From IMG/VR virus record IMGVR_UViG_3300030677_000007, positions 1-55,535 of that record: a DNA stretch of 55,535 nucleotides. One strand, given 5' to 3'. How positions within the stretch are numbered: position 1 is the stretch's first letter; each line of letters opens with the position of its first letter. The notes beneath the pieces are model-generated. The model did not search any database. It was not told the origin of the DNA and saw nothing but the letters and a program-made list of their open reading frames with translations. The position numbers and the translations under genes are program-made. This DNA comes from a virus. Positions 1 through 55,535 of this stretch are shown here, piece after piece.

Positions 1-143
1 CGCCATCCTTGGACGTGGTGCCGACGAACTTGAGCCTCATGGTGATCACCTTTCGCTCCTCCCGGCCGATTACCGGGCTGCTGCGCACGGTAGCGCCGGG
101 GCGCCGAGATACAGAAGACCGCCCCCGCCCGGCACTTCGCCAG
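1..143. repeat. Terminal direct repeat, left copy (circularity overlap)
   Basis: These 143 bases recur at the right end of the window with 141 identities. Both mismatches (positions 127 and 136 here) fall within the last 17 bases of the right copy, as expected of errors at a contig end. The copy repeats the first codons of the small minus-strand gene whose full form is at the right end, so bases 1-40 are not a separate gene. It is best explained as the overlap of a circular or circularly permuted molecule of 55,392 bp. Confidence 0.85.
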
Positions 144-154
144 GCGGGGGCGGT
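118..154 (-). terminator. Rho-independent-like terminator after the tail fibre gene
   Basis: A perfect 12-bp stem (bases 118-129 pair with 143-154) closes a 13-base loop. On the minus strand it is followed by a T-rich run (TCTTCTGTATCT). It lies just downstream of the last late gene and, on the circle, before the small regulatory operon at the right end. The right end of the contig stops inside this same hairpin. Confidence 0.75.
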
Positions 155-173
155 GAGGGCTCGGTCCTTCTTC

Positions 174-3113
174 TCAGGACAGGCCGGCGAACCAGCCGTT
201 ACTGGAACCGGACAACGTGCCGAGGCTGGCCGGCATTGCCGTGGTCTGCCCCGTAGCGGCCGTCGCGAAGCGGGCACTCCCCGCGGTGAGCTTGTAGTTC
301 GCCGCAGACTGCGAGACACCCCGGAGGAATGTGGGCAGCGTGGTGCCGTTCGCGAACCAGCCGATGAGGTAATCCCCGGGCAGCAAGTTGTACGGGCCTC
401 CGAGCAGCGGCATCGTCTTCGCGCCGCTGGAGGCCCAGTTGGTGGACTGGTCGGCGGTGGATGCGACAAGCGCCCCGGCGCTGGTGTAGAGCCCAGCGAA
501 GCACTCGCCGGCGGTGAGGGACGCCCCGGCCGCCGTGGCGAACAGCTCGATGTTCGTGGCCGAAGCGGCGACGGGGACGTGGACTCGGGCGACGTTGACG
601 GTCCCTGCCGCTGCGAGGATCGTGCCGCTCGCGCAGGTAGCAGGGTCCACGGTCCAGGTGATGAGGCCGTGGTCCTCCGGAGCCCAGTAGGTCCGCGGAT
701 GGCCGTGATCCCACGGAGCCGCGAGCGGGCCGGAGCCCGGGCTGCCAGGTGTGGCCGCCTTCTTGGGGATGTCGGTGGTGTCGATCGTGGCGGCCACGCT
801 GGAGTTCGTGGTGGCCCACCTCAGCACCTCACCGACGGGCATCACAGGGATGCCGCGCGAGACGATCCCGGAGACGATGGATTGCAGGTCCGATTGCAGG
901 ATCTGCGTGGCCGCGGTCGGCGTCGTGGTGACGACCTCGTGGAACGCGAGGATCAGCCAGCTCCCGTTCGCCTTGCACAGGTCGAGGTCGCCGCCCGCTT
1001 GGGTGAGCTGGGTGGGCAGGTACGACCCGGCGAAGGAGCTGATCCCGCTGATCCGCCGGGTCCGCCACGGGTCGGACATCGGGAACGTCTCTTTGGTCTT
1101 GTTGACCGTGGTGACGGCGTGCGCAAAGTACTTCTGGAGAATCGAGGTGGTGTTGACCCCATCGGACGTGAGGCCGTACGCACCCTTCGGGTAGGCCAGT
1201 AGGTCGGCCCCTCGAAAGCCGTTCGCGACTGCGTAGGCCTTCAGGGCACGGGCGTCCGCGTCAAGCTGCGCCGCCGTGACCCCGGTGAACGTCGCAGCGT
1301 GCACTGCGTCCTGGTCCGCGTGGACCGCCAGCTCCCAGCCACTGTCGTTCTGGAGCTGGGTGAGCTGGGCCTGTGTGAGATGCCCGGGCGTCCCGATGAG
1401 GCTGGCGATCGTGTATGTCGTCGCCGCGAACCCAGCGGCGTCCAGCACCTCCCTGCCGAGCGTGATCGCGTCCTCGTAGGAGTCGTCCCAGGTGAGCGTG
1501 ACCATTCCGTGTGGGAACGTCAGCGTCCCGTCGGGGATGAGCTCCACGCCCTGGAGGTGAACCGTAGCCGCGTTGGCGGAGCCGCCGCCGATGTCGGTGA
1601 TACGGAAACGGACGGCTGCGAGGCCGGTCCGGGCGCCGGCGCCGTTCTGGGCGGCGTCGTGGAACGACAGGCTCTGGGTGACCCAGTCGCCCGAGGTGTA
1701 GTAGTTGCTGCCGCTGGCGCCGCCCTGCATGGTCCAGGTCCAGCCGTTGCTCCAGCTGGTGTCGGTGCAGATGTCGATCTCGAACGACAGCAGGGTGTTG
1801 ATGTTGGCGATCTGGGCGGTGATGCGCGGCACCATGCCGGTGGAGCTGGCCGAGGTGACCGCGCCGTAGACGTAGTAGGTGGCACCGTCGCCGGGGGTGA
1901 CCAGCGTCGCGCACTGCGTGCCGCGGACGCAGGGGGTCGTGGTGTCGTTCGCGGTGAAGGTGGCACCCGATGCGACGAATCCGTGGCCCGGCTGGAACTC
2001 GGTCAAGATCGCGGACGGCTGCGGCTCGCGGGGCATCCGGTAGGTCGGGTGGTAGATGATGCTGGTGTCGAGGCTCAATGCAGCCAGGTATGTTGCTGCG
2101 GCCGAGGCCTCTGCGGTGGCGATGGCGCCGGCCGCGGCCCCGGCCGCGTCGTAGGCTCCGTTCGCCCGGGTCACCTCAGCGGCGACCTGGGTTCCGGTGT
2201 AGGCCTCCGCCGTAGTCACCGCGCCGGCGGCGGCCCCCGCCGCGTCGTAGGCCGAGTTCGCACGGCTGACCTCGGCCGTGATCTTGGTGTTGGTGTACGT
2301 CTCAGAAGTGCTCTGTGCGGCAGCCGCCGCGCCTGACGCGTCGTAGGCCGAGTTCGCTCGCGTCACCTCGGCGCTGACCTCGGCGGCGCTGTACGCCTCC
2401 GCCGCTGTCTGGGCCGCCGCTGCCGCTCCAGCAGCGTCGTAGGCCGCGTTCGCCCGGGCCACCTCGCCGCTGATCTGGCCGCTGGTGTACGTCTCCGCTG
2501 CTGTCTGTGCTGCGGTCGCCGCCCCGGTGGCGTCGTAGGCCGCGTTCGCGCGTGTCACCTCCGCCGCGACCTGCTGCCCGGCGTACGTCTCCGCAATGCT
2601 CTGCGCGCTGGCCGCCGCCCCTGCCGCGTCGAACGCGGTCGCCGCCGCCGTCGCGGCCGTTCCCAGCCCGAGGTTCTCTCGGGCCAGCGGCGGCGACTCC
2701 AAGTCGTCGAGGTTGTTCGCCACCAGCAGCGCCAGGCCGCCGCCGCCACTGCCGCTGCCGGAGGACGAGCCCACCGGTGCCAGCGCCGCGAGGTCGGCTG
2801 TCGGGCTCGCCGCCGGCAGCGTGATGCTGAACGGCTGCCGGGGCACCGTCCCGTCCCGCCACGACTCCACCACCGTGTACGTCCAGCCTGACGGCGTCAC
2901 CCCGGCCGCATCCGTCGCCAGCAGGTGGATGGTGAACTGCCCAGTGGCCTCGTCCGGAGTGGCGACGATCGGCCCCAGGATGGTGATGCCCGAGCCAGCA
3001 GCGGCCACTGCGGACGGCTCGGGGGTGAACGTGACGGTGCCCAGGCAGGCGCTGCCGTCGGCGTGGCTGTACTGGGCGAAGAGGGCGACGGTCTGTAGAC
3101 CGGTCAGCGCCAC
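174..3113 (-). CDS. Tail fibre / minor tail protein with polysaccharide-deacetylase domain
   Basis: A 979-residue structural protein, probably the receptor-binding fibre. The GTG start at 3113 has a strong AGGAGG site 7 bases upstream. Residues 1-160 form a tail-attachment-like region with a Gly/Ser linker. Residues 161-340 are six 32-residue Ala-rich repeats with AYDAAGAAA cores, likely a coiled shaft. A beta-rich region follows. Residues 538-760 look like a NodB-type carbohydrate esterase: TWDDS at 541-545 resembles motif 1, HADQD near 598 motif 2 and YPKG at 641-644 motif 3. The C-terminal 200 residues are beta-rich. It presumably binds and deacetylates a host envelope polysaccharide; the substrate is not deducible. 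It is the last late gene, between two hairpins. Confidence 0.8.
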   Translation of the reverse strand: MALTGLQTVALFAQYSHADGSACLGTVTFTPEPSAVAAAGSGITILGPIVATPDEATGQFTIHLLATDAAGVTPSGWTYTVVESWRDGTVPRQPFSITLPAASPTADLAALAPVGSSSGSGSGGGGLALLVANNLDDLESPPLARENLGLGTAATAAATAFDAAGAAASAQSIAETYAGQQVAAEVTRANAAYDATGAATAAQTAAETYTSGQISGEVARANAAYDAAGAAAAAQTAAEAYSAAEVSAEVTRANSAYDASGAAAAAQSTSETYTNTKITAEVSRANSAYDAAGAAAGAVTTAEAYTGTQVAAEVTRANGAYDAAGAAAGAIATAEASAAATYLAALSLDTSIIYHPTYRMPREPQPSAILTEFQPGHGFVASGATFTANDTTTPCVRGTQCATLVTPGDGATYYVYGAVTSASSTGMVPRITAQIANINTLLSFEIDICTDTSWSNGWTWTMQGGASGSNYYTSGDWVTQSLSFHDAAQNGAGARTGLAAVRFRITDIGGGSANAATVHLQGVELIPDGTLTFPHGMVTLTWDDSYEDAITLGREVLDAAGFAATTYTIASLIGTPGHLTQAQLTQLQNDSGWELAVHADQDAVHAATFTGVTAAQLDADARALKAYAVANGFRGADLLAYPKGAYGLTSDGVNTTSILQKYFAHAVTTVNKTKETFPMSDPWRTRRISGISSFAGSYLPTQLTQAGGDLDLCKANGSWLILAFHEVVTTTPTAATQILQSDLQSIVSGIVSRGIPVMPVGEVLRWATTNSSVAATIDTTDIPKKAATPGSPGSGPLAAPWDHGHPRTYWAPEDHGLITWTVDPATCASGTILAAAGTVNVARVHVPVAASATNIELFATAAGASLTAGECFAGLYTSAGALVASTADQSTNWASSGAKTMPLLGGPYNLLPGDYLIGWFANGTTLPTFLRGVSQSAANYKLTAGSARFATAATGQTTAMPASLGTLSGSSNGWFAGLS
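2085..2660. repeat. Tandem 96-bp repeats inside the tail fibre gene
   Basis: The element GTCGTAGG or a close variant recurs at 2148, 2244, 2340, 2436, 2532 and 2628, exactly 96 bp apart. Each unit encodes 32 residues. The units have diverged in sequence but kept an exact period with no indels. They encode the Ala-rich shaft of the fibre. Confidence 0.85.
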
Positions 3114-3146
3114 GAAGGGCCTCCTACGGTGAGGGGAAACGGAAAG

Positions 3147-3177
3147 GCCCCCGCCCGGCGGAAAGCCGGACGGGGGC
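3147..3177 (-). terminator. Stem-loop terminator before the tail fibre gene
   Basis: GCCCCCG (3147-3153) pairs with CGGGGGC (3171-3177), and an inner CCGGC/GCCGG pair extends the stem past one mismatch. On the minus strand CTTTCCGTTTCCC follows. It lies between the stop of the lysis-region gene and the fibre ribosome-binding site, so it may limit read-through into the fibre gene. Confidence 0.65.
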
Positions 3178-3184
3178 AAGGTGT

Positions 3185-3511
3185 TCAGTGGTGCAGGTAG
3201 ACGGCACCGATCTCGCTGGCCGTGACGAGCGCAGTGATGCCACCGGCGGTCATCCACACCTTTCGCTCGACCGCCTTCAGCCGGTCGGCGACTCCGGCCA
3301 GTGGCCCCAGCCGCTTGTCGACGACGTCCAGGCGCTCGTCATGGCGAGCCAGGGCGGCACGGTGCTCCGCGTGCTGCCGGTCGGACTGCTCGGACCGCAG
3401 GACCAGGAGCGCCAGCGAGCCGTTGATCTCCGCCAGCCCCCTGCCGAGCTCGCCGCGCAGCCGTTCCAGCTCCAGCGCCGTGGCGTGGTCCGGCTGCGGC
3501 GGTGCGGTCAC
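3185..3511 (-). CDS. Coiled-coil protein with C-terminal membrane segment (XhlA-like lysis protein)
   Basis: 108 residues from a GTG start that overlaps the previous stop (GTGA). Residues 15-80 are charged heptads (LERLRGELGRGLAEI and similar). Residues 85-105 form one hydrophobic membrane segment near the C-terminus, ending in HH. A coiled coil plus terminal membrane anchor next to endolysin and holin genes is the layout of XhlA/hemolysin-type lysis helpers. Function is inferred from layout and position only. Confidence 0.65.
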   Translation of the reverse strand: MTAPPQPDHATALELERLRGELGRGLAEINGSLALLVLRSEQSDRQHAEHRAALARHDERLDVVDKRLGPLAGVADRLKAVERKVWMTAGGITALVTASEIGAVYLHH

Positions 3512-3858
3512 TCCCCGGCCGCCGGGGGCGCGACGGGGCTCACGCTCCCGCTGGTCGACACGGGCGCCGCGGGCTCGGCCACGACGGTCGCGGCCGCGGT
3601 CGGTGCCGGGGCTCCGGCGATCAGGTGGAGCTTCGCGGCGAGCGCCGCCCACGGGACGACCGGGGCCCACTGCCGGTACGCAGTCTCCACTGCGCCGACG
3701 GCCGCGCCGATCAGCGCGTCCCGCCCCAGGTGCGCGGTCCCCAGCGCGGCCAGCTGCGCGCCGGTGGTGACCAGCAGCAGGCGCCCGAACCGCGCGGCCT
3801 GCTGCGCGGCGTGCGCGTCGGCCAGCTCGGCCCGCAGCGCGGTGATGATGTTGCTCAT
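3508..3858 (-). CDS. Putative holin
   Basis: 116 residues. The ATG at 3858 follows GGGAGGACACC. Residues 20-85 contain weakly hydrophobic helices (FGRLLLVTTGAQLAALG, ALIGAAVGAVETAY, WAALAAKLHLIAG), followed by an Ala/Pro/Ser/Thr-rich tail. Size, position directly after the endolysin gene and overlap with the coiled-coil membrane gene fit an actinophage holin that lets the lysozyme reach the wall. No family signature is obvious, so another membrane role is possible. Confidence 0.6.
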   Translation of the reverse strand: MSNIITALRAELADAHAAQQAARFGRLLLVTTGAQLAALGTAHLGRDALIGAAVGAVETAYRQWAPVVPWAALAAKLHLIAGAPAPTAAATVVAEPAAPVSTSGSVSPVAPPAAGE

Positions 3859-3880
3859 GGTGTCCTCCCAGACATGACGA

Positions 3881-3902
3881 AGGCCCGCACCGTGGCGGGC
3901 CG
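3881..3902 (-). terminator. Stem-loop before the holin gene
   Basis: GGCCCGC (3882-3888) pairs with GCGGGCC (3895-3901) around ACCGTG. On the minus strand TTCGTCATGTCTGGGAGG follows, which runs into the holin ribosome-binding site. The loop and the downstream CATGTCTGG match the hairpin before the HNH gene. Confidence 0.6.
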
Positions 3903-3925
3903 GATGGGGTGGAGCCGGGGATGGA

Positions 3926-4846
3926 TCAGGTGGTGGGCGGCTCGGACGCCACCAGGGTGTGACCGAGCGCGGCATACGCCGCGGCCGCGCCGGCCTCCGC
4001 TGCGGCGGTGATCTCCGCGGTCGTGATGCCGCCGCCCTTGGACAGGGCTGCCAGCACCGCGCCCTGTGCGGCCACCTGCGCCGCGAGCCCGGCCACCTGC
4101 CGGGTGGTCGCGTCGTAGTGGCCGTCCAGGTAGTTCAGGTAGGCGGACACCGGGATCTGGGCGGCGTTGCCCTTGGCGTCCTTGCGGAACGAGCTGGTGA
4201 CCGTCGCGGCGAGCAGCGTGCGGGCGGTGAGCTCGGCGTCGGCCTGGGTGAGCGGCATCTCGTCCTCCGGAGTGATGTGAATGAGCAGGTCGGCCAGCGT
4301 GCCGTGGAACACCGAGGCGTCACAGAGGCCGATGCCCGGGACCGTGCGGGCGTCCGTGTACTGCCACAGCTCGTGCGGCAGCCCGGGCTCGATCGGCCCG
4401 TACGCGGCGAGCCAGACCCGCGGGTACCCGGCGGCGGCCAGGCCGTGGGCCTCGTAGAAGGCGAGGCCGGAATACAGCTCGACCGCTTCGGCATGCTGAA
4501 GCCGAGCAGCCACGGTGGTGTACCAGGCCCGCGCCCGGGCGGCCTGGTCCCCGGCGCCGACCTCCAGGTCGCAGACCGGCCACTCGCCCGGGCGCAGAGA
4601 CCCGACCAGGTCGCAGAACTCCCCGGCCTGGACCGCCGCGTCGCGGTCGGCGACGACGTACTGGTACAGCCCCAGCGCCTGGATCCCGGCAGCGTGCGCC
4701 TGGTCCCGGTTGCGCGGCCACTGCGCGTCGGCCCGGGCGCCGTTGTGCGCCCGCACGATCGCCGCCGGGTAGCCGCCCGCGACCAGGCGCCGCCAGTCGA
4801 CGGTGCCCTGGAACTCGCTGACGTCCGGGATGATGAGGTCACTCAC
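3926..4846 (-). CDS. Endolysin, GH25 (Chalaropsis-type) lysozyme
   Basis: 306 residues from a GTG start overlapping the upstream stop (GTGA). Residues 5-200 are a glycoside hydrolase 25 domain: PDVSEFQG (catalytic-site Asp 8), CDLEVG with the acidic pair D93/E95, WLAAYG and LWQYTD. Known GH25 enzymes cleave the muramic acid-glucosamine bond of peptidoglycan. The remaining 100 residues are Ala-rich and lack a recognisable wall-binding motif. There is no signal peptide, so export would depend on the neighbouring holin. Confidence 0.92.
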   Translation of the reverse strand: MSDLIIPDVSEFQGTVDWRRLVAGGYPAAIVRAHNGARADAQWPRNRDQAHAAGIQALGLYQYVVADRDAAVQAGEFCDLVGSLRPGEWPVCDLEVGAGDQAARARAWYTTVAARLQHAEAVELYSGLAFYEAHGLAAAGYPRVWLAAYGPIEPGLPHELWQYTDARTVPGIGLCDASVFHGTLADLLIHITPEDEMPLTQADAELTARTLLAATVTSSFRKDAKGNAAQIPVSAYLNYLDGHYDATTRQVAGLAAQVAAQGAVLAALSKGGGITTAEITAAAEAGAAAAYAALGHTLVASEPPTT

Positions 4847-5187
4847 TGGCCAAGCCCCCTTGCTGCCCTGCTGGCGGTCGATGCGGCCTCCGCCGGGCGC
4901 CCGCCAGTTCGTGCCTCGCGCAGCAGCTTGAGTTCCTCCAGCACCGCGTCGTGGGTCTCGCGGGCCTGCCGCTCCGCCGCCCGGCCGAGCACGCCCTGGC
5001 CGACGGCCAGCAGCGGCAGCGCCACCAGCTGCACGCAGTTGGACCAGTACAGCAGCGTGGTCAGCGCGGACGGGAACAGCAGCGGGAGGAGCCCGTAGAC
5101 GAGCAGCAGGTAGAAGGCCCACATCGTCCCGAACAGCCGGGTGGCGTGGACCGCGACCCATTCGTTGAACCTACGGACCCGGCTCAC
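4843..5187 (-). CDS. Two-segment membrane protein in the lysis cassette
   Basis: 114 residues starting at a GTG that overlaps the HNH-gene stop. Residues 20-40 (WAFYLLLVYGLLPLLF) and 46-66 (YWSNCVQLVALPLLAVGQG) are two clear membrane helices. A charged helical tail with several E/R pairs follows (residues 68-95). Such two-helix proteins next to the lysozyme often act as holin or antiholin. Which of the three lysis-region membrane proteins is the main holin cannot be told from sequence. Confidence 0.65.
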   Translation of the reverse strand: MSRVRRFNEWVAVHATRLFGTMWAFYLLLVYGLLPLLFPSALTTLLYWSNCVQLVALPLLAVGQGVLGRAAERQARETHDAVLEELKLLREARTGGRPAEAASTASRAARGLGQ

Positions 5188-5657
5188 CGGCCCACCTCGC
5201 GAGCGGGAATGAAGTGGGCAGGGGCCTCAGTGTCGTCCCGCCGGTCCCGGACGGCCTGCCACAGGGGCTCCGGCAGCACGTGGATGCCGTACCTGGTCCT
5301 GTGGTGGGTCGTGCACAGCACCTCCAGGTTCCCCGGCGACTCCACCCAGCGCTGGAAGTCATCGTCGTCCTCGAAGTGCAGCCCCAGCCGACGGGCGACC
5401 TTGTCCCGGTCGGTGCTGGGGATCTGGCTGAACTCGACATGGCTGTGGTGCAGCTCGGGCCGGCCGTCGCAGAGGTCATCGTCGATGACGCACTTCCACA
5501 GGCCCTGCCGCTTCAGCCGGGCCTTGGCCTGCTCGAACAGGTGGTAGTGCGGATCGTCGTCGCGGTCGAGGTGCGACTCCACGTGGAAGGACAGGTGCAG
5601 GGTCAGCAGCTGGTCGTGCGCGGCGACCAGGCGGTGGGCATGCTCGGGCGGGGGCAT
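5184..5657 (-). CDS. HNH-type endonuclease-like protein
   Basis: 157 residues. The ATG follows GGAGGCCCCC. The C-terminal half has an HNH-like pattern: LHHSHVEFSQ (about residues 69-78) and NLEVLCTTHHR (about 110-120), with a cysteine at about 63 in a CDGRPE stretch. Expected activity is metal-dependent DNA cleavage. It sits between tail genes and the lysis cassette rather than beside terminase, so it may be a free-standing mobile HNH. It is preceded by a hairpin that isolates it from upstream genes. Confidence 0.75.
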   Translation of the reverse strand: MPPPEHAHRLVAAHDQLLTLHLSFHVESHLDRDDDPHYHLFEQAKARLKRQGLWKCVIDDDLCDGRPELHHSHVEFSQIPSTDRDKVARRLGLHFEDDDDFQRWVESPGNLEVLCTTHHRTRYGIHVLPEPLWQAVRDRRDDTEAPAHFIPAREVGR

Positions 5658-5677
5658 GGGGGCCTCCAGACATGGAA

Positions 5678-5701
5678 AATCCCCGCACGGTGGCGGGGAT
5701 T
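5678..5701 (-). terminator. Stem-loop before the HNH gene
   Basis: AATCCCCGC (5678-5686) pairs with GCGGGGATT (5693-5701) around the loop ACGGTG. On the minus strand TTTTCC and then CATGTCTGGAGG follow, which contains the HNH ribosome-binding site. A 9-bp stem plus T run makes it a good intrinsic terminator. Confidence 0.7.
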
Positions 5702-5721
5702 GGGGTTGCTGCGGGGAGAGG

Positions 5722-5979
5722 TCAGGTGAACGAGGGAGGCGTGCTGGTGGTGTCCGTGGTGTAGGAGGTGTCCGTGATGACCTCCTTGGAGACGGTCGCC
5801 GAGGCCGTTGTGCCGGCAGGCCACGGGAGGCCGTTGAACGCCTCTGTGAGGGCGAACGCCATGGCGTCAGACATGCCTCCGCGCGAGACCAGGGTGAAGC
5901 TGGCCATGTTCATGGTCCCGTTCGTCTCCTGGTTGTTGAAGCTGAAGTTGTAGTTCGTGAACGTGTCGGTGGTGCTCAT
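5722..5979 (-). CDS. Hypothetical small protein, tail region
   Basis: 85 residues. The ATG at 5979 has GGAGA 7 bases upstream. The sequence is Asn/Thr/Ser-rich with alternating beta-like stretches (NYNFSFNNQE, MASFTLVSR) and a Thr-rich C-terminus. It has no cysteines and no membrane segment. Position after the tail-tip genes suggests a small virion or tail-decoration protein, but no family is recognised. Confidence 0.65.
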   Translation of the reverse strand: MSTTDTFTNYNFSFNNQETNGTMNMASFTLVSRGGMSDAMAFALTEAFNGLPWPAGTTASATVSKEVITDTSYTTDTTSTPPSFT

Positions 5980-6029
5980 GACGGCATCTCCAATGCGAGT
6001 TGGTGTGGACCGGCTGGCTCCGGTGGGCG

Positions 6030-6308
6030 CTACCAGCCGGTGGGTAGCGCGGGCCCTGCTGGCAGCGGCACGGTGGGCGGCGGGGCAGGTGCGCAGCCGC
6101 ACTGAGGCAGCGTGAGAGCGTTCGGACCCGGGCAGGTGGGTTGGTGGATCATCGCGGCGAGGTCGAGCGTAACGGCATGTGCCGCGCAGGCATACACAGC
6201 GTCGGTCCAGGTTTCCTCAACGGCGTGCTGTCGTTGCCACTGCACCACCGGTGCGGCCACGCACCCTGTGTGGCCACACGCCAGCGTGCTCGGTACAGGC
6301 ATGGTCAC
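6030..6308 (-). CDS. Hypothetical Cys/His-containing protein
   Basis: 92 residues. The GTG at 6308 follows GGAGGACTC. Residues 10-50 carry C-x3-H/C spacing (ACGHTGC) plus YACAAHAV, and CPGP and QCGC come later, a pattern suggesting one or two metal-binding knuckles. The C-terminus is Pro-rich. It lies among tail genes; role unknown. Confidence 0.65.
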   Translation of the reverse strand: MTMPVPSTLACGHTGCVAAPVVQWQRQHAVEETWTDAVYACAAHAVTLDLAAMIHQPTCPGPNALTLPQCGCAPAPPPTVPLPAGPALPTGW

Positions 6309-6321
6309 GAGTCCTCCAGGG

Positions 6322-6861
6322 TCAGACGTGGACGAGCCACGCGGTCAGAGACGAGCACTGCCCACTGACAGATGAGGTGGACAGGCCAGCGCCGCTCGTC
6401 TGGTAGCCGTATGCCTCGATGTAGTCGGTGCTGCCGTTGAGGTAGACCAGCCCGGCGGCACTGACCGTTGTGTACAGACCGGAGGCCGCGGCCGCGCTGC
6501 CGAAGGCGCCTGTCACGGTGGTGGTCCCGTTCTTCAGAATCGAAGCTGAGCGGGCTCCGGTCGCGTTGGTGGCAAAATCCAGGGTCGCCATCACCCAGTA
6601 CCAGCCCGCGATCTGGCCGGTGTATCTGCTCGTGTTGGTCGTGGTGGAGTGGCCCGCGTAGGAGTCGACAGTCGCGCTATCCATCGTGATCGGGACACTT
6701 GTGCCGCTGAGCAGCGACTGAACCGTGGCCTGGTAGAGCGAGGCGATCGGCGGCCCGAGCAAGAAGGTGAGGCCGTTGTAGAGCTGGGCGTTGAGCAGCG
6801 CGGCGTTGCCGGTGTCGCCGACCTGCCACTGGTACGGGATCGGGGCTGCGAGTCCCGTCAT
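6322..6861 (-). CDS. Minor tail protein
   Basis: 179 residues. The ATG at 6861 follows GGAGGCGCCG, better placed than the upstream in-frame start. The N-terminus (YQWQVGDTGNAALLNAQLYNG) resembles the segment found in actinophage tail-tip proteins. The rest is beta-rich with many Gly/Ser/Thr, ending in a hydrophobic strand like a phage C1q/jelly-roll-type head domain. Probably part of the tail tip or a short fibre; fold assignment is inference. Confidence 0.65.
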   Translation of the reverse strand: MTGLAAPIPYQWQVGDTGNAALLNAQLYNGLTFLLGPPIASLYQATVQSLLSGTSVPITMDSATVDSYAGHSTTTNTSRYTGQIAGWYWVMATLDFATNATGARSASILKNGTTTVTGAFGSAAAASGLYTTVSAAGLVYLNGSTDYIEAYGYQTSGAGLSTSSVSGQCSSLTAWLVHV

Positions 6862-6945
6862 CGGCGCCTCCGGGCGGCTCTCGGGCAGCACGGCGACCGC
6901 CGCACCCGGGTGGGCGGGCGGTCACGGCACTGCGACGGGCGGGGG

Positions 6946-9900
6946 TCAGTAGGTGACGCGGGGGCTGGTGGTGCTGAGCGTCGCCCCGGCGTCGAGCGAC
7001 GCGGGGAAGTTGCTCGCGGGGAGCGCCGGCAGGGTGTAGGCCGAGCCCAGCGGCTGGCACACCACCGACCCGGCCGCGTGGGTGCTGGCGAGATTCGCGG
7101 TCAGGGTGACGGCGACGCTGGTGTATCCGGCGACCGTCGTCGCCACGCTCTTGACCGTGGCGGACTCGGCCAGCGCCGTGCCCTGGCCGACGGTCAGGAC
7201 CGTCCCCGCCGGGAGCACCGCCGCCGCCGGGTTCAGCGAGCTCCCCGTCAGCGGCCCCAGTGTGATCACCGGCTGCCCCGCTGTCGCCTGCACCTGGAGC
7301 GTGCTGTGCAGGCTGCTGACAACCCACCAGTTCATGAACGGAGTCGCCGAGGACAGCTGAAGCGACGCCTTCAGGTTGCCCTGGTCATCGCCGTTCCAGG
7401 TCAGCTGCTCCAGGAACTGCTGGGCCACGATCGACGGGGCGGGCGCCGGTGGCCGCCGGGTGACCTGAACCCGGCTGCCGAACCCGAGCGCGAGCACCTG
7501 TGACCACAGGGCAGGGTTGCTGGCCGGGTCGATCGTCAGCTGGGCCAAGCGGGTCAGCGGCTGGCCGTACTGCTGCGCGAGGTACTGCGCCGCGTACTGC
7601 GGGACCGTCTGGTCCTGCACGTTGATCGTCCGCTCCAGCGTCCGCGGCGCGTACGCCACCGACGACACCGGGTTGGGCGCCAGGGCCGTCGGATACTGCG
7701 GGGAGCCCGGCGGTCCGGAGTTCGCCACCGACACCTGGTTGTAGATGTGCGTGGTGTCGTAGCCCGTCGCCACGTCGGTGAGGTACGGGATCTCTCCCGC
7801 CGCCTGGGCCTCGCCCAGGAGCACTGCGGGCGCGGTCTGGTAGTACCGCCAGGACCGGGCGGCGAGCTGCACCGTACCGCTGGCATCGGCGTAGACCTGG
7901 CCGTTCTCCGAGTCCCCCACCAGCTGGAGCGCGGACATGGCGTCCAGGCCCGCCAGGTCGGCGCCGCCCATCGCCGTGACCGCGTCCATCGTGCCCAGAG
8001 GACCGCCGTACCCGGACAGGGTCAGGATCCGCTGGGCCCGCGCCGCCGAGGTCTCCCCGGCCCAGCCGGTCGCGAAGCCGGACGCCAGGTCACCGAAGCT
8101 GGGGACCTGGTTCGTGGGGATCTCGCAGGCGTAGGCCAGGTCCCCGCTGAAGGCGAGCGAGTACTGGTTGAGCGGGCCAACGACGTACATCCCGATCGTG
8201 TCCGAGATGATCCCGGACGGCGAGCAGTTGTTGGTCGAGGTCCCGAAGTACCCGTTGCCGTCGACGTTGCCGTCCAGGCGCATACCGCCAGGGCTGAGGA
8301 TGATGGCGGCCATGTGCCAGTTCCCATCGCACACATACACCGGGATCGAGAAGGTGATGTTCTGGTTGGCCGTGTTCGACACGGTCACGTTGACGTGCCC
8401 GCTGGAGTCGATGACCAGTCCAGCGTGCGATCCGGTCGGGCCGGTGCGGTCCGAGGCCATCCACAGCGTCATGCCGGAGCCCGAGGCTGGGACGGTCGTG
8501 GTCCGGAAGCAGATGATCCGCGTCCAGCCCCCCGACGGGGGCCCGTTGGGCGTCCCCAGGTTGATGAACGTCCCCGCCTGCTGAGTCGTCGTCGGGGTCG
8601 GGTTGGCCAGCGTGACGACCGGCCCAGTCCCCCCTTCGAAGCCGGTGCCACTGACGCCGTTCCCCGACGTCAAACTCCCTGCCCCTGCACTGGAATTGAG
8701 GATGTTCGCACGGCCATGCTTCCCAGTCAGGTCACGGAAGCCGGAGGTGCCCACCGGCTCGTCGAGTGGGTACAGCCGGTCGGGCCCCAGCGCCAGCAGC
8801 TGCGCCTCAACATTCGGCTGAAGCGTGAAGTCCGCGAGCGAGGCGAGGACATCTACGCAGGTAAGGTCGACGGTTCCGTACGTGCCCGACATGTCCCACT
8901 GCTGCGGCCAGCGTTCGACATACCCGGCCCACAGCGGGTACACCACCCCGGGTGCGACCCAGGGCGACGCGGCCGCCGCACGCTCGAATTGCCACCCCGT
9001 CAGGTATCCGGTCAGCGCCGCAGCAACCGCACCCGTGTTGGAGACCGCGGGCCGCGCCCACACGGCCCCCGCCGGAGCCACCCCGCTCACCACCGCCGGC
9101 ACCCAGGCGCCGGACACCACCGAGACGGCAGTGCCAGTGCTGGTCGAGAGCAGGGCTCCCGACTGGGAATACCAGTAGATCAGCGGGGTCACGCTGACGG
9201 CCGCCGTCGCCATCAGGTATAGCGACGACGTCCAGGACTGCCCGGCCGTGACGGGGGACGCGTTGAAGTCGGAGGTCGCCCAGCCGTTGTTGTAGCCGAG
9301 GCCGAAGACCGCTGCGCCAGCGGCGCTCACCGGCACGCCCCACGTCAGGGCGGTCGTCAGCCCCACAGGAGCCGCCGGGCTGACCGTGGTGAAGCCAAAG
9401 GTGCCGCCAGTGGCGTTCACGTTGAGGGTGTCCAGCCCCGCGGCCATCCCCTGGGGCAGCACGTTCCGGGTCACCGGCCACGTCGCGGTGAGTCGGCACG
9501 GCACCATCGGCACGACGTTCGGCGCGTACGGCGACGCCGTGTTGTCGGGGTCGAGCGCCCCGTCCAGGTTCCACAGCGACAGCGTGAGCTCGCCCGACTC
9601 GACCTCGTCCAGCTCGTATTGTCGCCCGGACTGCTGAGCTGACCACGGGCCCCGGAGCCTGGCCGTCAGGTCCGTCCAGTACGGCGTCACCGCGTTCGAG
9701 GCGTTGCTGTTGAAGGCGACGGAGTACCGAATCTGTGGCCAGGACGGCATCAGGCCGCTGGCGCCCATCGCGGTGTTGACGTGCTCGATCGATGCCGACT
9801 GCCCGGCAACCGTCGCCGACCCGGCGCTGAAGGACGCAGCGACGGCACGCGGAGACCAGGTGTACGGGATCGATGCGAGCTGCGTCCATGCCTGGCCGTC

Positions 9901-10329
9901 CGGGCTGGCGTAGAACAGCCACGACCCGGCCGCCTCAGCCAGCGCCCACCAGGCGTGCGTGACGGGGCTGTACGTTGGCAGCGTCACGGTGGTGGCGACA
10001 CCGGCGGTCACGACCACGGCCTGCCACAGCGTCCCCGGCTGGCAGAGGAAGTACGCGGAGTCGGAGGCGTCGGCAGCCACCTTCATCAGCGTCTGCACGA
10101 CCTGGCCACCGGTGCCGCCGGGCGCCGGGGTGACCCGCGCCGAAAGCACCTGGCCAGTCGCCTCGTACGGACCCGCGGCGCCCAGGACCGGGAACGCGGT
10201 CGTGGCCGGCACCGTCACCCGCCCCGGCGCCGCGAGGGTCACCCCGGCCGACGTCGCGCTCCACACCGCGGTGTTCAGCACCCCAGCCATGAAGGCATCG
10301 ACGAGTGAGCCGAGAAGTGGGTTGTTCAT
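6946..10329 (-). CDS. Large minor tail / tail-tip protein with LamG-like domain
   Basis: 1127 residues. The ATG follows GGGAGGTCGAG. It comes directly after the tape measure, where siphoviruses encode distal-tail and baseplate-hub proteins. The N-terminal 180 residues have a concanavalin-like beta-sandwich texture. Residues 200-500 look like a distal-tail or adhesin core. Residues 590-730 have a LamG pattern (GNWHMAAIIL, MRLDGNVDG, HAGLVIDSSGHV). The last 250 residues resemble hub-like tail proteins. It may combine functions that other phages split over several genes. Carbohydrate binding is inferred. Confidence 0.75.
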   Translation of the reverse strand: MNNPLLGSLVDAFMAGVLNTAVWSATSAGVTLAAPGRVTVPATTAFPVLGAAGPYEATGQVLSARVTPAPGGTGGQVVQTLMKVAADASDSAYFLCQPGTLWQAVVVTAGVATTVTLPTYSPVTHAWWALAEAAGSWLFYASPDGQAWTQLASIPYTWSPRAVAASFSAGSATVAGQSASIEHVNTAMGASGLMPSWPQIRYSVAFNSNASNAVTPYWTDLTARLRGPWSAQQSGRQYELDEVESGELTLSLWNLDGALDPDNTASPYAPNVVPMVPCRLTATWPVTRNVLPQGMAAGLDTLNVNATGGTFGFTTVSPAAPVGLTTALTWGVPVSAAGAAVFGLGYNNGWATSDFNASPVTAGQSWTSSLYLMATAAVSVTPLIYWYSQSGALLSTSTGTAVSVVSGAWVPAVVSGVAPAGAVWARPAVSNTGAVAAALTGYLTGWQFERAAAASPWVAPGVVYPLWAGYVERWPQQWDMSGTYGTVDLTCVDVLASLADFTLQPNVEAQLLALGPDRLYPLDEPVGTSGFRDLTGKHGRANILNSSAGAGSLTSGNGVSGTGFEGGTGPVVTLANPTPTTTQQAGTFINLGTPNGPPSGGWTRIICFRTTTVPASGSGMTLWMASDRTGPTGSHAGLVIDSSGHVNVTVSNTANQNITFSIPVYVCDGNWHMAAIILSPGGMRLDGNVDGNGYFGTSTNNCSPSGIISDTIGMYVVGPLNQYSLAFSGDLAYACEIPTNQVPSFGDLASGFATGWAGETSAARAQRILTLSGYGGPLGTMDAVTAMGGADLAGLDAMSALQLVGDSENGQVYADASGTVQLAARSWRYYQTAPAVLLGEAQAAGEIPYLTDVATGYDTTHIYNQVSVANSGPPGSPQYPTALAPNPVSSVAYAPRTLERTINVQDQTVPQYAAQYLAQQYGQPLTRLAQLTIDPASNPALWSQVLALGFGSRVQVTRRPPAPAPSIVAQQFLEQLTWNGDDQGNLKASLQLSSATPFMNWWVVSSLHSTLQVQATAGQPVITLGPLTGSSLNPAAAVLPAGTVLTVGQGTALAESATVKSVATTVAGYTSVAVTLTANLASTHAAGSVVCQPLGSAYTLPALPASNFPASLDAGATLSTTSPRVTY

Positions 10330-10341
10330 CTCGACCTCCCG

Positions 10342-13146
10342 TCAGCTGGCTGCATAGACCAGGCCGGTCGTGGGGTTCCGCCTGCCGTACCGCAGGGCCT
10401 GCGTCTGCATGATCTTGAAGAGTTGCTTGCCGTCGACCTGCACGACGATCGGCTGGAGCTGACCACCGCCGCCCTGCCCGGCACCGGCTCCGTTGCTGCC
10501 GGCTGCCAGTGCCCCGTACGAGCCGGGGCTCCCACCGATCGTCAGGCCAGCAGCGGCGGCCAGACTGTGGGTGGCCATCCCCACCTTCCGCGTCGAGCCC
10601 TTGATGCCGTCCGCGACCATGCTGCCGATCTTCGCCCCGGCCACGTCCGGCGAGCCCGAGCCGCTCAGCGGTCCCTTCTTGGCCGGGCTGAACGGGAGGT
10701 AGGAGCGGATCTCCGAGGCGATCGACTTCATCGCGCCGCCCGCGCCGCCGAGCATCGAAGTGATGCCGCTGATCAGGCCCTTGATCAGATTTTTGCCCGC
10801 ATCGAGCAGGAGCGTGCCGAAGCCGGAGGTCGCGCTCAGGATCAGGTGGACCAGGTCCCCTAGGCCTTGCGTTGCGAGCTTCTTGACGTCCGTCCAGGCG
10901 CGGCTCCAGTGGCCGGTGATCAGATCGAGCACGATCCCGATCGTGTTGAGGGTCAGGTGCATGCCGAGACTGATCACGCCGGAGATGATCGTCCAGGCGA
11001 GTTTGACCGTGTCGCGCACAATTCCCCAGGCCAGCCGCCAGGTTGAGACCAGGTTGACGAGCAGTGGGTGCAGGTAGACGTCCCAGGCGATGGTCGCTGA
11101 CGTGGAGATGGCCAGCCAAATTTTCGCCCAGACGGCGGACAGTTCGGATGCGTGGGCCGACCACCAAGCGGTCAGGTCCGCCAGCCTGGCCTGGATCCAC
11201 TTGATCACGTTGTTGTCCAGCCAGCGCGCCAGTGCCTGGACCCCGTGGACCATTGAGGACCAGGCGGCGAGGAAGTCGGCCTTGTGGGCAGTGACCCAGC
11301 CGATCAGGGCGCTGATCGCGGCCTGCGCCAGGTGCAGGGCTCCCACCAGCACTGTGCGTAGGAAGCTGGCGACGTCGGTCACCGCTTCGCGGAAGGGCTT
11401 GAAGTGGGTGTAGGCGTAGATCGCGGCTGCGGCCACGGCGGTGATCCCCAGGACCACCGGGTTGACCTCAATCGCCGTCAGCGCCCCGGCGACGCTCCAG
11501 AGCGCGGCAACGAGCACGCCGCCGAGGATTGCGGCCAGGCCCTGGACGGCGCTCTGGTGGGAGGTCAGCCAGCTCAGGCCGCTGCGGGCCACTCCGAGCA
11601 CCTTGGACAGGACCGGCAGCATCTCCTGACCCAGCTTGACGCCAAGAGATTCCAGACCGCTCTCAAGTTCATGCGTCTCCTGGCTGACGGTCTGTTGAGT
11701 GGCCTGCCATGCGGAGCCGAATCCCTTTGCGCCTTTCTCTAGTTCCGGGTATTTCGACATCATGCGGTCGTACTGTCCCATAAGCACGGCCAGACCGGCG
11801 CCTGCCTTCTTCCCGAACATATCCGTAATTACCTGACCCTCCTGGGTCGCGGTAATTCCGGCCGCCTTGAAGTGGTTCTGTAGGTCCGTCAAGGCCAGCT
11901 TCAGGCCGCCCTTTTGCATGTCTTCCGACAGAGTGCTACTGGTCATCCCGAACTTCTGCAACCACACCGCAGCGGTATTGACTGGAGCAGCCAATGCCTG
12001 CACAGACATTCGCAGGTCGGTGCCCGCTTTTGCACCCCGGATATTATTATCTCCGAATGTCGCGAGCGCAGCGCCTACGTCATTCAGAGAAAGGCCGTAG
12101 CCTTTTACCACCGCGAGCATTCCAGTACCCATGGCGTCAGCCAGGTCCTGCATTTGCATATCGCCCGAACCGACAATTGCATTCAGTGCGCCCATTGCTT
12201 GGCCGTAATTCTGGACGCCGGGAATTCCGCTCGCGATAGCGGCATCGAGTGCATTCTGAACGTCGACCAGATCTGCGTGACCGACTGCCGCGCCCTCGGC
12301 GCCGGTCTTCAGGATGTCCAGCGCCCTCGCGCCGGTGATTCCCGTGGAGGCGAAGGAGCTTTCGACGTGGTACAGCGCCTCCGCCAGGCTGTCCGGACTG
12401 TCGCCGACCTGCCCCGCCAGCCGCAGAACCCCGTCGCCGAGGCCCTTCAACTGGCCCTTGGCCACCCCCGCCTGGGTGTTGAGACTCGTGATCTCCGAGT
12501 TGAACGCCGTCGCGCCCTTGATGGCCTCGAACACGCCGACGCCAGCCGCCGCGAGCCCGAGCACGTACGTCTGTAGGGCACCCGCCGTCTCCCCCAGGGC
12601 GGCTGACGACTCACCGGCCGAAGCGGTCGCCGCCCCGCCGGCCTCCGTTGCTGCCGCTGCACCCTCAACGCTGGCGGCGCGCACCTCCGTTGCCGAGGCC
12701 GTGGCGGCGCCTGCGGCTGACGCGAACCCAGCGTCCAGGCCACCGAGGGACTCCGTGGCGGTGGCCATGCTGACCTTGACCGCCTCCGCCATCTCCTCCG
12801 CTGCCCCGGAGATGGCGCCGAAGGAAGGCGTGGCCGCCTCGGCCGTGCCGGTCGCAGCCTTGGCGAGCGCCCGGAGCGCGGACGCGACGCCGCGGACTGT
12901 GGTCTTGACCGTGGTCAGCGGGTCGACGATGCCTGCGGCGAGCTCGACGGCCGCATCCAAGATCACCTTGAAGCTGTCGGCTGCGACCCGGGCGCTCTCG
13001 TCCAGCGCAGTCGCCATCTGCCGCGCCGTGGCCGTGATCCGGCCGGAGGTCTCCTCACTCAGGTCGGCCGCTGCGGTGAACGACTCGGTGAAGGGATCAG
13101 TGAGGCCTCGGAGGGTGACGTAGAGGTCGCCGACTTCGCTCGACAT
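10342..13146 (-). CDS. Tail tape measure protein
   Basis: 934 residues. The ATG at 13146 has G-rich GGGGGG upstream and begins MSSEVGDLYV. The first 200 residues are Ala-rich helical. Residues 220-450 match the TP901-type tape measure core (for example LDIL..GAEGAAVG, NYGQAMGALN, LAAPVNTAAV). Several hydrophobic segments (550-800) fit the membrane-active part, and the C-terminus is Gly/Ser-rich. At about 1.5 Å per residue the tail would be near 140 nm. A middle block (about 11,640-12,260) uses noticeably more A/T-ending codons than the rest. Confidence 0.9.
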   Translation of the reverse strand: MSSEVGDLYVTLRGLTDPFTESFTAAADLSEETSGRITATARQMATALDESARVAADSFKVILDAAVELAAGIVDPLTTVKTTVRGVASALRALAKAATGTAEAATPSFGAISGAAEEMAEAVKVSMATATESLGGLDAGFASAAGAATASATEVRAASVEGAAAATEAGGAATASAGESSAALGETAGALQTYVLGLAAAGVGVFEAIKGATAFNSEITSLNTQAGVAKGQLKGLGDGVLRLAGQVGDSPDSLAEALYHVESSFASTGITGARALDILKTGAEGAAVGHADLVDVQNALDAAIASGIPGVQNYGQAMGALNAIVGSGDMQMQDLADAMGTGMLAVVKGYGLSLNDVGAALATFGDNNIRGAKAGTDLRMSVQALAAPVNTAAVWLQKFGMTSSTLSEDMQKGGLKLALTDLQNHFKAAGITATQEGQVITDMFGKKAGAGLAVLMGQYDRMMSKYPELEKGAKGFGSAWQATQQTVSQETHELESGLESLGVKLGQEMLPVLSKVLGVARSGLSWLTSHQSAVQGLAAILGGVLVAALWSVAGALTAIEVNPVVLGITAVAAAAIYAYTHFKPFREAVTDVASFLRTVLVGALHLAQAAISALIGWVTAHKADFLAAWSSMVHGVQALARWLDNNVIKWIQARLADLTAWWSAHASELSAVWAKIWLAISTSATIAWDVYLHPLLVNLVSTWRLAWGIVRDTVKLAWTIISGVISLGMHLTLNTIGIVLDLITGHWSRAWTDVKKLATQGLGDLVHLILSATSGFGTLLLDAGKNLIKGLISGITSMLGGAGGAMKSIASEIRSYLPFSPAKKGPLSGSGSPDVAGAKIGSMVADGIKGSTRKVGMATHSLAAAAGLTIGGSPGSYGALAAGSNGAGAGQGGGGQLQPIVVQVDGKQLFKIMQTQALRYGRRNPTTGLVYAAS

Positions 13147-13249
13147 AGCGCCCCCCATCGGCAGTTGTGGAGATCCGGTGCGGGAGGCGGTGCTATCGGG
13201 CTACGGTCTGCGTGCGGCCGCCACCGGGGCAGCCCACAAGGGGGTCCTC

Positions 13250-13759
13250 GTGAGCGGGCGCAGGGGTGCAGGGGCGCACCCGATGACCACAGGTCAGAAG
13301 GTCGGCGTCGGGTTCGCAGTGTTCTGCGTCGTCGCAGTCGTGTATGCGCTCATCGCGCCGAAGGCGGCCACCACCACGACCGCCTCACCACCTACTGCGG
13401 CGGCGGGCAGCAGCGCGCCAGCAGCGAAGCCGACGACTGCCCCACGACCGACAGCGGCGAAGGCGCAGGCGTCGCCGGAACCGACGTTCGTCTACCCCGG
13501 CGACGCTCAGTGCGCCATCACCTACCGCGACCGTGGCGACGGCACCATGAGCTGGACCGCTACCGTCACCGTGGCAGGTGAACTGATCACGCACGCGGGC
13601 GACTCAGCAGGCAATCTCTACCCCCACGACACCCAAGTCGGCGTCGGCCAGAGCTCGTTCGCGGCTCCGGTGCCGCTCTCCTCGATCACCGACGTCGGGG
13701 GCAATCTCACCGGCAGCGACGGTACGTCGTACGGCTGCTCCGTTGCCCCCGCGAAGTAG
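13250..13759 (+). CDS. Membrane-anchored moron gene in the late operon
   Basis: 169 residues on the strand opposite to all neighbours. The GTG at 13250 has AAGGGGG five bases upstream; an internal ATG at 13283 is an alternative. After a short basic N-terminus, one membrane segment (GVGFAVFCVVAVVYALIA) is followed by a Thr/Ala/Pro linker and a compact domain with two cysteines (DAQCAITY and YGCSV), which could form a disulfide outside the cell. This is the layout of a lysogenic-conversion or exclusion protein expressed from the prophage. Family not recognised. Confidence 0.7.
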   Translation: MSGRRGAGAHPMTTGQKVGVGFAVFCVVAVVYALIAPKAATTTTASPPTAAAGSSAPAAKPTTAPRPTAAKAQASPEPTFVYPGDAQCAITYRDRGDGTMSWTATVTVAGELITHAGDSAGNLYPHDTQVGVGQSSFAAPVPLSSITDVGGNLTGSDGTSYGCSVAPAK

Positions 13760-13760
13760 C

Positions 13761-14225
13761 TCAGCCCCAGGAGATGTCGTTGAAGACGTCCAGTACAGCC
13801 ACGCTGACGGCAGCCTCCCCGATGGCGTCAGCGGCTGGCTTAAGCCAGGGGTAGGTGATGCCGTGGTCGCCGGTCTCCAGGTAGTAGCCGTACCTGCTGG
13901 AGTCGACCCGGGATCGCCACCGGGACGAGTACTCCGGGTAGTGCCCCCGGCGCGGGCCGACCTTCGTCGCCCAGCCCTCGATCGACCGCTCGACCGGGTT
14001 GTGGCCGATCGACTCCACGAGGGTGCCTGAGATCTGCGCTGGGCCCTCGCCCGGCCGGGCCGGGGTCGGGGTGCCGTAGTCGTGCTGCCCGTTGCTGGCG
14101 TTGGCCCGGGCTTGGCGCTCGATCGCCTCCGCAACCGATTCCAAGCCCTCGGCCATCCGGAGCGCGCCCTGCTCGGCGACCCGCGCGAGGATCGCCCGCA
14201 GCACGCCAGCCTCCAGCTCGGCCAT
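13761..14225 (-). CDS. HK97 gp10-like head-tail/tail completion protein
   Basis: 154 residues, ATG start. Residues 60-150 show the HK97-gp10 pattern: ISGTLVESIG, a basic segment, YGYYLETGDHG and a C-terminal YPWLKPAADA helix. In many phages this protein sits between connector and major tail genes. Here it lies after the tail chaperones and before the tape measure. The stop faces the stop of the plus-strand moron two bases away. Confidence 0.7.
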   Translation of the reverse strand: MAELEAGVLRAILARVAEQGALRMAEGLESVAEAIERQARANASNGQHDYGTPTPARPGEGPAQISGTLVESIGHNPVERSIEGWATKVGPRRGHYPEYSSRWRSRVDSSRYGYYLETGDHGITYPWLKPAADAIGEAAVSVAVLDVFNDISWG

Positions 14226-14228
14226 GAC

Positions 14229-15022
14229 CTACCCCCTCGCTCGCTCCTCCGCTGCCGCCCGCGCCTCCCGCTTCGCCGCCAGCAGGTCCCAACAGACTCT
14301 GCGCACATACGGCGGCGTAGCCAGCATCTGCTCCCAGGACCACTTGAAGGTGAGCATCAGCTCGACCCACTGCACCTCAACGGGGACCGGGCCAGATCCC
14401 CATGTGCCGCCGTAGATGCTTTCCGCAGGCCACAGCACATCGTTGAGGTAGCTGGAGTCGAGCTCTACTGAGGGTTTTGGAGCTCCCGGAAGGCGGCGCC
14501 GATCGCACCGATGACGCCCAGCGGCGCGTAGGAGAGGCCCTCCACGGTCGGCGTCGCCGGCAGCAGGGGCGGCACGTCGGCCTCCGACCTCGCGTCCCAG
14601 ATGCACCAACGGCGAAGCACCTTGAGCATCGTGGTCTTGATGACCTCAGCGTCAGCTGCTGTCGGTTCCCCGTCGTCGCCTACGGAGATGCCTCGCAGGC
14701 CTCTGCTGATCTCGTCGATCGTCTCCGAGGCCATCAGGCCCGGGTTCCGCATCTCGATCCACGGCTCCGGCAGACCCTGGAGGTGGAACTGCGGCAGCTT
14801 GATGGTCGTGATGCGCTGCGCGTAGCCGCCCTCCGGGACCTGCACCGACGGAGCGACGGACTGGACGGCCTGGATCTGCGGCAGGGGCTGCGGCTGGGCC
14901 TGGGGGTGCGGCATGTACGGCTGCTCATAGACCGGCTGCCCAGCGGCGGGCGCGAGGAAGGCGGTCGGCACCGGCTGCGCGGCCGCGGCCGCGGCCGGCT
15001 GCGGGTAGTCGGGTGTACTCAT
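14229..15022 (-). CDS. Tail assembly chaperone GT fusion (-1 frameshift product)
   Basis: The reading frame that ends at 14229 has no good start of its own but continues gpG after a -1 shift at AAACCCT (minus strand, 14477-14471). The extension begins about PKPSVELDSSYL and contains conserved-looking WPAESI and FKWSWEQML stretches, then a basic Ala/Glu/Arg tail. In lambda-like phages the G and GT proteins chaperone the tape measure during tail assembly. The translated product would join 15022-14474 to the shifted frame to 14229, about 265 residues. Confidence 0.7.
14465..15022 (-). CDS. Tail assembly chaperone G
   Basis: 185 residues from an ATG. The first 60 residues are a Pro/Gln/Ala-rich low-complexity region. 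Residues 65-185 are the folded chaperone-like part (TIKLPQFHLQGLPEPWIEMRN followed by helices). It lies between major tail protein and tape measure, and its 3' end carries the slippery site producing the longer GT form. Confidence 0.8.
   Translation of the reverse strand: MSTPDYPQPAAAAAAQPVPTAFLAPAAGQPVYEQPYMPHPQAQPQPLPQIQAVQSVAPSVQVPEGGYAQRITTIKLPQFHLQGLPEPWIEMRNPGLMASETIDEISRGLRGISVGDDGEPTAADAEVIKTTMLKVLRRWCIWDARSEADVPPLLPATPTVEGLSYAPLGVIGAIGAAFRELQNPQ
14471..14477 (-). other. Programmed -1 frameshift slippery site
   Basis: On the coding strand the gpG frame reads A AAC CCT, a canonical X XXY YYZ heptamer with X=A and Y=C. A stop codon follows two codons later (CAG TAG), which ends gpG. 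The -1 frame stays open to 14229. The position at the end of the first chaperone gene is where siphoviruses place this signal. Confidence 0.75.
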
Positions 15023-15060
15023 CTTGCTGCTCCAGGGTGTGAGGGGTGAGGGGGTTGGTG

Positions 15061-15124
15061 TCCCGGCGTGCTGGGGGCGCTCCCCGCGCCCTCACACGTC
15101 AGCGCCACAGCCGGCACGCCGGGA
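15061..15124 (-). other. Long-loop inverted repeat between major tail protein and chaperone genes
   Basis: TCCCGGCGTGC (15061-15071) is perfectly complementary to 15114-15124, with 42 bases between. It occupies the gap between chaperone start and major tail protein stop. With no clear T tract it may be an RNA-processing or attenuating structure rather than a simple terminator. It may help set the high ratio of tail protein to chaperone. Confidence 0.45.
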
Positions 15125-15140
15125 GAATGTGGGACCGCCG

Positions 15141-16310
15141 TCAGTAGGCGGTGGTCTGCCAGTTGGCGACGACAGCCTGGACCACGCCGCCGTCGACCGT
15201 GTTGGCCACGCCGGATACGGAGAAATCCGCGTTCGAGTACGGGCCGGACAGGTCCCGCTTTCCCTTGAAGACCGCGGACTTGCTGCTGGTCAGCGTCAGG
15301 GACTGGCCGCCCCGGCTGATCGGCTGCTGCAACGCCATCACCAGCGGCAACTGGGTGTTACCGGTGAACAGGCCCAGGTCGAGGCTGTTCTCGTAGATGG
15401 CCTTCAGGGTCCCGTCGTACTCCAAGGCCCCCGCGAAGACCTCGCGCGGGCCCTGCGTGCCATCCGAGCTCGCAATGGCCTCGACCGCGCGCTTGAACGT
15501 CGCGTCGTAGGTCAGGCCCCTGGTGGACGCCGCGCCGCCGATGGTCTGCGTCCACGACCAGCCGAGCCACGGATCGTAGGCGGTGTACGCGCCGGTGGCC
15601 GCGGTCTGCGGGACGGACGGAGCTCCGGTGGCCTTCAGTGAGAGGCTGACCGACGCCTTGGGGTCGATCTTGAGCCCGACCTCGGAGAACCGCACGTAGG
15701 AGCAGCTCACTGTCGAGACGGTGTCGAAGTACGTCAGCGAGTAGGTCGGCAGAGCGATTGCGGGGTTCTGCTTGAAGGTGTGGATGGTGGGTGTCTGGAC
15801 CACGGCGGAGACGGCGTGGCCGTACGCCAGGCCCACGCTCGCGCCCGCCACTGTGGTGACCGTGTGGACATAGGGGCCCGTACCGGTGGGCGCGCCGACC
15901 GTGACGGCGTACTCCTGGAGCGCGCCCGTGTCCAGGCGGATGATCGTGCCAGCCGCCAGGGAGACAGGCAGCGAGACCACAGTGGCGCCGACCGCGGTCA
16001 GCACGGACAGCGTGGTCGACGTCCCCGCCGTCACCACGTCCGGGCCGATCGTCGCGCAAAAGAAGTGCGGCGCCAGGTCCGGGTAGGCCATCAGATCGAT
16101 CGACCAGTCCGAGGACGACGGCCCCTGATAGGACCCGTGCAGCACGGAGTCGTCCGCGCGTACCGACTCGTCCCGCAGCTGCGCGATGACGTCCTCGAAA
16201 CCGCTGCTGCCGGTGTACGGCAGGCCGATGTTGGGCGCGACGTAGGTCCCCGGCGAGCCGGACGACTCCTTGCCCATGGCCAGCGTCCCCAGGCGTGCGA
16301 GCTTCGCCAT
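15141..16310 (-). CDS. Major tail protein
   Basis: 389 residues. The ATG at 16310 overlaps the stop of the preceding small gene by one base (TGATG). The protein is beta-rich with Thr/Ser/Gly/Val (for example DWSIDLMAYPDLAPHFF, KASVSLSLKATG, YSNADFSVSGVANT), the usual composition of a siphovirus tube protein. Location before the chaperones and tape measure supports the call. It would polymerise around the tape measure to form the tail tube. Confidence 0.85.
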   Translation of the reverse strand: MAKLARLGTLAMGKESSGSPGTYVAPNIGLPYTGSSGFEDVIAQLRDESVRADDSVLHGSYQGPSSSDWSIDLMAYPDLAPHFFCATIGPDVVTAGTSTTLSVLTAVGATVVSLPVSLAAGTIIRLDTGALQEYAVTVGAPTGTGPYVHTVTTVAGASVGLAYGHAVSAVVQTPTIHTFKQNPAIALPTYSLTYFDTVSTVSCSYVRFSEVGLKIDPKASVSLSLKATGAPSVPQTAATGAYTAYDPWLGWSWTQTIGGAASTRGLTYDATFKRAVEAIASSDGTQGPREVFAGALEYDGTLKAIYENSLDLGLFTGNTQLPLVMALQQPISRGGQSLTLTSSKSAVFKGKRDLSGPYSNADFSVSGVANTVDGGVVQAVVANWQTTAY

Positions 16311-16483
16311 CAGCCGGTCTCCTCTCCGGCCTTGGCCGCTGTCTTGCGTGTGGGCTTCGGCTCGGCCTCGACCGGCTCGAACCCGACAATCGGCTCGGGC
16401 CAGTCGACGGTGTCGCCGGGCTGGACGGTGGCCGGGATGGCCATCACGTCCAGCGGATGGTCCCCGCTGTTCCGCTGGAGCAC
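16310..16483 (-). CDS. Small hypothetical protein before the major tail protein
   Basis: 57 residues, GTG start at 16483 with GGGGAGG five to six bases upstream. The N-terminus is VLQRNSGDHPLDVMAI; a TVDWPEP segment and an acidic-basic tail (EAEPKPTRKTAAKAG) follow. Its stop overlaps the major tail protein start, so the two are translationally coupled. Small genes of this type occur in the connector region of actinophages; function unknown. Confidence 0.65.
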   Translation of the reverse strand: MLQRNSGDHPLDVMAIPATVQPGDTVDWPEPIVGFEPVEAEPKPTRKTAAKAGEETG

Positions 16484-16497
16484 AGCGGCCTCCCCTT

Positions 16498-16995
16498 CTA
16501 CGCGATGTACTCGCTGTCGTCGGCGGTGTAGGTGATCGTCGCCGTGAGCAGGCCGGCGGCGATGCCCGTGATCGGGTCGCCGAGGTTTGTGTCGAACGCG
16601 GCCCCGTTCGGGGTCTCACCCACCGCCTGGAATCTGTTGCCGTGCGTCTTGTCGGTGACGAAGCCCTCCAGGCGGCCGATGACCGCTGCGAGGGCGATGT
16701 CCAGGGCGCGCTGCTCGCTCTCCGTGATGCCCGGGCCCGTGAAGCCCTGCCCGATCGGCCACGTTGCAGTCACCTGGAGGTAGTGCGTCGCCAGCCGTCG
16801 CTGCTGCGCGAATCGGACCGTCGGGTAGCGGCGCCGGATCACGTACAGCTGGGTCTGCCTCATGTTCGGTGTTCGGGGTGCGTACGCCTGGATCACGTCC
16901 CACGGGCCGCCGGCGCCGCGAAGCAGCGTCGGTAGCCCGTCGCCGGTCGTCAGAAGCCACGCGGCCTCGCGGTCGGGTGCATCAGCGAGGCTCAA
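16498..16995 (-). CDS. Tail terminator-like protein
   Basis: 165 residues from a TTG start that overlaps the preceding stop (TTGA) and follows AAGGAGG. It has mixed alpha/beta sequence with RRRYPTVRFAQQRR in the middle and GLLTATITYTADDSEY at the end. A protein of this size between connector and major tail protein is usually the tail terminator. Identification rests on position, size and general pattern. Confidence 0.65.
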   Translation of the reverse strand: MSLADAPDREAAWLLTTGDGLPTLLRGAGGPWDVIQAYAPRTPNMRQTQLYVIRRRYPTVRFAQQRRLATHYLQVTATWPIGQGFTGPGITESEQRALDIALAAVIGRLEGFVTDKTHGNRFQAVGETPNGAAFDTNLGDPITGIAAGLLTATITYTADDSEYIA

Positions 16996-17651
16996 CGCCC
17001 CCTCCTTCTGCGTCTGGTGATCCTCTTGGCACGGTCGGCGCGCGCGGCGATCCGGCCTCCGGCTCGGGCGCGGCGCGGCCTGGGGCCGCCCTGCTTTCCG
17101 TGATGGCGGACGATCTGCCAGTGGTGGTGTCGGTGGCCGGCCCGGGTCCAGTGGTGTCGGCGGTGCCCGCGCCGGTCGGGGTGGCGGTGGCCCTGGCGGC
17201 TGCGCCGCGCCTTCCGGTAGCCGGACCGCAGATGCCGCGGGGTGGGCAGCCGCCGCGACCGGTGCCGCGCCGTCGACCCGTGTCGGCGTGCCTTGAGCGC
17301 GGCGGAGATCTTCGCCCGGGTGGCCGCTGACAGCGCGTGGCCCTTGTGCCGGTGGTGCCGTCCCTTGAGAGCCGCGGAGATCTTCGCCCGCTCGGCAGCC
17401 GTGAGCTTGTGGCCCTTGTGATGCTTGCCCTTCAGCGCGGCGGAGATCTTCGCCCGCTCCGCAGGAGTCGGCTTGTGGCCCTTGCGGTGCTTCCCTTTCA
17501 GGGCTGCCGAGATCTTCGCCCGGGCGGCGGCCGACAGCTTGTGACCTTTGTGGTGCTTGCCCTTCTCGCGCTCGCTGATCTTCTTCCGGGCGGCGGAGGA
17601 GAGGTGGCGCTTGACCGTGTGCTTGGCGGCGGTGTGGACGCCCCAGGTCAC
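16992..17651 (-). CDS. Very basic NUMOD3-like repeat protein in the head-tail module
   Basis: 219 residues, GTG start overlapping the connector stop (GTGA). Residues 17-125 are five 22-24-residue repeats of the type AARAKISAALKGKHHKGHK, the pattern of nuclease-associated modular domain 3. The rest is an Arg/His-rich tail (RHHWTRAGHRHHHW, ending RRRRRGR). Almost no acidic residues are present, so it should bind DNA or RNA strongly. No GIY-YIG or HNH catalytic part is visible. Its coupling to connector and terminator genes suggests a virion or packaging role rather than homing. Function is not known. Confidence 0.7.
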   Translation of the reverse strand: MTWGVHTAAKHTVKRHLSSAARKKISEREKGKHHKGHKLSAAARAKISAALKGKHRKGHKPTPAERAKISAALKGKHHKGHKLTAAERAKISAALKGRHHRHKGHALSAATRAKISAALKARRHGSTARHRSRRLPTPRHLRSGYRKARRSRQGHRHPDRRGHRRHHWTRAGHRHHHWQIVRHHGKQGGPRPRRARAGGRIAARADRAKRITRRRRRGR

Positions 17652-18319
17652 CGGTAGCCCTCCAGGATCGCCGTGGCGTCGGCGGCCAGGATGTCCGGGT
17701 CGTGGCCGTGCTGCTGACCGGTGGGGTCCAGCTCACGGGCGATCAACGAAGCCGTCATGAGCTTGCTCGCCCGGGAGAGGTCGGCCGGCGCCGGGCGGTA
17801 CCCGCCGCCGTAGGTGTAGGTGACGAAGCTGCCGACTGGCAGGAAGGTCCCGATCGGGTACCAGATGTGGCCGGTGTCGGGATCCGGTCCGCGCACGTTC
17901 GCGAGGTTCACCAGCTGGTCGCCGCCGTAGGAGCGGGAGATGAGGATCGACTCCAGGGAGTAGGTCCACATGTCCGCGTACTTTACGGCGTACTGGGACA
18001 GCCAGCCGTGGCGGACGAGCGACGTCGTGCCCATGGAGTAGGCGTAGGACAGGCCCAGCGTCCCGGCGAGGTCGAGCGGGACGCTGCCGGCGTCGATGTA
18101 CTCGTCCGGGTCGATGCCGGTCGAGCGCTCCGTCTCGACCAGGCCAGTGAAAGGCGCTAGGCGACGGCCGGCGCCCTCCGACCCCTCACAGATGCGGGTG
18201 GCCTCGGACAGGACATCGGACTGGGCCTGTGGGTCGGTGTAGCCGCGCACCAGGTCGGCGAACGCACCCTCGGTTAGCTGCGCCCAGGTGCACAGCGGCG
18301 TGGGGGTATCCGTCGCCAT
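17648..18319 (-). CDS. Head-tail connector (adaptor) protein
   Basis: 223 residues. The ATG follows GGGGAGTAGCCG. The N-terminal helices (LTEGAFADLV, ATRICEGSEG) and YRPAPADLSRASKLMTASLIARELDP in the C-terminal third resemble phage head-tail adaptors, which dock on the portal. It comes two genes after the major capsid gene. Confidence 0.7.
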   Translation of the reverse strand: MATDTPTPLCTWAQLTEGAFADLVRGYTDPQAQSDVLSEATRICEGSEGAGRRLAPFTGLVETERSTGIDPDEYIDAGSVPLDLAGTLGLSYAYSMGTTSLVRHGWLSQYAVKYADMWTYSLESILISRSYGGDQLVNLANVRGPDPDTGHIWYPIGTFLPVGSFVTYTYGGGYRPAPADLSRASKLMTASLIARELDPTGQQHGHDPDILAADATAILEGYR

Positions 18320-18322
18320 CGG

Positions 18323-18559
18323 CTACTCCCCGCCGTCCCCGCCGCCGTCGGCGGTGCCCTCCCCGGTGTCCGCCGGGTCGGGGTCGCCCTGCTTGTGGAC
18401 CTTCGCGCCGCGCGGGAGTTCCGGCTCGGCCTCGAACTCGTCCGGCTGGATGCTCACCAGCTCGTGCGCGTGCTCGGGGCTCATCTCGACCCACATCCCG
18501 GCCTTCGGCCAGACGTAGCCGTGACTCGTGCCGCCCGGCCGCCTCTTCTTGACGTACAT
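18323..18559 (-). CDS. Small hypothetical protein after the major capsid gene
   Basis: 78 residues. The ATG follows GGAGGCAGCG. The basic N-terminus is MYVKKRRPGG. The centre has W and H residues (YVWPKAGMWVEMSPEHAHEL), and the tail is acidic and Gly-rich. This kind of short protein between capsid and connector is common in actinophages. It could be a capsid accessory or head-tail joining protein. No stronger assignment is possible. Confidence 0.65.
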   Translation of the reverse strand: MYVKKRRPGGTSHGYVWPKAGMWVEMSPEHAHELVSIQPDEFEAEPELPRGAKVHKQGDPDPADTGEGTADGGGDGGE

Positions 18560-18585
18560 CGCTGCCTCCAGGGCATCGTGGGTGC

Positions 18586-18620
18586 CTGGTCGTCCCGTGG
18601 AGTAGGCGAGACGACCAGGT
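18586..18620 (-). other. Stem-loop immediately after the major capsid gene
   Basis: CCTGGTCGTC (18586-18595) pairs perfectly with 18611-18620 around a 15-base loop. It begins 12 bases past the capsid stop. The T tract is poor, so it may be a partial terminator or mRNA stabiliser that raises capsid expression over downstream connector genes. Confidence 0.55.
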
Positions 18621-18631
18621 AGGTGGGGGTG

Positions 18632-20005
18632 CTACAGCGTCGGGGCGACGCGGGTGAGTCGACCGATCCACTCCGGGCCGCGGACCGCCAGGCAGGTGTC
18701 GGAGACGACCGCGAACGGCAGCGAGTCCGCGCTCGCGGTGGTCGGGTAGACGTCCTTCGGCTGGATGTCTCGCACGTACGGCCGCAGCACGTTGTCGCGG
18801 TCGCGGGAGGTCAGGTAGATGTCCTCCTGGCCCGTGCTGCGGGGCTTCAGGCCCGCGTTGGTGCCGATGTAGCTGGTCGGGCCCTGCGCGGGGACCTGCA
18901 CGCCGTTCTGCGGGACCAGGTAGGAGCCCGTGTCCACGATCGAGGTCGTGAGGATCGGCGTGATCTGGTCAGCCGCGAGCCCGACCGTCGCGTCTACCGC
19001 GCCCAGCAGCGTCTCCGCGCCTGAGGTGGTCGACCGGTAGAGCATGTAGTGCTGCGCGGTCGAGCTCTGGAACCCGGTCGGCGGGGTGAACGCCAAGGTG
19101 ATGGTGCTGGTGCTGCCGGTGGTGGTGACGGTCACCTCGGCGGAGGCGGCGGCCTCGCCCTGGCGGGACATGACGGGGGCGAGCTTGTAGTAGTAGGTGC
19201 CGGCCGCCAGGGTGCCGCCGGTGGTGGCCGGGGTGCCGGTGACGGTGCCCATGCTGTTGCCCTTGGTGCCCAGGTAGGACGAGCGCACGATCGGGATGTT
19301 GCGGTACGACGGCACGATCAGGCCCGGGACTACCTCGACGGTGTTCACGAACCGCTGCTGGTTGGTCAGCAGCGAGGACAGAGCACCCTCGGACGTCGAG
19401 CTCATGTTGAGCATCCAGTCCGGGTTGGTGACCTGCGCCGCGGTGTAGGACTCGACCATGTCGATGAGCTGGTTCAGCAGGCTGATGGAGATGTTCGACC
19501 CGGCGGCGTCCAGCGCGTTCTGACCCGCACTGCCGCTGGTGGTGAACTGGGCGATCAGCGAAGCGAGGCCGTCGAACTGCGGGTAGGGGCCGAACTGGGT
19601 GGCCCCGGCGTTGCCGGCCACGAGCATCTGCTCGGTGTCCCAGCGCAGGCCCTTGATCGCGCCCATGATTTCGCGGGCTCGCAGGTCACCGATGACGTCG
19701 GCGGTGACCTCTTCGGCGTAGCCGGTGACCGCGCCCACGACCTGGAGGTTCTTGATCGTGAACGAGCTCTGGAAGTAGTTGCCGACCGAGACCGCGCGGG
19801 CGCCGCCGTCGGTGACCGCGCCGCCGGAAGCCAGCTGGTTGCGGGTGTTGTAGTAGTACGTGGTCGTGTTGATCTTCTGCGACGGCAGGCACTCGATCAG
19901 GGGCGAGTACCGCTGGAGCAGTTCGAACAGGTTCGGGTCGATGACCTTGCTGACCAGCGCGCCAGCGCCGGCAGCGGTCAGGGCCTCGCGGAGTTCCGCA
20001 GACAT
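18632..20005 (-). CDS. Major capsid protein with inserted Ig/FN3-like domain
   Basis: 457 residues. The ATG follows GGAGGCACCCCC. Residues 1-250 and 350-457 look like an HK97-type capsid protein (N-arm, SSFTIKNLQVVGAV, TADVIGDLRAREIMGAIK, then SYLVPQNGV near the end). Residues 251-345 are a Thr/Ser/Gly-rich beta domain (GTYYYKLAPVMS, TITLAFTPPTGFQ, HYMLYRSTTSG) with fibronectin-III or Ig character. Such an insertion would project from the capsid surface. Hairpins flank the gene on both sides. Confidence 0.88.
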   Translation of the reverse strand: MSAELREALTAAGAGALVSKVIDPNLFELLQRYSPLIECLPSQKINTTTYYYNTRNQLASGGAVTDGGARAVSVGNYFQSSFTIKNLQVVGAVTGYAEEVTADVIGDLRAREIMGAIKGLRWDTEQMLVAGNAGATQFGPYPQFDGLASLIAQFTTSGSAGQNALDAAGSNISISLLNQLIDMVESYTAAQVTNPDWMLNMSSTSEGALSSLLTNQQRFVNTVEVVPGLIVPSYRNIPIVRSSYLGTKGNSMGTVTGTPATTGGTLAAGTYYYKLAPVMSRQGEAAASAEVTVTTTGSTSTITLAFTPPTGFQSSTAQHYMLYRSTTSGAETLLGAVDATVGLAADQITPILTTSIVDTGSYLVPQNGVQVPAQGPTSYIGTNAGLKPRSTGQEDIYLTSRDRDNVLRPYVRDIQPKDVYPTTASADSLPFAVVSDTCLAVRGPEWIGRLTRVAPTL

Positions 20006-20042
20006 GGGGGTGCCTCCAGGGCAGGAATGGGTGGAAATGCGA

Positions 20043-20066
20043 AAGCCCCGCTCGGTGGCGGGGCTT
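20043..20066 (-). terminator. Stem-loop before the major capsid gene
   Basis: AAGCCCCGC (20043-20051) pairs with GCGGGGCTT (20058-20066) around TCGGTG. On the minus strand TTTCGCATTTCC follows. It separates the protease-scaffold stop from the capsid ribosome-binding site. Either it terminates upstream transcription, implying a promoter for capsid, or it marks an mRNA end. Confidence 0.7.
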
Positions 20067-20136
20067 GGCGACCATTCCTGCCGGTGTCGGCACCGCAGCC
20101 TGTGCTGCGGCGGTCAGGTGGATCAGTGGGCTGGGG

Positions 20137-21735
20137 TCAGTCGTCGTCCAGGCTGTAGCGGCCGTTGGAGACCCAGTTCAGGAGTGCCTCGTTGCGGGCG
20201 CGGCGCTCGTCCTCGGGGGTTGCCTCGGCTGCGGCGCCGTCCTGCTCGCTGACGGCCCGGCCGCCCGGCTTCTCGGTCCGCATGCCGCGGCGCTTCGGGC
20301 CGGTCTGGCGGACCTCCTCGCGGAGTTCGTCGAGGATCTCGCCGCGCTTGGACTCGATGCCCTCGGCGACCAGGCGGGCGATCCGCTGGTCCTCGGTCTC
20401 GACAACCGGCGCGACCGGTGCCGCCTCCGCGACCGGCGTGCGGCCGGTCAGGAGCTGCTGGAACTGCTCGGCGGTCAGGGTGATGGACGGCGCGGGGGCG
20501 GCGGGTGCCTGCTCCGCGACAGCCGGGGACTTGGGCTCGCTCACGGCGGGCACCTCCTGTGTGGTCGGGCGGGCCCCGGCCGCAGGCGCGGGCGGGGACG
20601 GTGGCTGGGGCGCGGCTGCTTCGGTGACCGGCGCCGACGGCGCGGCCTCCATCTGGTTGTCGTTCGGCCGCTGACCGGCCGCCTCCATCGAGCTGTCGGT
20701 GTCGGCGGTGGGAGCACCGGGCACGTCGATGTCGGCATCCAGGTCCGGGTCCATGGCCTTGAGTGCCAGGCAGGCGGCTCCCATGGCGGCCTTCGCGATG
20801 ACCTCCAGCTCGGCGGGCTCGATGCCGTCGTACGCCGAGATGGACACCGAGATCGGGCCGTTGCGGGCGGAGATGGAGAACCCCGCGCCGCTGTCGCCCA
20901 TGCACTCGGTGACCTGGTCGTACGTGGCGTCCTCGGCCAGTGGCACCGCAGGGGTTGCGTCGGTCACGTCCACTCCGAACTCCTTGGCCGCGGACCGGAT
21001 GCGGCCCCGGGTTCGCTTCAACTGTTGTGCGGTGTAAGGGCGAGCTGTCTCGGCCTCATGGACCGCCCTCCACGCCGCGCGGATTCGCCGCGCGGTGTTG
21101 AGCGGGTAGCGCTTGACCTTGTCTGACAGGTATCCGACGTCGGCGTACGGCACGTCGCCGAACGGGGTCCGGGTGGTCTCCACGAGGACCTGGTCGACGG
21201 ACTCGAAGATGAGCCCGTCCCGGCGGGCGGCTTCGGTCGGGTCCTGGTCTTCGACAGCGGTGCTGGACTCGATACGGGCGTCGGTGACGCCCGGCCGGTC
21301 GGTGTAGTCCAGGCCGATGATCTCCAGGTCGTCAGCTGTCTCCGCGACGGTCCCGTCCGGCATCCGCACCCGGCGGGCCGGGCCGACCCAGCGGCCCCGG
21401 ATGCTGACGCCATCCAGGTACGCGGGCTCGTCGTCGTCGGTCGCCGTCAGGGCTGCGATATCGCGGCCCTTGGCGGTGTCGGCGACGTCTGCGGCGAACC
21501 GCACGGTGCCGTCGCGCTCCTGAACGAGCTTCGTGATGCGCCCGACCAGGTGGGTCGGGTTGCCTGCGCCGTCGTGGTGGGTGAACATCGTCAGCGGCCG
21601 GGCGCCGGGATCGGCCAGGCGCGCGGAGGCGCGCTCGAATGCCCGGCCGATGTTCTCGGCGGTGTAGAGGCGGCCGTTCTTGCTCACCCCGGGCGCCAGG
21701 GCGACGCCCCGGACGGTCGCGATGCGACGGGCCAT
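20137..21735 (-). CDS. Prohead protease fused to scaffold
   Basis: 532 residues. The ATG at 21735 overlaps the MuF stop by one base. Residues 1-180 are a head-maturation protease-like domain (GRLYTAENI, TMFTHHD with likely catalytic His, AYLDGVSIRG with likely Ser). Residues 185-320 include KEFGVDVTD and a conserved-looking SISAYDGIEPAELEVIAKAAM segment. Residues 330-532 are Pro/Ala-rich and then an acidic coiled coil (EDQRIARLVAEGIESKRGEI), a typical scaffold. It probably guides capsid assembly and then self-cleaves. Confidence 0.78.
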   Translation of the reverse strand: MARRIATVRGVALAPGVSKNGRLYTAENIGRAFERASARLADPGARPLTMFTHHDGAGNPTHLVGRITKLVQERDGTVRFAADVADTAKGRDIAALTATDDDEPAYLDGVSIRGRWVGPARRVRMPDGTVAETADDLEIIGLDYTDRPGVTDARIESSTAVEDQDPTEAARRDGLIFESVDQVLVETTRTPFGDVPYADVGYLSDKVKRYPLNTARRIRAAWRAVHEAETARPYTAQQLKRTRGRIRSAAKEFGVDVTDATPAVPLAEDATYDQVTECMGDSGAGFSISARNGPISVSISAYDGIEPAELEVIAKAAMGAACLALKAMDPDLDADIDVPGAPTADTDSSMEAAGQRPNDNQMEAAPSAPVTEAAAPQPPSPPAPAAGARPTTQEVPAVSEPKSPAVAEQAPAAPAPSITLTAEQFQQLLTGRTPVAEAAPVAPVVETEDQRIARLVAEGIESKRGEILDELREEVRQTGPKRRGMRTEKPGGRAVSEQDGAAAEATPEDERRARNEALLNWVSNGRYSLDDD

Positions 21736-22550
21736 CAGTCCTCCGATCCGGGCTGCGCGGGTTGAGTCGAGCAGCGGCAGTTGGGGTGCAGCGGCGGTAC
21801 CGGCACGTCGCTGGCGAAGTAGGGGTTGCCGTCCTCGGCGTCCGCGCAGGTAGTGCACACGCTGCTGTCGCCGGCGGTGACGAAGTCGAACTGGACGACG
21901 TCGCGGGCGGTGTAGGCCGCGCGCATTCCGGTGTTGAAGGCCAGGCCGATGGCGGTTGACAGGACGAGGGTCCAGGCGAGGGCCGCGCGCACTGCGCCAG
22001 CGACCAGCTCGGCCAGGGCACTCGGAGCGTCGCCTGCGGTCACGGCCGCCAGGAGCTGGCGCGCGATGGTGGCGGCCAGGGCCTTGAGCGCGGCGGCGGC
22101 GACGTCGTACGCGGACGCGGTGGCCTGCGCGGCGTCGTCGCCCTGGTCGTCGCCGTCGTCGAGGGCGCCTTCGTCGTCATCGACTACCGCGTGTCCCGCC
22201 CGCTGCCCAGTGGCCCGGGCCCGGCGGAGTGCTGCCGCGAGCGCGGCAATCAGACCGGGCCAGGACCGGTGTCGGGTGAGCGTGGTGAGGCGGGCCAGGA
22301 CCGCAGCTGCGGTGACCTGGTGCAGGTGCCGGCGGCGAGCGGCGGCCGCCGCCGGGTCGCCGCCCACGGTGCCGCTGTTCTGCTGCACCGTGGTGATCAC
22401 GTCGTCCAGGTCCAGGCCCCGGGCGACGTCCTGCCACGCGGTGATGACGGACCGGTCGGCGGCCGCCTCCAGACGCTGACGCTGCTGGTAGACCGCGGCC
22501 CAGACGCCCGTCAGCTCGCCGAGCTTCAGCGTCGGCGGCCGGGCGCTCAC
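21735..22550 (-). CDS. MuF-like head morphogenesis protein
   Basis: 271 residues using the GTG at 22550, which overlaps the preceding stop (GTGA); an ATG at 22571 is an alternative. Residues 1-130 are helical, followed by an acidic stretch (DDDEGALDDGDDQGDD). Residues 140-271 carry the Mu gpF pattern: FNTGMRAAYTAR, DSSVCTTCADAEDG and LHPNCRCST near the C-terminus. MuF proteins are minor capsid proteins that associate with the portal and may be injected. Confidence 0.82.
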   Translation of the reverse strand: MSARPPTLKLGELTGVWAAVYQQRQRLEAAADRSVITAWQDVARGLDLDDVITTVQQNSGTVGGDPAAAAARRRHLHQVTAAAVLARLTTLTRHRSWPGLIAALAAALRRARATGQRAGHAVVDDDEGALDDGDDQGDDAAQATASAYDVAAAALKALAATIARQLLAAVTAGDAPSALAELVAGAVRAALAWTLVLSTAIGLAFNTGMRAAYTARDVVQFDFVTAGDSSVCTTCADAEDGNPYFASDVPVPPLHPNCRCSTQPAQPGSED

Positions 22551-22810
22551 TCCCGAGGCGGCCACGACCATGTGCCGTCCTCGTCACCCTCGTAGCGGGA
22601 CGGGGCCCAGTAGGTGGCCTGCCCGTCAATCAGCACCTGGAGGTTCACCATCCCGGGCCCCGGGGTGGTCCAGACACGGACGATGACGGCCGCGCACACG
22701 TCGCCGACGGCTGCGGGGTTGCGGTGTGCGGTCGGGAGCGCCTGGATGCTCGCCACGTCGTACTCGGCGAGGCGGTAGTGGACGATCTGGCCGAGCGCCG
22801 GAATGGGCAT
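22547..22810 (-). CDS. Hypothetical protein, head region
   Basis: 87 residues. The ATG follows GAGGAGCCCTC. It is a compact beta-rich sequence (IVHYRLAEYDVASIQ, CAAVIVRVWTTP, VNLQVLIDGQ) ending WSWPPRE. Proteins of this type with a variable role are common in Streptomyces phages near the portal. Translationally coupled to the MuF-like gene. Function unknown. Confidence 0.7.
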   Translation of the reverse strand: MPIPALGQIVHYRLAEYDVASIQALPTAHRNPAAVGDVCAAVIVRVWTTPGPGMVNLQVLIDGQATYWAPSRYEGDEDGTWSWPPRE

Positions 22811-22819
22811 GAGGGCTCC

Positions 22820-22984
22820 TCAGAAGATCGTTTTGGAGACCAGCGCCCAGGCCCCGGCGGCGGTCAGCGCGCCGTCGGGTGCCCGGTCCAGGCCTTCGCG
22901 GGGCGGCTCGGGCACGTCGCTGGCGGGCCCGGGCGGGTCAGGCGGCTGTGGCGAGGGCTCGTCGGAGTCGGTCCCGGAAGACAT
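22820..22984 (-). CDS. Possible small Pro-rich protein overlapping the portal 3' end
   Basis: 54 residues from an ATG inside the portal gene, in another frame, with GGGGAC upstream. The N-terminal half is Pro/Asp/Glu-rich (EPSPQPPDPPGP) and the C-terminal half ends in GAWALVSKTIF. It fills an otherwise empty gap between portal and the next gene, which argues for it. The weak ribosome site and biased composition argue against. Confidence 0.4.
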   Translation of the reverse strand: MSSGTDSDEPSPQPPDPPGPASDVPEPPREGLDRAPDGALTAAGAWALVSKTIF

Positions 22985-24539
22985 CGGCGTCGTCCCCCTC
23001 CGCCTCGTAGTACTGCCAGTCGTATGCGGACTCCTGCGGCGGCCCGGACGGCGCAGGGGCCTGGCCCGGCACGGTCAGCTGCACGCCGCCCTGCGCGGCC
23101 GCAGCGGCCAGCGCGGGCGGTACCGGCTGCGGCGGTGGCGTCGGGGCCATGTCCAGGCCTTCGACCTGCGCCCCGGCTTGCAGGCCGGACGCAGCGGCCT
23201 TGGCCAGGATCGCCTTGGACATCACCGCCAGGTCGGCGACCAGGACCATGTTCTGGCGGTCGATGATCGCGGCGTCGTCGCCGCCCTTCACCGGGGGCTC
23301 GCCGATGTCCGCCCGGCCCCGGTTGATCGTCCAGGTTCCGTTGCGGATGCGGGTGTCGCGGATGCCCTCGATCACCTGGCTGTCGCGCATGTCGACCTCG
23401 CGGAGCTTCAGCGTCCAGCCCTTGATGCCGAACCCCTGGTCCGTCAGGGCGTAGTTCAACTTCTCCAGGATCAGGCCGCCGACGGGGCCGCAGGTGTTCG
23501 TCAGGAACGTCCGCCGCTGGCTGTCGCCGGTGCCGCCGCCGAGGTTGCCGCTCTCGATGACTCCGGCCTCGGCCGGTGGCACGCCGTAGGTCGACAGGAT
23601 CTCGTCCCGGGCCTCGCTCTTCGCCGCGCTGAGGTCCGGCAGCTTCGACGGCTGGAGCTCCACCACCGTGGCGCCGCCCTGGGTGATGATGGGCTCGCCC
23701 TTGTTCTTCGGGCCCAGGATCCTGACCCGAAACTGCTGCAACCAGCGCTTGATCGCCGAGTCGCTCATCGACTCGGGCATGTCGATGTGCAGCGTGGGCG
23801 GGTCGCCCTTACGCATCGTCTCCTTCAGCAGCCCGGCCGCGTACAGCCAGGTGGTGATGGGCAGCAGCGCCTTCTCTGTCGGACCCATACCGTGCAGGCC
23901 GCTGCGCGGGGTGTCGTTGGTGACGTGGATGATCTCGTGCGGATCGAAGTACGCCTTCTGGCCGTCCTCGGTGATCTGCACGTACTGCGTCACCACGCCG
24001 TGCGGGTCGGAGATCACGCGCATGCTCGCGGCGTCCAGGCTGTACAGGGCGATGGGCTCGCCTAGGAACCACACGACCTCCAGGTACGCGTCGGCCGCGA
24101 CCTCCAGGTCAGTGACCATGCCGCGCACGAGCTGCTGGATGTCCTCGGTGGGGTTGACGTAGTCCAGGAGCCGCTGGAGCCGCTGCACCTCCGGCGGCCG
24201 GGCGGGCTCCTCCTGGTCGCCCTCACCGGCGTCCGACGCCCAGTCCAGGTACAGGCCCCCGGCGGTCACGGTGCGGGCGATGGCGTCCACGCACGTCGAG
24301 GACCAGGTGCAGGTGGCGTACACCTGGTAGAGCTGCTGGAGCTGCTCGCGGCGGTCGCCGCCGAGGTCCCCTCCGCCCTGGTTGTTCTCGGTGGTTCCGC
24401 CACGGGGAATGCCGTATTCGTAGCCGCGCCGGGCGACCTGCGTGGCGGTCGGCCGGCCGTTGCCCACGGGCACGGTGACCGGTTCGGCCTCGCCGAAGGG
24501 CTTGGCGAATCGCTTCACGGCATCGATCACTGCGCCCAC
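22938..24539 (-). CDS. Portal protein
   Basis: 533 residues, GTG start overlapping the terminase 3' end by 13 bases. Portal features: YQVYATCTWSSTCVDAIART near the N-terminus, TDLEVAADAYLEVV (clip region), DPHEIIHVTNDTPRSGLHGMGP, TTWLYAAGLLKETM, a long stem helix, SEARDEILSTYGVPPAEAGV and TLKLREVDMRD. The last 90 residues are Ala/Pro/Gln-rich. It would form the dodecameric DNA channel at one capsid vertex. Confidence 0.9.
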   Translation of the reverse strand: MGAVIDAVKRFAKPFGEAEPVTVPVGNGRPTATQVARRGYEYGIPRGGTTENNQGGGDLGGDRREQLQQLYQVYATCTWSSTCVDAIARTVTAGGLYLDWASDAGEGDQEEPARPPEVQRLQRLLDYVNPTEDIQQLVRGMVTDLEVAADAYLEVVWFLGEPIALYSLDAASMRVISDPHGVVTQYVQITEDGQKAYFDPHEIIHVTNDTPRSGLHGMGPTEKALLPITTWLYAAGLLKETMRKGDPPTLHIDMPESMSDSAIKRWLQQFRVRILGPKNKGEPIITQGGATVVELQPSKLPDLSAAKSEARDEILSTYGVPPAEAGVIESGNLGGGTGDSQRRTFLTNTCGPVGGLILEKLNYALTDQGFGIKGWTLKLREVDMRDSQVIEGIRDTRIRNGTWTINRGRADIGEPPVKGGDDAAIIDRQNMVLVADLAVMSKAILAKAAASGLQAGAQVEGLDMAPTPPPQPVPPALAAAAAQGGVQLTVPGQAPAPSGPPQESAYDWQYYEAEGDDADVFRDRLRRALATAA

Positions 24540-26107
24540 GGAGACACCGCCACCTTCCCCCGCTGCTCGTCGGGATCGTCGTCGGATGTGTCCGGGTCTG
24601 GCGCGACTGCGTAGCGGCCGCCGAACGGCTGCTTGAGCTCGTCCTGGTGGGCGTGCGGCGCGGTCTCGTCGTGGATCGGGAACTTCGGGCCGCCGCCCAG
24701 ATTGATGAGCGCGTACCGCAGGGCGTCGGCCGCGTGGTCCGAGGCCGTCGAGTCGACGTCCTCCGGGTCACCGGTGGTAGCGAACGGCAACGCCGGGAGT
24801 TCTCGGGTCAGGTTCTCGCAGGTCCGGAAGACGTGCAGGCGCGGGCACTCGTCCCAGCCGAGCGCGCGGTGGTGCGCGCAGGCGGGGGCGTCACCGAGGT
24901 AGGAGCGCAGGCGCTGCCACCCAGCGACCCGGCCTCCCTTGCCGGCCTCGGTGAGGTGCACGCCGTGCTCGGCGTAGATCGAGGCGATCGGCCGGGCCGA
25001 GCCGCGGGTGGCCCACATCGCGTCGTCGGCCCACCGCGGTGCCACGTGCTCACCGGGGGCCTCGGCGGCGAGGATCCGGCGGGCCTGGTCCTCTTCGCCG
25101 ACCTTCGTCCTGTACGCCTCGCGGTAGACCCACGCGCGGCCGTCCTCGTCGACAGCGATCCACAGCGCGGCCCACGGTGCGGCGAAGCCCCAGTCGACGC
25201 CCATGACCCGGCGCCAGGTCGGCGGCAGGGTGATGGGGTCGAGGGTGTGCCGGTCGTGGGACCACTCGCCGAAGGCCTGGCCAAGGAAGCTGTCCCAGTC
25301 GCCGTCGAGGAACGCCCGGCGCAGTTGCTCGGGCAGGTTCCGCAGGTCGTCAGCGTACTCGGGGTTGACGTGTGGGTTGTCCGCCAGCTTGCTCGGGATG
25401 AAGCGGACGGTGCGGCCGCGCCGGTCGGTGATGACCCGTGCGCCGTACCCGGTCGAGTCGATGTACCTCGCCTTGACCGTGCCGTGCCCGGCGCCGCCCG
25501 GGTTGGTGCCGGAGCGGATCCCGAGGACCGGCCGGTCGGCCCGGCCGGACCGCAACCGCGACTCCAGGAATCCGCAGACCTCCGGGCCCGTCAGCGTGCG
25601 CTCGTCGAACAGGATCAGCTGGTACTGGCCGCCCTGGCGGCGGGTGGCGTCCTTGATGGTCTCGGCGTACCGGAACATCATCAGGCTGCCGTTGCCGAAC
25701 CTCAGCTCGTATTCGGTGCCGTTCCAGCTCGCGCCCAAGGCCTTCGCGTAGCCGACCTCTGCCAGCTCCGCGAGCAGCGACTCCTTCAGCTCGCCGTAGG
25801 TTCGCCGGAACGCGCCGACGCGGATCCCCGGGTGCCGCACACAGGCTCGGATGCCCTCCATCAGCAGGGCCTTGGTCTTGCCTCCGCCGGCCGCGCCGCC
25901 GTACAGGACGTCGAACTCGGTCGCCGAGTGAAAGTCGAGCTGGCGGGCGGTGGGCACGTAGCCGAGCAGGCCGAAGACATCGATCCGGCGGAGCCGTTCG
26001 GTCTCCAGCGCGCGGAGCTCACGCTTCGCCTTCCGGATCCGCAGCAGCGTCTGCCGCTTCGCTTCGAGCAGCGGCGAGTTGCTGCTCGACCTCGATGAGC
26101 GCGGCAT
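24527..26107 (-). CDS. Terminase large subunit
   Basis: 526 residues with an ATPase and a nuclease domain. Walker A is GGAAGGGKT (70-78), Walker B LILFDE (164-169), followed by RSGTNPGG. The nuclease begins at VMGVDWGF with Asp 305, and ASDHAADALRYAL near residue 470 supplies a later acidic residue. It translocates DNA into the prohead and cuts concatemers. The ATG gives an 89-base overlap with the small-subunit gene, so a later start is possible. Confidence 0.95.
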   Translation of the reverse strand: MPRSSRSSSNSPLLEAKRQTLLRIRKAKRELRALETERLRRIDVFGLLGYVPTARQLDFHSATEFDVLYGGAAGGGKTKALLMEGIRACVRHPGIRVGAFRRTYGELKESLLAELAEVGYAKALGASWNGTEYELRFGNGSLMMFRYAETIKDATRRQGGQYQLILFDERTLTGPEVCGFLESRLRSGRADRPVLGIRSGTNPGGAGHGTVKARYIDSTGYGARVITDRRGRTVRFIPSKLADNPHVNPEYADDLRNLPEQLRRAFLDGDWDSFLGQAFGEWSHDRHTLDPITLPPTWRRVMGVDWGFAAPWAALWIAVDEDGRAWVYREAYRTKVGEEDQARRILAAEAPGEHVAPRWADDAMWATRGSARPIASIYAEHGVHLTEAGKGGRVAGWQRLRSYLGDAPACAHHRALGWDECPRLHVFRTCENLTRELPALPFATTGDPEDVDSTASDHAADALRYALINLGGGPKFPIHDETAPHAHQDELKQPFGGRYAVAPDPDTSDDDPDEQRGKVAVSPWAQ

Positions 26108-26471
26108 CCAGGGCCTCCAGCGTCAGCTCGTGCCGCTGGGGTGCGTCCAGGCCGAGGAGTCGTGCCCGCCGGTCCATCAGCCGGAGCGCGGTGTCGATGG
26201 ACTTGGTGTCGGCGTCGAGCACCTTCGGCCACAGGGCGTTCTGCATGGCGTCGAGCCGGTCGAGCTCCAGCTGCCGGTGGGCCTCAAGCGGGATGGCCAG
26301 CTTGGTGACGGCCTTCTCCAGCGCCCGGCGGACGTCGGTGTAGGCCGAAGCCTTGGAGTCGTAGCCGAGGGCCTGGGCGATGGCCGCCCAGGACTTTCCG
26401 GCGATCCGGAGCTGAACAGCGGCCCGGCGGCGCCCGGCGACCTGGGTCTGCTTCGCCTTGCTGGCGGGCAC
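26019..26471 (-). CDS. Terminase small subunit
   Basis: 150 residues, GTG start with GGGGAGG upstream. The N-terminal 60 residues hold a helix-turn-helix (RIAGKSWAAIAQALGY), then a helical region (AHRQLELDRLDAMQNALWPKVLDADTKSIDTALRLMDRRARLLGL) typical of actinophage TerS, and an acidic tail. It recognises the packaging site and recruits the large subunit. The pac or cos site itself was not recognised. Confidence 0.88.
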   Translation of the reverse strand: MPASKAKQTQVAGRRRAAVQLRIAGKSWAAIAQALGYDSKASAYTDVRRALEKAVTKLAIPLEAHRQLELDRLDAMQNALWPKVLDADTKSIDTALRLMDRRARLLGLDAPQRHELTLEALDAALIEVEQQLAAARSEAADAAADPEGEA

Positions 26472-26483
26472 CGGGCACCTCCC

Positions 26484-26951
26484 CTACCCGCGCGGGCTGG
26501 CCGCGCTGCTGTCCATCTCGCCGACCACCTCGATGTATGACGGCCGCTGCCCTCGGTCGACCGCCCGGAGGAACGCGAGCCGTGTCTCCGCGGGAACGCC
26601 AGGGTCGAAGCCGAAGATGATGCCGCCCGGCTGCGACGCGTCGTCACCGATGCTCTGCTTCAGGTAGTCCCGGGTCACGCTGCCCATGGCCCAGCGGGCG
26701 GCACGGATCTGCGCCTTCACGTCGGATAGGTCGGCAGGCGGCTCGGCCATGGGGACGTCCGCGTCCTGGTCCTCGTCGTCCAGGCGCTCGATCGACAGCA
26801 GGACGTCGGACCGGACGCCGTAGACCAGGCCAACGTCGCCGAGGAACAGAGCGAAGTCACCGACGGTGCGGATGCACTCGACGTCGTGGACGGTGTGCTC
26901 GATTTCGTGGCCGGCCGGGGCGGTGTTGAGTCGGAGCAGGTACGAGGGCAT
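26484..26951 (-). CDS. Hypothetical protein upstream of terminase
   Basis: 155 residues, ATG overlapping the previous stop (ATGA). The N-terminal 70 residues have alternating hydrophobic strands (SYLLRLNTA, TVGDFALFLGDVGLVYGVRSDVLLSIERL); the second half is helical and acidic. No family recognised. It ends 12 bases before the small terminase start and is likely co-transcribed with it. Confidence 0.7.
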   Translation of the reverse strand: MPSYLLRLNTAPAGHEIEHTVHDVECIRTVGDFALFLGDVGLVYGVRSDVLLSIERLDDEDQDADVPMAEPPADLSDVKAQIRAARWAMGSVTRDYLKQSIGDDASQPGGIIFGFDPGVPAETRLAFLRAVDRGQRPSYIEVVGEMDSSAASPRG

Positions 26952-27139
26952 CAGGACTCCGCTGGGGGTGAGGGTGGGGGTGGGGGTGTGAAGCCGAAGG
27001 GCTGCGGCTCGGGGTCCGGTCCCGGGTAGCTGTTGAGCAGCTGCTGGGCGATGGCTTCGGCCTCGCGGAGAAGCTTCCGGCTCGATCCCTTGGCCTGGAT
27101 GGTGACGTGGTTCTCGCCGCGCGAGACCTGGATCCGCAT
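26951..27139 (-). CDS. Small hypothetical protein
   Basis: 62 residues, ATG start. The N-terminal half is a compact alpha/beta unit (MRIQVSRGENHVTIQAKGSS, LLREAEAIAQQLLNSY), followed by a Pro-rich tail. It overlaps the downstream gene by four bases and lies nine bases after the Acb2-like gene. Function unknown; the location among anti-defence-sized genes makes an inhibitor role possible but unproven. Confidence 0.65.
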   Translation of the reverse strand: MRIQVSRGENHVTIQAKGSSRKLLREAEAIAQQLLNSYPGPDPEPQPFGFTPPPPPSPPAES

Positions 27140-27147
27140 GGGGGTGC

Positions 27148-27375
27148 TCAGGAGTCGGCGTGGTGGTCGACGGCCGCCCGGACCGCGCTGTCCTTGGCCT
27201 CCAGGAGCCTGCGCAGGCTGACGGTGAGCTCGGTGCTGTCGGGGAGCTCGGTGAGGAGCTTCGCGGCCAGGTCGTGGAACAGCTTGCCGACGGGCTGGAG
27301 GTGCACGGGGAGGTGGCCGAAGGCGAAGTGGCGGGCGACGGCGACGGTGCTGGGGTGGCGGTCGGTGAGGTCCAC
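27148..27375 (-). CDS. acb2: Probable Acb2/Tad1-type cyclic-nucleotide sponge (anti-CBASS)
   Basis: 75 residues, GTG start after GGAGCAGCACC. It is almost entirely helical: a short N-terminal DRHPSTVAVARHF segment, GHLPVHLQPVGKLFHDLA, LLTELPDSTELTVSLRRLL and EAKDSAVRAAV. This size and helical-hairpin pattern (LP..L..V...F.DLA, LPD..ELT..LR.LLEAKD..VRAA) is what I recognise from the Acb2/Tad1 family of phage proteins. Characterised members bind cyclic oligonucleotide signals and block CBASS or Thoeris signalling. The assignment rests on remembered family pattern and needs a profile search. Confidence 0.7.
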   Translation of the reverse strand: MDLTDRHPSTVAVARHFAFGHLPVHLQPVGKLFHDLAAKLLTELPDSTELTVSLRRLLEAKDSAVRAAVDHHADS

Positions 27376-27391
27376 GGTGCTGCTCCTTGGG

Positions 27392-27898
27392 TCAGATGGA
27401 GGGGGTGGAGGCGAGGATGGCGCGGATGTGCGCGGGGACGTCGTCCAGCTCGGAGGCCGGGATGCCCAACTGTCGGGCGAGGTCGTAGAGCGTGGTCCGG
27501 CCGAGCCAGAAGCTGGCGCGGGCGTCCCGCTTCGCGTTGATGCGCTCCTGGCCGGACTGCGGGGACGGCGGCTGGACGGCCATCGGCCGGCGAGCGTGGA
27601 CAGCGCGGGCGACTGCGCCGTACGACGGCCGCCGGGGCGGGACGGGCCAGGCCCGGGCGGCGTCGCGGGAGTGGGCTCGGCGCTGGGCGCGAGTGAGCAT
27701 GAGGGTGCTCCTTGGTGAGGTGAGGGTGGGCCACTCTTCGCAGAGGCGGCACGGTTCGCCAGCGCCGCACCCGCACGCGCCATGCGTGCAGGGGACGGAC
27801 GAGGTGGCGGCGGCTTCGCAGCACAGCGGCCCCCACGGGCGGTTTGGGTGGTTCTCGCAGACGTGGCCTGTGTCGGCGCAGGCGGGACAGGCCGACAT
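27392..27898 (-). CDS. Cys-rich N-domain fused to HTH-like C-domain (or two in-frame products)
   Basis: 168 residues from the ATG at 27898, which follows GGGGG; a GTG two codons earlier is possible. Residues 1-60 are Cys-rich (CPACADTGHVC, WGPLCCEAA, CTHGACGCGAGEPC, CRLC), like stand-alone Streptomyces zinc-ribbon proteins. Residues 67-168 form a separate basic domain ending in a helix-turn-helix-like LYDLARQLGIPASELDDV. An internal ATG at 27700 has AAGGAG at good distance, so a 102-residue protein may also be made. Confidence 0.6.
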   Translation of the reverse strand: MSACPACADTGHVCENHPNRPWGPLCCEAAATSSVPCTHGACGCGAGEPCRLCEEWPTLTSPRSTLMLTRAQRRAHSRDAARAWPVPPRRPSYGAVARAVHARRPMAVQPPSPQSGQERINAKRDARASFWLGRTTLYDLARQLGIPASELDDVPAHIRAILASTPSI

Positions 27899-27919
27899 GG
27901 TCACCCCCTGCGTTGTCGC

Positions 27920-27990
27920 TGGCTCGGCAGGATTCGAACCTGCGCGCCCCGAAACAGGTCGGGAGCTCTGCCGCTGAGCGTTACGAGCTG
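27920..27990 (-). tRNA. Atypical tRNA-like gene, anticodon uncertain
   Basis: The T arm is perfect (GCAGG-TTCGAAT-CCTGC) and a D arm (GCTC...GAGC) is present. The acceptor pairs at only five positions, and two extra bases lie between acceptor and D stem. The anticodon arm can be drawn as TCCCG/CGGGG with an eight-base loop ACCTGTTT or with a six-base loop. GTT (Asn) is one reading of the anticodon. It is either a degenerate phage tRNA or an expanded-loop variant. It lies two bases from the tRNA-Met gene. Confidence 0.5.
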
Positions 27991-27992
27991 CG

Positions 27993-28064
27993 TGGCGGGG
28001 GCCGGGTTCGAACCGGCGGCCTCCGGGACATGAGCCCGGCGCGCTACCTCTGCGCTACCCCGCA
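27993..28064 (-). tRNA. tRNA-Met (CAT)
   Basis: Folds as a full cloverleaf: six of seven acceptor pairs, D stem GCGC/GCGC, anticodon stem CCGGG/CCCGG with loop CTCATGT (anticodon CAT), and T arm GCCGG-TTCGAAC-CCGGC. No CCA is encoded. CAT could also be tRNA-Ile2 if the wobble C is modified to lysidine. It follows a strong terminator, so it must have its own promoter or be processed from read-through. Confidence 0.9.
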
Positions 28065-28089
28065 CGACGGCTGGCCCTGGAACGCAGAA

Positions 28090-28120
28090 CAGCCCCGTCA
28101 CCTGGTGAGGTGCGGGGCTG
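28090..28120 (-). terminator. Strong hairpin terminator upstream of the tRNA genes
   Basis: CAGCCCCG (28090-28097) pairs with CGGGGCTG (28113-28120), and inner CACCT/AGGTG gives five more pairs around the tetraloop GGTG. On the minus strand TTCTGCGTT follows. It ends the transcript of the 89-residue gene and insulates it from the tRNA and terminase block. Confidence 0.8.
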
Positions 28121-28197
28121 CTGATGCCGCAGGAGGCCGTACCCGTTTCCGGGCATGCCGCGTCGAGAAGCGACTCTAGAGCATCATCGGCCGAATG

Positions 28198-28467
28198 TCA
28201 CGAAACGATAACGGAGTCCTCGGTGTGCTCGATCTCGACCCAGATGCTCTCGCTGGCAGCCAGGTTGATCACGAGACTTCCACCATCGGGAATCTGGACA
28301 TCGCCAACGGTGAGGCGCACCGACTCATCGGCTTGCACCTCGATCGCCGCGATCTTGCCGAAGAACCAGCCACCACCACCCGGATAGCCGAAGATCGATC
28401 CGATGAGCGCAGGGGAAATCTGGGAAGCCGGAACGAACTCGGCGGCTTCAGACATGCGGTTGCCCAT
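28198..28467 (-). CDS. Hypothetical protein, hydrophilic beta-rich
   Basis: 89 residues, ATG with AGAGGA upstream. After AEFVPASQISPALIGSIFGYPGGGGWFFGKIAAIEV comes an acidic beta-rich half (SVRLTVGDVQIPDGGSLVINL). No membrane helix of full length and no motif. It forms a single-gene unit between the repeat region at 28.5 kb and a terminator. Function unknown. Confidence 0.65.
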   Translation of the reverse strand: MGNRMSEAAEFVPASQISPALIGSIFGYPGGGGWFFGKIAAIEVQADESVRLTVGDVQIPDGGSLVINLAASESIWVEIEHTEDSVIVS

Positions 28468-28502
28468 GGCGACGTCCTCTCAAGGAAGTGATCCAGGTCA
28501 CG

Positions 28503-28580
28503 CTACACCGGGTGCCGCGACCCACGCAGTCCGCGGGTAGTCGCCCGGTAGTTCAGGAGGTAGTTCCAGGGGTAGTTCAT
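28503..28580 (-). CDS. Possible 25-residue peptide with NY repeats
   Basis: A short frame from an ATG with AGGT upstream encodes a peptide starting MNYPWNYLLNYR and ending SRHPV. The three NY pairs arise from the direct DNA repeat described separately. It lies just after the five-gene membrane operon. It may be a leader peptide or only an accident of the repeat, so the call is weak. Confidence 0.25.
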   Translation of the reverse strand: MNYPWNYLLNYRATTRGLRGSRHPV

Positions 28581-28601
28581 GGGCTGACCTGCACAACTAC
28601 C
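28536..28601. repeat. Phased GGTAGTT direct repeats (iteron-like)
   Basis: GGTAGT(T) occurs at 28536, 28547, 28559 and 28571, spaced 11, 12 and 12 bp, about one helical turn. An inverted copy, AACTACC, lies at 28595-28601. The array occupies the gap between the membrane operon and the 89-residue gene. Such same-face repeats usually bind a protein cooperatively. Confidence 0.65.
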
Positions 28602-29163
28602 CCGCCACGTCCCCGGGGACGTCCCCGGCCGGGGAGGGGGTCGGGAGGTCCGCCAGGTGCACGCCGATGCGCACCTGGCCGCGCACCTTGAGCGACGACC
28701 GGACGGGGATACCGCAACCCTCAACGAACTCCCGGAACTCGGACAGCGTCATCGTGGTGTCGGCCAGCCCTGCCCGCTGCCAGCCGAGATGGACACGGTC
28801 GAGGTGGACTCCGTTGCCGCCCGCGGCAAGGGTCCGGATGGTGTGGATGAGCGTGGCGCGTAGCTGCTCCCGGCTCGGCTCCGGCCGCTGGTCGACCTGC
28901 TCCTCCGCCTCGGCCCGGTCGTCCTCGGCGTCGGCCGCCCGGTAGGCGGCGATGAGCCACCAGCCGAGCACGGCCTCCGGGACGACCGGGAACGTCTCGG
29001 CCAGGCGCCAGCCCGCCCAGCCACAGAAGACCTGGACGGTGACCCGCCCGGCCCGCTGCCGCCATGCCTTCTCCTCCCAGGGCCAACGGGCGATCCGCCA
29101 CCCGATCTGGACGCTGCCCCGGGAGATCCGATCAGCGACGCGCTGGCGTCGGGTCACAGCCAC
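28597..29163 (-). CDS. Last gene of the DUF2637 operon, hypothetical
   Basis: 188 residues, GTG start ten bases inside the preceding gene. The N-terminus is basic (VAVTRRQRVADRISRG), with an amphipathic WRIARWPWEEKAWRQRAGR segment. A short hydrophobic region (FPVVPEAVLGWWLIAAYRAA) follows, then an acidic stretch. The C-terminal domain (LRATLIHTIRTLAAGGNGVHLDRVHL, TMTLSEFREFVEGCGIPV, KVRGQVRIGVHLADL) resembles proteins found in Streptomyces plasmid and integrative-element spread regions. Probably a cytoplasmic or membrane-attached partner of the preceding three membrane proteins. Confidence 0.65.
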   Translation of the reverse strand: MAVTRRQRVADRISRGSVQIGWRIARWPWEEKAWRQRAGRVTVQVFCGWAGWRLAETFPVVPEAVLGWWLIAAYRAADAEDDRAEAEEQVDQRPEPSREQLRATLIHTIRTLAAGGNGVHLDRVHLGWQRAGLADTTMTLSEFREFVEGCGIPVRSSLKVRGQVRIGVHLADLPTPSPAGDVPGDVAG

Positions 29164-29687
29164 CCCATGACATGCGCACCGGCCGCGGTGACGATGGGCA
29201 GCAGAATCGCCGTGGCCAGGCCGGTCGCGGCAGCGGACGGCCCCAGGGTCATCCCCGCGATCAGGCCGAAGCCGAGGTCACGCTTCAGGGCCTTGGTCCC
29301 CTTGCGGAACGTGAGGACCACGATCGTCAGCAGGACCAGGACCACGACGGCGGCCCCGGCCTGGAGGTGTGCGAGCCCGGGGTGGGTGATGGTCGCGCTG
29401 CTCGCTCCGGTGAGGGTGTGGAGCGAGTCGTCGCCGAGTTGGTCGCTGCCGGTGCGGACCTTGGTGGCCGCGCCGCCGATGAGGCCGCCGACGCTGACGG
29501 CGACGACGATGCCGAGGGCCAGGGCGCCGACGAACGGCAGCAGTTGCTTCCAGTTCCGGCCGGCAGCTGCGGCGCTCTCCTTGAAGCCGCCCTTCCCGCC
29601 GCCGCCACCGCTCTTACGCCACCAGGGCCAGAGGATGATGACGCACAGGACGAGGCCGACGAGGGCCCCGCCGACGGTGATGCTCAC
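29154..29687 (-). CDS. Four-segment membrane protein of the DUF2637 operon
   Basis: 177 residues from a GTG overlapping the previous stop (GTGA). Membrane helices are at about 2-24, 45-68, 105-128 and 140-172. The first is followed by a Gly/Lys loop (KSGGGGGKGGFKES). It is coupled with its neighbours and likely part of the same membrane complex. No enzymatic motif is visible. Confidence 0.7.
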   Translation of the reverse strand: MSITVGGALVGLVLCVIILWPWWRKSGGGGGKGGFKESAAAAGRNWKQLLPFVGALALGIVVAVSVGGLIGGAATKVRTGSDQLGDDSLHTLTGASSATITHPGLAHLQAGAAVVVLVLLTIVVLTFRKGTKALKRDLGFGLIAGMTLGPSAAATGLATAILLPIVTAAGAHVMGWL

Positions 29688-30124
29688 GTTGTGGCTCCGG
29701 TGAGGAGTTGGAGCAGCCCGAGGACTGCGTCGGGTGTGGTGATGATGCCGAGTGCGGCGGCCCAGAGCCAGACTCGGGTGAGCCAGCTGCCCCGGTAGCG
29801 GTCGAGGAGGACCACGATGCCGGTGCCGAGGACGGCCAGGCCGAACGCGGCGGCCGAGGACTGCTCGTGAGCGCAGGCGTGGAGGGCGGCGCGCCAGCAC
29901 TGGGTGAAGGAGTAGCTACTGCCGGGGACCGGGAAGAGCGCGAGGCCGAGGCAGGCTGCGTTGTAGCCGACGCGCCACGGGACACCTGACCAGACCTGTC
30001 CCGTATCGGGATCCGGCGCGGTGGCGGGTTCGACGTCCGGCTCCGGCGCGGGGGCGACCTCGGGGACGAGCAGGTGCACCGTCGGCGGGTAGGCCGGCGG
30101 CATAGGGATCACGGGCGTACTCAC
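29684..30124 (-). CDS. Pro-rich membrane protein of the DUF2637 operon
   Basis: 146 residues from a GTG overlapping the previous stop (GTGA). The N-terminal 45 residues are Pro-rich (VAPAPEPDVEPATAPDPD), followed by three hydrophobic segments (about 52-68, 82-105 and 115-140). Two cysteines (QCW, HAC) lie in the first loop. Role inferred only from the operon. Confidence 0.68.
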   Translation of the reverse strand: MSTPVIPMPPAYPPTVHLLVPEVAPAPEPDVEPATAPDPDTGQVWSGVPWRVGYNAACLGLALFPVPGSSYSFTQCWRAALHACAHEQSSAAAFGLAVLGTGIVVLLDRYRGSWLTRVWLWAAALGIITTPDAVLGLLQLLTGATT

Positions 30125-30312
30125 GGGCTCCCCCACTCCAGGTAGAAGATCCAGGCGAGCAGGCCGACAACGACCCAGGCAGTGACCGCGGCGTGGGCGA
30201 TCCGTGCTGCGCGCGTCGGACGCGCCGGTGAGTCGAGTCGGTAGGTGGCGATGGCGGAGATCATCGCGAGCAGTGCCAGGACGGCCGTCCAGGCCACGAT
30301 GGCGGCGTTCAC
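30121..30312 (-). CDS. Small two-segment membrane protein of the DUF2637 operon
   Basis: 63 residues from a GTG that overlaps the DUF2637 stop (GTGA); it overlaps the next gene the same way. Two membrane helices (VAWTAVLALLAMISAIATY and AAVTAWVVVGLLAWIFYL) are joined by a short basic loop. Size and context recall the small spread (Spd) proteins of Streptomyces plasmids. Confidence 0.7.
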   Translation of the reverse strand: MNAAIVAWTAVLALLAMISAIATYRLDSPARPTRAARIAHAAVTAWVVVGLLAWIFYLEWGSP

Positions 30313-31214
30313 GGGGTGGCTCCGGTGGTGGTCTCGGGGAACTCGGCGAGGGCCTTGCGGAGGGTGCCGGGTGAGATACCGAGCTGGCGCGCATGCTCGG
30401 TGACAGTCAGCTCGGCGGCCTGCTTGCGCGTCTGCCACCAGCTGGTGGCGGCCTGGCGGCGGGCCTCGCGGTGCTGCTCGATCCGGCGTAGTCGAGCAGC
30501 CTCCAGGGCGCTCACCCCCGGCTCGGGGCTGTCCGTTTCATCAGGATGCTCGCGATCAGGCATGCACACCGGCACCAGGAGCGGGACGCCATACCGGGCG
30601 AGCTTGAGCGGGAGCAGCAGCTCCACCGGCGCCCGCCTGCGCCAGCCGCGCCCGTACTGCGCGCGCAACTGGGTCCGGTAGACCAGCCGGTTCTGCTCCA
30701 GCTGCACGACCTGGTTGTAGGAGCGCAGCTCCCACAGCTTCATCCGCCGCCAGAGTCGGAAGGTGGGCACCGGCGAGAGCAGCCAGCGGACCAAGCGCAC
30801 GGACTCCATGCGCTTGCCGACGCTGATCGCAGCGAGCTCGCCGACCGCGTGCCGGGCGGCCTCGACCACGACTAGGAACAGCACGGGGATGATCGCGTGC
30901 ATCGCGACGGCGAGCGGGTCGGGCCACGCCGAGGCCGCGTTGAACACGATCGTGCTCACGGTGAGCAGCCAGGCAGTCTGCCGCAGCAGAGGGAACGGGA
31001 TGCGCAGCCAGGTCAGGACCAGGTCCAGGGCGAGCAGCACGGCGATGCCGATGTCCACCCCGGCTGGCAGGACGTAGGAGAAGAACCCGAAGCCCTTGCG
31101 GGCAGCCAGTTCCTGGACGGCGTTGTAGGAGCCGGTGAAGCCGATCAGGGCGATCAGCAGGGCGCCGGCGGCGACGCATCCGATCGCGGTGCGCTGGGTA
31201 CGGGTGAGGGTCAC
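30309..31214 (-). CDS. DUF2637 membrane protein with C-terminal HTH
   Basis: 301 residues, GTG start after GGAG. Four membrane helices lie in residues 8-130 (CVAAGALLIALIGFTGSY, VLPAGVDIGIAVLLALDLVLTW, TAWLLTVSTIVFNAASAWPD, AMHAIIPVLFLVVVEAARHA), the pattern of DUF2637 proteins known from actinomycete plasmids, AICEs and some phages. The cytoplasmic half carries basic helices and a C-terminal HTH-like VTEHARQLGISPGTLRKAL at about 272-290. Molecular function is unknown; association with plasmid spread is from family context. Confidence 0.8.
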   Translation of the reverse strand: MTLTRTQRTAIGCVAAGALLIALIGFTGSYNAVQELAARKGFGFFSYVLPAGVDIGIAVLLALDLVLTWLRIPFPLLRQTAWLLTVSTIVFNAASAWPDPLAVAMHAIIPVLFLVVVEAARHAVGELAAISVGKRMESVRLVRWLLSPVPTFRLWRRMKLWELRSYNQVVQLEQNRLVYRTQLRAQYGRGWRRRAPVELLLPLKLARYGVPLLVPVCMPDREHPDETDSPEPGVSALEAARLRRIEQHREARRQAATSWWQTRKQAAELTVTEHARQLGISPGTLRKALAEFPETTTGATP

Positions 31215-31326
31215 CGCCAGCTCCGCTCTTGGCGGCCGGCCACCGGGTGGGATCGGGGCGGAGCGGGGGCATGGTCAGTACGATCAGGCATGTCTTGCCT
31301 TCCAGGTGAACGCTGGTGGGCGGGAC

Positions 31327-31365
31327 TGGCCCCGGCCATCGGTGTTCGAGCACCGGCCGGGGCCA
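31327..31365. terminator. Strong hairpin in the DUF2637/HTH intergenic region
   Basis: TGGCCCCGGCC (31327-31337) pairs perfectly with 31355-31365, and inner GGTG/CACC adds four pairs around TTCGAG. On the plus strand CATCTTGGTTTGG follows. It could act as a terminator or attenuator in the leader of either divergent gene. Confidence 0.5.
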
Positions 31366-31383
31366 TCTTGGTTTGGCAGCGTG

Positions 31384-31432
31384 GGCCGCCTTCCCCGAGT
31401 GTATGGGCACCCATACACTCGGGGGAAGCGGC
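31384..31432. promoter_or_regulatory. Large palindrome, likely operator
   Basis: CCCCGAGTGTATGGG (31393-31407) is perfectly mirrored by 31410-31424 with a two-base centre. The symmetry continues outward to GCCGC on each side with one shifted base per arm. It lies 24 bases upstream of the plus-strand HTH gene start and 170 bases upstream of the divergent DUF2637 operon. It is a good candidate site for autoregulation by the HTH protein. Confidence 0.65.
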
Positions 31433-31455
31433 CTGCCCATGCGGAGGGAGCGGGC

Positions 31456-31749
31456 GTGGCTGAATCCGAGGAGGCCCGACAGGTGTTCGATGCGCTGGAT
31501 CGGCTGGAGGCGATCAAGGATCCCTTGGAGCGGGCGAGGGCCATCAGCGAGCACCTGGCGGACGCCCGGGTGCGAAACCCGAGGCTGACGCAGCAGCGGC
31601 GGGCGGTCGTCCAGGAGCTGCGGGCGCAGGGGTTGTCGCTCAGGAAGATCGCCGCGGCGGTGGGCACGTCACTCGGGACAGTGCAGGACATCCTGCGGGG
31701 TTACAGCAGCTCGTGGAGTGAGCGACCGAAGGCGCCCGACGGCGACTGA
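31456..31749 (+). CDS. Small helix-turn-helix protein, candidate regulator of the DUF2637 operon
   Basis: 97 residues, GTG start after GGAGGGA. Residues 1-45 are a charged helix (EEARQVFDALDRLEAIKDPLERARAI). Residues 46-85 hold a homeodomain or resolvase-like HTH: TQQRRAVVQELRAQGLSLRKIAAAVGTS followed by LGTVQDILRGY. There is no catalytic domain, so it likely acts as a DNA-binding regulator. Such small HTH proteins stand beside plasmid and AICE-type genes in Streptomyces. Confidence 0.75.
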   Translation: MAESEEARQVFDALDRLEAIKDPLERARAISEHLADARVRNPRLTQQRRAVVQELRAQGLSLRKIAAAVGTSLGTVQDILRGYSSSWSERPKAPDGD

Positions 31750-31765
31750 GACGCCGTCCAGGTGG

Positions 31766-31781
31766 TACGGAACCTTCCGTA
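31766..31781. promoter_or_regulatory. Perfect short inverted repeat upstream of a plus-strand gene
   Basis: TACGGAA-CC-TTCCGTA lies 17 bases upstream of the next ATG. The two 7-base arms with a two-base centre have the same geometry as the larger palindrome 360 bases away. It may be an operator over the promoter of the following gene. Confidence 0.45.
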
Positions 31782-31798
31782 GATGCACACTCGAACAC

Positions 31799-32212
31799 AT
31801 GTACGAACGGCAGCGCTTTCAGACTCCTCCGTGGCCGCCCGGCGTCCCCCGGCCAGGGGACGTCACCTGGCCCGACGGCGCTGTCCGGTGGCTGAGCGAC
31901 GCATTCCCGGGCGACGCGTGGCGACACCGGGTCCTGGCCGGCCACCCCTGGATGCTCACGATCACCCTGGCGGCGCAGCTGCGCGCCGACATCGAGGTGC
32001 TGCGTGAGGAGTACCGGATCACGGCCCGCTCCTGGGGCCGTCTACTGCCACCCGCCACGGCGAAGGCACTGCTGGACGCGACGGAGAAGGAAGGTCGGCG
32101 GCTCAAGGTCATGCTCGACTACGTGCTCGCCCTGGAGCATGCCCTGTCGCCGACCAAGCCGGAGCTCAAGCCGGAGCCGGTGCCGGGTGGGGATGTCAGC
32201 GCGGCGCCGTAG
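31799..32212 (+). CDS. Hypothetical protein, possible short-leader transcript
   Basis: 137 residues from ATG (MYERQRFQ). The N-terminal 60 residues are Pro/Trp-rich (PPWPPGVPRPGDVTWPDGAVRWL); the rest is helical (LRADIEVLREEYRITARSWGRLLPPATAKALLDATEKEGRRLKVMLDYVLALEHAL cut into several helices), with a Pro-rich tail. No ribosome site precedes the ATG, so it may be leaderless or use another start. Family not recognised. Confidence 0.6.
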   Translation: MYERQRFQTPPWPPGVPRPGDVTWPDGAVRWLSDAFPGDAWRHRVLAGHPWMLTITLAAQLRADIEVLREEYRITARSWGRLLPPATAKALLDATEKEGRRLKVMLDYVLALEHALSPTKPELKPEPVPGGDVSAAP

Positions 32213-32260
32213 CGGGCGCACCCAGGCCGCTTACCGTGGCGCCTGCGGGCAGAGCGCGAG

Positions 32261-32299
32261 AGTGGGGCCGGTCCCGATGCGCGGGAGGCCGGCCCCACT
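32261..32299. terminator. Bidirectional hairpin between convergent genes
   Basis: AGTGGGGCCGG (32261-32271) pairs perfectly with 32289-32299 around 17 bases. It lies between a plus-strand gene ending at 32212 and a minus-strand gene ending at 32303, where a shared terminator is expected. T tracts are poor. Confidence 0.6.
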
Positions 32300-32302
32300 T
32301 CA

Positions 32303-32464
32303 CTACAGGGCCGCGACGACTGCGCTCGCGAGCACGCCGGCCGCTGCCAGTGCACCGCTGCTGACGCCGAGCGACGCCGCCTGCTTGCGGATGGCGCCGT
32401 CCAGGAGCTGGTCCAGAACCACCAGCGCACCCAGGACGATGAAGCCCTTGGTCTTGTTTGACAT
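32303..32464 (-). CDS. Small membrane protein
   Basis: 53 residues, ATG with a strong GGGAGG 8 bases upstream. The sequence begins MSNKTKGFIVLGALVVLDQLLDG, has a short basic turn (IRKQAAS) and ends with a second Ala-rich hydrophobic segment (ALAAAGVLASAVVAAL). It has two membrane helices with both ends probably on the same side. It is monocistronic with its own terminator. Could be a toxin-like, signalling or exclusion peptide; function unknown. Confidence 0.7.
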   Translation of the reverse strand: MSNKTKGFIVLGALVVLDQLLDGAIRKQAASLGVSSGALAAAGVLASAVVAAL

Positions 32465-32637
32465 GTGATCACCTCCCGTCCGATGTGGGGTTGTTGGGAC
32501 CCGTGTTGAGCGTATGGGGCACTGGGGCGATACGGGAAGGAATCAATTTCTATGCGCTCACCAGCGGTGTTATGGCTCTGCCATGACAGGCACCACCTAC
32601 CGTGATCCACATCGATCGGCAGCCCGCGATGGTTCGG

Positions 32638-32841
32638 TCAGACCCCGGGCAGCTGGTCCTGATCGATGTGCCAGCCGCGCGGGGGCGGTGGTGTCTGGTG
32701 CCGGCAGACTGGGCCGCGCCCGTACAGACGCGACTCGGCGTCTGTGAGGGCGCGGTGGCAGCGGTCGCACTCGACGTACCGGGGCTCAGCGGCGAGGGGC
32801 TGAGTGCCCGGGATCTGCGGCTGGATGGGCCTGCGGGTCAC
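32638..32841 (-). CDS. DUF6011-like zinc-ribbon protein
   Basis: 67 residues, GTG start overlapping the previous stop (GTGA). Residues 25-47 carry ECDRCHRALTDAESRLYGRGPVC, a C-x2-C...S...YG..C pattern also seen in the SWIM protein of this genome. This is the DUF6011-type metal-binding motif of actinomycete mobile elements. Biochemical role not known. Confidence 0.7.
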   Translation of the reverse strand: MTRRPIQPQIPGTQPLAAEPRYVECDRCHRALTDAESRLYGRGPVCRHQTPPPPRGWHIDQDQLPGV

Positions 32842-33449
32842 GACTGCACGCTGCCCTGTGCGACTCGGGCCCGCCGGGCCTGGGCAAGCTTCTTCTCCCG
32901 GTTGCAAGCCTGGCAGTACGCCCGGCCGTCCGGCGTCCGCCGGCCTTCGACGTCCTGGTCGTGGCCGTGCACACAGGCTGGCCGTGCCGGGTGCTTCCCG
33001 AGGATGGTCCGCAGCGCGTCACGGTCACGCAGCCGGGTCGTGAGGTCATCGACATGCTCGGGCGCGATGCACTGCCTATGCCCGCACTCGGCGAAGGCAC
33101 GCCCTTGGGCGTCACGGCCGGTCCGGATCCGGAAGGCGATCGCCGCCGGGCTGTACGACGTCTCCCGGTACCGCAAGACCGGCGTGCCGGACCGGCTGGC
33201 CCGCTCGCCCACCCAGTCCAGGTGGCCGCCGTCGACAGGGCGAGTGAGACTCCGCCACTTCTCCTCCAGCGTGAGCGGCTGGTTCTCGTAGACCGGGTTG
33301 GTCGGCAGTCCGGCCTCGTTGCGGATGCGGCGGACGTCGCGCCGGTCCATGTGCAGCTCGCGCGCGAGGGCTTGCGTGGTCCAGCCCTGGGCTGCCAGTT
33401 CGAGCAGCCGTGCGTGCTTGGCGGCGAGTTCGGATCGGCTGGGTGGCAT
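32838..33449 (-). CDS. HTH plus HNH-like endonuclease
   Basis: 203 residues, ATG start. Residues 12-50 are an HTH (LLELAAQGWTTQALARELHMDRRDVRRIRNEAGL in part). Residues 110-200 carry His/Cys clusters (AECGHRQCIAPEHVDDL, CVHGHDQDVEGRRT, GRAYCQACNREKK), similar to HNH/Zn-finger nucleases encoded by actinophages. It may be a phage DNA-processing or mobile nuclease. It is coupled to the zinc-ribbon gene downstream. Confidence 0.65.
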   Translation of the reverse strand: MPPSRSELAAKHARLLELAAQGWTTQALARELHMDRRDVRRIRNEAGLPTNPVYENQPLTLEEKWRSLTRPVDGGHLDWVGERASRSGTPVLRYRETSYSPAAIAFRIRTGRDAQGRAFAECGHRQCIAPEHVDDLTTRLRDRDALRTILGKHPARPACVHGHDQDVEGRRTPDGRAYCQACNREKKLAQARRARVAQGSVQS

Positions 33450-33511
33450 CGACTGCTCCCTTACTGTTGGCTGGTTGGGGCCGCGCCGGGCTGGCGCGGC
33501 CCAGGGCGGGA

Positions 33512-33913
33512 TCAGGGGTGGTTGCGGTATTGGTCGCGCACGAGGTAGGTCGCGTAGTTCAGGGCTTCGTAGCGGCTCGTGAAGCCACCGAGCTGCCGAC
33601 GCTTGCGGCCCGTGCGCCAGACAGCGCGCCACTTGCCGTTCGGTGCGCGTTCGGCCCGAGGGGCGCTGGCGACGCCTTCGGACTGCCGCTCGGTGCCGGC
33701 CGCGCGGGCCGAGACCCAGTCGCGGGGCTGTTCGCTGACCGGGAGCGCGTCGATCGCGTGAACCAGGGCGAGGGCAGCGACGGCCAGGGCGTCGTCAGCG
33801 CGGGCTGCCCAGGCGTCGGCGTTCGGGTCGCCCTCCGGGGCGTACTCGGCCTGGGCACAGTCCAGGGCGGCGGCGATCAGGGCATCCTGCTCGACTGCCG
33901 GGTATGCGGGCAT
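33512..33913 (-). CDS. Hypothetical protein with AP2/integrase-like C-terminus
   Basis: 133 residues, ATG start. The N-terminal 60 residues are Ala-rich helices (ALIAAALDCAQAEYAPEG, DALAVAALALVHAIDAL). The C-terminal 45 residues (APNGKWRAVWRTGRKRRQLGGFTSRYEALNYATYLVRDQYR) look like a three-strand DNA-binding unit of the AP2 or integrase arm type. A DNA-binding role is inference. Confidence 0.62.
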   Translation of the reverse strand: MPAYPAVEQDALIAAALDCAQAEYAPEGDPNADAWAARADDALAVAALALVHAIDALPVSEQPRDWVSARAAGTERQSEGVASAPRAERAPNGKWRAVWRTGRKRRQLGGFTSRYEALNYATYLVRDQYRNHP

Positions 33914-33952
33914 GCGGATCCTCCTGGGTTGGCGGGTTGATGGTTGGCGGGT

Positions 33953-34504
33953 TCAGCCGGGTAGGCAGCCGTTGGCGTGCAGGATCTGGCCGTTGGCGCG
34001 CGGGGTGCCGCAGTCCTTGCACCGGTCGGTGGCCGAGGGCTCCGGCCGCGCACCGACAGAGGCGGCGGTCAGCTGACGGAGCCGCTGGTACTTCTCCTCG
34101 GTGGTGTGGCCGTCCCAGCCGATGGCGAACGGATCGGCCCAGGAGACGTGATCGAACAGGTCGAGGTCGTCGGGGTTGATGTGCCAGCACATCTGGCCGG
34201 CGTCCGGCTCGACCATGAGGACGGGCCAGGTTGGGACGTCCGGGTCGCTGTAGGCGAGGTGAGCCTGATGGCGGGCGGCGAAGTCCGCGAGCAGGTAGGC
34301 GCATTCGCGGTAGGCCGCGCTTCGCTCTGCGTGTGCCTGCTCCAGCTCGGCACGGAGACGCTGCACCTCGACCTGGAGATCCAGTGCGATCTCGTGGAGG
34401 GCTTCCTCGTTGCCATCGTTGTACGTCGCCGTGGACCAGGTGCTCGTGCGCTCGCCGTACTGGGCGAGACGAACCTCGGCGGGGATGAGCTGCCTGTCGG
34501 TCAT
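33953..34504 (-). CDS. Hypothetical protein with C-terminal Cys motif
   Basis: 183 residues, ATG overlapping the preceding stop (ATGA). A coiled helix lies at 30-75 (QVEVQRLRAELEQAHAERS), then a hydrophobic-aromatic domain (PTWPVLMVEPDAGQMCWHINPDDLDLFDHVSW). CKDCGTPRANG...NGC at the end may bind zinc. Co-translated with the next gene upstream; no family recognised. Confidence 0.65.
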   Translation of the reverse strand: MTDRQLIPAEVRLAQYGERTSTWSTATYNDGNEEALHEIALDLQVEVQRLRAELEQAHAERSAAYRECAYLLADFAARHQAHLAYSDPDVPTWPVLMVEPDAGQMCWHINPDDLDLFDHVSWADPFAIGWDGHTTEEKYQRLRQLTAASVGARPEPSATDRCKDCGTPRANGQILHANGCLPG

Positions 34505-34767
34505 TGCTGCTCTCCGATGGTGGGGAAGGTGAAGACGGCCGCATCGCTGGGCACGGGCAGTCCGTAGTGCTCGTCCTCGCGCGGGGGCCACAGGGAGACC
34601 GTCAGCGGGCCGGTCCAGGAGTGTGCGGTGCGGGTTTCGGCAGCCAGCTCGGCAGCGAACGCAGCCGGATCGGCCGGGGCGTGCTGGCGGGCACCGTAGG
34701 ACGCGCGCCACGTCTCGCCTGGGTAGGCGGGGCGCGGGTGCTCGATGGCATAAACGATCTCGGTCAA
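34501..34767 (-). CDS. Hypothetical protein
   Basis: 88 residues from TTG with AGGAG seven bases upstream. Compact alpha/beta sequence (MTEIVYAIEHPRPAYPGETW, DPAAFAAELAAETRTAHSWTG, LTVSLWPPREDEHY). Overlaps the next gene (ATGA). Function unknown. Confidence 0.65.
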   Translation of the reverse strand: MTEIVYAIEHPRPAYPGETWRASYGARQHAPADPAAFAAELAAETRTAHSWTGPLTVSLWPPREDEHYGLPVPSDAAVFTFPTIGEQQ

Positions 34768-34847
34768 GGGGTTTCTCCTAGGGGTGTTGTGAAGGGCGGC
34801 TGAGTGCCTGATGGGCTGCGCGAGCGAGTCGCGCAGCCGACCGGCGA

Positions 34848-35054
34848 TCAGACGTTGAGCGTCGAGACTCGGCGTTCGGCCCTCTCGGCGACCTGGCGAG
34901 CGAAGGCGCTACCGCCGGGGACCGCGCACATGCCGGTGAACTCGCCGGTGGCGGGGTCCACGGAGACCTGGAAGCCGTGGCCAGCGGCGAAGGCTTCGCT
35001 GGCGGCTTTGGCGTAGTGGGCGATGGTCTCGGGCTGGTACTGGAAGTTCGACAC
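34848..35054 (-). CDS. Small hypothetical protein
   Basis: 68 residues, GTG after GGAGCCCCCC. Begins MSNFQYQPETIAHYAKAASEAFAAGHGF and has a short beta part (QVSVDPATGEFTGMC), then basic helices (FARQVAERAERRVSTLN). No known motif. Confidence 0.62.
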   Translation of the reverse strand: MSNFQYQPETIAHYAKAASEAFAAGHGFQVSVDPATGEFTGMCAVPGGSAFARQVAERAERRVSTLNV

Positions 35055-35084
35055 GGGGGGCTCCAGGTGATGGGGGTGGGTGTT

Positions 35085-35441
35085 TCAGGCGGCGAGCAGG
35101 ATGGTGGCGGCGGCGCGGTGGTAGCAGACGTGCAGGCCGCGGAGGCCGGCCGCGCATGTGCAGGCTTCGGGGGCGGTGAGGTAGGTCCCCGTGCCGTCCG
35201 ACCGGACGACGCGGAAGACCCGGGGGCGGATGGCGACCAGGCCACCGAGCTCGATCAGCTCCATAGCCTTGGTGACCGTGGAGCCCTTGAACTGGCTGGC
35301 GGCCTTGGCCTTGGCGGCGGCGGTGACCTTGGCGCGGCAGGTGCGGCCGTAGCCACGGGCGATGCTTTCGGCGGAGCGGAGGGCGCGGTGGCAGCGGAGG
35401 CAACGGCGTTGCCCGGTGGTCTCGTTCAAGGTGCTGTGCAC
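35085..35441 (-). CDS. DUF6011 zinc ribbon plus SWIM-type zinc finger protein
   Basis: 118 residues, GTG with GAGAGG upstream. Residues 12-37 (RRCLRCHRALRSAESIARGYGRTC) match the DUF6011 pattern. Residues 85-110 (YLTAPEACTCAAGLRGLHVCYHRAAATI) contain the C-x-C-x-n-C-x-H SWIM signature. SWIM domains usually mediate nucleic-acid or protein contacts. The gene is transcribed away from the four-palindrome array, which probably controls it. Confidence 0.75.
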   Translation of the reverse strand: MHSTLNETTGQRRCLRCHRALRSAESIARGYGRTCRAKVTAAAKAKAASQFKGSTVTKAMELIELGGLVAIRPRVFRVVRSDGTGTYLTAPEACTCAAGLRGLHVCYHRAAATILLAA

Positions 35442-35482
35442 GGCTGGCCTCTCACCTGCGCGGTCCGGCCGATCACCGTCCC

Positions 35483-35585
35483 TTGTAGCTACAAACCTAG
35501 GCGTTTCGTAGCTACGAATCAAGAGGTTCGCGCAAGATTTCGTAGCTACGAAATGACACCCGGACCGTTGCTGCTCGTAGCTACA
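35483..35585. promoter_or_regulatory. Array of four GTAGCTAC palindromes in a divergent control region
   Basis: Perfect palindromes with core GTAGCTAC lie at 35485-35492, 35508-35515, 35542-35549 and 35577-35584, with centres 23, 34 and 35 bp apart. Flanks extend symmetry: TTG..CAA, TTC..GAA, TTTC..GAAA and a partial fourth. They fill the gap between the minus-strand SWIM gene and a plus-strand small gene. They should bind a dimeric regulator, or a partition or replication protein. Confidence 0.75.
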
Positions 35586-35603
35586 GGCCGCTACCCTTCG
35601 GCC

Positions 35604-35831
35604 ATGGCTCCCGACGACTACGACCAGCCCCGCCAGTTCCGCGCACCCGACGACGAATGGATCCCCTTCGAGGCTGCGACCCGCGCGCAGCACCCGACGG
35701 GTCGCAGCCCGCGGGCGCCGGTCCTGCGGGAGTTCATCCGCTGGTACATGCGCCGGCCGGGAGCGAAGCTGCCGGAGCGCCCGCCCGCCGGACCGTGGTC
35801 GACGTCCAAGAGCGGCCCACCAGCCGAGTAG
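35604..35831 (+). CDS. Small hypothetical protein next to the palindrome array
   Basis: 75 residues from ATG (MAPDDYDQPRQFR). Acidic N-terminus with WIPFEAATRAQHP, then a basic LREFIRWYMRRPGAKLPERP region. The last palindrome overlaps its leader, only 20 bases from the start. It could be the DNA-binding partner of the array, but no HTH or ribbon-helix-helix is convincing. Confidence 0.6.
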   Translation: MAPDDYDQPRQFRAPDDEWIPFEAATRAQHPTGRSPRAPVLREFIRWYMRRPGAKLPERPPAGPWSTSKSGPPAE

Positions 35832-35889
35832 CCGCCCCGCCGCGCAGCCGATCGTCAATGCCGGCCGGCCCTTCCTGGTGGCTGCTGCT

Positions 35890-36210
35890 TCACCAGGTCC
35901 CGCCGATCCGGGCGGCCTCGTAGTCCTGCTGCGACACGCACACCGAGCCGGTGTGCTTCCCAGAGCGGAGGTGGAGCTCCCAGCAGTCGGGGTCGGTGAT
36001 CGTGACCGGGAACCAGCTGGTGATGGTGCTGTGGCAGGAGTAGCGCTTGCCGTAGCCCGAGCAGCGGCTGCCGTAGATCGGCTCCATCTGGATGTACTGG
36101 CTCTGGGGCCGGTATTCCTTGCTGGTGATGGTGCCGTGGGTGATGCCGCCGCAGGCCGTGAGGACGGCGGTAGCGGCGGCGGTGAGGGCTGCAGTGATCC
36201 GGCGGTTCAT
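35890..36210 (-). CDS. Lipoprotein (candidate superinfection-exclusion protein)
   Basis: 106 residues, ATG overlapping the preceding stop (ATGA). The N-terminus is MNRRITAALTAAATAVLTACGG, a lipoprotein signal with lipobox LTAC and lipidated Cys 20. The mature part has four further cysteines (SRCSGYGKRYSC, DPDCW, SVCVS), suggesting disulfides on the outer face. Exported lipoproteins of temperate phages often block DNA injection by related phages. That role is inferred from class and early-region location only. Confidence 0.75.
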   Translation of the reverse strand: MNRRITAALTAAATAVLTACGGITHGTITSKEYRPQSQYIQMEPIYGSRCSGYGKRYSCHSTITSWFPVTITDPDCWELHLRSGKHTGSVCVSQQDYEAARIGGTW

Positions 36211-37028
36211 CGGTGGTGTCCGTTCTGGGTGGTGGGGGTGGCCCGGCGCTCGGCGGCGTCGAGGGCGGTGGCGAGCTGCGCGAGGTCGTGCCAGGCCCAG
36301 AAGCGCCGGCCGCGGTCGTCCAGGCCGACGGGAGCGGTGCAGCTCCTCCCGGTCGAGCAAGTCACCGTCGGCGGCTCGTCGACCGGGTGGTGAAGGCGGA
36401 GCTCGGCGCCGCACCAGGGGCATGGCCGGTCGGGGATGACGGTGGACAGGGTGCCGATGCCGAGGACGCTGAGGATCCGGCGGGCGGCGTGGTCGGCGAT
36501 GATGGCGACGTCGCGGGCGAGCTGGGGCGGGATGGGGCGGAACAGGCCGTCGCCCAGGTCGTCGTCGGCCAGGCGGCCGTCGATGTAGACGGCGCCCCAG
36601 TGGACGCCGCGGGCCCAGGAGGCGTTGTAGTGCCAGCGGCGCGGGTCGGTGCGGTCGAGGTCAGCGGCGGCGCGTAGGCCAGCGGCGAGCTGGGCGCCGC
36701 CCTTGGTGCCGTCGTGGATGCGCGGAGGCTGGATCGGAGGCCGTTGGCAGGCGGCGGCGACCTGGTCGGCCAGGGCGAGGATCTCGGTGGTGAGGTCGTC
36801 GACGGCCTGGGCGGCGTCGAGGTTGAGGGGCGCTGGGGAGTCGCCGAGCGCGTCGCTGGAGCGCTCAGCTCGTTCAACCGCGGCTTCCGCGTCGCGGCGG
36901 GCCCACATCTCGGTGGTGAGTCGCTGCGGCGGCCACACGGGCTGCGGGTCGGTGTCGATGGCGGCCAAGAGGTCTCCCCAGTACTGGCGGATGAGGGCGA
37001 GGTTGCGGCGGGTCTCGGCGGTGGTCAC
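36207..37028 (-). CDS. Hypothetical protein with C-terminal zinc ribbon
   Basis: 273 residues, GTG after GGGAGAA. The N-terminal 100 residues are helical. The centre has WHYNASWARGVHWGAVYIDGRL and DHAARRILSVLGIG. Near 205-235 lies CPWCGAELRLHH...VTCSTGRSC, a four-Cys ribbon, followed by RRFWAWHDLAQLATAL. Family not named, but the ribbon and size recall phage DNA-metabolism accessory proteins. Confidence 0.68.
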   Translation of the reverse strand: MTTAETRRNLALIRQYWGDLLAAIDTDPQPVWPPQRLTTEMWARRDAEAAVERAERSSDALGDSPAPLNLDAAQAVDDLTTEILALADQVAAACQRPPIQPPRIHDGTKGGAQLAAGLRAAADLDRTDPRRWHYNASWARGVHWGAVYIDGRLADDDLGDGLFRPIPPQLARDVAIIADHAARRILSVLGIGTLSTVIPDRPCPWCGAELRLHHPVDEPPTVTCSTGRSCTAPVGLDDRGRRFWAWHDLAQLATALDAAERRATPTTQNGHHR

Positions 37029-37121
37029 GATGGTTCTCCCTGGTCAGGCGGGGGTACGGTGATCACAGCCGGGGGGCGCGCCGGATGCTCTGGCCGGGCG
37101 GGCGCGCCCTACAGGTGGAGG

Positions 37122-37277
37122 TCAGCGGCGGTGAGTCCAGCTGAGGCAGGCCGTCAGCACCGAGAAGACCAGCCACGCTGCAGCTGCCAGCAGGTAGTTC
37201 GGGTCACGGAGGGCGACCGCCATGCCGATCATGGCTCCGACGGCGTTGCCTTGGAGGAATCCGATGCTGTACCTCAC
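37122..37277 (-). CDS. Small membrane protein
   Basis: 51 residues, GTG overlapping the coiled-coil gene stop (GTGA). Two hydrophobic helices (IGFLQGNAVGAMIGMAVAL and LLAAAAWLVFSVLTACLSW) flank RDPNY, and the tail is THRR. Translational coupling to the long coiled-coil protein suggests that the two work together, possibly anchoring it at the membrane. Confidence 0.68.
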   Translation of the reverse strand: MRYSIGFLQGNAVGAMIGMAVALRDPNYLLAAAAWLVFSVLTACLSWTHRR

Positions 37278-38527
37278 CGGCCACCGTCCAGGGCGGTCAC
37301 CGTGGCGTGATCCGGCAGCGATCCGGTGCGCACGTACGCGGGAGTGTGCTCGTCGCTGTCAGCCCAGCGGACGCGGCGCCTCCCCGAGGCGTCGAGCTGG
37401 TCGAGCAGTTCGGCCACGTACGTCACCCGGACGACTCCATCGCCGTACGCGGTCGGGTAGTCCACCGCTGGCAGCGTGCTGACCTGCTGATTTGCTGCCG
37501 AGTGGACGTGCCGCGGTACCGGGGGCCCGGGCTGGCCCAGCGGCCGGCAGACGGCGAGCTGCTGGCGAGTTTCCTGCAGGGTCTTTTCCAGGTCGGCGAT
37601 GTACCGGCGTGCCTGCCCCATCTGGAGCAGGTACTCGGCGAGAGACACAGAGGTGGGGGAGGCGCGGCGCCTGGTCTCGGCCAGGGCGCGGGTCAGGTCC
37701 GCGATCTGGGCCCGGTCTGTTGTGGCTGCTACTGCCTGGGCTTCCACGTACGCCATGGCGGTGTCGGCCCGGGCGGCCTGCCGCTGGGCCTCGGCGATGG
37801 TGCTCCGCCAGCGCCGCTCGAACTCGTCCCGGGCATCCCGGATGCTCTGCGTCTGGCGGCCGTGCGCGCCGATCAGCTGTGCCATACGGTCGCTGAGGCG
37901 CTGATGCTCGGGGGTGAGCTCCTTCACCCGGGCAGCGAGCGTGTCCCGCTCCTGGGTGACGTCTCGGAGTTGCTGCTCGGCGGCGGCGCGGAGCCGGAGC
38001 TCGGCCGCGTGCTGCTCCTCAACGCCGAGCAGGTGGGTGCTGCGCTTGTGCGCGTAGTCCGCGTTGGCCTGGGCCTTCCGGACCTCGCGGATGTGCTGGC
38101 TGCGGGAGATCAGGTCGGTCCGCCACTTGTGGCGGGTCTTGGACGCGGGCAGCAGCGCGTGCCAGTCGTCGAGTTGCTGCTCTCGGACGAACCCGCTGCG
38201 GAGTCGCTTCCCGGACCAGCTGTAGATGCTGGACTCGGCGTCTGTGAACTCGCGCAGCACGTCGTCGAGGGCGGTGGCGAGCAGGTTCGCGCGGCGGTCC
38301 TGGCGCTGGGCCTCCTTGATGAGGCTGGCCTTCACCGCCTGGTCGTGCTCCTGCTGCTTCAGCGCCCGGGTCATGACCTCCCGGTCGGTGGCCAGCTGCT
38401 CCTGGAGGGCGCGGTTCTGGGTGGTGAGACGGTCGAGGGAGCTGTCGAGCGACAGGGCCTCCGAGGGGGACACGGGGCGTCCCGCGGCGACGTTGGCGGT
38501 GAGGAAGGCGCGGAGGTTGCGGTTCAC
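37274..38527 (-). CDS. Large coiled-coil protein of the early operon
   Basis: 417 residues, GTG overlapping the XRE-gene stop. Residues 25-85 and 150-330 are long charged coiled coils rich in Gln/Arg/Ala/Glu (LRAAAEQQLRDVTQERD, ARDEFERRWRSTIAEAQRQ). They flank a Trp-containing section (SIYSWSGKRLRSGFV, DDWHALLP). The last 80 residues are globular (AVDYPTAYGDGVVRVTYVAELLDQLDASGRRRVRWADSDE in parts). It resembles structural scaffolds or KfrA-like coiled coils. No Walker motif, so not an SMC ATPase. Function unknown. Confidence 0.68.
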   Translation of the reverse strand: MNRNLRAFLTANVAAGRPVSPSEALSLDSSLDRLTTQNRALQEQLATDREVMTRALKQQEHDQAVKASLIKEAQRQDRRANLLATALDDVLREFTDAESSIYSWSGKRLRSGFVREQQLDDWHALLPASKTRHKWRTDLISRSQHIREVRKAQANADYAHKRSTHLLGVEEQHAAELRLRAAAEQQLRDVTQERDTLAARVKELTPEHQRLSDRMAQLIGAHGRQTQSIRDARDEFERRWRSTIAEAQRQAARADTAMAYVEAQAVAATTDRAQIADLTRALAETRRRASPTSVSLAEYLLQMGQARRYIADLEKTLQETRQQLAVCRPLGQPGPPVPRHVHSAANQQVSTLPAVDYPTAYGDGVVRVTYVAELLDQLDASGRRRVRWADSDEHTPAYVRTGSLPDHATVTALDGGR

Positions 38528-38808
38528 TGCGGCGGCTCCGGGGTGTTGGCGTCGAGGTCGGTCAGGAGGTCGGCAGGGGTGGTGCCCAGTGCTGCGGCGA
38601 GGGCCATGAGCTGGTCGACGGTCACGCCTCGGCGGGCGCCGCCGGTCTCGATCTCGCTGATGGCAGACCGGTAGAGCGGGTGGCTGGTGGTGTTGGTGGC
38701 GTCGGCGAGTTGCTGACCGCTGAGGTGCTGCTCGGTGCGGAGGCGGCGGATGTTGCGGCCGACGATGCGGGCGTAGTGGAGCTGGTCGTCGGTGCGGGTG
38801 TGGCTCAT
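38524..38808 (-). CDS. XRE-family transcriptional regulator
   Basis: 94 residues, ATG overlapping the preceding stop (ATGA). Residues 18-75 are an HTH_3 domain: IRRLRTEQHLSGQQLADATN, SAISEIETGGARRGVTVDQLMALAAALGTTPADLL. Being within the early operon it probably tunes early or middle transcription rather than acting as the prophage repressor. Confidence 0.85.
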   Translation of the reverse strand: MSHTRTDDQLHYARIVGRNIRRLRTEQHLSGQQLADATNTTSHPLYRSAISEIETGGARRGVTVDQLMALAAALGTTPADLLTDLDANTPEPPQ

Positions 38809-39113
38809 GCCGCTGCTCCCCGAATACGGATGGCGGGGTGGGCGCAGGTGGTGCAGGTCAGGCAGACGGTGTGCCGGAGCTCGTGCTCGCGGCGGGCCTG
38901 GGCGACGGCGCCGGCGTGGCGGCGCTGGGCACGCCGGACCTCGTCGGCCAGGAGGACCAGGGCCAGCGCGACGATGTCGGTGTCGCCGCCGACGGCCAGG
39001 TCGACGCGGATGGTGGCGAGGACGTCGCGGACGGCGGCGCGTCCGGGCGGGGCTATGACGGTGAGGTCGACGTCGGCCAGGTGCTGGGCGAGTTGCTGGG
39101 CAATGGTGGTCAT
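38805..39113 (-). CDS. Hypothetical protein with C-terminal Cys cluster
   Basis: 102 residues, ATG overlapping the LuxR-like gene stop. Ala-rich helices, including DIVALALVLLADEVRRAQRRH, are followed by HTVCLTCTTCAHP, a tight C-x2-C-x2-C-x-H cluster that may bind metal. It sits between two DNA-binding regulators and may be their partner. Confidence 0.62.
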   Translation of the reverse strand: MTTIAQQLAQHLADVDLTVIAPPGRAAVRDVLATIRVDLAVGGDTDIVALALVLLADEVRRAQRRHAGAVAQARREHELRHTVCLTCTTCAHPAIRIRGAAA

Positions 39114-39592
39114 GCTGCTGCTCCGGTGGTTGCTGGCTGGCTGGTGAGCATGAGGTGGCCGTGTTGGTAGCCGAGGGCGATGGCGTGCTCGCGGTTGTCT
39201 GCACCAAGGGCGACAAAAAGGGACTTTGTGTAGTTGGTGACGGTCGTCTGGGCGAGGCCCAGGCGATGGCCGATATCTGCGTTGCTGAGGCCGTCGGCCA
39301 GCCCGGCCAGTACAGCCAGGTGCCGCGCGTCGAGGGGTTGGTGGATGCGCGGTTCGACCTTCAGGTGCGCGAGGGCCCCTGTTCGGTAGCCGGTGGCAAC
39401 GACGTGGGCGCGGCTGCCGGGGCAGTCCAGGCGGGCGGCCATGCGCCGCAGGTGGGTCTTGACGGTGTGGACGCTGAGGTGCAGATCGGCGGCGATCTGG
39501 AGGTTGCTGCGGCCGCGGGCTATTCCGGCCAGGATGCGGCGTTCCTGGCTGGTGAGCGGGGTTCCTGGGGCGGGGAGTGACGGGGCGCTCAT
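39110..39592 (-). CDS. Tandem LuxR-type HTH regulator
   Basis: 160 residues made of two GerE/LuxR DNA-binding domains without a receiver or ligand domain. First: TSQERRILAGIARGRSNLQIAADLHLSVHTVKTHLRRM (about 14-52). Second: DARHLAVLAGLADGLSNADIGHRLGLAQTTVTNYTKSL (about 88-126). ATG with AGGA upstream. Two linked HTHs could bind a direct-repeat operator as a monomer. It probably regulates early or late phage transcription. Confidence 0.78.
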   Translation of the reverse strand: MSAPSLPAPGTPLTSQERRILAGIARGRSNLQIAADLHLSVHTVKTHLRRMAARLDCPGSRAHVVATGYRTGALAHLKVEPRIHQPLDARHLAVLAGLADGLSNADIGHRLGLAQTTVTNYTKSLFVALGADNREHAIALGYQHGHLMLTSQPATTGAAA

Positions 39593-39685
39593 GTGGGGTC
39601 CTGGTTGTAGGTGGGGCTGGAGCGAGCTGTGCGGGCCTGGCGGGGTGCGGCTGGGGTCCGGGGGTGCTGGGGGCTGCGGGGCCCG

Positions 39686-39922
39686 TCAGGGGGTCTCCGG
39701 GGCGGCCGGGTTGGCGGGTTGATGGTTGGCGCGTTCAGCCGCTGCGGCGGTGCGTTCGGCGTGGATGGTGGCGATCTGGATTCGGATGCACTCGCTCCTG
39801 ATCGCCACGTCGTCCATCGCCTCGACCCGGGCCCGGAACGCTGCGGTGTTCTGCCGGGCCTGCTCGGCGGCCCGTGCTCTGTCGGCCGCGGTGAGGGCGG
39901 CCAGGAACCGGCGCCACATCAC
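39686..39922 (-). CDS. Small helical protein
   Basis: 78 residues from GTG (or the ATG one codon later), overlapping the preceding stop. Nearly all helix: RRFLAALTAADRARAAEQARQ, FRARVEAMDDVAIRSECIRIQIATIHAERTAAAAERAN in segments. No motif beyond an amphipathic helix-loop-helix. Unknown function. Confidence 0.6.
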   Translation of the reverse strand: MMWRRFLAALTAADRARAAEQARQNTAAFRARVEAMDDVAIRSECIRIQIATIHAERTAAAAERANHQPANPAAPETP

Positions 39923-40239
39923 CGGGTACCTCGGGCCCGGCGGCGGGCGGCGAGGGAGGACACGCCGTCCGGGAGCCGGTGCTCGGGCAGTTGCTGCGGG
40001 CCGTACAGGCAGGTCGCGACGTGCGGGGTGAACCGGTGCTCGTAGGACTCCTGGGGGAGCTCGGCGGTGGGACGGCGGGAACGCCAGACCTGGTGGCCGT
40101 CGAGGTAGGCGACGGTGTTGCCGGTGGGGTCCGGCTCCGGGTTGACGGCGAGGCGCCGGCGGGCGACGGTGACGGTCCAGCGGATCTGCTGACGACACTG
40201 GACGCATAGGCCGAGGCCGTGGGTGGGAAGCGGCATCAC
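39919..40239 (-). CDS. Hypothetical zinc-ribbon-like protein
   Basis: 106 residues; GTG at 40239 or the adjacent ATG at 40236. Residues 8-20 have LGLCVQCRQQIRWTV with a C-x2-C, and HVATCLYG later supplies another Cys/His. The middle is beta-rich (NTVAYLDGHQVWRSRRP). Lies just after the helicase-loader-like gene, so a replication-associated role is possible. Confidence 0.6.
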   Translation of the reverse strand: MMPLPTHGLGLCVQCRQQIRWTVTVARRRLAVNPEPDPTGNTVAYLDGHQVWRSRRPTAELPQESYEHRFTPHVATCLYGPQQLPEHRLPDGVSSLAARRRARGTR

Positions 40240-40943
40240 TGGCCGTCCTGGGCGATCGGAGTGGTGGTCGGCGAGGGCTCGGCCAGGGCCTGGCGGGATG
40301 CCTCGCGGCGCTGCGCGATGCCCTGCTCGTACTCGGCCCGCGACATCGGGGGCAGCCCGGCGGCAGTCCGCTGGGCGTCAGTCAGGCGCCAGGGGTGGAC
40401 CTCCCTGCTGATGCCTCCGCGGCGACTACGGCACATGCGGCCCTTGAGGGCGCTGCACCGCTGGCAAGGCACGCCGAGGGTGTTCACGCCGATGGCAGGC
40501 TGCTCGCCGGGCACGGTCGCGCCGACGGCCTCGGTCAGCGCGAGCAGTCGCGGGGATGGGACGGAATGGCCGGAGTCCAGGGCGGCGCGGACCGGCCGGA
40601 CCGGCAGCTGGCCGGACGCGGCGGCGGCAGTGAGCGAGCGCAGGTTCTCGGCAGACTGAGCGCCGGTCTCGCCCGGGTCCCCGTCGTAAATCGCATGAGC
40701 GGCTGCGACGCGCTGTTCGCGGGCCTTCGCGCGGAGGTGTCGGACGTGATGGGGCATGATCCAACGGCGTTCCGCGAGGTCACCGGGTGCGCCGTAGTAG
40801 GTGGCGACGGCGTCCAGGGCGTCCTGGTCGAAATCGACGTCGGCCAGGGCGTCAGCCCACGCTTTCGCGGCGGGCTCGCTGATCTGCCGGTTGTCGAGCA
40901 TGGCGGCGTGGGTGATGAGGACCGTGGCCTCGGATGGGGTCAT
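40236..40943 (-). CDS. Helicase loader-like replication protein
   Basis: 235 residues, ATG overlapping the DnaD-like gene stop (ATGA). The N-terminal 75 residues (ITHAAMLDNRQISEPAAKAWADALADVDFDQDALDAVATYYG, RWIMPHHVRHLRAKA in parts) resemble the helical domain of phage helicase loaders or inhibitors of the G40P type. Near residue 160 CQRCSALKGRMC plus downstream H may bind zinc. Together with the DnaD-like protein it would bring the host replicative helicase to the phage origin. Confidence 0.62.
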   Translation of the reverse strand: MTPSEATVLITHAAMLDNRQISEPAAKAWADALADVDFDQDALDAVATYYGAPGDLAERRWIMPHHVRHLRAKAREQRVAAAHAIYDGDPGETGAQSAENLRSLTAAAASGQLPVRPVRAALDSGHSVPSPRLLALTEAVGATVPGEQPAIGVNTLGVPCQRCSALKGRMCRSRRGGISREVHPWRLTDAQRTAAGLPPMSRAEYEQGIAQRREASRQALAEPSPTTTPIAQDGQ

Positions 40944-42088
40944 GCGTGCCTCTCCTGGGCTTCTTCGGCTGCGAGTCGGGCGGCGAGGGCCATGCCGTCG
41001 GCGAGGCGTCGGTCAGCGGTCGTGGCGGGCCGGCCGCCGGGCAGGGCGGTCAGGAATGCTCCCTGGACGGGCTGCTGGAGCTGCCCGAGGGCGGTGGTGA
41101 TGGTGCCTCCGGAGATCGCCCGGCCCTCGTTGGCGAGGTGATCCAGGGCGCGGGCGACCATGTCGCGGTCCAGGCCGTTGGCCAGCGCGGTGCGGACGAT
41201 CCCTCGGATTGCGATGAACGACTGGGCTGTTCGAGCCTTGTGGTGCTCCCAGAACGCGCCGGCGAGGTCGTCGGCGACCTGGTGCTTGCCGGTGGCCCGC
41301 TCCGGTGTTGGGCCGGGCGGCGAAGCCGCATCGGCGACCGCCACCACGGCGAGCTGCTGCTGTTCGTCCTCGGGGCTGCCCGGCGTCTTATAGGTAGGGG
41401 AAGGGGATGGGGTAGGGGAAGTGCGCACGCGCGCGGGCGCATGCGCACGCGTAGGAAGGGTTCCCGAAGGGTTCCCGGAAGGGTTCTGCGGGGGATCGGC
41501 CATGGGTCCGGCAGGGGTATCAGTGGTCTGGGAAGGGTTCCCGGGGGGTTCCGGGAAGGGTGCTGTGGGGGTCTCAAAGGGGAAATCAGTGGCGCTGGGA
41601 ACCCTGAGGACGGCCCGCAACTGCTCGACGTGGGCCTGGATCTGGGCCCGAACCGAGGGGCCGCCCTTGGCCGACGGCTCGTCGGATAGCTCGGTCAGGG
41701 GCAGTCGCTCCGCCTCGATCAGGAGGGCTCGGCGCAGCTTCACCGACGACAGCTCAGCCGACGCGGACACGGCTGCCGCCATAATGTTGGGCTGCCGGTA
41801 GATTCCGTCGCCCTTCAGCATCGTCCGGATCAGCAGTTCCTCGGTCTCCTCGTCCAGGACGATGAACCGGGCGTCCTCCAGGACCGCGAGCTGCGCCTCC
41901 AGGTCGGCCACGGTCAGCCCAGCGGCGCGGCGCGCCCAGCGCTTCAGCGTGAGCGGCAGCAGGCCGGCGCGAGAGAGGTTGGCCTGCGAGAGGAGGAACA
42001 GGTAGAGCCGCTGTGGGAGCGGGTGCAGCCGCAGGAACTGCTCGTCCTCCCAGATGCTGGTGAGGATCAGTGCGTGAGCGCGGGCCAT
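40940..42088 (-). CDS. DnaD-like replication initiator (replisome organizer)
   Basis: 382 residues, ATG with GGAG upstream. N-terminal winged-helix region: ILTSIWEDEQFLRLHPLPQRLYLFLLSQ, GLTVADLEAQLAVLEDARFIVLDEETEELLIRTMLKGDGIYRQPNIM in segments, like phage replisome organizers. A Pro-rich linker (150-260) includes two short Thr/Pro repeats. The C-terminal part (VADDLAGAFWEHHKARTAQSF, DMVARALDHLANEGRAISG) resembles a DnaD C-domain. No polymerase or helicase gene is present, so host enzymes are probably used. An origin was not recognised. Confidence 0.7.
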   Translation of the reverse strand: MARAHALILTSIWEDEQFLRLHPLPQRLYLFLLSQANLSRAGLLPLTLKRWARRAAGLTVADLEAQLAVLEDARFIVLDEETEELLIRTMLKGDGIYRQPNIMAAAVSASAELSSVKLRRALLIEAERLPLTELSDEPSAKGGPSVRAQIQAHVEQLRAVLRVPSATDFPFETPTAPFPEPPGNPSQTTDTPAGPMADPPQNPSGNPSGTLPTRAHAPARVRTSPTPSPSPTYKTPGSPEDEQQQLAVVAVADAASPPGPTPERATGKHQVADDLAGAFWEHHKARTAQSFIAIRGIVRTALANGLDRDMVARALDHLANEGRAISGGTITTALGQLQQPVQGAFLTALPGGRPATTADRRLADGMALAARLAAEEAQERHA

Positions 42089-42185
42089 AGGTGGTGCTCC
42101 TGTGCATGAGAGGGTCAGCGGCCGGGGAGGGCGCGGGGCTGCCGTGCGGCACGCGGGGGTGGCCTGGCGGTGACGGTGGGAGCGC

Positions 42186-42374
42186 TCAACGGGTCCTCGA
42201 CTTCGGTGGCTCGGGAGGCGGTGTGGCGGTCTCGATCGGGTGTTCCTCGGCGCAGGTCTTGTGGGTCGCCCGGCCGTAGTCGTCCCGGATGTGCGTGGGC
42301 CACCCGGGACAGAAGCGGCAGCGGGCGGCGCGCGGGGCCCAGTGGCCCCGGCGCCAGTCCAGGAGCACCGTCAC
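42186..42374 (-). CDS. Small zinc-binding protein
   Basis: 62 residues, GTG overlapping the preceding stop. CRFCPGWPTHIRDD...ATHKTCAEEH at about 20-45 forms a C-x2-C...H...C/H cluster. Trp-rich N-terminus (LLDWRRGHWAPRAA). Short Pro-rich tail. Function unknown; likely co-expressed with the HTH-type gene before it. Confidence 0.62.
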   Translation of the reverse strand: MTVLLDWRRGHWAPRAARCRFCPGWPTHIRDDYGRATHKTCAEEHPIETATPPPEPPKSRTR

Positions 42375-43288
42375 GGCGGCACTGGTGGTTCCGTGCGGGC
42401 CGGGGTCTGGCCTCGGACGCCCGGCGGCAGATCGACGCCAGCGCGGCGGTGGGCTGCGCTGATGGAGTCCCAGTCCAGGCCCAGGCGCTCAGCAATCGCT
42501 GCCCGGTCGGCACCGAGCAAGGCCAGCTCCTCGGTGTCGTCGATGACGTCCTGTGACCGGTCGCCACGGCGGGCGTAGACCGGGACCGTGCGGCGCGGGT
42601 TCGGCTTCTCGTCGGTCTCGATGTCCGTCCACGCGGTCGGCACAGCCCAGCCCTGCCTCCGGGCGTAGCTGATCCCCCGCTGCGCGACCCACCGATCGAC
42701 CCCGTGGCGGGTCGGGTCCTGGTCGTGCAGGTCGTCGTAGACGTCGGTGACGGCCAAGTGGGTCGATGCCCAGACGATGTCCTTGCCGAGGATCCGCGAC
42801 ATCGAGTCGACGCTGAGACCGGCACGGCGGCTCAGTTCCACTCCTGGCCAGCCGATCGCCCGGAGCCCTTGCAGTCGCCGCTGGGTCGAGCGGGACGGGA
42901 GGAATGCCTTCGGTTCCAGCGCGGTTGGGGCGGCGCGCACTGCCAAGATCTTCGCGGCCGTGGTCGGCCGGATGCGCTGGCGGTCGTGGCGAATCTGGTG
43001 GATCTCCCACAGCAAGAGCCCTGCCAGTCGGGCGATCTGCCTGTACGCGATGCCGCTTTCGTGGACGGCCTCGATGTGGGCCCGGGCCGGTGCGGCGTCG
43101 ACATAGGGTTGCCAGGTGCCGTATCCGATCATGCGGGCGCGGTGCCGTGCCCACGCCGCCTCAAGGTCGCAGCAGGGCAGACAGTTGCAGTTCTTCGAAT
43201 GACCGGGGACCGCGGTGGGCAGCGGGGTGTGCGTGCGGATCAGCTGCCGGGCCGGGGCCTGGCGCTCGTCACGCACAGCGGTTGTCAC
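42371..43288 (-). CDS. HTH-domain protein of actinophage early region
   Basis: 305 residues, GTG overlapping the preceding stop (GTGA). Cys-rich start (SKNCNCLPCCDLEAAWARH). Then repeated HTH-like units: GIAYRQIARLAGLLLWEIHQIR, RAGLSVDSMSRILG, DRAAIAERLGLDWDSISAAHRRAG. Several small HTHs in series suggest a sequence-specific DNA-binding protein similar to those found in other actinomycete phages. Exact role unknown. Confidence 0.65.
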   Translation of the reverse strand: MTTAVRDERQAPARQLIRTHTPLPTAVPGHSKNCNCLPCCDLEAAWARHRARMIGYGTWQPYVDAAPARAHIEAVHESGIAYRQIARLAGLLLWEIHQIRHDRQRIRPTTAAKILAVRAAPTALEPKAFLPSRSTQRRLQGLRAIGWPGVELSRRAGLSVDSMSRILGKDIVWASTHLAVTDVYDDLHDQDPTRHGVDRWVAQRGISYARRQGWAVPTAWTDIETDEKPNPRRTVPVYARRGDRSQDVIDDTEELALLGADRAAIAERLGLDWDSISAAHRRAGVDLPPGVRGQTPARTEPPVPP

Positions 43289-43719
43289 GAAGCCCTCGAC
43301 CAGGAGGGCCGGTCCGCGGCCCGCGTGGCCTGTGTCCCGTGGCCGGAGCGGGCGGCGCTCTCCCACAGAGGCATGACCAGCGGCATCGGAATCTCCGTCG
43401 TCTCCGACGCCCCACCGGGGTGATCGAGCTGGCGCCGGAGGTCACGGATCACCTCGGTGGCCTCGACGCCGCGCCGTTGCTCGACCGCCAACGACTGCTC
43501 GGCGGCAGTGGCGCGGGCCACTGCCTCATCGCGCTGCTGGACGAGCTGGCCCATGAGGGTGTCGGCGTGGCCGCGCAGGGTCCGCTCTTCGGCGAGCTGC
43601 CGGGCGGTGTCCGTCACCGCTGATACGGCGGCGGCCAGGGCGTCGGTGAGCTGCTGCCACGCGGCAGGGGTGCGGCGGTGTGTGCCGGCCGGGCGGCTGC
43701 GGAACAGTACGGTGCTCAT
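43285..43719 (-). CDS. Coiled-coil hypothetical protein
   Basis: 144 residues, ATG overlapping the preceding stop (ATGA). A long helix from 18 to 100 (WQQLTDALAAAVSAVTDTARQLAEERTLRGHADTLMGQLVQQRDEA in parts) is followed by a disordered Pro/Ser tail. It follows another small coiled-coil protein; the two may pair. Confidence 0.62.
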   Translation of the reverse strand: MSTVLFRSRPAGTHRRTPAAWQQLTDALAAAVSAVTDTARQLAEERTLRGHADTLMGQLVQQRDEAVARATAAEQSLAVEQRRGVEATEVIRDLRRQLDHPGGASETTEIPMPLVMPLWESAARSGHGTQATRAADRPSWSRAS

Positions 43720-43970
43720 CGGGCGCCCTGCGCGGTGGCCGGAGTGGTGCTCGGGCGGAGGCGGTTGAGCTGCTCGTTGAGGTTCCTGGAGGTTTGCAGT
43801 CGGGCCTCCAGCTCGGTGATCTCACCCCTGAGCTCACGGTTCTGGACGGCAAAGCGGTCCTTGAAGAACACGGCGGTGCCGAGGTCGTCCTTGGCGTCGG
43901 TGAGCTGGGTCTCGAGCGTGGCGATGCGGGCGTCGCGCGCCCGGATGGTGCGGGTCTTCTTGCCGAACAT
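43716..43970 (-). CDS. Small coiled-coil protein
   Basis: 84 residues, ATG start (MFGKKTRTIRAR). Basic N-terminus, then a coiled coil from about 14 to 70 (DARIATLETQLTDAKDDLG, NRELRGEITELEARLQTSRNL), then Thr/Pro tail. Start lies in a gap of 77 bases after the preceding gene. Function unknown. Confidence 0.65.
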   Translation of the reverse strand: MFGKKTRTIRARDARIATLETQLTDAKDDLGTAVFFKDRFAVQNRELRGEITELEARLQTSRNLNEQLNRLRPSTTPATAQGAR

Positions 43971-44047
43971 CGGGGTCTCCCCATGCTGATGCTGAGCTGT
44001 GAGTTGTGGGGTGGGGCCGCCCACGTGGGGCGGCCCCGGGGCGGCTC

Positions 44048-44605
44048 TCAGGCCGCGTCGTCGGGCTGCATCGGCGGAGTCAGTAGCTCCGGCGCGATAT
44101 CCGGGCTCAGCAGGCCCTCGCGGTATGCGGCGGCGATGGCGTCCTCGCCGTCGGCGGTGAACGTGAGGCGGTGCCCGCGCTGGCGCTGCTGCGGGATCTC
44201 GATGCCGGGGATGATCTCCCCGGTCTCGGGATCGATCGGCTTGCCCGACTTCTGTATGGCCTTGAACAGGGCGTTCTGCCATGCCGGGCTGACCTCGCGG
44301 ATGAACCGGGCGGTGTGCACGGTCGGGTACGTGTCGCGGACCCAGTTCAACCACGCCGCCTCATCGATGACGCGCGGAGCCGGATCCGGATCGGTCAGGA
44401 CGACCCTGGCGACGATCTGGCCGTCGGGCATCACGGCGCCGAAGGCGGAGACGCCTCGTTGCGCCTCGTCATCCATCGCGGCCTGGACGCGGCCACGCGC
44501 AGCCTCATAGAGGCCCTTGACCGCAGTCACATGCAGCTGCACCGCAGCGAGCCGGGCCTTCAACGCGGCCTCGGCCAGGGCCAGTTCGGCCAGCGATTCA
44601 CTCAT
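44048..44605 (-). CDS. Hypothetical recombination-associated protein
   Basis: 185 residues, ATG overlapping the ATPase stop (ATGA). N-terminal helix (LAELALAEAALKARLAAVQLHVTAVKGLYEAARG) like a Gam or nuclease-inhibitor-like coiled coil, then a mixed domain with DPDPAPRVIDEAAWLNWVRDTYP and REVSPAWQNALFKAIQKSGKPIDPETGEIIPGIEI in parts. Strict coupling to a Sak4-like ATPase points to a role in DNA recombination or protection of DNA ends, but the family is not certain. Confidence 0.62.
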   Translation of the reverse strand: MSESLAELALAEAALKARLAAVQLHVTAVKGLYEAARGRVQAAMDDEAQRGVSAFGAVMPDGQIVARVVLTDPDPAPRVIDEAAWLNWVRDTYPTVHTARFIREVSPAWQNALFKAIQKSGKPIDPETGEIIPGIEIPQQRQRGHRLTFTADGEDAIAAAYREGLLSPDIAPELLTPPMQPDDAA

Positions 44606-45894
44606 GCGACGGCGCTCCGTCGCATGTTGGTCGCCATCTCCTGAAACGCGGCGACGCTGCCGTGGTCGATGGGCATGTTGTAGGCGCCCTTGAACGCCTC
44701 CGCCAGGTCGGCGGCCGGCAGCCCGATGTCGGTGGCGGCGTGCTCCATCGCGGCCTTCGCCTTGTCCCAGCCAAGCTGCGAGATCTGGTCGAGCGTGTCC
44801 TGGTCGGCCCCGGACGCGCTGGCGAGATTCCACACGTGCTCGACCGCATCCGCGTCAGGTGCGCTGACCGCGTCGGCCACGTAGTCTTGCGTCGGCTGAG
44901 CAGTGACCGGCTGTGCAACAGGCCGCGCGCCGTACGGGCCCGGCTGGGGCCGCTCCGCTGGACGTGTCGGCGACGGCGGCGCGGGAACAGCGGCGAGCTT
45001 CAGAGCAGACCCGTACTCCTTGATGAGCTCGCCCAGGGCGATCGACTCCTTGGAGACGGGATGCTCAACGAACTCCCCGTGCAACCGTCGCTGTCCGGTG
45101 CGGGCGAAGAGGTCCAGCGCGGCCGCGTAGGTCAGGTCGGGGGTGGTGAGCTCGTCCAGGAACGTCTTGACCAGGTCGATGCCGTGGCCGAGCTGTTCCA
45201 GGATGACCTGGCCCAGTTCCTCGCCCGGGTGGTGGACACTCAGGCCCTCCAGCGGCGCGTACCTCGTCTTGGTGACGGTGCCAGTGCCCTCGACCATGTC
45301 GAGGATCAGACCGAGTTCGTACTCGGTACCCTCACGCTGGACTGCCTTCACGCCGAGCTTCTTGACCTGCTTGCCCTTCGGGCCGTCCTCGATGACGTAG
45401 TCGCCCTTGGTCCGCATCGTCACGATCAGGTGCCCGGGGTAGGTCAACAACGCATCCAACATGTCCTGCTCGATCGGGTTCCCCGTGCGCCAGCCGCCGA
45501 AGGAACCGCCCGCCCCCGGGGCCGATCCGGCCCGGTCCACGATCTCCAGCAGACCGCCGCGCCCGTTCCAGAAGTGCGACCAGGAGTCAACGATCAGGAC
45601 CGCGAGTCGGGCCTCCCGGGCGGCGCGCACCGCCTGGATGAGGTTGCGAGGGTCGTGGGTGTCCATCGGCATGTGGCCGAAGACGTGACCCCCGAGGTCC
45701 GGCCGACCGGGGACCGGGGCGTAGGTGAGCGCGGAGCCGCGCTCAGTGTCGACCAACCCGATCTGAGCGCCCTGGGCCAGGCTCTCGGCGATGCGCAGGG
45801 CGGTGAGCGTCTTCCCGGATCCGGCCGGGCCCTGGAGCCCGATCCGGGCCCGGGCCTGCTCCCGAGTCGCGGGAGCGAATGCGAAGGTGGTCAT
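44602..45894 (-). CDS. Sak4-like AAA ATPase (phage recombination)
   Basis: 430 residues, ATG overlapping the preceding stop (ATGA). RecA-core fold: Walker A GPAGSGKT (22-29), Walker B AVLIVDSW (98-105), then LLTYPGHLIVTMRTKGDYV and TEYELGLILDMV. This matches phage Sak4-type single-strand annealing partners, which stimulate homologous recombination. A helical C-terminal part (from 300) is linked by a Pro-rich segment. Usually works with an SSB-like protein, none of which was found. Confidence 0.78.
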   Translation of the reverse strand: MTTFAFAPATREQARARIGLQGPAGSGKTLTALRIAESLAQGAQIGLVDTERGSALTYAPVPGRPDLGGHVFGHMPMDTHDPRNLIQAVRAAREARLAVLIVDSWSHFWNGRGGLLEIVDRAGSAPGAGGSFGGWRTGNPIEQDMLDALLTYPGHLIVTMRTKGDYVIEDGPKGKQVKKLGVKAVQREGTEYELGLILDMVEGTGTVTKTRYAPLEGLSVHHPGEELGQVILEQLGHGIDLVKTFLDELTTPDLTYAAALDLFARTGQRRLHGEFVEHPVSKESIALGELIKEYGSALKLAAVPAPPSPTRPAERPQPGPYGARPVAQPVTAQPTQDYVADAVSAPDADAVEHVWNLASASGADQDTLDQISQLGWDKAKAAMEHAATDIGLPAADLAEAFKGAYNMPIDHGSVAAFQEMATNMRRSAVA

Positions 45895-46274
45895 GCTGCT
45901 GTCCCCTTGAGGCGGGCGGTCAGGGTCTGGTTGGCGGCCGTGACGAGCTCGGCGCCGAGCGCCATGGCCTCCCGGCGGCGGAGGTCGACCTGGACGTGCT
46001 CGGTGATCGCGGCCTCGGTCAGCTCTTCGCGGTACTGATCGACCACGTGGCTGGCGTTGGACACCATCCACTCGGGCACGTCGCGACGCTCCTGGTCGCT
46101 CTGCAACCCTGCGAGGTGGGCCCGGGCGGCGGCGAGGTCGAGCAGCAACTGCCCGACGGTCTCGGGGTCGTCGCCGTAGGCGTCGGCCAGCATGTCCAGG
46201 ACCGCAGGCACGACGCCGTCGGCGCGCATGTGAACGGCCAGGCCGTCAGCGCTGATCCGCGCGGTGATCGTCAC
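45891..46274 (-). CDS. Hypothetical protein upstream of the ATPase
   Basis: 127 residues from GTG overlapping the preceding stop (GTGA). Helical: VVPAVLDMLADAYGDDPETVGQLLLDLAAARAHLAGLQ, HVVDQYREELTEAAITEHVQV in parts. No motifs. Coupled between the 172-residue gene and the ATPase gene, so part of the early recombination operon. Confidence 0.65.
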   Translation of the reverse strand: MTITARISADGLAVHMRADGVVPAVLDMLADAYGDDPETVGQLLLDLAAARAHLAGLQSDQERRDVPEWMVSNASHVVDQYREELTEAAITEHVQVDLRRREAMALGAELVTAANQTLTARLKGTAA

Positions 46275-46789
46275 GCCGCCACCGCCCGGCTGTACGTGGC
46301 CGCCCAGGCGCGGGCCGCAGCCTCGTCGCCGAAGAAGGCGAGCTTGCGGACGCCGCCCTGGTCGTACCCAACGTGCCAGCCAGCGCCCCGGTTCTCGCAG
46401 ATCGCGATGTTCGTGATCGGCAGTCGCACGATGGTCCAGACGTGCACCGGTACGCCGTCGATCACGCCGTCCACGGTGTGATGGAACTTCTCGTTGTCGT
46501 TGTCGTCCCGAGAGACCGTCACGGGCACGTCGAGGCGCCCGCTCCACAGCTGAACGCTTTCTGCATCCCCACGCTTGGTCCACAGGCGCAGGTTCGGCAT
46601 CGGGCTGAACCCGGCCACACCCACCTTGACGTCGTACAGCTGCCAGGCGGGGTCGGCTTCAGCGGCCAGGCGCCGGCCGAGCGCGATCGCCGCCGTGGCC
46701 TGTGCCAGGAAGTCCTCCAGGTACGGCAAGGACCGGTGAGCTGGGGCTGAAAGCTGGGGGTTCGTGCAGGTAGGCTCGGTGATCGTCAC
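46271..46789 (-). CDS. Hypothetical protein of the early operon
   Basis: 172 residues, GTG after AGGAGTAGGCC. Mixed alpha/beta: a helix (LPYLEDFLAQATAAIALGRRLAAEAD) is followed by strands (LRLWTKRGDAESVQLW, GVPVHVWTIVRLPITNIAICE) and FFGDEAAARAWAATYSRA at the end. Compact soluble protein. Not recognised. Confidence 0.65.
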   Translation of the reverse strand: MTITEPTCTNPQLSAPAHRSLPYLEDFLAQATAAIALGRRLAAEADPAWQLYDVKVGVAGFSPMPNLRLWTKRGDAESVQLWSGRLDVPVTVSRDDNDNEKFHHTVDGVIDGVPVHVWTIVRLPITNIAICENRGAGWHVGYDQGGVRKLAFFGDEAAARAWAATYSRAVAA

Positions 46790-46866
46790 GGCCTACTCCT
46801 CTCGCAGGTCAGGGGTGGGTACGGGCATGGGTCGCTCCGGTGGCATCCGGGGCGGCCCGCACTGCG

Positions 46867-47148
46867 TCAGGCCGCCGGGCGCGCCTGGGCGGGCAAGTGC
46901 GGCCGACGGGTCCGGGCTGCTGGGGCGAGTGCGGGGTTGCTTCGCGAGTCCGCGGCCTTGCATGCCTTGAGGTAGTCGTCCAGCGCGGTGATCTCGTAGA
47001 CCACGCGTCCGGCGTGCTTGAAGCTCGCCGGGCCCACGCGGCGGTGGCGCCACTTGTGCAGGGTGCTGTCCTCGACACCGAGCCGCTTGGCGGCTTCGGG
47101 GAGCCAGACACAGCCTGCTGGTGCGCGGCCGCGCATGATGGCGGTCAC
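46867..47148 (-). CDS. xis: Excisionase-like HTH protein
   Basis: 93 residues, GTG overlapping the preceding stop and following AGGAGGAG. A MerR/excisionase-type winged HTH: CVWLPEAAKRLGVEDSTLHKWRHRRVGPASFKHAGRVVYEITALDDYL at about 13-60 (read in parts), with a basic tail. Located in the early operon opposite the integrase. Phage excisionases bend attachment-site DNA and direct integrase to excise; the class could also be a generic regulator. Confidence 0.7.
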   Translation of the reverse strand: MTAIMRGRAPAGCVWLPEAAKRLGVEDSTLHKWRHRRVGPASFKHAGRVVYEITALDDYLKACKAADSRSNPALAPAARTRRPHLPAQARPAA

Positions 47149-47432
47149 ATCTCCTCCTGGGGGTCGTCAGTACGATGGGCGGAATCGTCAGCATTCGGAG
47201 ACGGCGGAGGCGCAAAAAGGACCAGTACGGCGACGCCGAGGGCCTCCGCGATGCGGTGGGCGTGCTGCATGTCCGCATCGACTCGCTGGCCGGAGAGCAG
47301 GTGTCCGATCGTCGTAGGCGAGCAACCGACGGCTTCGGCCAGCGTTCGCACGCTGTATGAGGTGCCCCGGCCGGGGTGCTGCATGATGCGGCGCATGAGA
47401 TCGCGGTCGCGCAAGGTGTAGCGGATGATCAC
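47145..47432 (-). CDS. Cro/XRE-like regulator, first gene of the early operon
   Basis: 95 residues using the GTG at 47432, which has GGAGAG just upstream; a TTG 51 bases further out is less likely because it lies in the operator region. Residues 25-70 are an HTH: YSVRTLAEAVGCSPTTIGHLLSGQRV, then a helical AHRIAEALGVAVLVLFA. Position as first gene of the minus early transcript, divergent from a lysogeny operon, is that of Cro. Confidence 0.75.
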   Translation of the reverse strand: MIIRYTLRDRDLMRRIMQHPGRGTSYSVRTLAEAVGCSPTTIGHLLSGQRVDADMQHAHRIAEALGVAVLVLFAPPPSPNADDSAHRTDDPQEEM

Positions 47433-47446
47433 TGTCTCTCCATGTG

Positions 47447-47459
47447 CGACGTTCCGTCT
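47447..47459. promoter_or_regulatory. Candidate operator 1
   Basis: CGACG-TTC-CGTCT, 13 bp, 4 of 5 half-site positions match. It lies 15 bases upstream of the early HTH gene start. Same half-sites and three-base spacer as the two other sites. Confidence 0.55.
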
Positions 47460-47472
47460 CGCTGTGCTGACG

Positions 47473-47501
47473 AAGATAGCCAACTTGAGACGTGTCGTCT
47501 A
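47473..47501 (-). promoter_or_regulatory. Predicted early minus-strand promoter
   Basis: On the minus strand TAGACG (-35, 47501-47496) is followed after exactly 17 bases by TATCTT (-10, 47478-47473). The predicted start of transcription is about 35 bases upstream of the HTH gene GTG. The -35 element overlaps the perfect operator, so repressor binding would block polymerase. Confidence 0.5.
47488..47500. promoter_or_regulatory. Candidate operator 2 (perfect)
   Basis: AGACG-TGT-CGTCT is a perfect inverted repeat with five-base arms and a three-base spacer. It covers the predicted -35 region of the early promoter. Confidence 0.6.
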
Positions 47502-47563
47502 GGAATCCTGACGAAATGATGTGGATGTTGTGTGGGTGTACCGTGGCGATGGCGTCGATCTGT

Positions 47564-47576
47564 AGACATTCCGTCT
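47564..47576. promoter_or_regulatory. Candidate operator 3
   Basis: AGACA-TTC-CGTCT, 4 of 5 arm positions symmetric, same spacing. It lies on the repressor side of the divergent region, 98 bases upstream of the repressor-gene start, and may control its promoter. Confidence 0.55.
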
Positions 47577-47673
47577 GCTGATTGAGACGCTATGCGGCGA
47601 CTGACCTGCGACGATCCGTCGCCAGGCGGGCATATGCCTGATACAGGTGATGTGCACGAGACAGGAGATTCCG

Positions 47674-48078
47674 ATGGCACCAGCAGGCGAACAGCCGCGC
47701 GATGCCCTCTCAGCGCTCCTCCGCGAGGCCAACGCCGCCGGCGACTCCTACATGGACCTCTCGAAGAGGGCCATCGACCCGGAGACCGGCCAGAGGCTGG
47801 GCAAGCCGTGGATTAACAACCTGGCACTCGACAAGCAGACGTCCGCGCCGAAGCCTTGGCAGTTGCGCGCCATCGCAGCATGCTTGGCCAAGCCGCTGAC
47901 CTTCGTTCAGAGCGCAGCCGCACGCCAGTACCTCGACTTCGAGGTGAAGGCCCTCTCCGGCTACAGCGACGACGTGCGTGTGGTCGTCAGCCACCTGGCC
48001 GGGATGACCGAGACCGAGGTTCGGCAGTACCGGGCGATGGTCGAGGCCTCTGAGCGCATCAAGCACGAACAGCAGTAG
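47674..48078 (+). CDS. Candidate prophage repressor / immunity protein
   Basis: 134 residues using the ATG at 47674, which has AGGAGA six bases upstream. It has helical, XRE-like texture: ALSALLREANAAGDSYMDLSKRA, a WINNLALDKQTSAPKPWQLRAIAACLAKPLTFVQSAAARQY region like a recognition and dimer-helix unit, and a C-terminal helix (TETEVRQYRAMVEASERIKHE). First gene of the plus-strand lysogeny operon, opposite the early genes. The repressor call rests on position plus weak HTH resemblance. Confidence 0.62.
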   Translation: MAPAGEQPRDALSALLREANAAGDSYMDLSKRAIDPETGQRLGKPWINNLALDKQTSAPKPWQLRAIAACLAKPLTFVQSAAARQYLDFEVKALSGYSDDVRVVVSHLAGMTETEVRQYRAMVEASERIKHEQQ

Positions 48079-48102
48079 CCGACGGCTACCGGAGGGGGAA
48101 TC

Positions 48103-48360
48103 GTGATCAGGAAGGTCTACAAACTGGACCCGGAGCTGGGCCCCGATGTGCCGATGGAGGCACGCGAGACTCGGGGCCAGATCGTGTATCACTGCTCGCC
48201 AGCGCACTTCACAGAAGAGGCGGTCATCAACCTGACCCTCGTCGAGCAGAAGTTGCTGGAGGGCGGGCACTGGTTCCAGCTGTGGGGCGGCGAGATCGTC
48301 TCGATGGAGTCTCCCGACATCCCACCTGCCGATCCAGGGCAAGAATCTGACGCCGCGTAG
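48103..48360 (+). CDS. Small hypothetical protein of the lysogeny operon
   Basis: 85 residues, GTG with GGAGGGGG upstream. Begins MIRKVYKLDPELGPDVPMEARETRGQ; central YHCSPAHFTEEAVINLTLVEQKLL; acidic tail. Compact soluble protein, sandwiched between repressor and integrase genes with 24- and 29-base gaps, so surely co-transcribed. Might modulate the repressor; unknown family. Confidence 0.68.
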   Translation: MIRKVYKLDPELGPDVPMEARETRGQIVYHCSPAHFTEEAVINLTLVEQKLLEGGHWFQLWGGEIVSMESPDIPPADPGQESDAA

Positions 48361-48389
48361 CGGCGGCCCGGACCAGGGGGGAGGCGGAG

Positions 48390-49643
48390 ATGCCCGGCTA
48401 TATCGAGGACCGCTGGATGTTCAAGCGGGTCAACAAAGAGACCGGCAAGCGAGAGCGCAAGGACCGGTACGGGCAAGGTCTGCGCTATCGCGTGTGCGGC
48501 ATTCCCGGCGTCAAGGATGAATCATTTGCGGTACTAGCCGACGCAAAGAACTGGTTGGCGAGCGCGCAGACGGATGTCCGGCGTGGTGTCTTCATCGACC
48601 CGGAGCTCGGCCAGCAGCTGCTGCGCGACTACTTCGAAGAGGTCTACTGGCCCGGAGTCGTCGTGTCCTTGGGCACGAGCCGCACGATGCTTGGCAAGAT
48701 CCGCAACCACATTCTTCCCCACCTGGGCCACTTGCCGCTCGCTGAGATCCAGGAGGAGCACATCCGCACCTGGGTCGCGACAGTCCGGCGCACCCAGGCC
48801 GTCAGCACTACTCGCGTGATCTACGACTACCTGTCGGCGATCCTCAACGCTGCGCACACATCAGGACGCAAGACGTCCAACCCGTGCTCAATCCGGGGCA
48901 TCAGGCCGAGGAAGCCCGGTAAGAAAGCGCGGGCTTTCCAGGCCGTACAGGTGAGTTCCCTGCGAGAAGAACTGCGACCCCGGGACCGAATCGTCCTGGA
49001 TCTGGGAATCGGGGCGGGCCTGCGCCAGGGCGAGGTACTCGGGTTCGCGCCGGAGGACATCGATGAGGCAGCGGGAATGCTCCACATCCGCCGGCAGGTG
49101 CAGCGCGACGGAGGCCGCGCCTACCTGAAGTTGCCGAAGGGCGACAAGGAGAGGGACGTGCCTCTGTCGGACGGGCTGCTGGCACGCTTGCGGGCGTACA
49201 TGGAGCAGTTCGAGCCGGTGGAGATGACCCTGCCGTGGATCGGCCCCGGCGGCCCTGGCGGCCCAGATGAGAAGGTGACGACCCGGCTGTTGGTCACGAC
49301 GCGCTACCGCAATGCGGTGGACGGCAGCAGCTGGGATCTCGACTCTTGGAAGCCGGCGCTCGGGCGCGCCGGCATCATCCGCGACCAGGGCCACGGCGTG
49401 CGCCGGGCGACGGCATCCCACCGAGGCAGCTGGCCCGGTACCCGCGAGTTCGGGTTCCACATTGCGAGGCACACCTACGCCTCTGTGCAGCTCCAGGCGG
49501 GCGAGAGCATCGTGGACTTGTCGGGCTGGCTGGGGCACGACGACCCCGGCTTTACGCTGCGGACGTACACTCACTTCATGCCCGGCGCGGGCGCCAAGGG
49601 CCGCACAGCGATGGACGCGTGGATGGCAACAGCGGCCGCGTAA
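48390..49643 (+). CDS. int: Tyrosine-family site-specific integrase
   Basis: 417 residues, ATG with GGAGGCGGAG upstream. Residues 1-60 form an arm-binding region, about 75-160 the SAM-like core-binding domain, 185-417 the catalytic domain. Catalytic set: Arg 212 (GAGLRQGE), His 357 and Arg 360 (FHIARHTY), His 383 (WLGHDD) and nucleophile Tyr 393 (RTYTHFMP). All are intact. It should integrate and, with the excisionase, excise the phage. The attachment site is expected close downstream. Confidence 0.95.
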   Translation: MPGYIEDRWMFKRVNKETGKRERKDRYGQGLRYRVCGIPGVKDESFAVLADAKNWLASAQTDVRRGVFIDPELGQQLLRDYFEEVYWPGVVVSLGTSRTMLGKIRNHILPHLGHLPLAEIQEEHIRTWVATVRRTQAVSTTRVIYDYLSAILNAAHTSGRKTSNPCSIRGIRPRKPGKKARAFQAVQVSSLREELRPRDRIVLDLGIGAGLRQGEVLGFAPEDIDEAAGMLHIRRQVQRDGGRAYLKLPKGDKERDVPLSDGLLARLRAYMEQFEPVEMTLPWIGPGGPGGPDEKVTTRLLVTTRYRNAVDGSSWDLDSWKPALGRAGIIRDQGHGVRRATASHRGSWPGTREFGFHIARHTYASVQLQAGESIVDLSGWLGHDDPGFTLRTYTHFMPGAGAKGRTAMDAWMATAAA

Positions 49644-49659
49644 AAGATCTCTACTAGAA

Positions 49660-49690
49660 CTCTACGGGGCCCGATTCGAGCCCTGAGGGC
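49660..49690. other. Weak candidate attP region
   Basis: Directly after the integrase stop lies CGGGGCCCGATTCGAGCCC, a stem-loop element (GGGC/GCCC) with a TTCGA core resembling a tRNA T arm. Many tyrosine integrases recombine at the 3' end of a tRNA gene and place attP next to int. The match to a true T arm is imperfect, so this is a location hint rather than an identified site. Confidence 0.25.
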
Positions 49691-49711
49691 GTCCGCTCGA
49701 TCGCGGCGCCG

Positions 49712-49748
49712 GACCGCCCCGGAGATCGGCTGGGATCCCGGGGCGGTC
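49712..49748 (+). terminator. Terminator of the lysogeny operon
   Basis: GACCGCCCCGG (49712-49722) pairs perfectly with CCGGGGCGGTC (49738-49748). GGTGTTTACG follows on the plus strand. It ends the repressor-integrase transcript. Confidence 0.75.
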
Positions 49749-49788
49749 GGTGTTTACGCAGGTGAAAGGGCAGTCGGCGGCGGGTGGG

Positions 49789-49869
49789 TCAGCTGCGGGT
49801 GGCGAGGGCGCGGAGGAAGAAGGTGAGGTTGGCGGGGCGTTCGGCGAGGCGGCGCATGAAGTAGCCGTA
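49789..49869 (-). pseudogene. Short C-terminal gene remnant
   Basis: On the minus strand an open stretch with good actinomycete codon use reads YGYFMRRLAERPANLTFF then LRALATRS and a stop. A stop codon lies immediately upstream and no start is available. It looks like the last 26 residues of a host or older phage protein left behind by recombination near the attachment region. Otherwise the 490-bp stretch 49,644-50,133 has only terminators and two CTTGAGAC repeats. Confidence 0.35.
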
Positions 49870-50080
49870 CTACCTACCGCCACCCGGGGCGTATCCCCAG
49901 GTCGAGGTCCATCAGGCCCTCCGCAGTGGCCATGACGTGCTTAGACGTCCCGTGACGCCTTGAGACGACCTAGGACCAACTTGAGACAGTTGGCCCCCTA
50001 CCAGGGCCCTACGGAAAGTGGATCACTACGAATACTCCCCGAGATCTACCCACTTGACCTGGGTAAACACCATCATACGG

Positions 50081-50122
50081 AAGGCCCCGCTCTCCGGTAC
50101 CTTCGCCGGGGAGCGGGGCCTT
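50081..50122. terminator. Strong bidirectional terminator
   Basis: AAGGCCCCGCTC (50081-50092) pairs perfectly with GAGCGGGGCCTT (50111-50122), giving A/T-bounded 12-bp stems on both strands. It lies 12 bases past the stop of the small Cys-motif gene and insulates it from the lysogeny operon. Confidence 0.8.
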
Positions 50123-50133
50123 CAGCCCGTCGA

Positions 50134-50445
50134 TCAAGCAGTCAGAGCCACGGCCGGAGGCCCCGGCACATACGGGCGCCCCGTCCGCAGAGCATCGTGC
50201 TCACGCTCACCCTCCATGAGGCTCGTACACGCCCCGCAGGCACGAACGGGGTGCGGGCCGGGGAGATCGGATGGCCGGATGCTCCCCACCACGGCAGTGG
50301 GTACGCTGCGGCGGGCACAGCGGAAGCAGCTCCCGTCCACCCATTGGTAGAGCGCGAGGATCTCAGCGGGTGTGAGGGTAGGAGCTGATGGTTCTCCGGG
50401 CAACGCGCGCATCTCCTCTTTGGTTCGCCTGCTACGGCCGCCCAA
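50134..50445 (-). CDS. Hypothetical Cys-motif protein
   Basis: 103 residues if started at the TTG shown; an internal ATG at 50412 preceded by AGGAG at very short spacing is an alternative. The basic N-terminus is followed by a likely zinc site: SCFRCARRSVPTAVVG...VRACGACTSLMEGEREH, two C-x2-C pairs. Followed by a strong terminator. Similar small two-knuckle proteins are found in streptomycetes. Confidence 0.5.
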   Translation of the reverse strand: MGGRSRRTKEEMRALPGEPSAPTLTPAEILALYQWVDGSCFRCARRSVPTAVVGSIRPSDLPGPHPVRACGACTSLMEGEREHDALRTGRPYVPGPPAVALTA

Positions 50446-50609
50446 GAACGGCTCGGCCTCCGAACGAGGCAGGCTGAGGAGCAGAACCGGATCAGGCGAT
50501 GGTGACGCGATCCGACCGTCCCTCTACTGCCTCCGAGAGAAACTGGCGAGACGAGGGCCAACTGGGTCGCCGCACCGGCCCCGGCCCCCCGTCGCTCGCC
50601 GCAGTGCCC

Positions 50610-50816
50610 TCACCCGGTCCAGATCGAGTCGTCCGGAGCAGCCGCTCCGCCCGACGGGCTCGGGGACGCGCTCGGCACAACGCTGTCGACGGTCCAGATG
50701 GAGTCGGACCGCGGGTGCGCGGGTCCGGCCGGCCGGGGCGCGAGGACCGCAATGGCGGCGACCGCAAGCACGGCCAGGGCCACCGCCGGATGGCGAAGAG
50801 CTCGGGACAACGGCAA
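50610..50816 (-). CDS. Small exported-peptide precursor with duplicated DSIWT motif
   Basis: 68 residues from a TTG with AAGGAG five bases upstream. Residues 1-10 are basic, 10-30 a hydrophobic signal or anchor segment (AVALAVLAVAAIAVLA), followed by PRPAGPAHP. The remainder carries SDSIWTVDS (about 36-45) and, at the extreme C-terminus, DDSIWTG, with a Ser/Pro/Ala linker between. This is the architecture of a secreted signalling-peptide precursor with two copies of the mature motif. It is divergent from a large HTH regulator, 186 bases away. Role as a signal is inferred. Confidence 0.65.
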   Translation of the reverse strand: MPLSRALRHPAVALAVLAVAAIAVLAPRPAGPAHPRSDSIWTVDSVVPSASPSPSGGAAAPDDSIWTG

Positions 50817-51002
50817 CTTGACTCCTTATTTCGCAGCGCAACTTCGCGAGCACAGCTGACTACCACAGTGATATGGCCGGGGCCTCGCACGTTGCGGCAT
50901 CGATTCCGTGCGATCTACAGTCAAGCACTGATAGAACTCGGTCAAGGCGTAGTGGCCGTGGGTTCCCGCCAGGGGGTTTTCCACCATGCAGAGAGATGAG
51001 CT

Positions 51003-52013
51003 ATGTCCGAATCGTCGGATTCGCAAAACGGCAGGCGCCTCGTATCCAGCAACGCTATCGAGGCGTACAGGATCATCGTTTCCGGTGGGGACGCCTCCGG
51101 CCAGCCGGAGGCCGTAGCCGAGCTCCGAGCCGCGGGGCTGGTGGTGCCCATGCCCGGCTCCACGGATCGACTCCTCGCCGTTGATCCACACGAGGCGCTG
51201 CCCCGGCGCCGAGAGGAGTTGCACCGCGCCGCACGTGCGCTGATGGACGACGCGGACGCCATCGTCCCCCTCCAGCGTGAGCTGACGGCTGCGTTCCGCA
51301 TCGCGCGAACCGACCTGTGGAGCCAGGGCATCGAGCGCCCACGGGACCTCGCAGAGGCCAATGTGCGGATCGCCGCAATCCTCTCCAACGCCGTCCAGGA
51401 TCTGCTCACCATGCAGCCCGGGCATCGCCAAGAAAGCACCCTGGAGGCGTCTGCCGACCGTGATTTCGACGCCCTGGAGAGGGGCATCAAGATGCGGACT
51501 CTCTACATGGATAGCGAGCGCGAATATCCGTACATTCAAAAATGGGTGGCCGAGGCAAATCAGCGTGGCGCTGAAATTCGTACCATGCCGCGCACCTTCA
51601 TGAGGGCCATCATTATTGACCAGCGTATTGCCGTCATTACCGACCGCACGAGGACATCCGGTCCCGGCGCTGTCCCTGGTGCCGCCGTCATCGTCCACGA
51701 CGTTGGCGTCGTCGGCGAACTCGTGAGCCAGTTCGAGCGGGAGTGGGCACAAGCGCGCCCATGGGACGGCCAGTCAAATTCGCAGGTCAACCGCCTTGGT
51801 GAGCTCTCGCAGGTTCAGCAGGACGTGCTACTGGGACTCGTGAGCGGGGCCACCCAGAAGAGCCTCGGGGCCCGACTGGGGATGAGCGTCCGCCAAATCG
51901 AACGTGCTATCGATGAAATCAAGCGAGTCATCGATCCATCCGGCGGCCCGGTCTCCGCTGCCCAGATGGGGTACTGGTGCGCCCGCATGCAAGCGCTGGA
52001 CGAGGTCAGGTAG
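51003..52013 (+). CDS. HTH regulator with PLD-like sensor domain (TrmB/LuxR type)
   Basis: 336 residues, ATG with GAGAG upstream. Residues 15-55 form a winged-helix region (NAIEAYRIIVSGG, AVAELRAAGLVVPM), then a helical linker. Residues 160-250 resemble the phospholipase-D-like sensor fold of TrmB-family regulators (MRTLYMDSEREYPYIQKW, AIIIDQRIAVITDRT). Residues 270-315 are a LuxR-type HTH (VQQDVLLGLVSGATQKSLGARLGMSVRQIERAI). The sensor part uses more A/T-ending codons than the rest, suggesting exchange. It probably reads the DSIWT peptide and controls a phage or host decision; that is inference. Confidence 0.75.
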   Translation: MSESSDSQNGRRLVSSNAIEAYRIIVSGGDASGQPEAVAELRAAGLVVPMPGSTDRLLAVDPHEALPRRREELHRAARALMDDADAIVPLQRELTAAFRIARTDLWSQGIERPRDLAEANVRIAAILSNAVQDLLTMQPGHRQESTLEASADRDFDALERGIKMRTLYMDSEREYPYIQKWVAEANQRGAEIRTMPRTFMRAIIIDQRIAVITDRTRTSGPGAVPGAAVIVHDVGVVGELVSQFEREWAQARPWDGQSNSQVNRLGELSQVQQDVLLGLVSGATQKSLGARLGMSVRQIERAIDEIKRVIDPSGGPVSAAQMGYWCARMQALDEVR

Positions 52014-52095
52014 GGGCAATCCCATTGATCTGCCATGAACGCGACAGAACGAAACTCCGGCATATGCATTTCACGCACGCAAGCGGAGTCAGATC

Positions 52096-52107
52096 TGCTA
52101 CGTAGCA
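52096..52107. promoter_or_regulatory. Palindrome upstream of the GntR gene
   Basis: TGCTACGTAGCA is a perfect 12-bp palindrome 62 bases upstream of the GntR start. GntR regulators commonly bind such sites at their own promoters. Its core (CTACGTAG) differs from the GTAGCTAC array at 35.5 kb. Confidence 0.55.
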
Positions 52108-52168
52108 ACGTCAGCCATATTCCCTAGCCTCGGCCCTATCACTGGCATGATCACCGACTGGGGCACGG

Positions 52169-52825
52169 ATGAGCGACGCGCAGTATCAGCGCATCGCCGC
52201 AACCCTCCGGCAGCAGATCGCCGACGGCTCACTCCCACCGGGGGCTCCCCTTCCGTCTTGGCGCGCCTTGGCCGTCGAGCACGGTACCGGCCAGGGAGCA
52301 GTCCGCCTGGCGATCCAGCTCCTGCGGACCGAAGGCCTCGTAGAGGGGCGGCAGCGCGCCCGCCTGACGGTGGCCCACCCTGTACCCGTGCATACCCTCA
52401 CGCACCCCGACGCCCCATGGCCCCACGGCCAGGGCGACAGCGAGACAATCACCACCGCCGCCACAGCCGACATCGCCGACCGGCTGCACCTGCGGACAGG
52501 TACCCGCGTCCGGCGCCGCCGCACCGAATACCTCGACTCCGCAGGACGCCCGTCACACCTCGTCACCGTCTGGCGCCACCGCAGATCACCCGTGGACGCC
52601 ACGGCCATGACCGTCGAGATCAGCAGCCGCCAGCTCACCCCAGACGAGGCACTCGCGCTCGGACTGGCCCGCGAGACCTCAGCGCTGCACCTCATCCGCA
52701 CCCACCTCGCCTCCGACGGCCGGCCACTCGACACCGCCGACCTCGTACTGCCAGCCGACCGATGGCGGATCCGCCTCGGAACCGACTCGCTGATCGCATC
52801 AGCTCACCCTTCCCCGTCCGACTGA
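52169..52825 (+). CDS. GntR/UTRA-type transcriptional regulator
   Basis: 218 residues from ATG. Residues 6-70 are a GntR winged helix (YQRIAATLRQQIADGSLPPGAPLPSWRALAVEHG, GAVRLAIQLLRTEGLVEGRQRARLTV in parts). Residues 85-210 are a UTRA/HutC-type effector domain (VRRRRTEYLDSAGRPSHLVTVWRH, PDEALALGLARETSALHLIRTH). KorSA-like GntR proteins of this kind control transfer and replication in actinomycete integrative elements. Here it stands alone, with a palindrome upstream. Confidence 0.8.
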   Translation: MSDAQYQRIAATLRQQIADGSLPPGAPLPSWRALAVEHGTGQGAVRLAIQLLRTEGLVEGRQRARLTVAHPVPVHTLTHPDAPWPHGQGDSETITTAATADIADRLHLRTGTRVRRRRTEYLDSAGRPSHLVTVWRHRRSPVDATAMTVEISSRQLTPDEALALGLARETSALHLIRTHLASDGRPLDTADLVLPADRWRIRLGTDSLIASAHPSPSD

Positions 52826-53166
52826 GCTCCCCGGGCCTGGGCGGCGGCCAGCTCTTCGGCGACCTCCCGCAGGCGGCTGGCATAGCCGGTGAGCATGTCG
52901 GCGAAGGCGTGGACGTCGGACGGCTGGTCCATGGTCACGTGCGCCACCATCTGCGTCGAGGCGCAGGCTTCGCTGTCCTCGGGGCCGGCGTAAGGGGACC
53001 AGTTGATGGTGGTCTCGAAGTCGACGTCGAGTTGCTTCCACTTCGCGGCCAAGGTGACCGGCCGGGACTCGTGGAACCGGTCGGCGACGGCTACGTCGTC
53101 CCAGGGGTGGTTCCCCGTGCACCAGTCCGGGCAGCGGCGCAGCGGATTGGTGTTGGTGTCGGTCAT
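52804..53166 (-). CDS. DUF6907-type protein
   Basis: 120 residues, ATG overlapping the preceding stop (ATGA). RRCPDWCTGNHPWDD near the N-terminus, FHESRPVTLAAKWKQLDVDFET, SPYAGPEDSEACAST and a C-terminal helix (DMLTGYASRLREVAEELAAAQ) match DUF6907 proteins common in streptomycetes. Their biochemical role is unknown. Converges with the GntR gene, overlapping its 3' end by 22 bases. Confidence 0.75.
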   Translation of the reverse strand: MTDTNTNPLRRCPDWCTGNHPWDDVAVADRFHESRPVTLAAKWKQLDVDFETTINWSPYAGPEDSEACASTQMVAHVTMDQPSDVHAFADMLTGYASRLREVAEELAAAQARGAQSDGEG

Positions 53167-53525
53167 AGTGAGTAGGTCCTTGGCGTCTCGGCGTACGGAG
53201 TGACGGGCGGGTTCTTCTCGCACGGCGGGCAGATGACCACGGTCCAGCCGGGCCCGCTGGACTGATCGATATGTTCGACCAGTCGGCCAACCGTCTCGCG
53301 CCCGCAGTGGCGGCAGTGCCCGAAGGCCCGTTTCTCCGCGATGCTGCTCGCCGCGGTGCCGGCCGCCGCGGCCATCGCCTCGGCCTCCTCCATGAACCGC
53401 TTCCAGCAGTCCGGATGGGTCACCCCGACCAGCGGCGACACCCGATTGCCCGGCTCCAGGCGCGCGACCGGACTGCCCGCCGGGTTCATGCAGTAGTCGC
53501 AGATGTGCTCCCTCGGACCGTTCAC
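53163..53525 (-). CDS. Multi-CxxC zinc-finger protein
   Basis: 120 residues, GTG overlapping the preceding stop (GTGA). Three metal-binding knuckles: ICDYCMNP at 9-14, FGHCRHCGRE near 70 and VVICPPCEKNPP near 98; HPDCWKRF adds another Cys/His. No nuclease motif. Operon with DUF6907 suggests a joint role that is not known. Confidence 0.7.
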   Translation of the reverse strand: MNGPREHICDYCMNPAGSPVARLEPGNRVSPLVGVTHPDCWKRFMEEAEAMAAAAGTAASSIAEKRAFGHCRHCGRETVGRLVEHIDQSSGPGWTVVICPPCEKNPPVTPYAETPRTYSL

Positions 53526-53761
53526 GATCCCTCCCCGGTGAGGTCGTCGATGATCGCCAGGGCGTTGAAGAGGCTGGCCCGCAGCGCCCCGGCCGCCTGG
53601 GCGACCTCGAACGGAGAAGCGCCCGCCAGGTCCAGCTCATGGGCCCGCTGCAAGTCGTTCTTGGCCACCCGCACACGGAAGTCCTGCTCCGGCGATAAGC
53701 ACCGCACGGGGTCAGCAGGGTCGGTCAGCAGCAGGGTCAAGGAATCCACAGAATCTGCCAT
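53522..53761 (-). CDS. Small helical protein, first gene of the DUF6907 operon
   Basis: 79 residues from ATG at 53761. SPEQDFRVRVAKNDLQRAHELDLAGASPFEVAQAAGALRASLFNALAIIDDLTGEG in segments is nearly all helix. No motif. Overlaps the next gene (GTGA). Between this gene and the Scr1 regulator stop there are 86 bases. Confidence 0.65.
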   Translation of the reverse strand: MADSVDSLTLLLTDPADPVRCLSPEQDFRVRVAKNDLQRAHELDLAGASPFEVAQAAGALRASLFNALAIIDDLTGEGS

Positions 53762-53847
53762 ACCCAGCACGGTAGAGAAGGGCGTTGCTGCAACGCTCCG
53801 AAGTTGCTTCGGATTGCTTGCGCACGGCGCCGGGTTTCCCGGGATGT

Positions 53848-54690
53848 CTACGCAAGGTCCAGAGCGGAGCGCGCCCGGGCGATGAGGCGGTGTGCCTGAG
53901 CGCCGTAGAAGGCGGAGTCGTTCAGCGTGTCCCAGATCTTGGTGAACAGCTCAACGTCAGTGGCGTCGTCGAGCCACATCTCGGCGTTCCATGTCTCGGA
54001 GATCACGAGCCGGTCGTCGTAGATCCAGAAGCCATCACCGGGGGCGATCTTGAGGGGTGCCTCGAAGGGGATGATGCCGAGTGAGACAGTGTCCATTCCG
54101 AGTAGCCCGGTCAGCCGATCCAGCTGCCCAACCAGGACCTCCGGGCGGCAGATGAGCACGCGGAGCGCTCCCTCCCAGATCAGGACGTGGAACTGCCGTC
54201 CCGGTTCGTACAGGGCTTCTTGGCGTCTCATCCGGGCACTCACGGCCGGTTCGATGTCCCTTGGCGTGCCGCGTAGTTCCACGTATCGAGTGAGAACGGC
54301 GCGAGCGTACTCGGCTGTCTGGAAGATGCCAGGGATCACCCCGAACTCGGCGCCGCGCATCACCCGTGTCTGCGAAAGCTCGACGATTCCGGCTTCCTGC
54401 CGGGCCCGGTGACCACTCGCCAGCTGCCTACGCCAGGAGCGGTAGCGCGTCTCGAAGCCTCGCAGGCGCCCCTTCAGTTCAGCTGCCGACTCTGGGTTAC
54501 CCACACCACGTGCCCAGGCGTCGAGGTCCGCCAGGCTGGGAGTCTGCTTGCCGTTCTCCAGCTTGCTCACCTTCGAAGGCAGCCAGCCCAGGCTCCCCGC
54601 CAGCTGCCGCCCGGTCAGGCCGGCCTCGGTGCGCAGCTCGCGCAGCCGCGCACCGAGGGTCATTCGGGCCTGTTGGAAGTCTGTGCTCAC
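53848..54690 (-). CDS. Scr1-type HTH regulator (DUF5753 effector domain)
   Basis: 280 residues, GTG overlapping the DUF6879 stop (GTGA). Residues 10-70 are an XRE HTH (LGARLRELRTEAGLTGRQLAGSLGW, SKVSKLENGKQTPSLADLDAWARG). Residues 95-275 are the DUF5753 domain (IPGIFQTAEYARAVLTRYV, VSARMRRQEALY, VLIWEGALRVLICRPEVLVGQLDRL, ISETWNAEMWLDD). These regulators are often annotated as antitoxin-like and are abundant in Streptomyces, usually next to DUF397 or DUF6879 genes. Confidence 0.88.
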   Translation of the reverse strand: MSTDFQQARMTLGARLRELRTEAGLTGRQLAGSLGWLPSKVSKLENGKQTPSLADLDAWARGVGNPESAAELKGRLRGFETRYRSWRRQLASGHRARQEAGIVELSQTRVMRGAEFGVIPGIFQTAEYARAVLTRYVELRGTPRDIEPAVSARMRRQEALYEPGRQFHVLIWEGALRVLICRPEVLVGQLDRLTGLLGMDTVSLGIIPFEAPLKIAPGDGFWIYDDRLVISETWNAEMWLDDATDVELFTKIWDTLNDSAFYGAQAHRLIARARSALDLA

Positions 54691-55220
54691 TTCACAGACG
54701 GTACCTCCGCCAGGAAGTCCCGGGCTGGGATCGCGAAGTGCAGCGCGGCATCCCGGATCTGGCAGCCCCGCAGCACCTCGGCTGGCTTGTCACTCAGCGT
54801 CATTCCGAGGGAGCGGTCACCATCGAACTGGAAGACCCCGATGGTGCGGGAATCGAACAGCCAGAAGTCGAACTCTGGCAATCCGCAGCGAAGTGCTTCA
54901 GCGCGGAGCAGGTATCGGATGTCCTCACCTGCGTCGATGCTGTCGGTGACATCAGCGAGCAGGAACCTCTGGTAGTCGGTCAGTGGTTCGTCCGCAAGGC
55001 GCACCCGGCCCACGGTCTTCCCCTGCAAGGCGAGGTGCCGCATAAGCACCAGCCACGGTCGGCCTGGGTCGGACACGTCCTCGCCGCGTAGGAATGCCCG
55101 GAGCGCTTCGCTCTCGGCCGCGACGCCGTAGGCGCGCCGTGTCTCCCATCGCCATGCTGTGTGCTGGAATCCGTCGCGGAAGAACTCCGTGATGGCCGGG
55201 CCGCTGATGAGGTCGGCCAC
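54687..55220 (-). CDS. DUF6879 protein
   Basis: 177 residues, GTG with GGAG upstream. Pattern of the Streptomyces DUF6879 family: FRDGFQHTAWRWETRRAYGV, LRAFLRGEDVSDPGRPWL, RVRLADEPLTDYQRFLL, AGEDIRYLLRAEA, DFWLFDSRTIGVFQFDGD. It stands in the usual order DUF6879 then Scr1 regulator. Molecular function is unknown, with an antitoxin- or signalling-partner role suspected from gene pairing. Confidence 0.85.
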   Translation of the reverse strand: MADLISGPAITEFFRDGFQHTAWRWETRRAYGVAAESEALRAFLRGEDVSDPGRPWLVLMRHLALQGKTVGRVRLADEPLTDYQRFLLADVTDSIDAGEDIRYLLRAEALRCGLPEFDFWLFDSRTIGVFQFDGDRSLGMTLSDKPAEVLRGCQIRDAALHFAIPARDFLAEVPSVK

Positions 55221-55225
55221 GCCGC

Positions 55226-55432
55226 CTACTCCTTGGGCGCGAAGCGCACCAGCAGGGACTTCGGGATGACGACGAAGGTCTCCCCGGCACGCACGTCCTT
55301 GAGCTGCGCCAGCGCCTCGGGGTCGTCGAGGATGTCACCCTGGACAACCATCCGCTCGGTGTCGTCCTCGATCTCGTACAGGGTCGGGCAGTCGCCATCC
55401 TTGGACGTGGTGCCGACGAACTTGAGCCTCAT
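55226..55432 (-). CDS. Small first protein of the DUF6879/Scr1 operon
   Basis: 68 residues. The ATG at 55432 has AAAGGTG seven bases upstream and is preferred to a start 48 bases further out. A beta-rich start (MRLKFVGTTSKDGDCPTLYEIED) is followed by MVVQGDILDDPEALAQLKDVRAGETFVVIPKSLLVRF in parts. A gene like this usually precedes DUF6879. The first 40 bases of the window repeat its 5' end. Confidence 0.8.
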   Translation of the reverse strand: MRLKFVGTTSKDGDCPTLYEIEDDTERMVVQGDILDDPEALAQLKDVRAGETFVVIPKSLLVRFAPKE

Positions 55433-55535
55433 GGTGATCACCTTTCGCTCCTCCCGGCCGATTACCGGGCTGCTGCGCACGGTAGCGCCGGGGCGCCGAG
55501 ATACAGAAGACCGCCCCCCCCCGGCACATCGCCAG
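55393..55535. repeat. Terminal direct repeat, right copy
   Basis: Same 143 bases as the left end. Differences are C instead of G at 55519 and A instead of T at 55528, near the physical end of the sequence and inside the arm of the terminator hairpin seen whole at 118-154. This supports a circular template with an assembly cut at a hard-to-read hairpin. Confidence 0.85.

Follow-up and report, generated by a model that had tools for sequence, protein, structure and literature searches.

Peptide-based communication between phages has been characterised in Bacillus phages, with TPR proteins as receptors. In the arbitrium system (AimR-AimP-AimX), a temperate phage encodes an exported precursor with a short peptide at its C-terminus and, beside it, a dedicated DNA-binding regulator; the genes are co-directional, occupy a lysogeny-type position and specify many phage-specific codes. 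The RRNPP(A) systems (Rap-Phr, NprR, PlcR, Rgg) combine a small Sec-type precursor, with a basic N-terminus and a hydrophobic region, and an adjacent receptor of 250-500 aa, the presumed signal being the last 4-10 residues of the precursor (PMC10075063). Tandem peptide copies in precursors are also known from this group (PMC11343458). The archaeal regulators TrmB and TrmBL2 (PDB 3qph, 2f5t, 5box) join an N-terminal wHTH, a coiled coil and a PLD-like sensor, and known TrmB ligands are sugars.

The locus described here lies in a 55,535-nt stretch of DNA (the window), which is the IMG/VR virus record IMGVR_UViG_3300030677_000007. Genes for a terminase, portal, major capsid, tape measure, endolysin and tyrosine integrase were identified, and the carrier is a temperate actinophage with soil actinobacteria as hosts. 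About 1 kb past the integrase are two divergent genes, followed by a GntR/UTRA regulator. The pair is inside the phage genome, rather than in host flank, as indicated by a 143-bp direct terminal repeat. We conclude that the two genes most probably constitute a peptide-pheromone module, a peptide/receptor switch that may tune lysogeny. The features are as follows.

1..143, plus strand: terminal direct repeat, copy 1 (repeat comparison)
55393..55535, plus strand: terminal direct repeat, copy 2, 99% identical to copy 1
48390..49643, plus strand: tyrosine integrase, immediately preceding the pair, as it also does in L065, L066 and phage Chymera
50610..50816, minus strand: ORF for the putative signal-peptide precursor, 68 aa, TTG start, with counterparts in all viral relatives that have upstream DNA
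50822..50827, minus strand: Shine-Dalgarno sequence AAGGAG of the precursor gene, 5 bp before the TTG
50739..50786, minus strand: hydrophobic core of the export segment, AVALAVLAVAAIAVLA; relatives share the layout of K/R and hydrophobic residues
50691..50705, minus strand: DSIWT copy 1 (GACTCCATCTGGACC), residues 38-42
50616..50630, minus strand: DSIWT copy 2 (GACTCGATCTGGACC), residues 63-67, then Gly and stop
50817..51002, no strand: 186-bp divergent intergenic region, with the presumed promoters and regulator target
51003..52013, plus strand: proposed receptor/regulator, 336 aa (ORF, homologs, AlphaFold model)
51042..51182, plus strand: N-terminal wHTH, residues ~14-60 (AF2 secondary structure; TrmBL2 alignment from residue 10)
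51324..51770, plus strand: PLD-like sensor domain with a degenerate HKD motif, residues ~108-256 (Nuc and TrmB superpositions)
51798..51938, plus strand: C-terminal LuxR-type HTH, residues ~266-312 (weak NCBIfam FixJ match at 251-300; four helices in the model)

The first-pass annotation had reported a 68-residue precursor with a good ribosome site and two DSIWT copies, divergent from the regulator. Re-reading of the sequence returned the same precursor, strand, coordinates and gap exactly, and both the ribosome site and the two copies are present. The precursor begins with two arginines and a 16-residue hydrophobic stretch. Neither it nor the regulator is named by Pfam, NCBIfam or PHROGs, the regulator passing no family in any of the three.

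The locus shares with arbitrium its occurrence in a temperate phage, the exported precursor with a C-terminal short peptide, the adjacent dedicated DNA-binding regulator, the lysogeny-type position and the many phage-specific codes. Unlike arbitrium, the genes are divergent, the receptor combines TrmB/PLD-like and LuxR HTH parts, the code takes the form D-x-x-W(-x), usually in 2-3 copies per precursor, and the hosts are actinobacterial. No counterpart of AimX was identified. As in RRNPP and arbitrium systems, a small precursor with a predicted export signal is encoded beside the receptor (186 bp away). The TPR-repeat receptor that marks those systems is absent (AF2 model, pLDDT 90), so the locus is not RRNPP or arbitrium by descent, though the anatomy matches; the receptor fold is unrelated to that of RRNPP(A) receptors, and the system occurs in Actinomycetota. 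Relative to TrmB and TrmBL2, the regulator has gained a LuxR HTH, and a peptide gene is linked to it. Proteins homologous to the regulator are annotated by PGAP in Streptomyces as 'LuxR C-terminal-related' regulators, with no peptide partner named. We found no description of the system in the open-access papers of PMC. These comparisons suggest phage peptide communication that uses a receptor and signal family unrelated to the known ones. The recurrence of the pairing in dozens of related viruses points to a kind of virus-to-virus chemical signalling that had not been described before. A second, unrelated receptor/signal family in actinophages would mean that such signalling arose more than once.

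Pairing of the two genes in related genomes had been set beforehand as a test of the reading. Regulator homologs were identified in 49 distinct viral contigs, 44 of which have upstream DNA, and a divergent small exported ORF ending in D-x-x-W(-x) is present in all 44. The initial viral scan had returned 18 contigs, all with a motif-bearing ORF, and later scans brought the number to 49. The pairing was seen first in plasmid homologs, where divergent small ORFs annotated as 'hypothetical protein' encode DSAWG twice, DTTWG three times, DTTWG twice and DTGWG three times. As a single-protein query, the window regulator found no relatives in viral or genome contigs, nor in cultured phages by tblastn; alignments and a closer query recovered them.

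In a strict automated blind test of the closest regulators, 33 of 36 have a motif-bearing exported ORF alongside, vs 55 of 20,000 anchors placed at random in those loci (0.3%) and 22 of 17,000 shuffled upstream regions. Among the three misses, L009 encodes DTTWG twice and was lost by the start rule, in L104 a frame with DSGWG lies further out, and L101 has none. The reverse test, in which all viral contigs were scanned for ORF ends encoding DTxWG-stop, gave 31 stretches; each exported precursor adjoins a regulator, the stretch L194 ending early on a contig (L017/L072) that has one. The pairing of precursor and regulator is therefore real and beyond chance. The proportion with a peptide ORF among more distant chromosomal regulators, in bands of falling score, is 9/36, 10/67 and 1/30. 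As these lower-scoring homologs often have no D-x-x-W ORF, the regulator family can function without an adjacent peptide, and the peptide is a hallmark of the phage and plasmid clades and of some chromosomal clades (Streptomyces, and Nocardioides with DSSWG/DTSWG).

Streptomyces chromosomes often hold clusters of two or three TrmB/LuxR regulators (G001:C1:3453928-3455971; G004:C155:21585-24497; G005:C3:87372-90293), mostly without a recognisable D-x-x-W peptide. In three Nocardioides loci (L042, L044, L052), small exported ORFs ending in DSSWG/DTSWG lie downstream of, and convergent with, the chromosomal regulator, and these extend the system past Streptomyces and phages.

The first-pass annotation had proposed a DSIWT-type motif; this holds for the window, and the motif of the family is wider, D-x-x-W(-x). 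The tetra- or pentapeptide usually forms the final 4-5 residues of the precursor, and in most precursors it lies at the very C-terminus by sequence. There are 1-4 copies per precursor, usually 2-3, with the last at or near the C-terminus, and 32 codes were seen. All copies share their third code residue in 37 of the 41 multi-copy precursors (10,000 shuffles: mean 7.1, maximum 17). Codon differences between copies are synonymous in 37 cases vs 8 that are non-synonymous, and include AGC/TCC serine switches. The two DSIWT copies of the window likewise differ synonymously in the serine codon (TCC vs TCG), which indicates that the peptide, and not DNA alone, is kept. The copies are thus identical at the protein level under selection, as a multi-copy pheromone precursor should be. 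The extra Gly after the second copy in the window counts against the pheromone reading. Some precursors end at W (DSVW, DSTW), with an internal copy that runs on, which suggests that the mature signal may end where the precursor ends.

On a receptor tree of 55 pairs and 31 codes, only 32 code changes are needed (minimum 30, shuffled mean 43.7), and the window groups with L011 (DTGWN) and L066 (DSVWG) (95/91). The code is, by these sequence comparisons, constant within a precursor and varied between loci, tracking receptor phylogeny. A pheromone code predicts just this combination of identity within precursors and diversity between loci. We consider it very likely that the two genes are a signal-receptor pair. 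A chance juxtaposition, in which a random hydrophobic ORF lies next to an ordinary regulator, draws on the small size of the ORF and nothing else; it is refuted by conservation (pairing, control rates, copy identity and synonymous changes), and its probability is negligible.

Divergent regulator-target pairs are common, and the small protein could be an exported effector, acting in superinfection exclusion or as an antimicrobial, with its gene controlled by the regulator through another ligand. In favour of this explanation, TrmB-type PLD domains are known to bind sugars (PDB 2f5t). It sits poorly with the pattern of conservation, as the tetra- or pentapeptide alone is conserved and the rest of the precursor varies freely, and as the code diversifies with receptor phylogeny and repeats identically within the precursor. 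Next to the pair in the window, no gene for modification or immunity was seen. We regard the effector explanation as very improbable.

The first-pass annotation had described the regulator as a wHTH, a PLD-like sensor and a LuxR HTH, and this architecture is borne out by the predicted fold; the gene is real. An AlphaFold2 model built on 58 homologs (mean pLDDT 90) has a long helix at residues 62-106 after the wHTH and a four-helix C-terminal HTH spanning ~266-335. The best Foldseek matches are archaeal TrmBL2 (E 8.7e-12) and TrmB. Superposition of the sensor part gives Z 16.7 with Nuc (rmsd 2.5 A, 138 residues) and Z 14.6 with the sugar-binding domain of TrmB (TrmB-type comparisons, Z 14.6-17.3). 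A wHTH joined to a PLD-like sensor domain, the arrangement that characterises TrmB, is thus present in the predicted fold; the model contains no TPR array, and the protein has no Pfam TPR match. The modelled fold, with a coiled coil between the wHTH and the sensor as in TrmB and TrmBL2, is TrmB-like, not TPR. In the HKD motif the catalytic His is replaced (F199-x-R201) and D206 is kept, so a sensor fits better than an enzyme. Homologs are widespread at 25-39% identity, and P139, R142, G161, Y168, R201 and W248 are invariant in 55 of them.

It is likely that the signal is read inside the cell by the PLD domain. By analogy with established RRNPP biology, the precursor would be exported, proteases would free the peptide, and a host oligopeptide permease is assumed to import it. 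In the cytosol, the peptide would bind the PLD-like sensor domain, where the conserved arginines R142, R153, R160, R165 and R201 could grip the invariant Asp and the C-terminal carboxylate. Once bound, the peptide would alter how the regulator holds the operators of the divergent promoter. In this way, peptide released during earlier infections or by resident prophages may tip the phage into lysogeny, much like arbitrium in Bacillus. The direction of the effect, more signal giving more lysogeny, is put forward with somewhat less than even confidence.

The peptide might instead be read at the cell surface or only inside the producer, with the adjacent regulator not the direct receptor. Leaderless micro-ORFs with the same codes, found in receptor-less phages (below), suggest that cytosolic production may suffice in some cases. 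We consider this reading improbable, as code and receptor sequence travel together over the 55 pairs and no histidine kinase or transporter gene adjoins the window pair or the Chymera pair. Comparison of the convergent DTWWG receptors gave no convincing residues that co-vary with the code; the candidate specificity residues 42, 74, 131 and 299 are mostly outside the sensor domain and were rejected as unconvincing.

The order of integrase, then divergent peptide and regulator, is shared by the window, L065, L066 and Chymera, a cultured phage of S. venezuelae. Chymera encodes, in order, an annotated immunity repressor, an integrase, a DPGWG precursor (gp30, MRMGQRVIKIVTAVLFSAAAVVGVTATAQADPGWGRSAPEVTTTVTPTPSEPTNDPGWG) and the receptor (gp29). 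In many predicted prophages the contig stops just past the peptide gene, which places the module at the prophage edge. From this position we give even chances to control of lysis-lysogeny as the output of the peptide-receptor pair. The peptide could be a real signal with another output, such as plasmid copy number, transfer, superinfection exclusion or host development. Members of 85-94 kb include the phage-plasmids of S. janthinus (NZ_CP134214) and S. ambofaciens (pSAM1), both with major capsid and tail genes and the latter also with terminase and ParAB; phage-plasmid members carry transfer-like genes. The module is also present on other large plasmids beside biosynthetic genes (L005, L006) and on chromosomes, and hence is not tied to lysogeny. 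We nevertheless rate these other outputs as rather unlikely, as integrating phages place the module between the integrase and the prophage edge, the classical site of lysogeny control.

Strong expression in HT medium has been reported for pSAM1 (PMC11302927). Two test cases for the proposed peptide-pheromone module are at hand, namely Chymera with its host S. venezuelae and the pSAM1 element of S. ambofaciens ATCC 23877. Streptomyces, in which peptide signalling is poorly understood, would gain many readable codes, given the 32 seen. Two large Streptomyces plasmids carry homologs with DTGWG (three copies; L005) and DSAWG (L006) peptides; the first adjoins NRPS/MbtH genes and the second 2-ketoarginine biosynthesis genes. 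Peptide control of specialised metabolism is possible on these plasmids.

The intergenic DNA of relatives contains two conserved elements. The palindrome TGCGN6CGCA, a candidate operator, is present in 15 of 21 phage-plasmid intergenic regions vs 0.16 expected from shuffles, and in this clade it often occurs as a tandem pair, spaced 15 bp, shortly before the regulator gene (L071:7910; L074:7911; L075:7898; pSAM1 (NZ_CP012383) 24200). The tandem form occurs once in all 89.7 kb of pSAM1. From sequence and position, the tandem palindromes upstream of the receptor gene are the likely operator. L011 and L066 have a single perfect copy each. No intact copy is present in the intergenic region of the window, so no regulon is proposed for it; this absence counts against the module reading.

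Also in the phage-plasmid clade, between the peptide and receptor genes, is a conserved element of ~130 nt (L075:7726-7851; L007:1232-1359; L035:3753-3882; and 18 further loci). A GGGGCGYC/GRCGCCCC helix closes the element, which also contains CTGCTGCGA and a loop, CTGGCAGT, carried by a co-varying stem that averages 7.3 pairs (5.2 when arms are swapped between loci, maximum 6.6). The element has no Rfam match at gathering thresholds and possibly is a regulatory RNA. No such RNA-like element was seen in the window.

Leaderless micro-ORFs (MSD(D)TxWG-stop) with the same codes as the exported precursors were identified in about two dozen receptor-less phage contigs (L190, L192, L193, L197-L200, L202, L203, L205, L208-L210, L212, L215-L219, L222-L226). 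A search with the pattern RTGAGYGACNNNNNNTGGGGCTGA, in which the two code codons are free, gave 18 stretches from viral contigs, and each encodes MSD[T/A][A/T/G/W]WG-stop; the codes are DTAWG, DTTWG, DTGWG, DTWWG, DAAWG and DATWG. Most of the 18 show a clear ribosome site and, after the ORF, a hairpin resembling a terminator. Often the micro-ORFs overlap the stop of the upstream gene by 4 bp, this gene being DUF6221-like in several cases, and three related micro-ORFs carry two codes in tandem. A receptor was found in none of the 24 micro-ORF virus records examined (one has a weak HTH-only match), and a 37-nt query against cultured phages yielded no micro-ORFs.

One sequenced genome contains both kinds of element. 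A 59-kb receptor-less prophage (L225; IMGVR_UViG_2933660794_000002) encodes a VSDTGWG micro-ORF at 342-365, and an 88.8-kb phage-plasmid (L025; IMGVR_UViG_2933660794_000001) encodes a precursor with two copies of DTGWG; these co-resident elements have a matching code. Tentatively, there may be a D-x-x-W signalling economy, in which temperate phages and phage-plasmids carry code-specific peptide/receptor pairs, and micro-genes of receptor-less phages make the same peptides within the cell and so act on the receptors of co-resident elements, forcing or jamming them. We treat this second layer as a lead and not as a conclusion.

Other features of the window include five direct repeats with a 96-nt period at 2125-2700 (61-73% identical to the reference), an 80-nt unit present four times, spaced 66-72 nt, within a minus-strand ORF region at 17282-17565, and a tRNA-Met (CAT) gene on the minus strand at 27992-28064.
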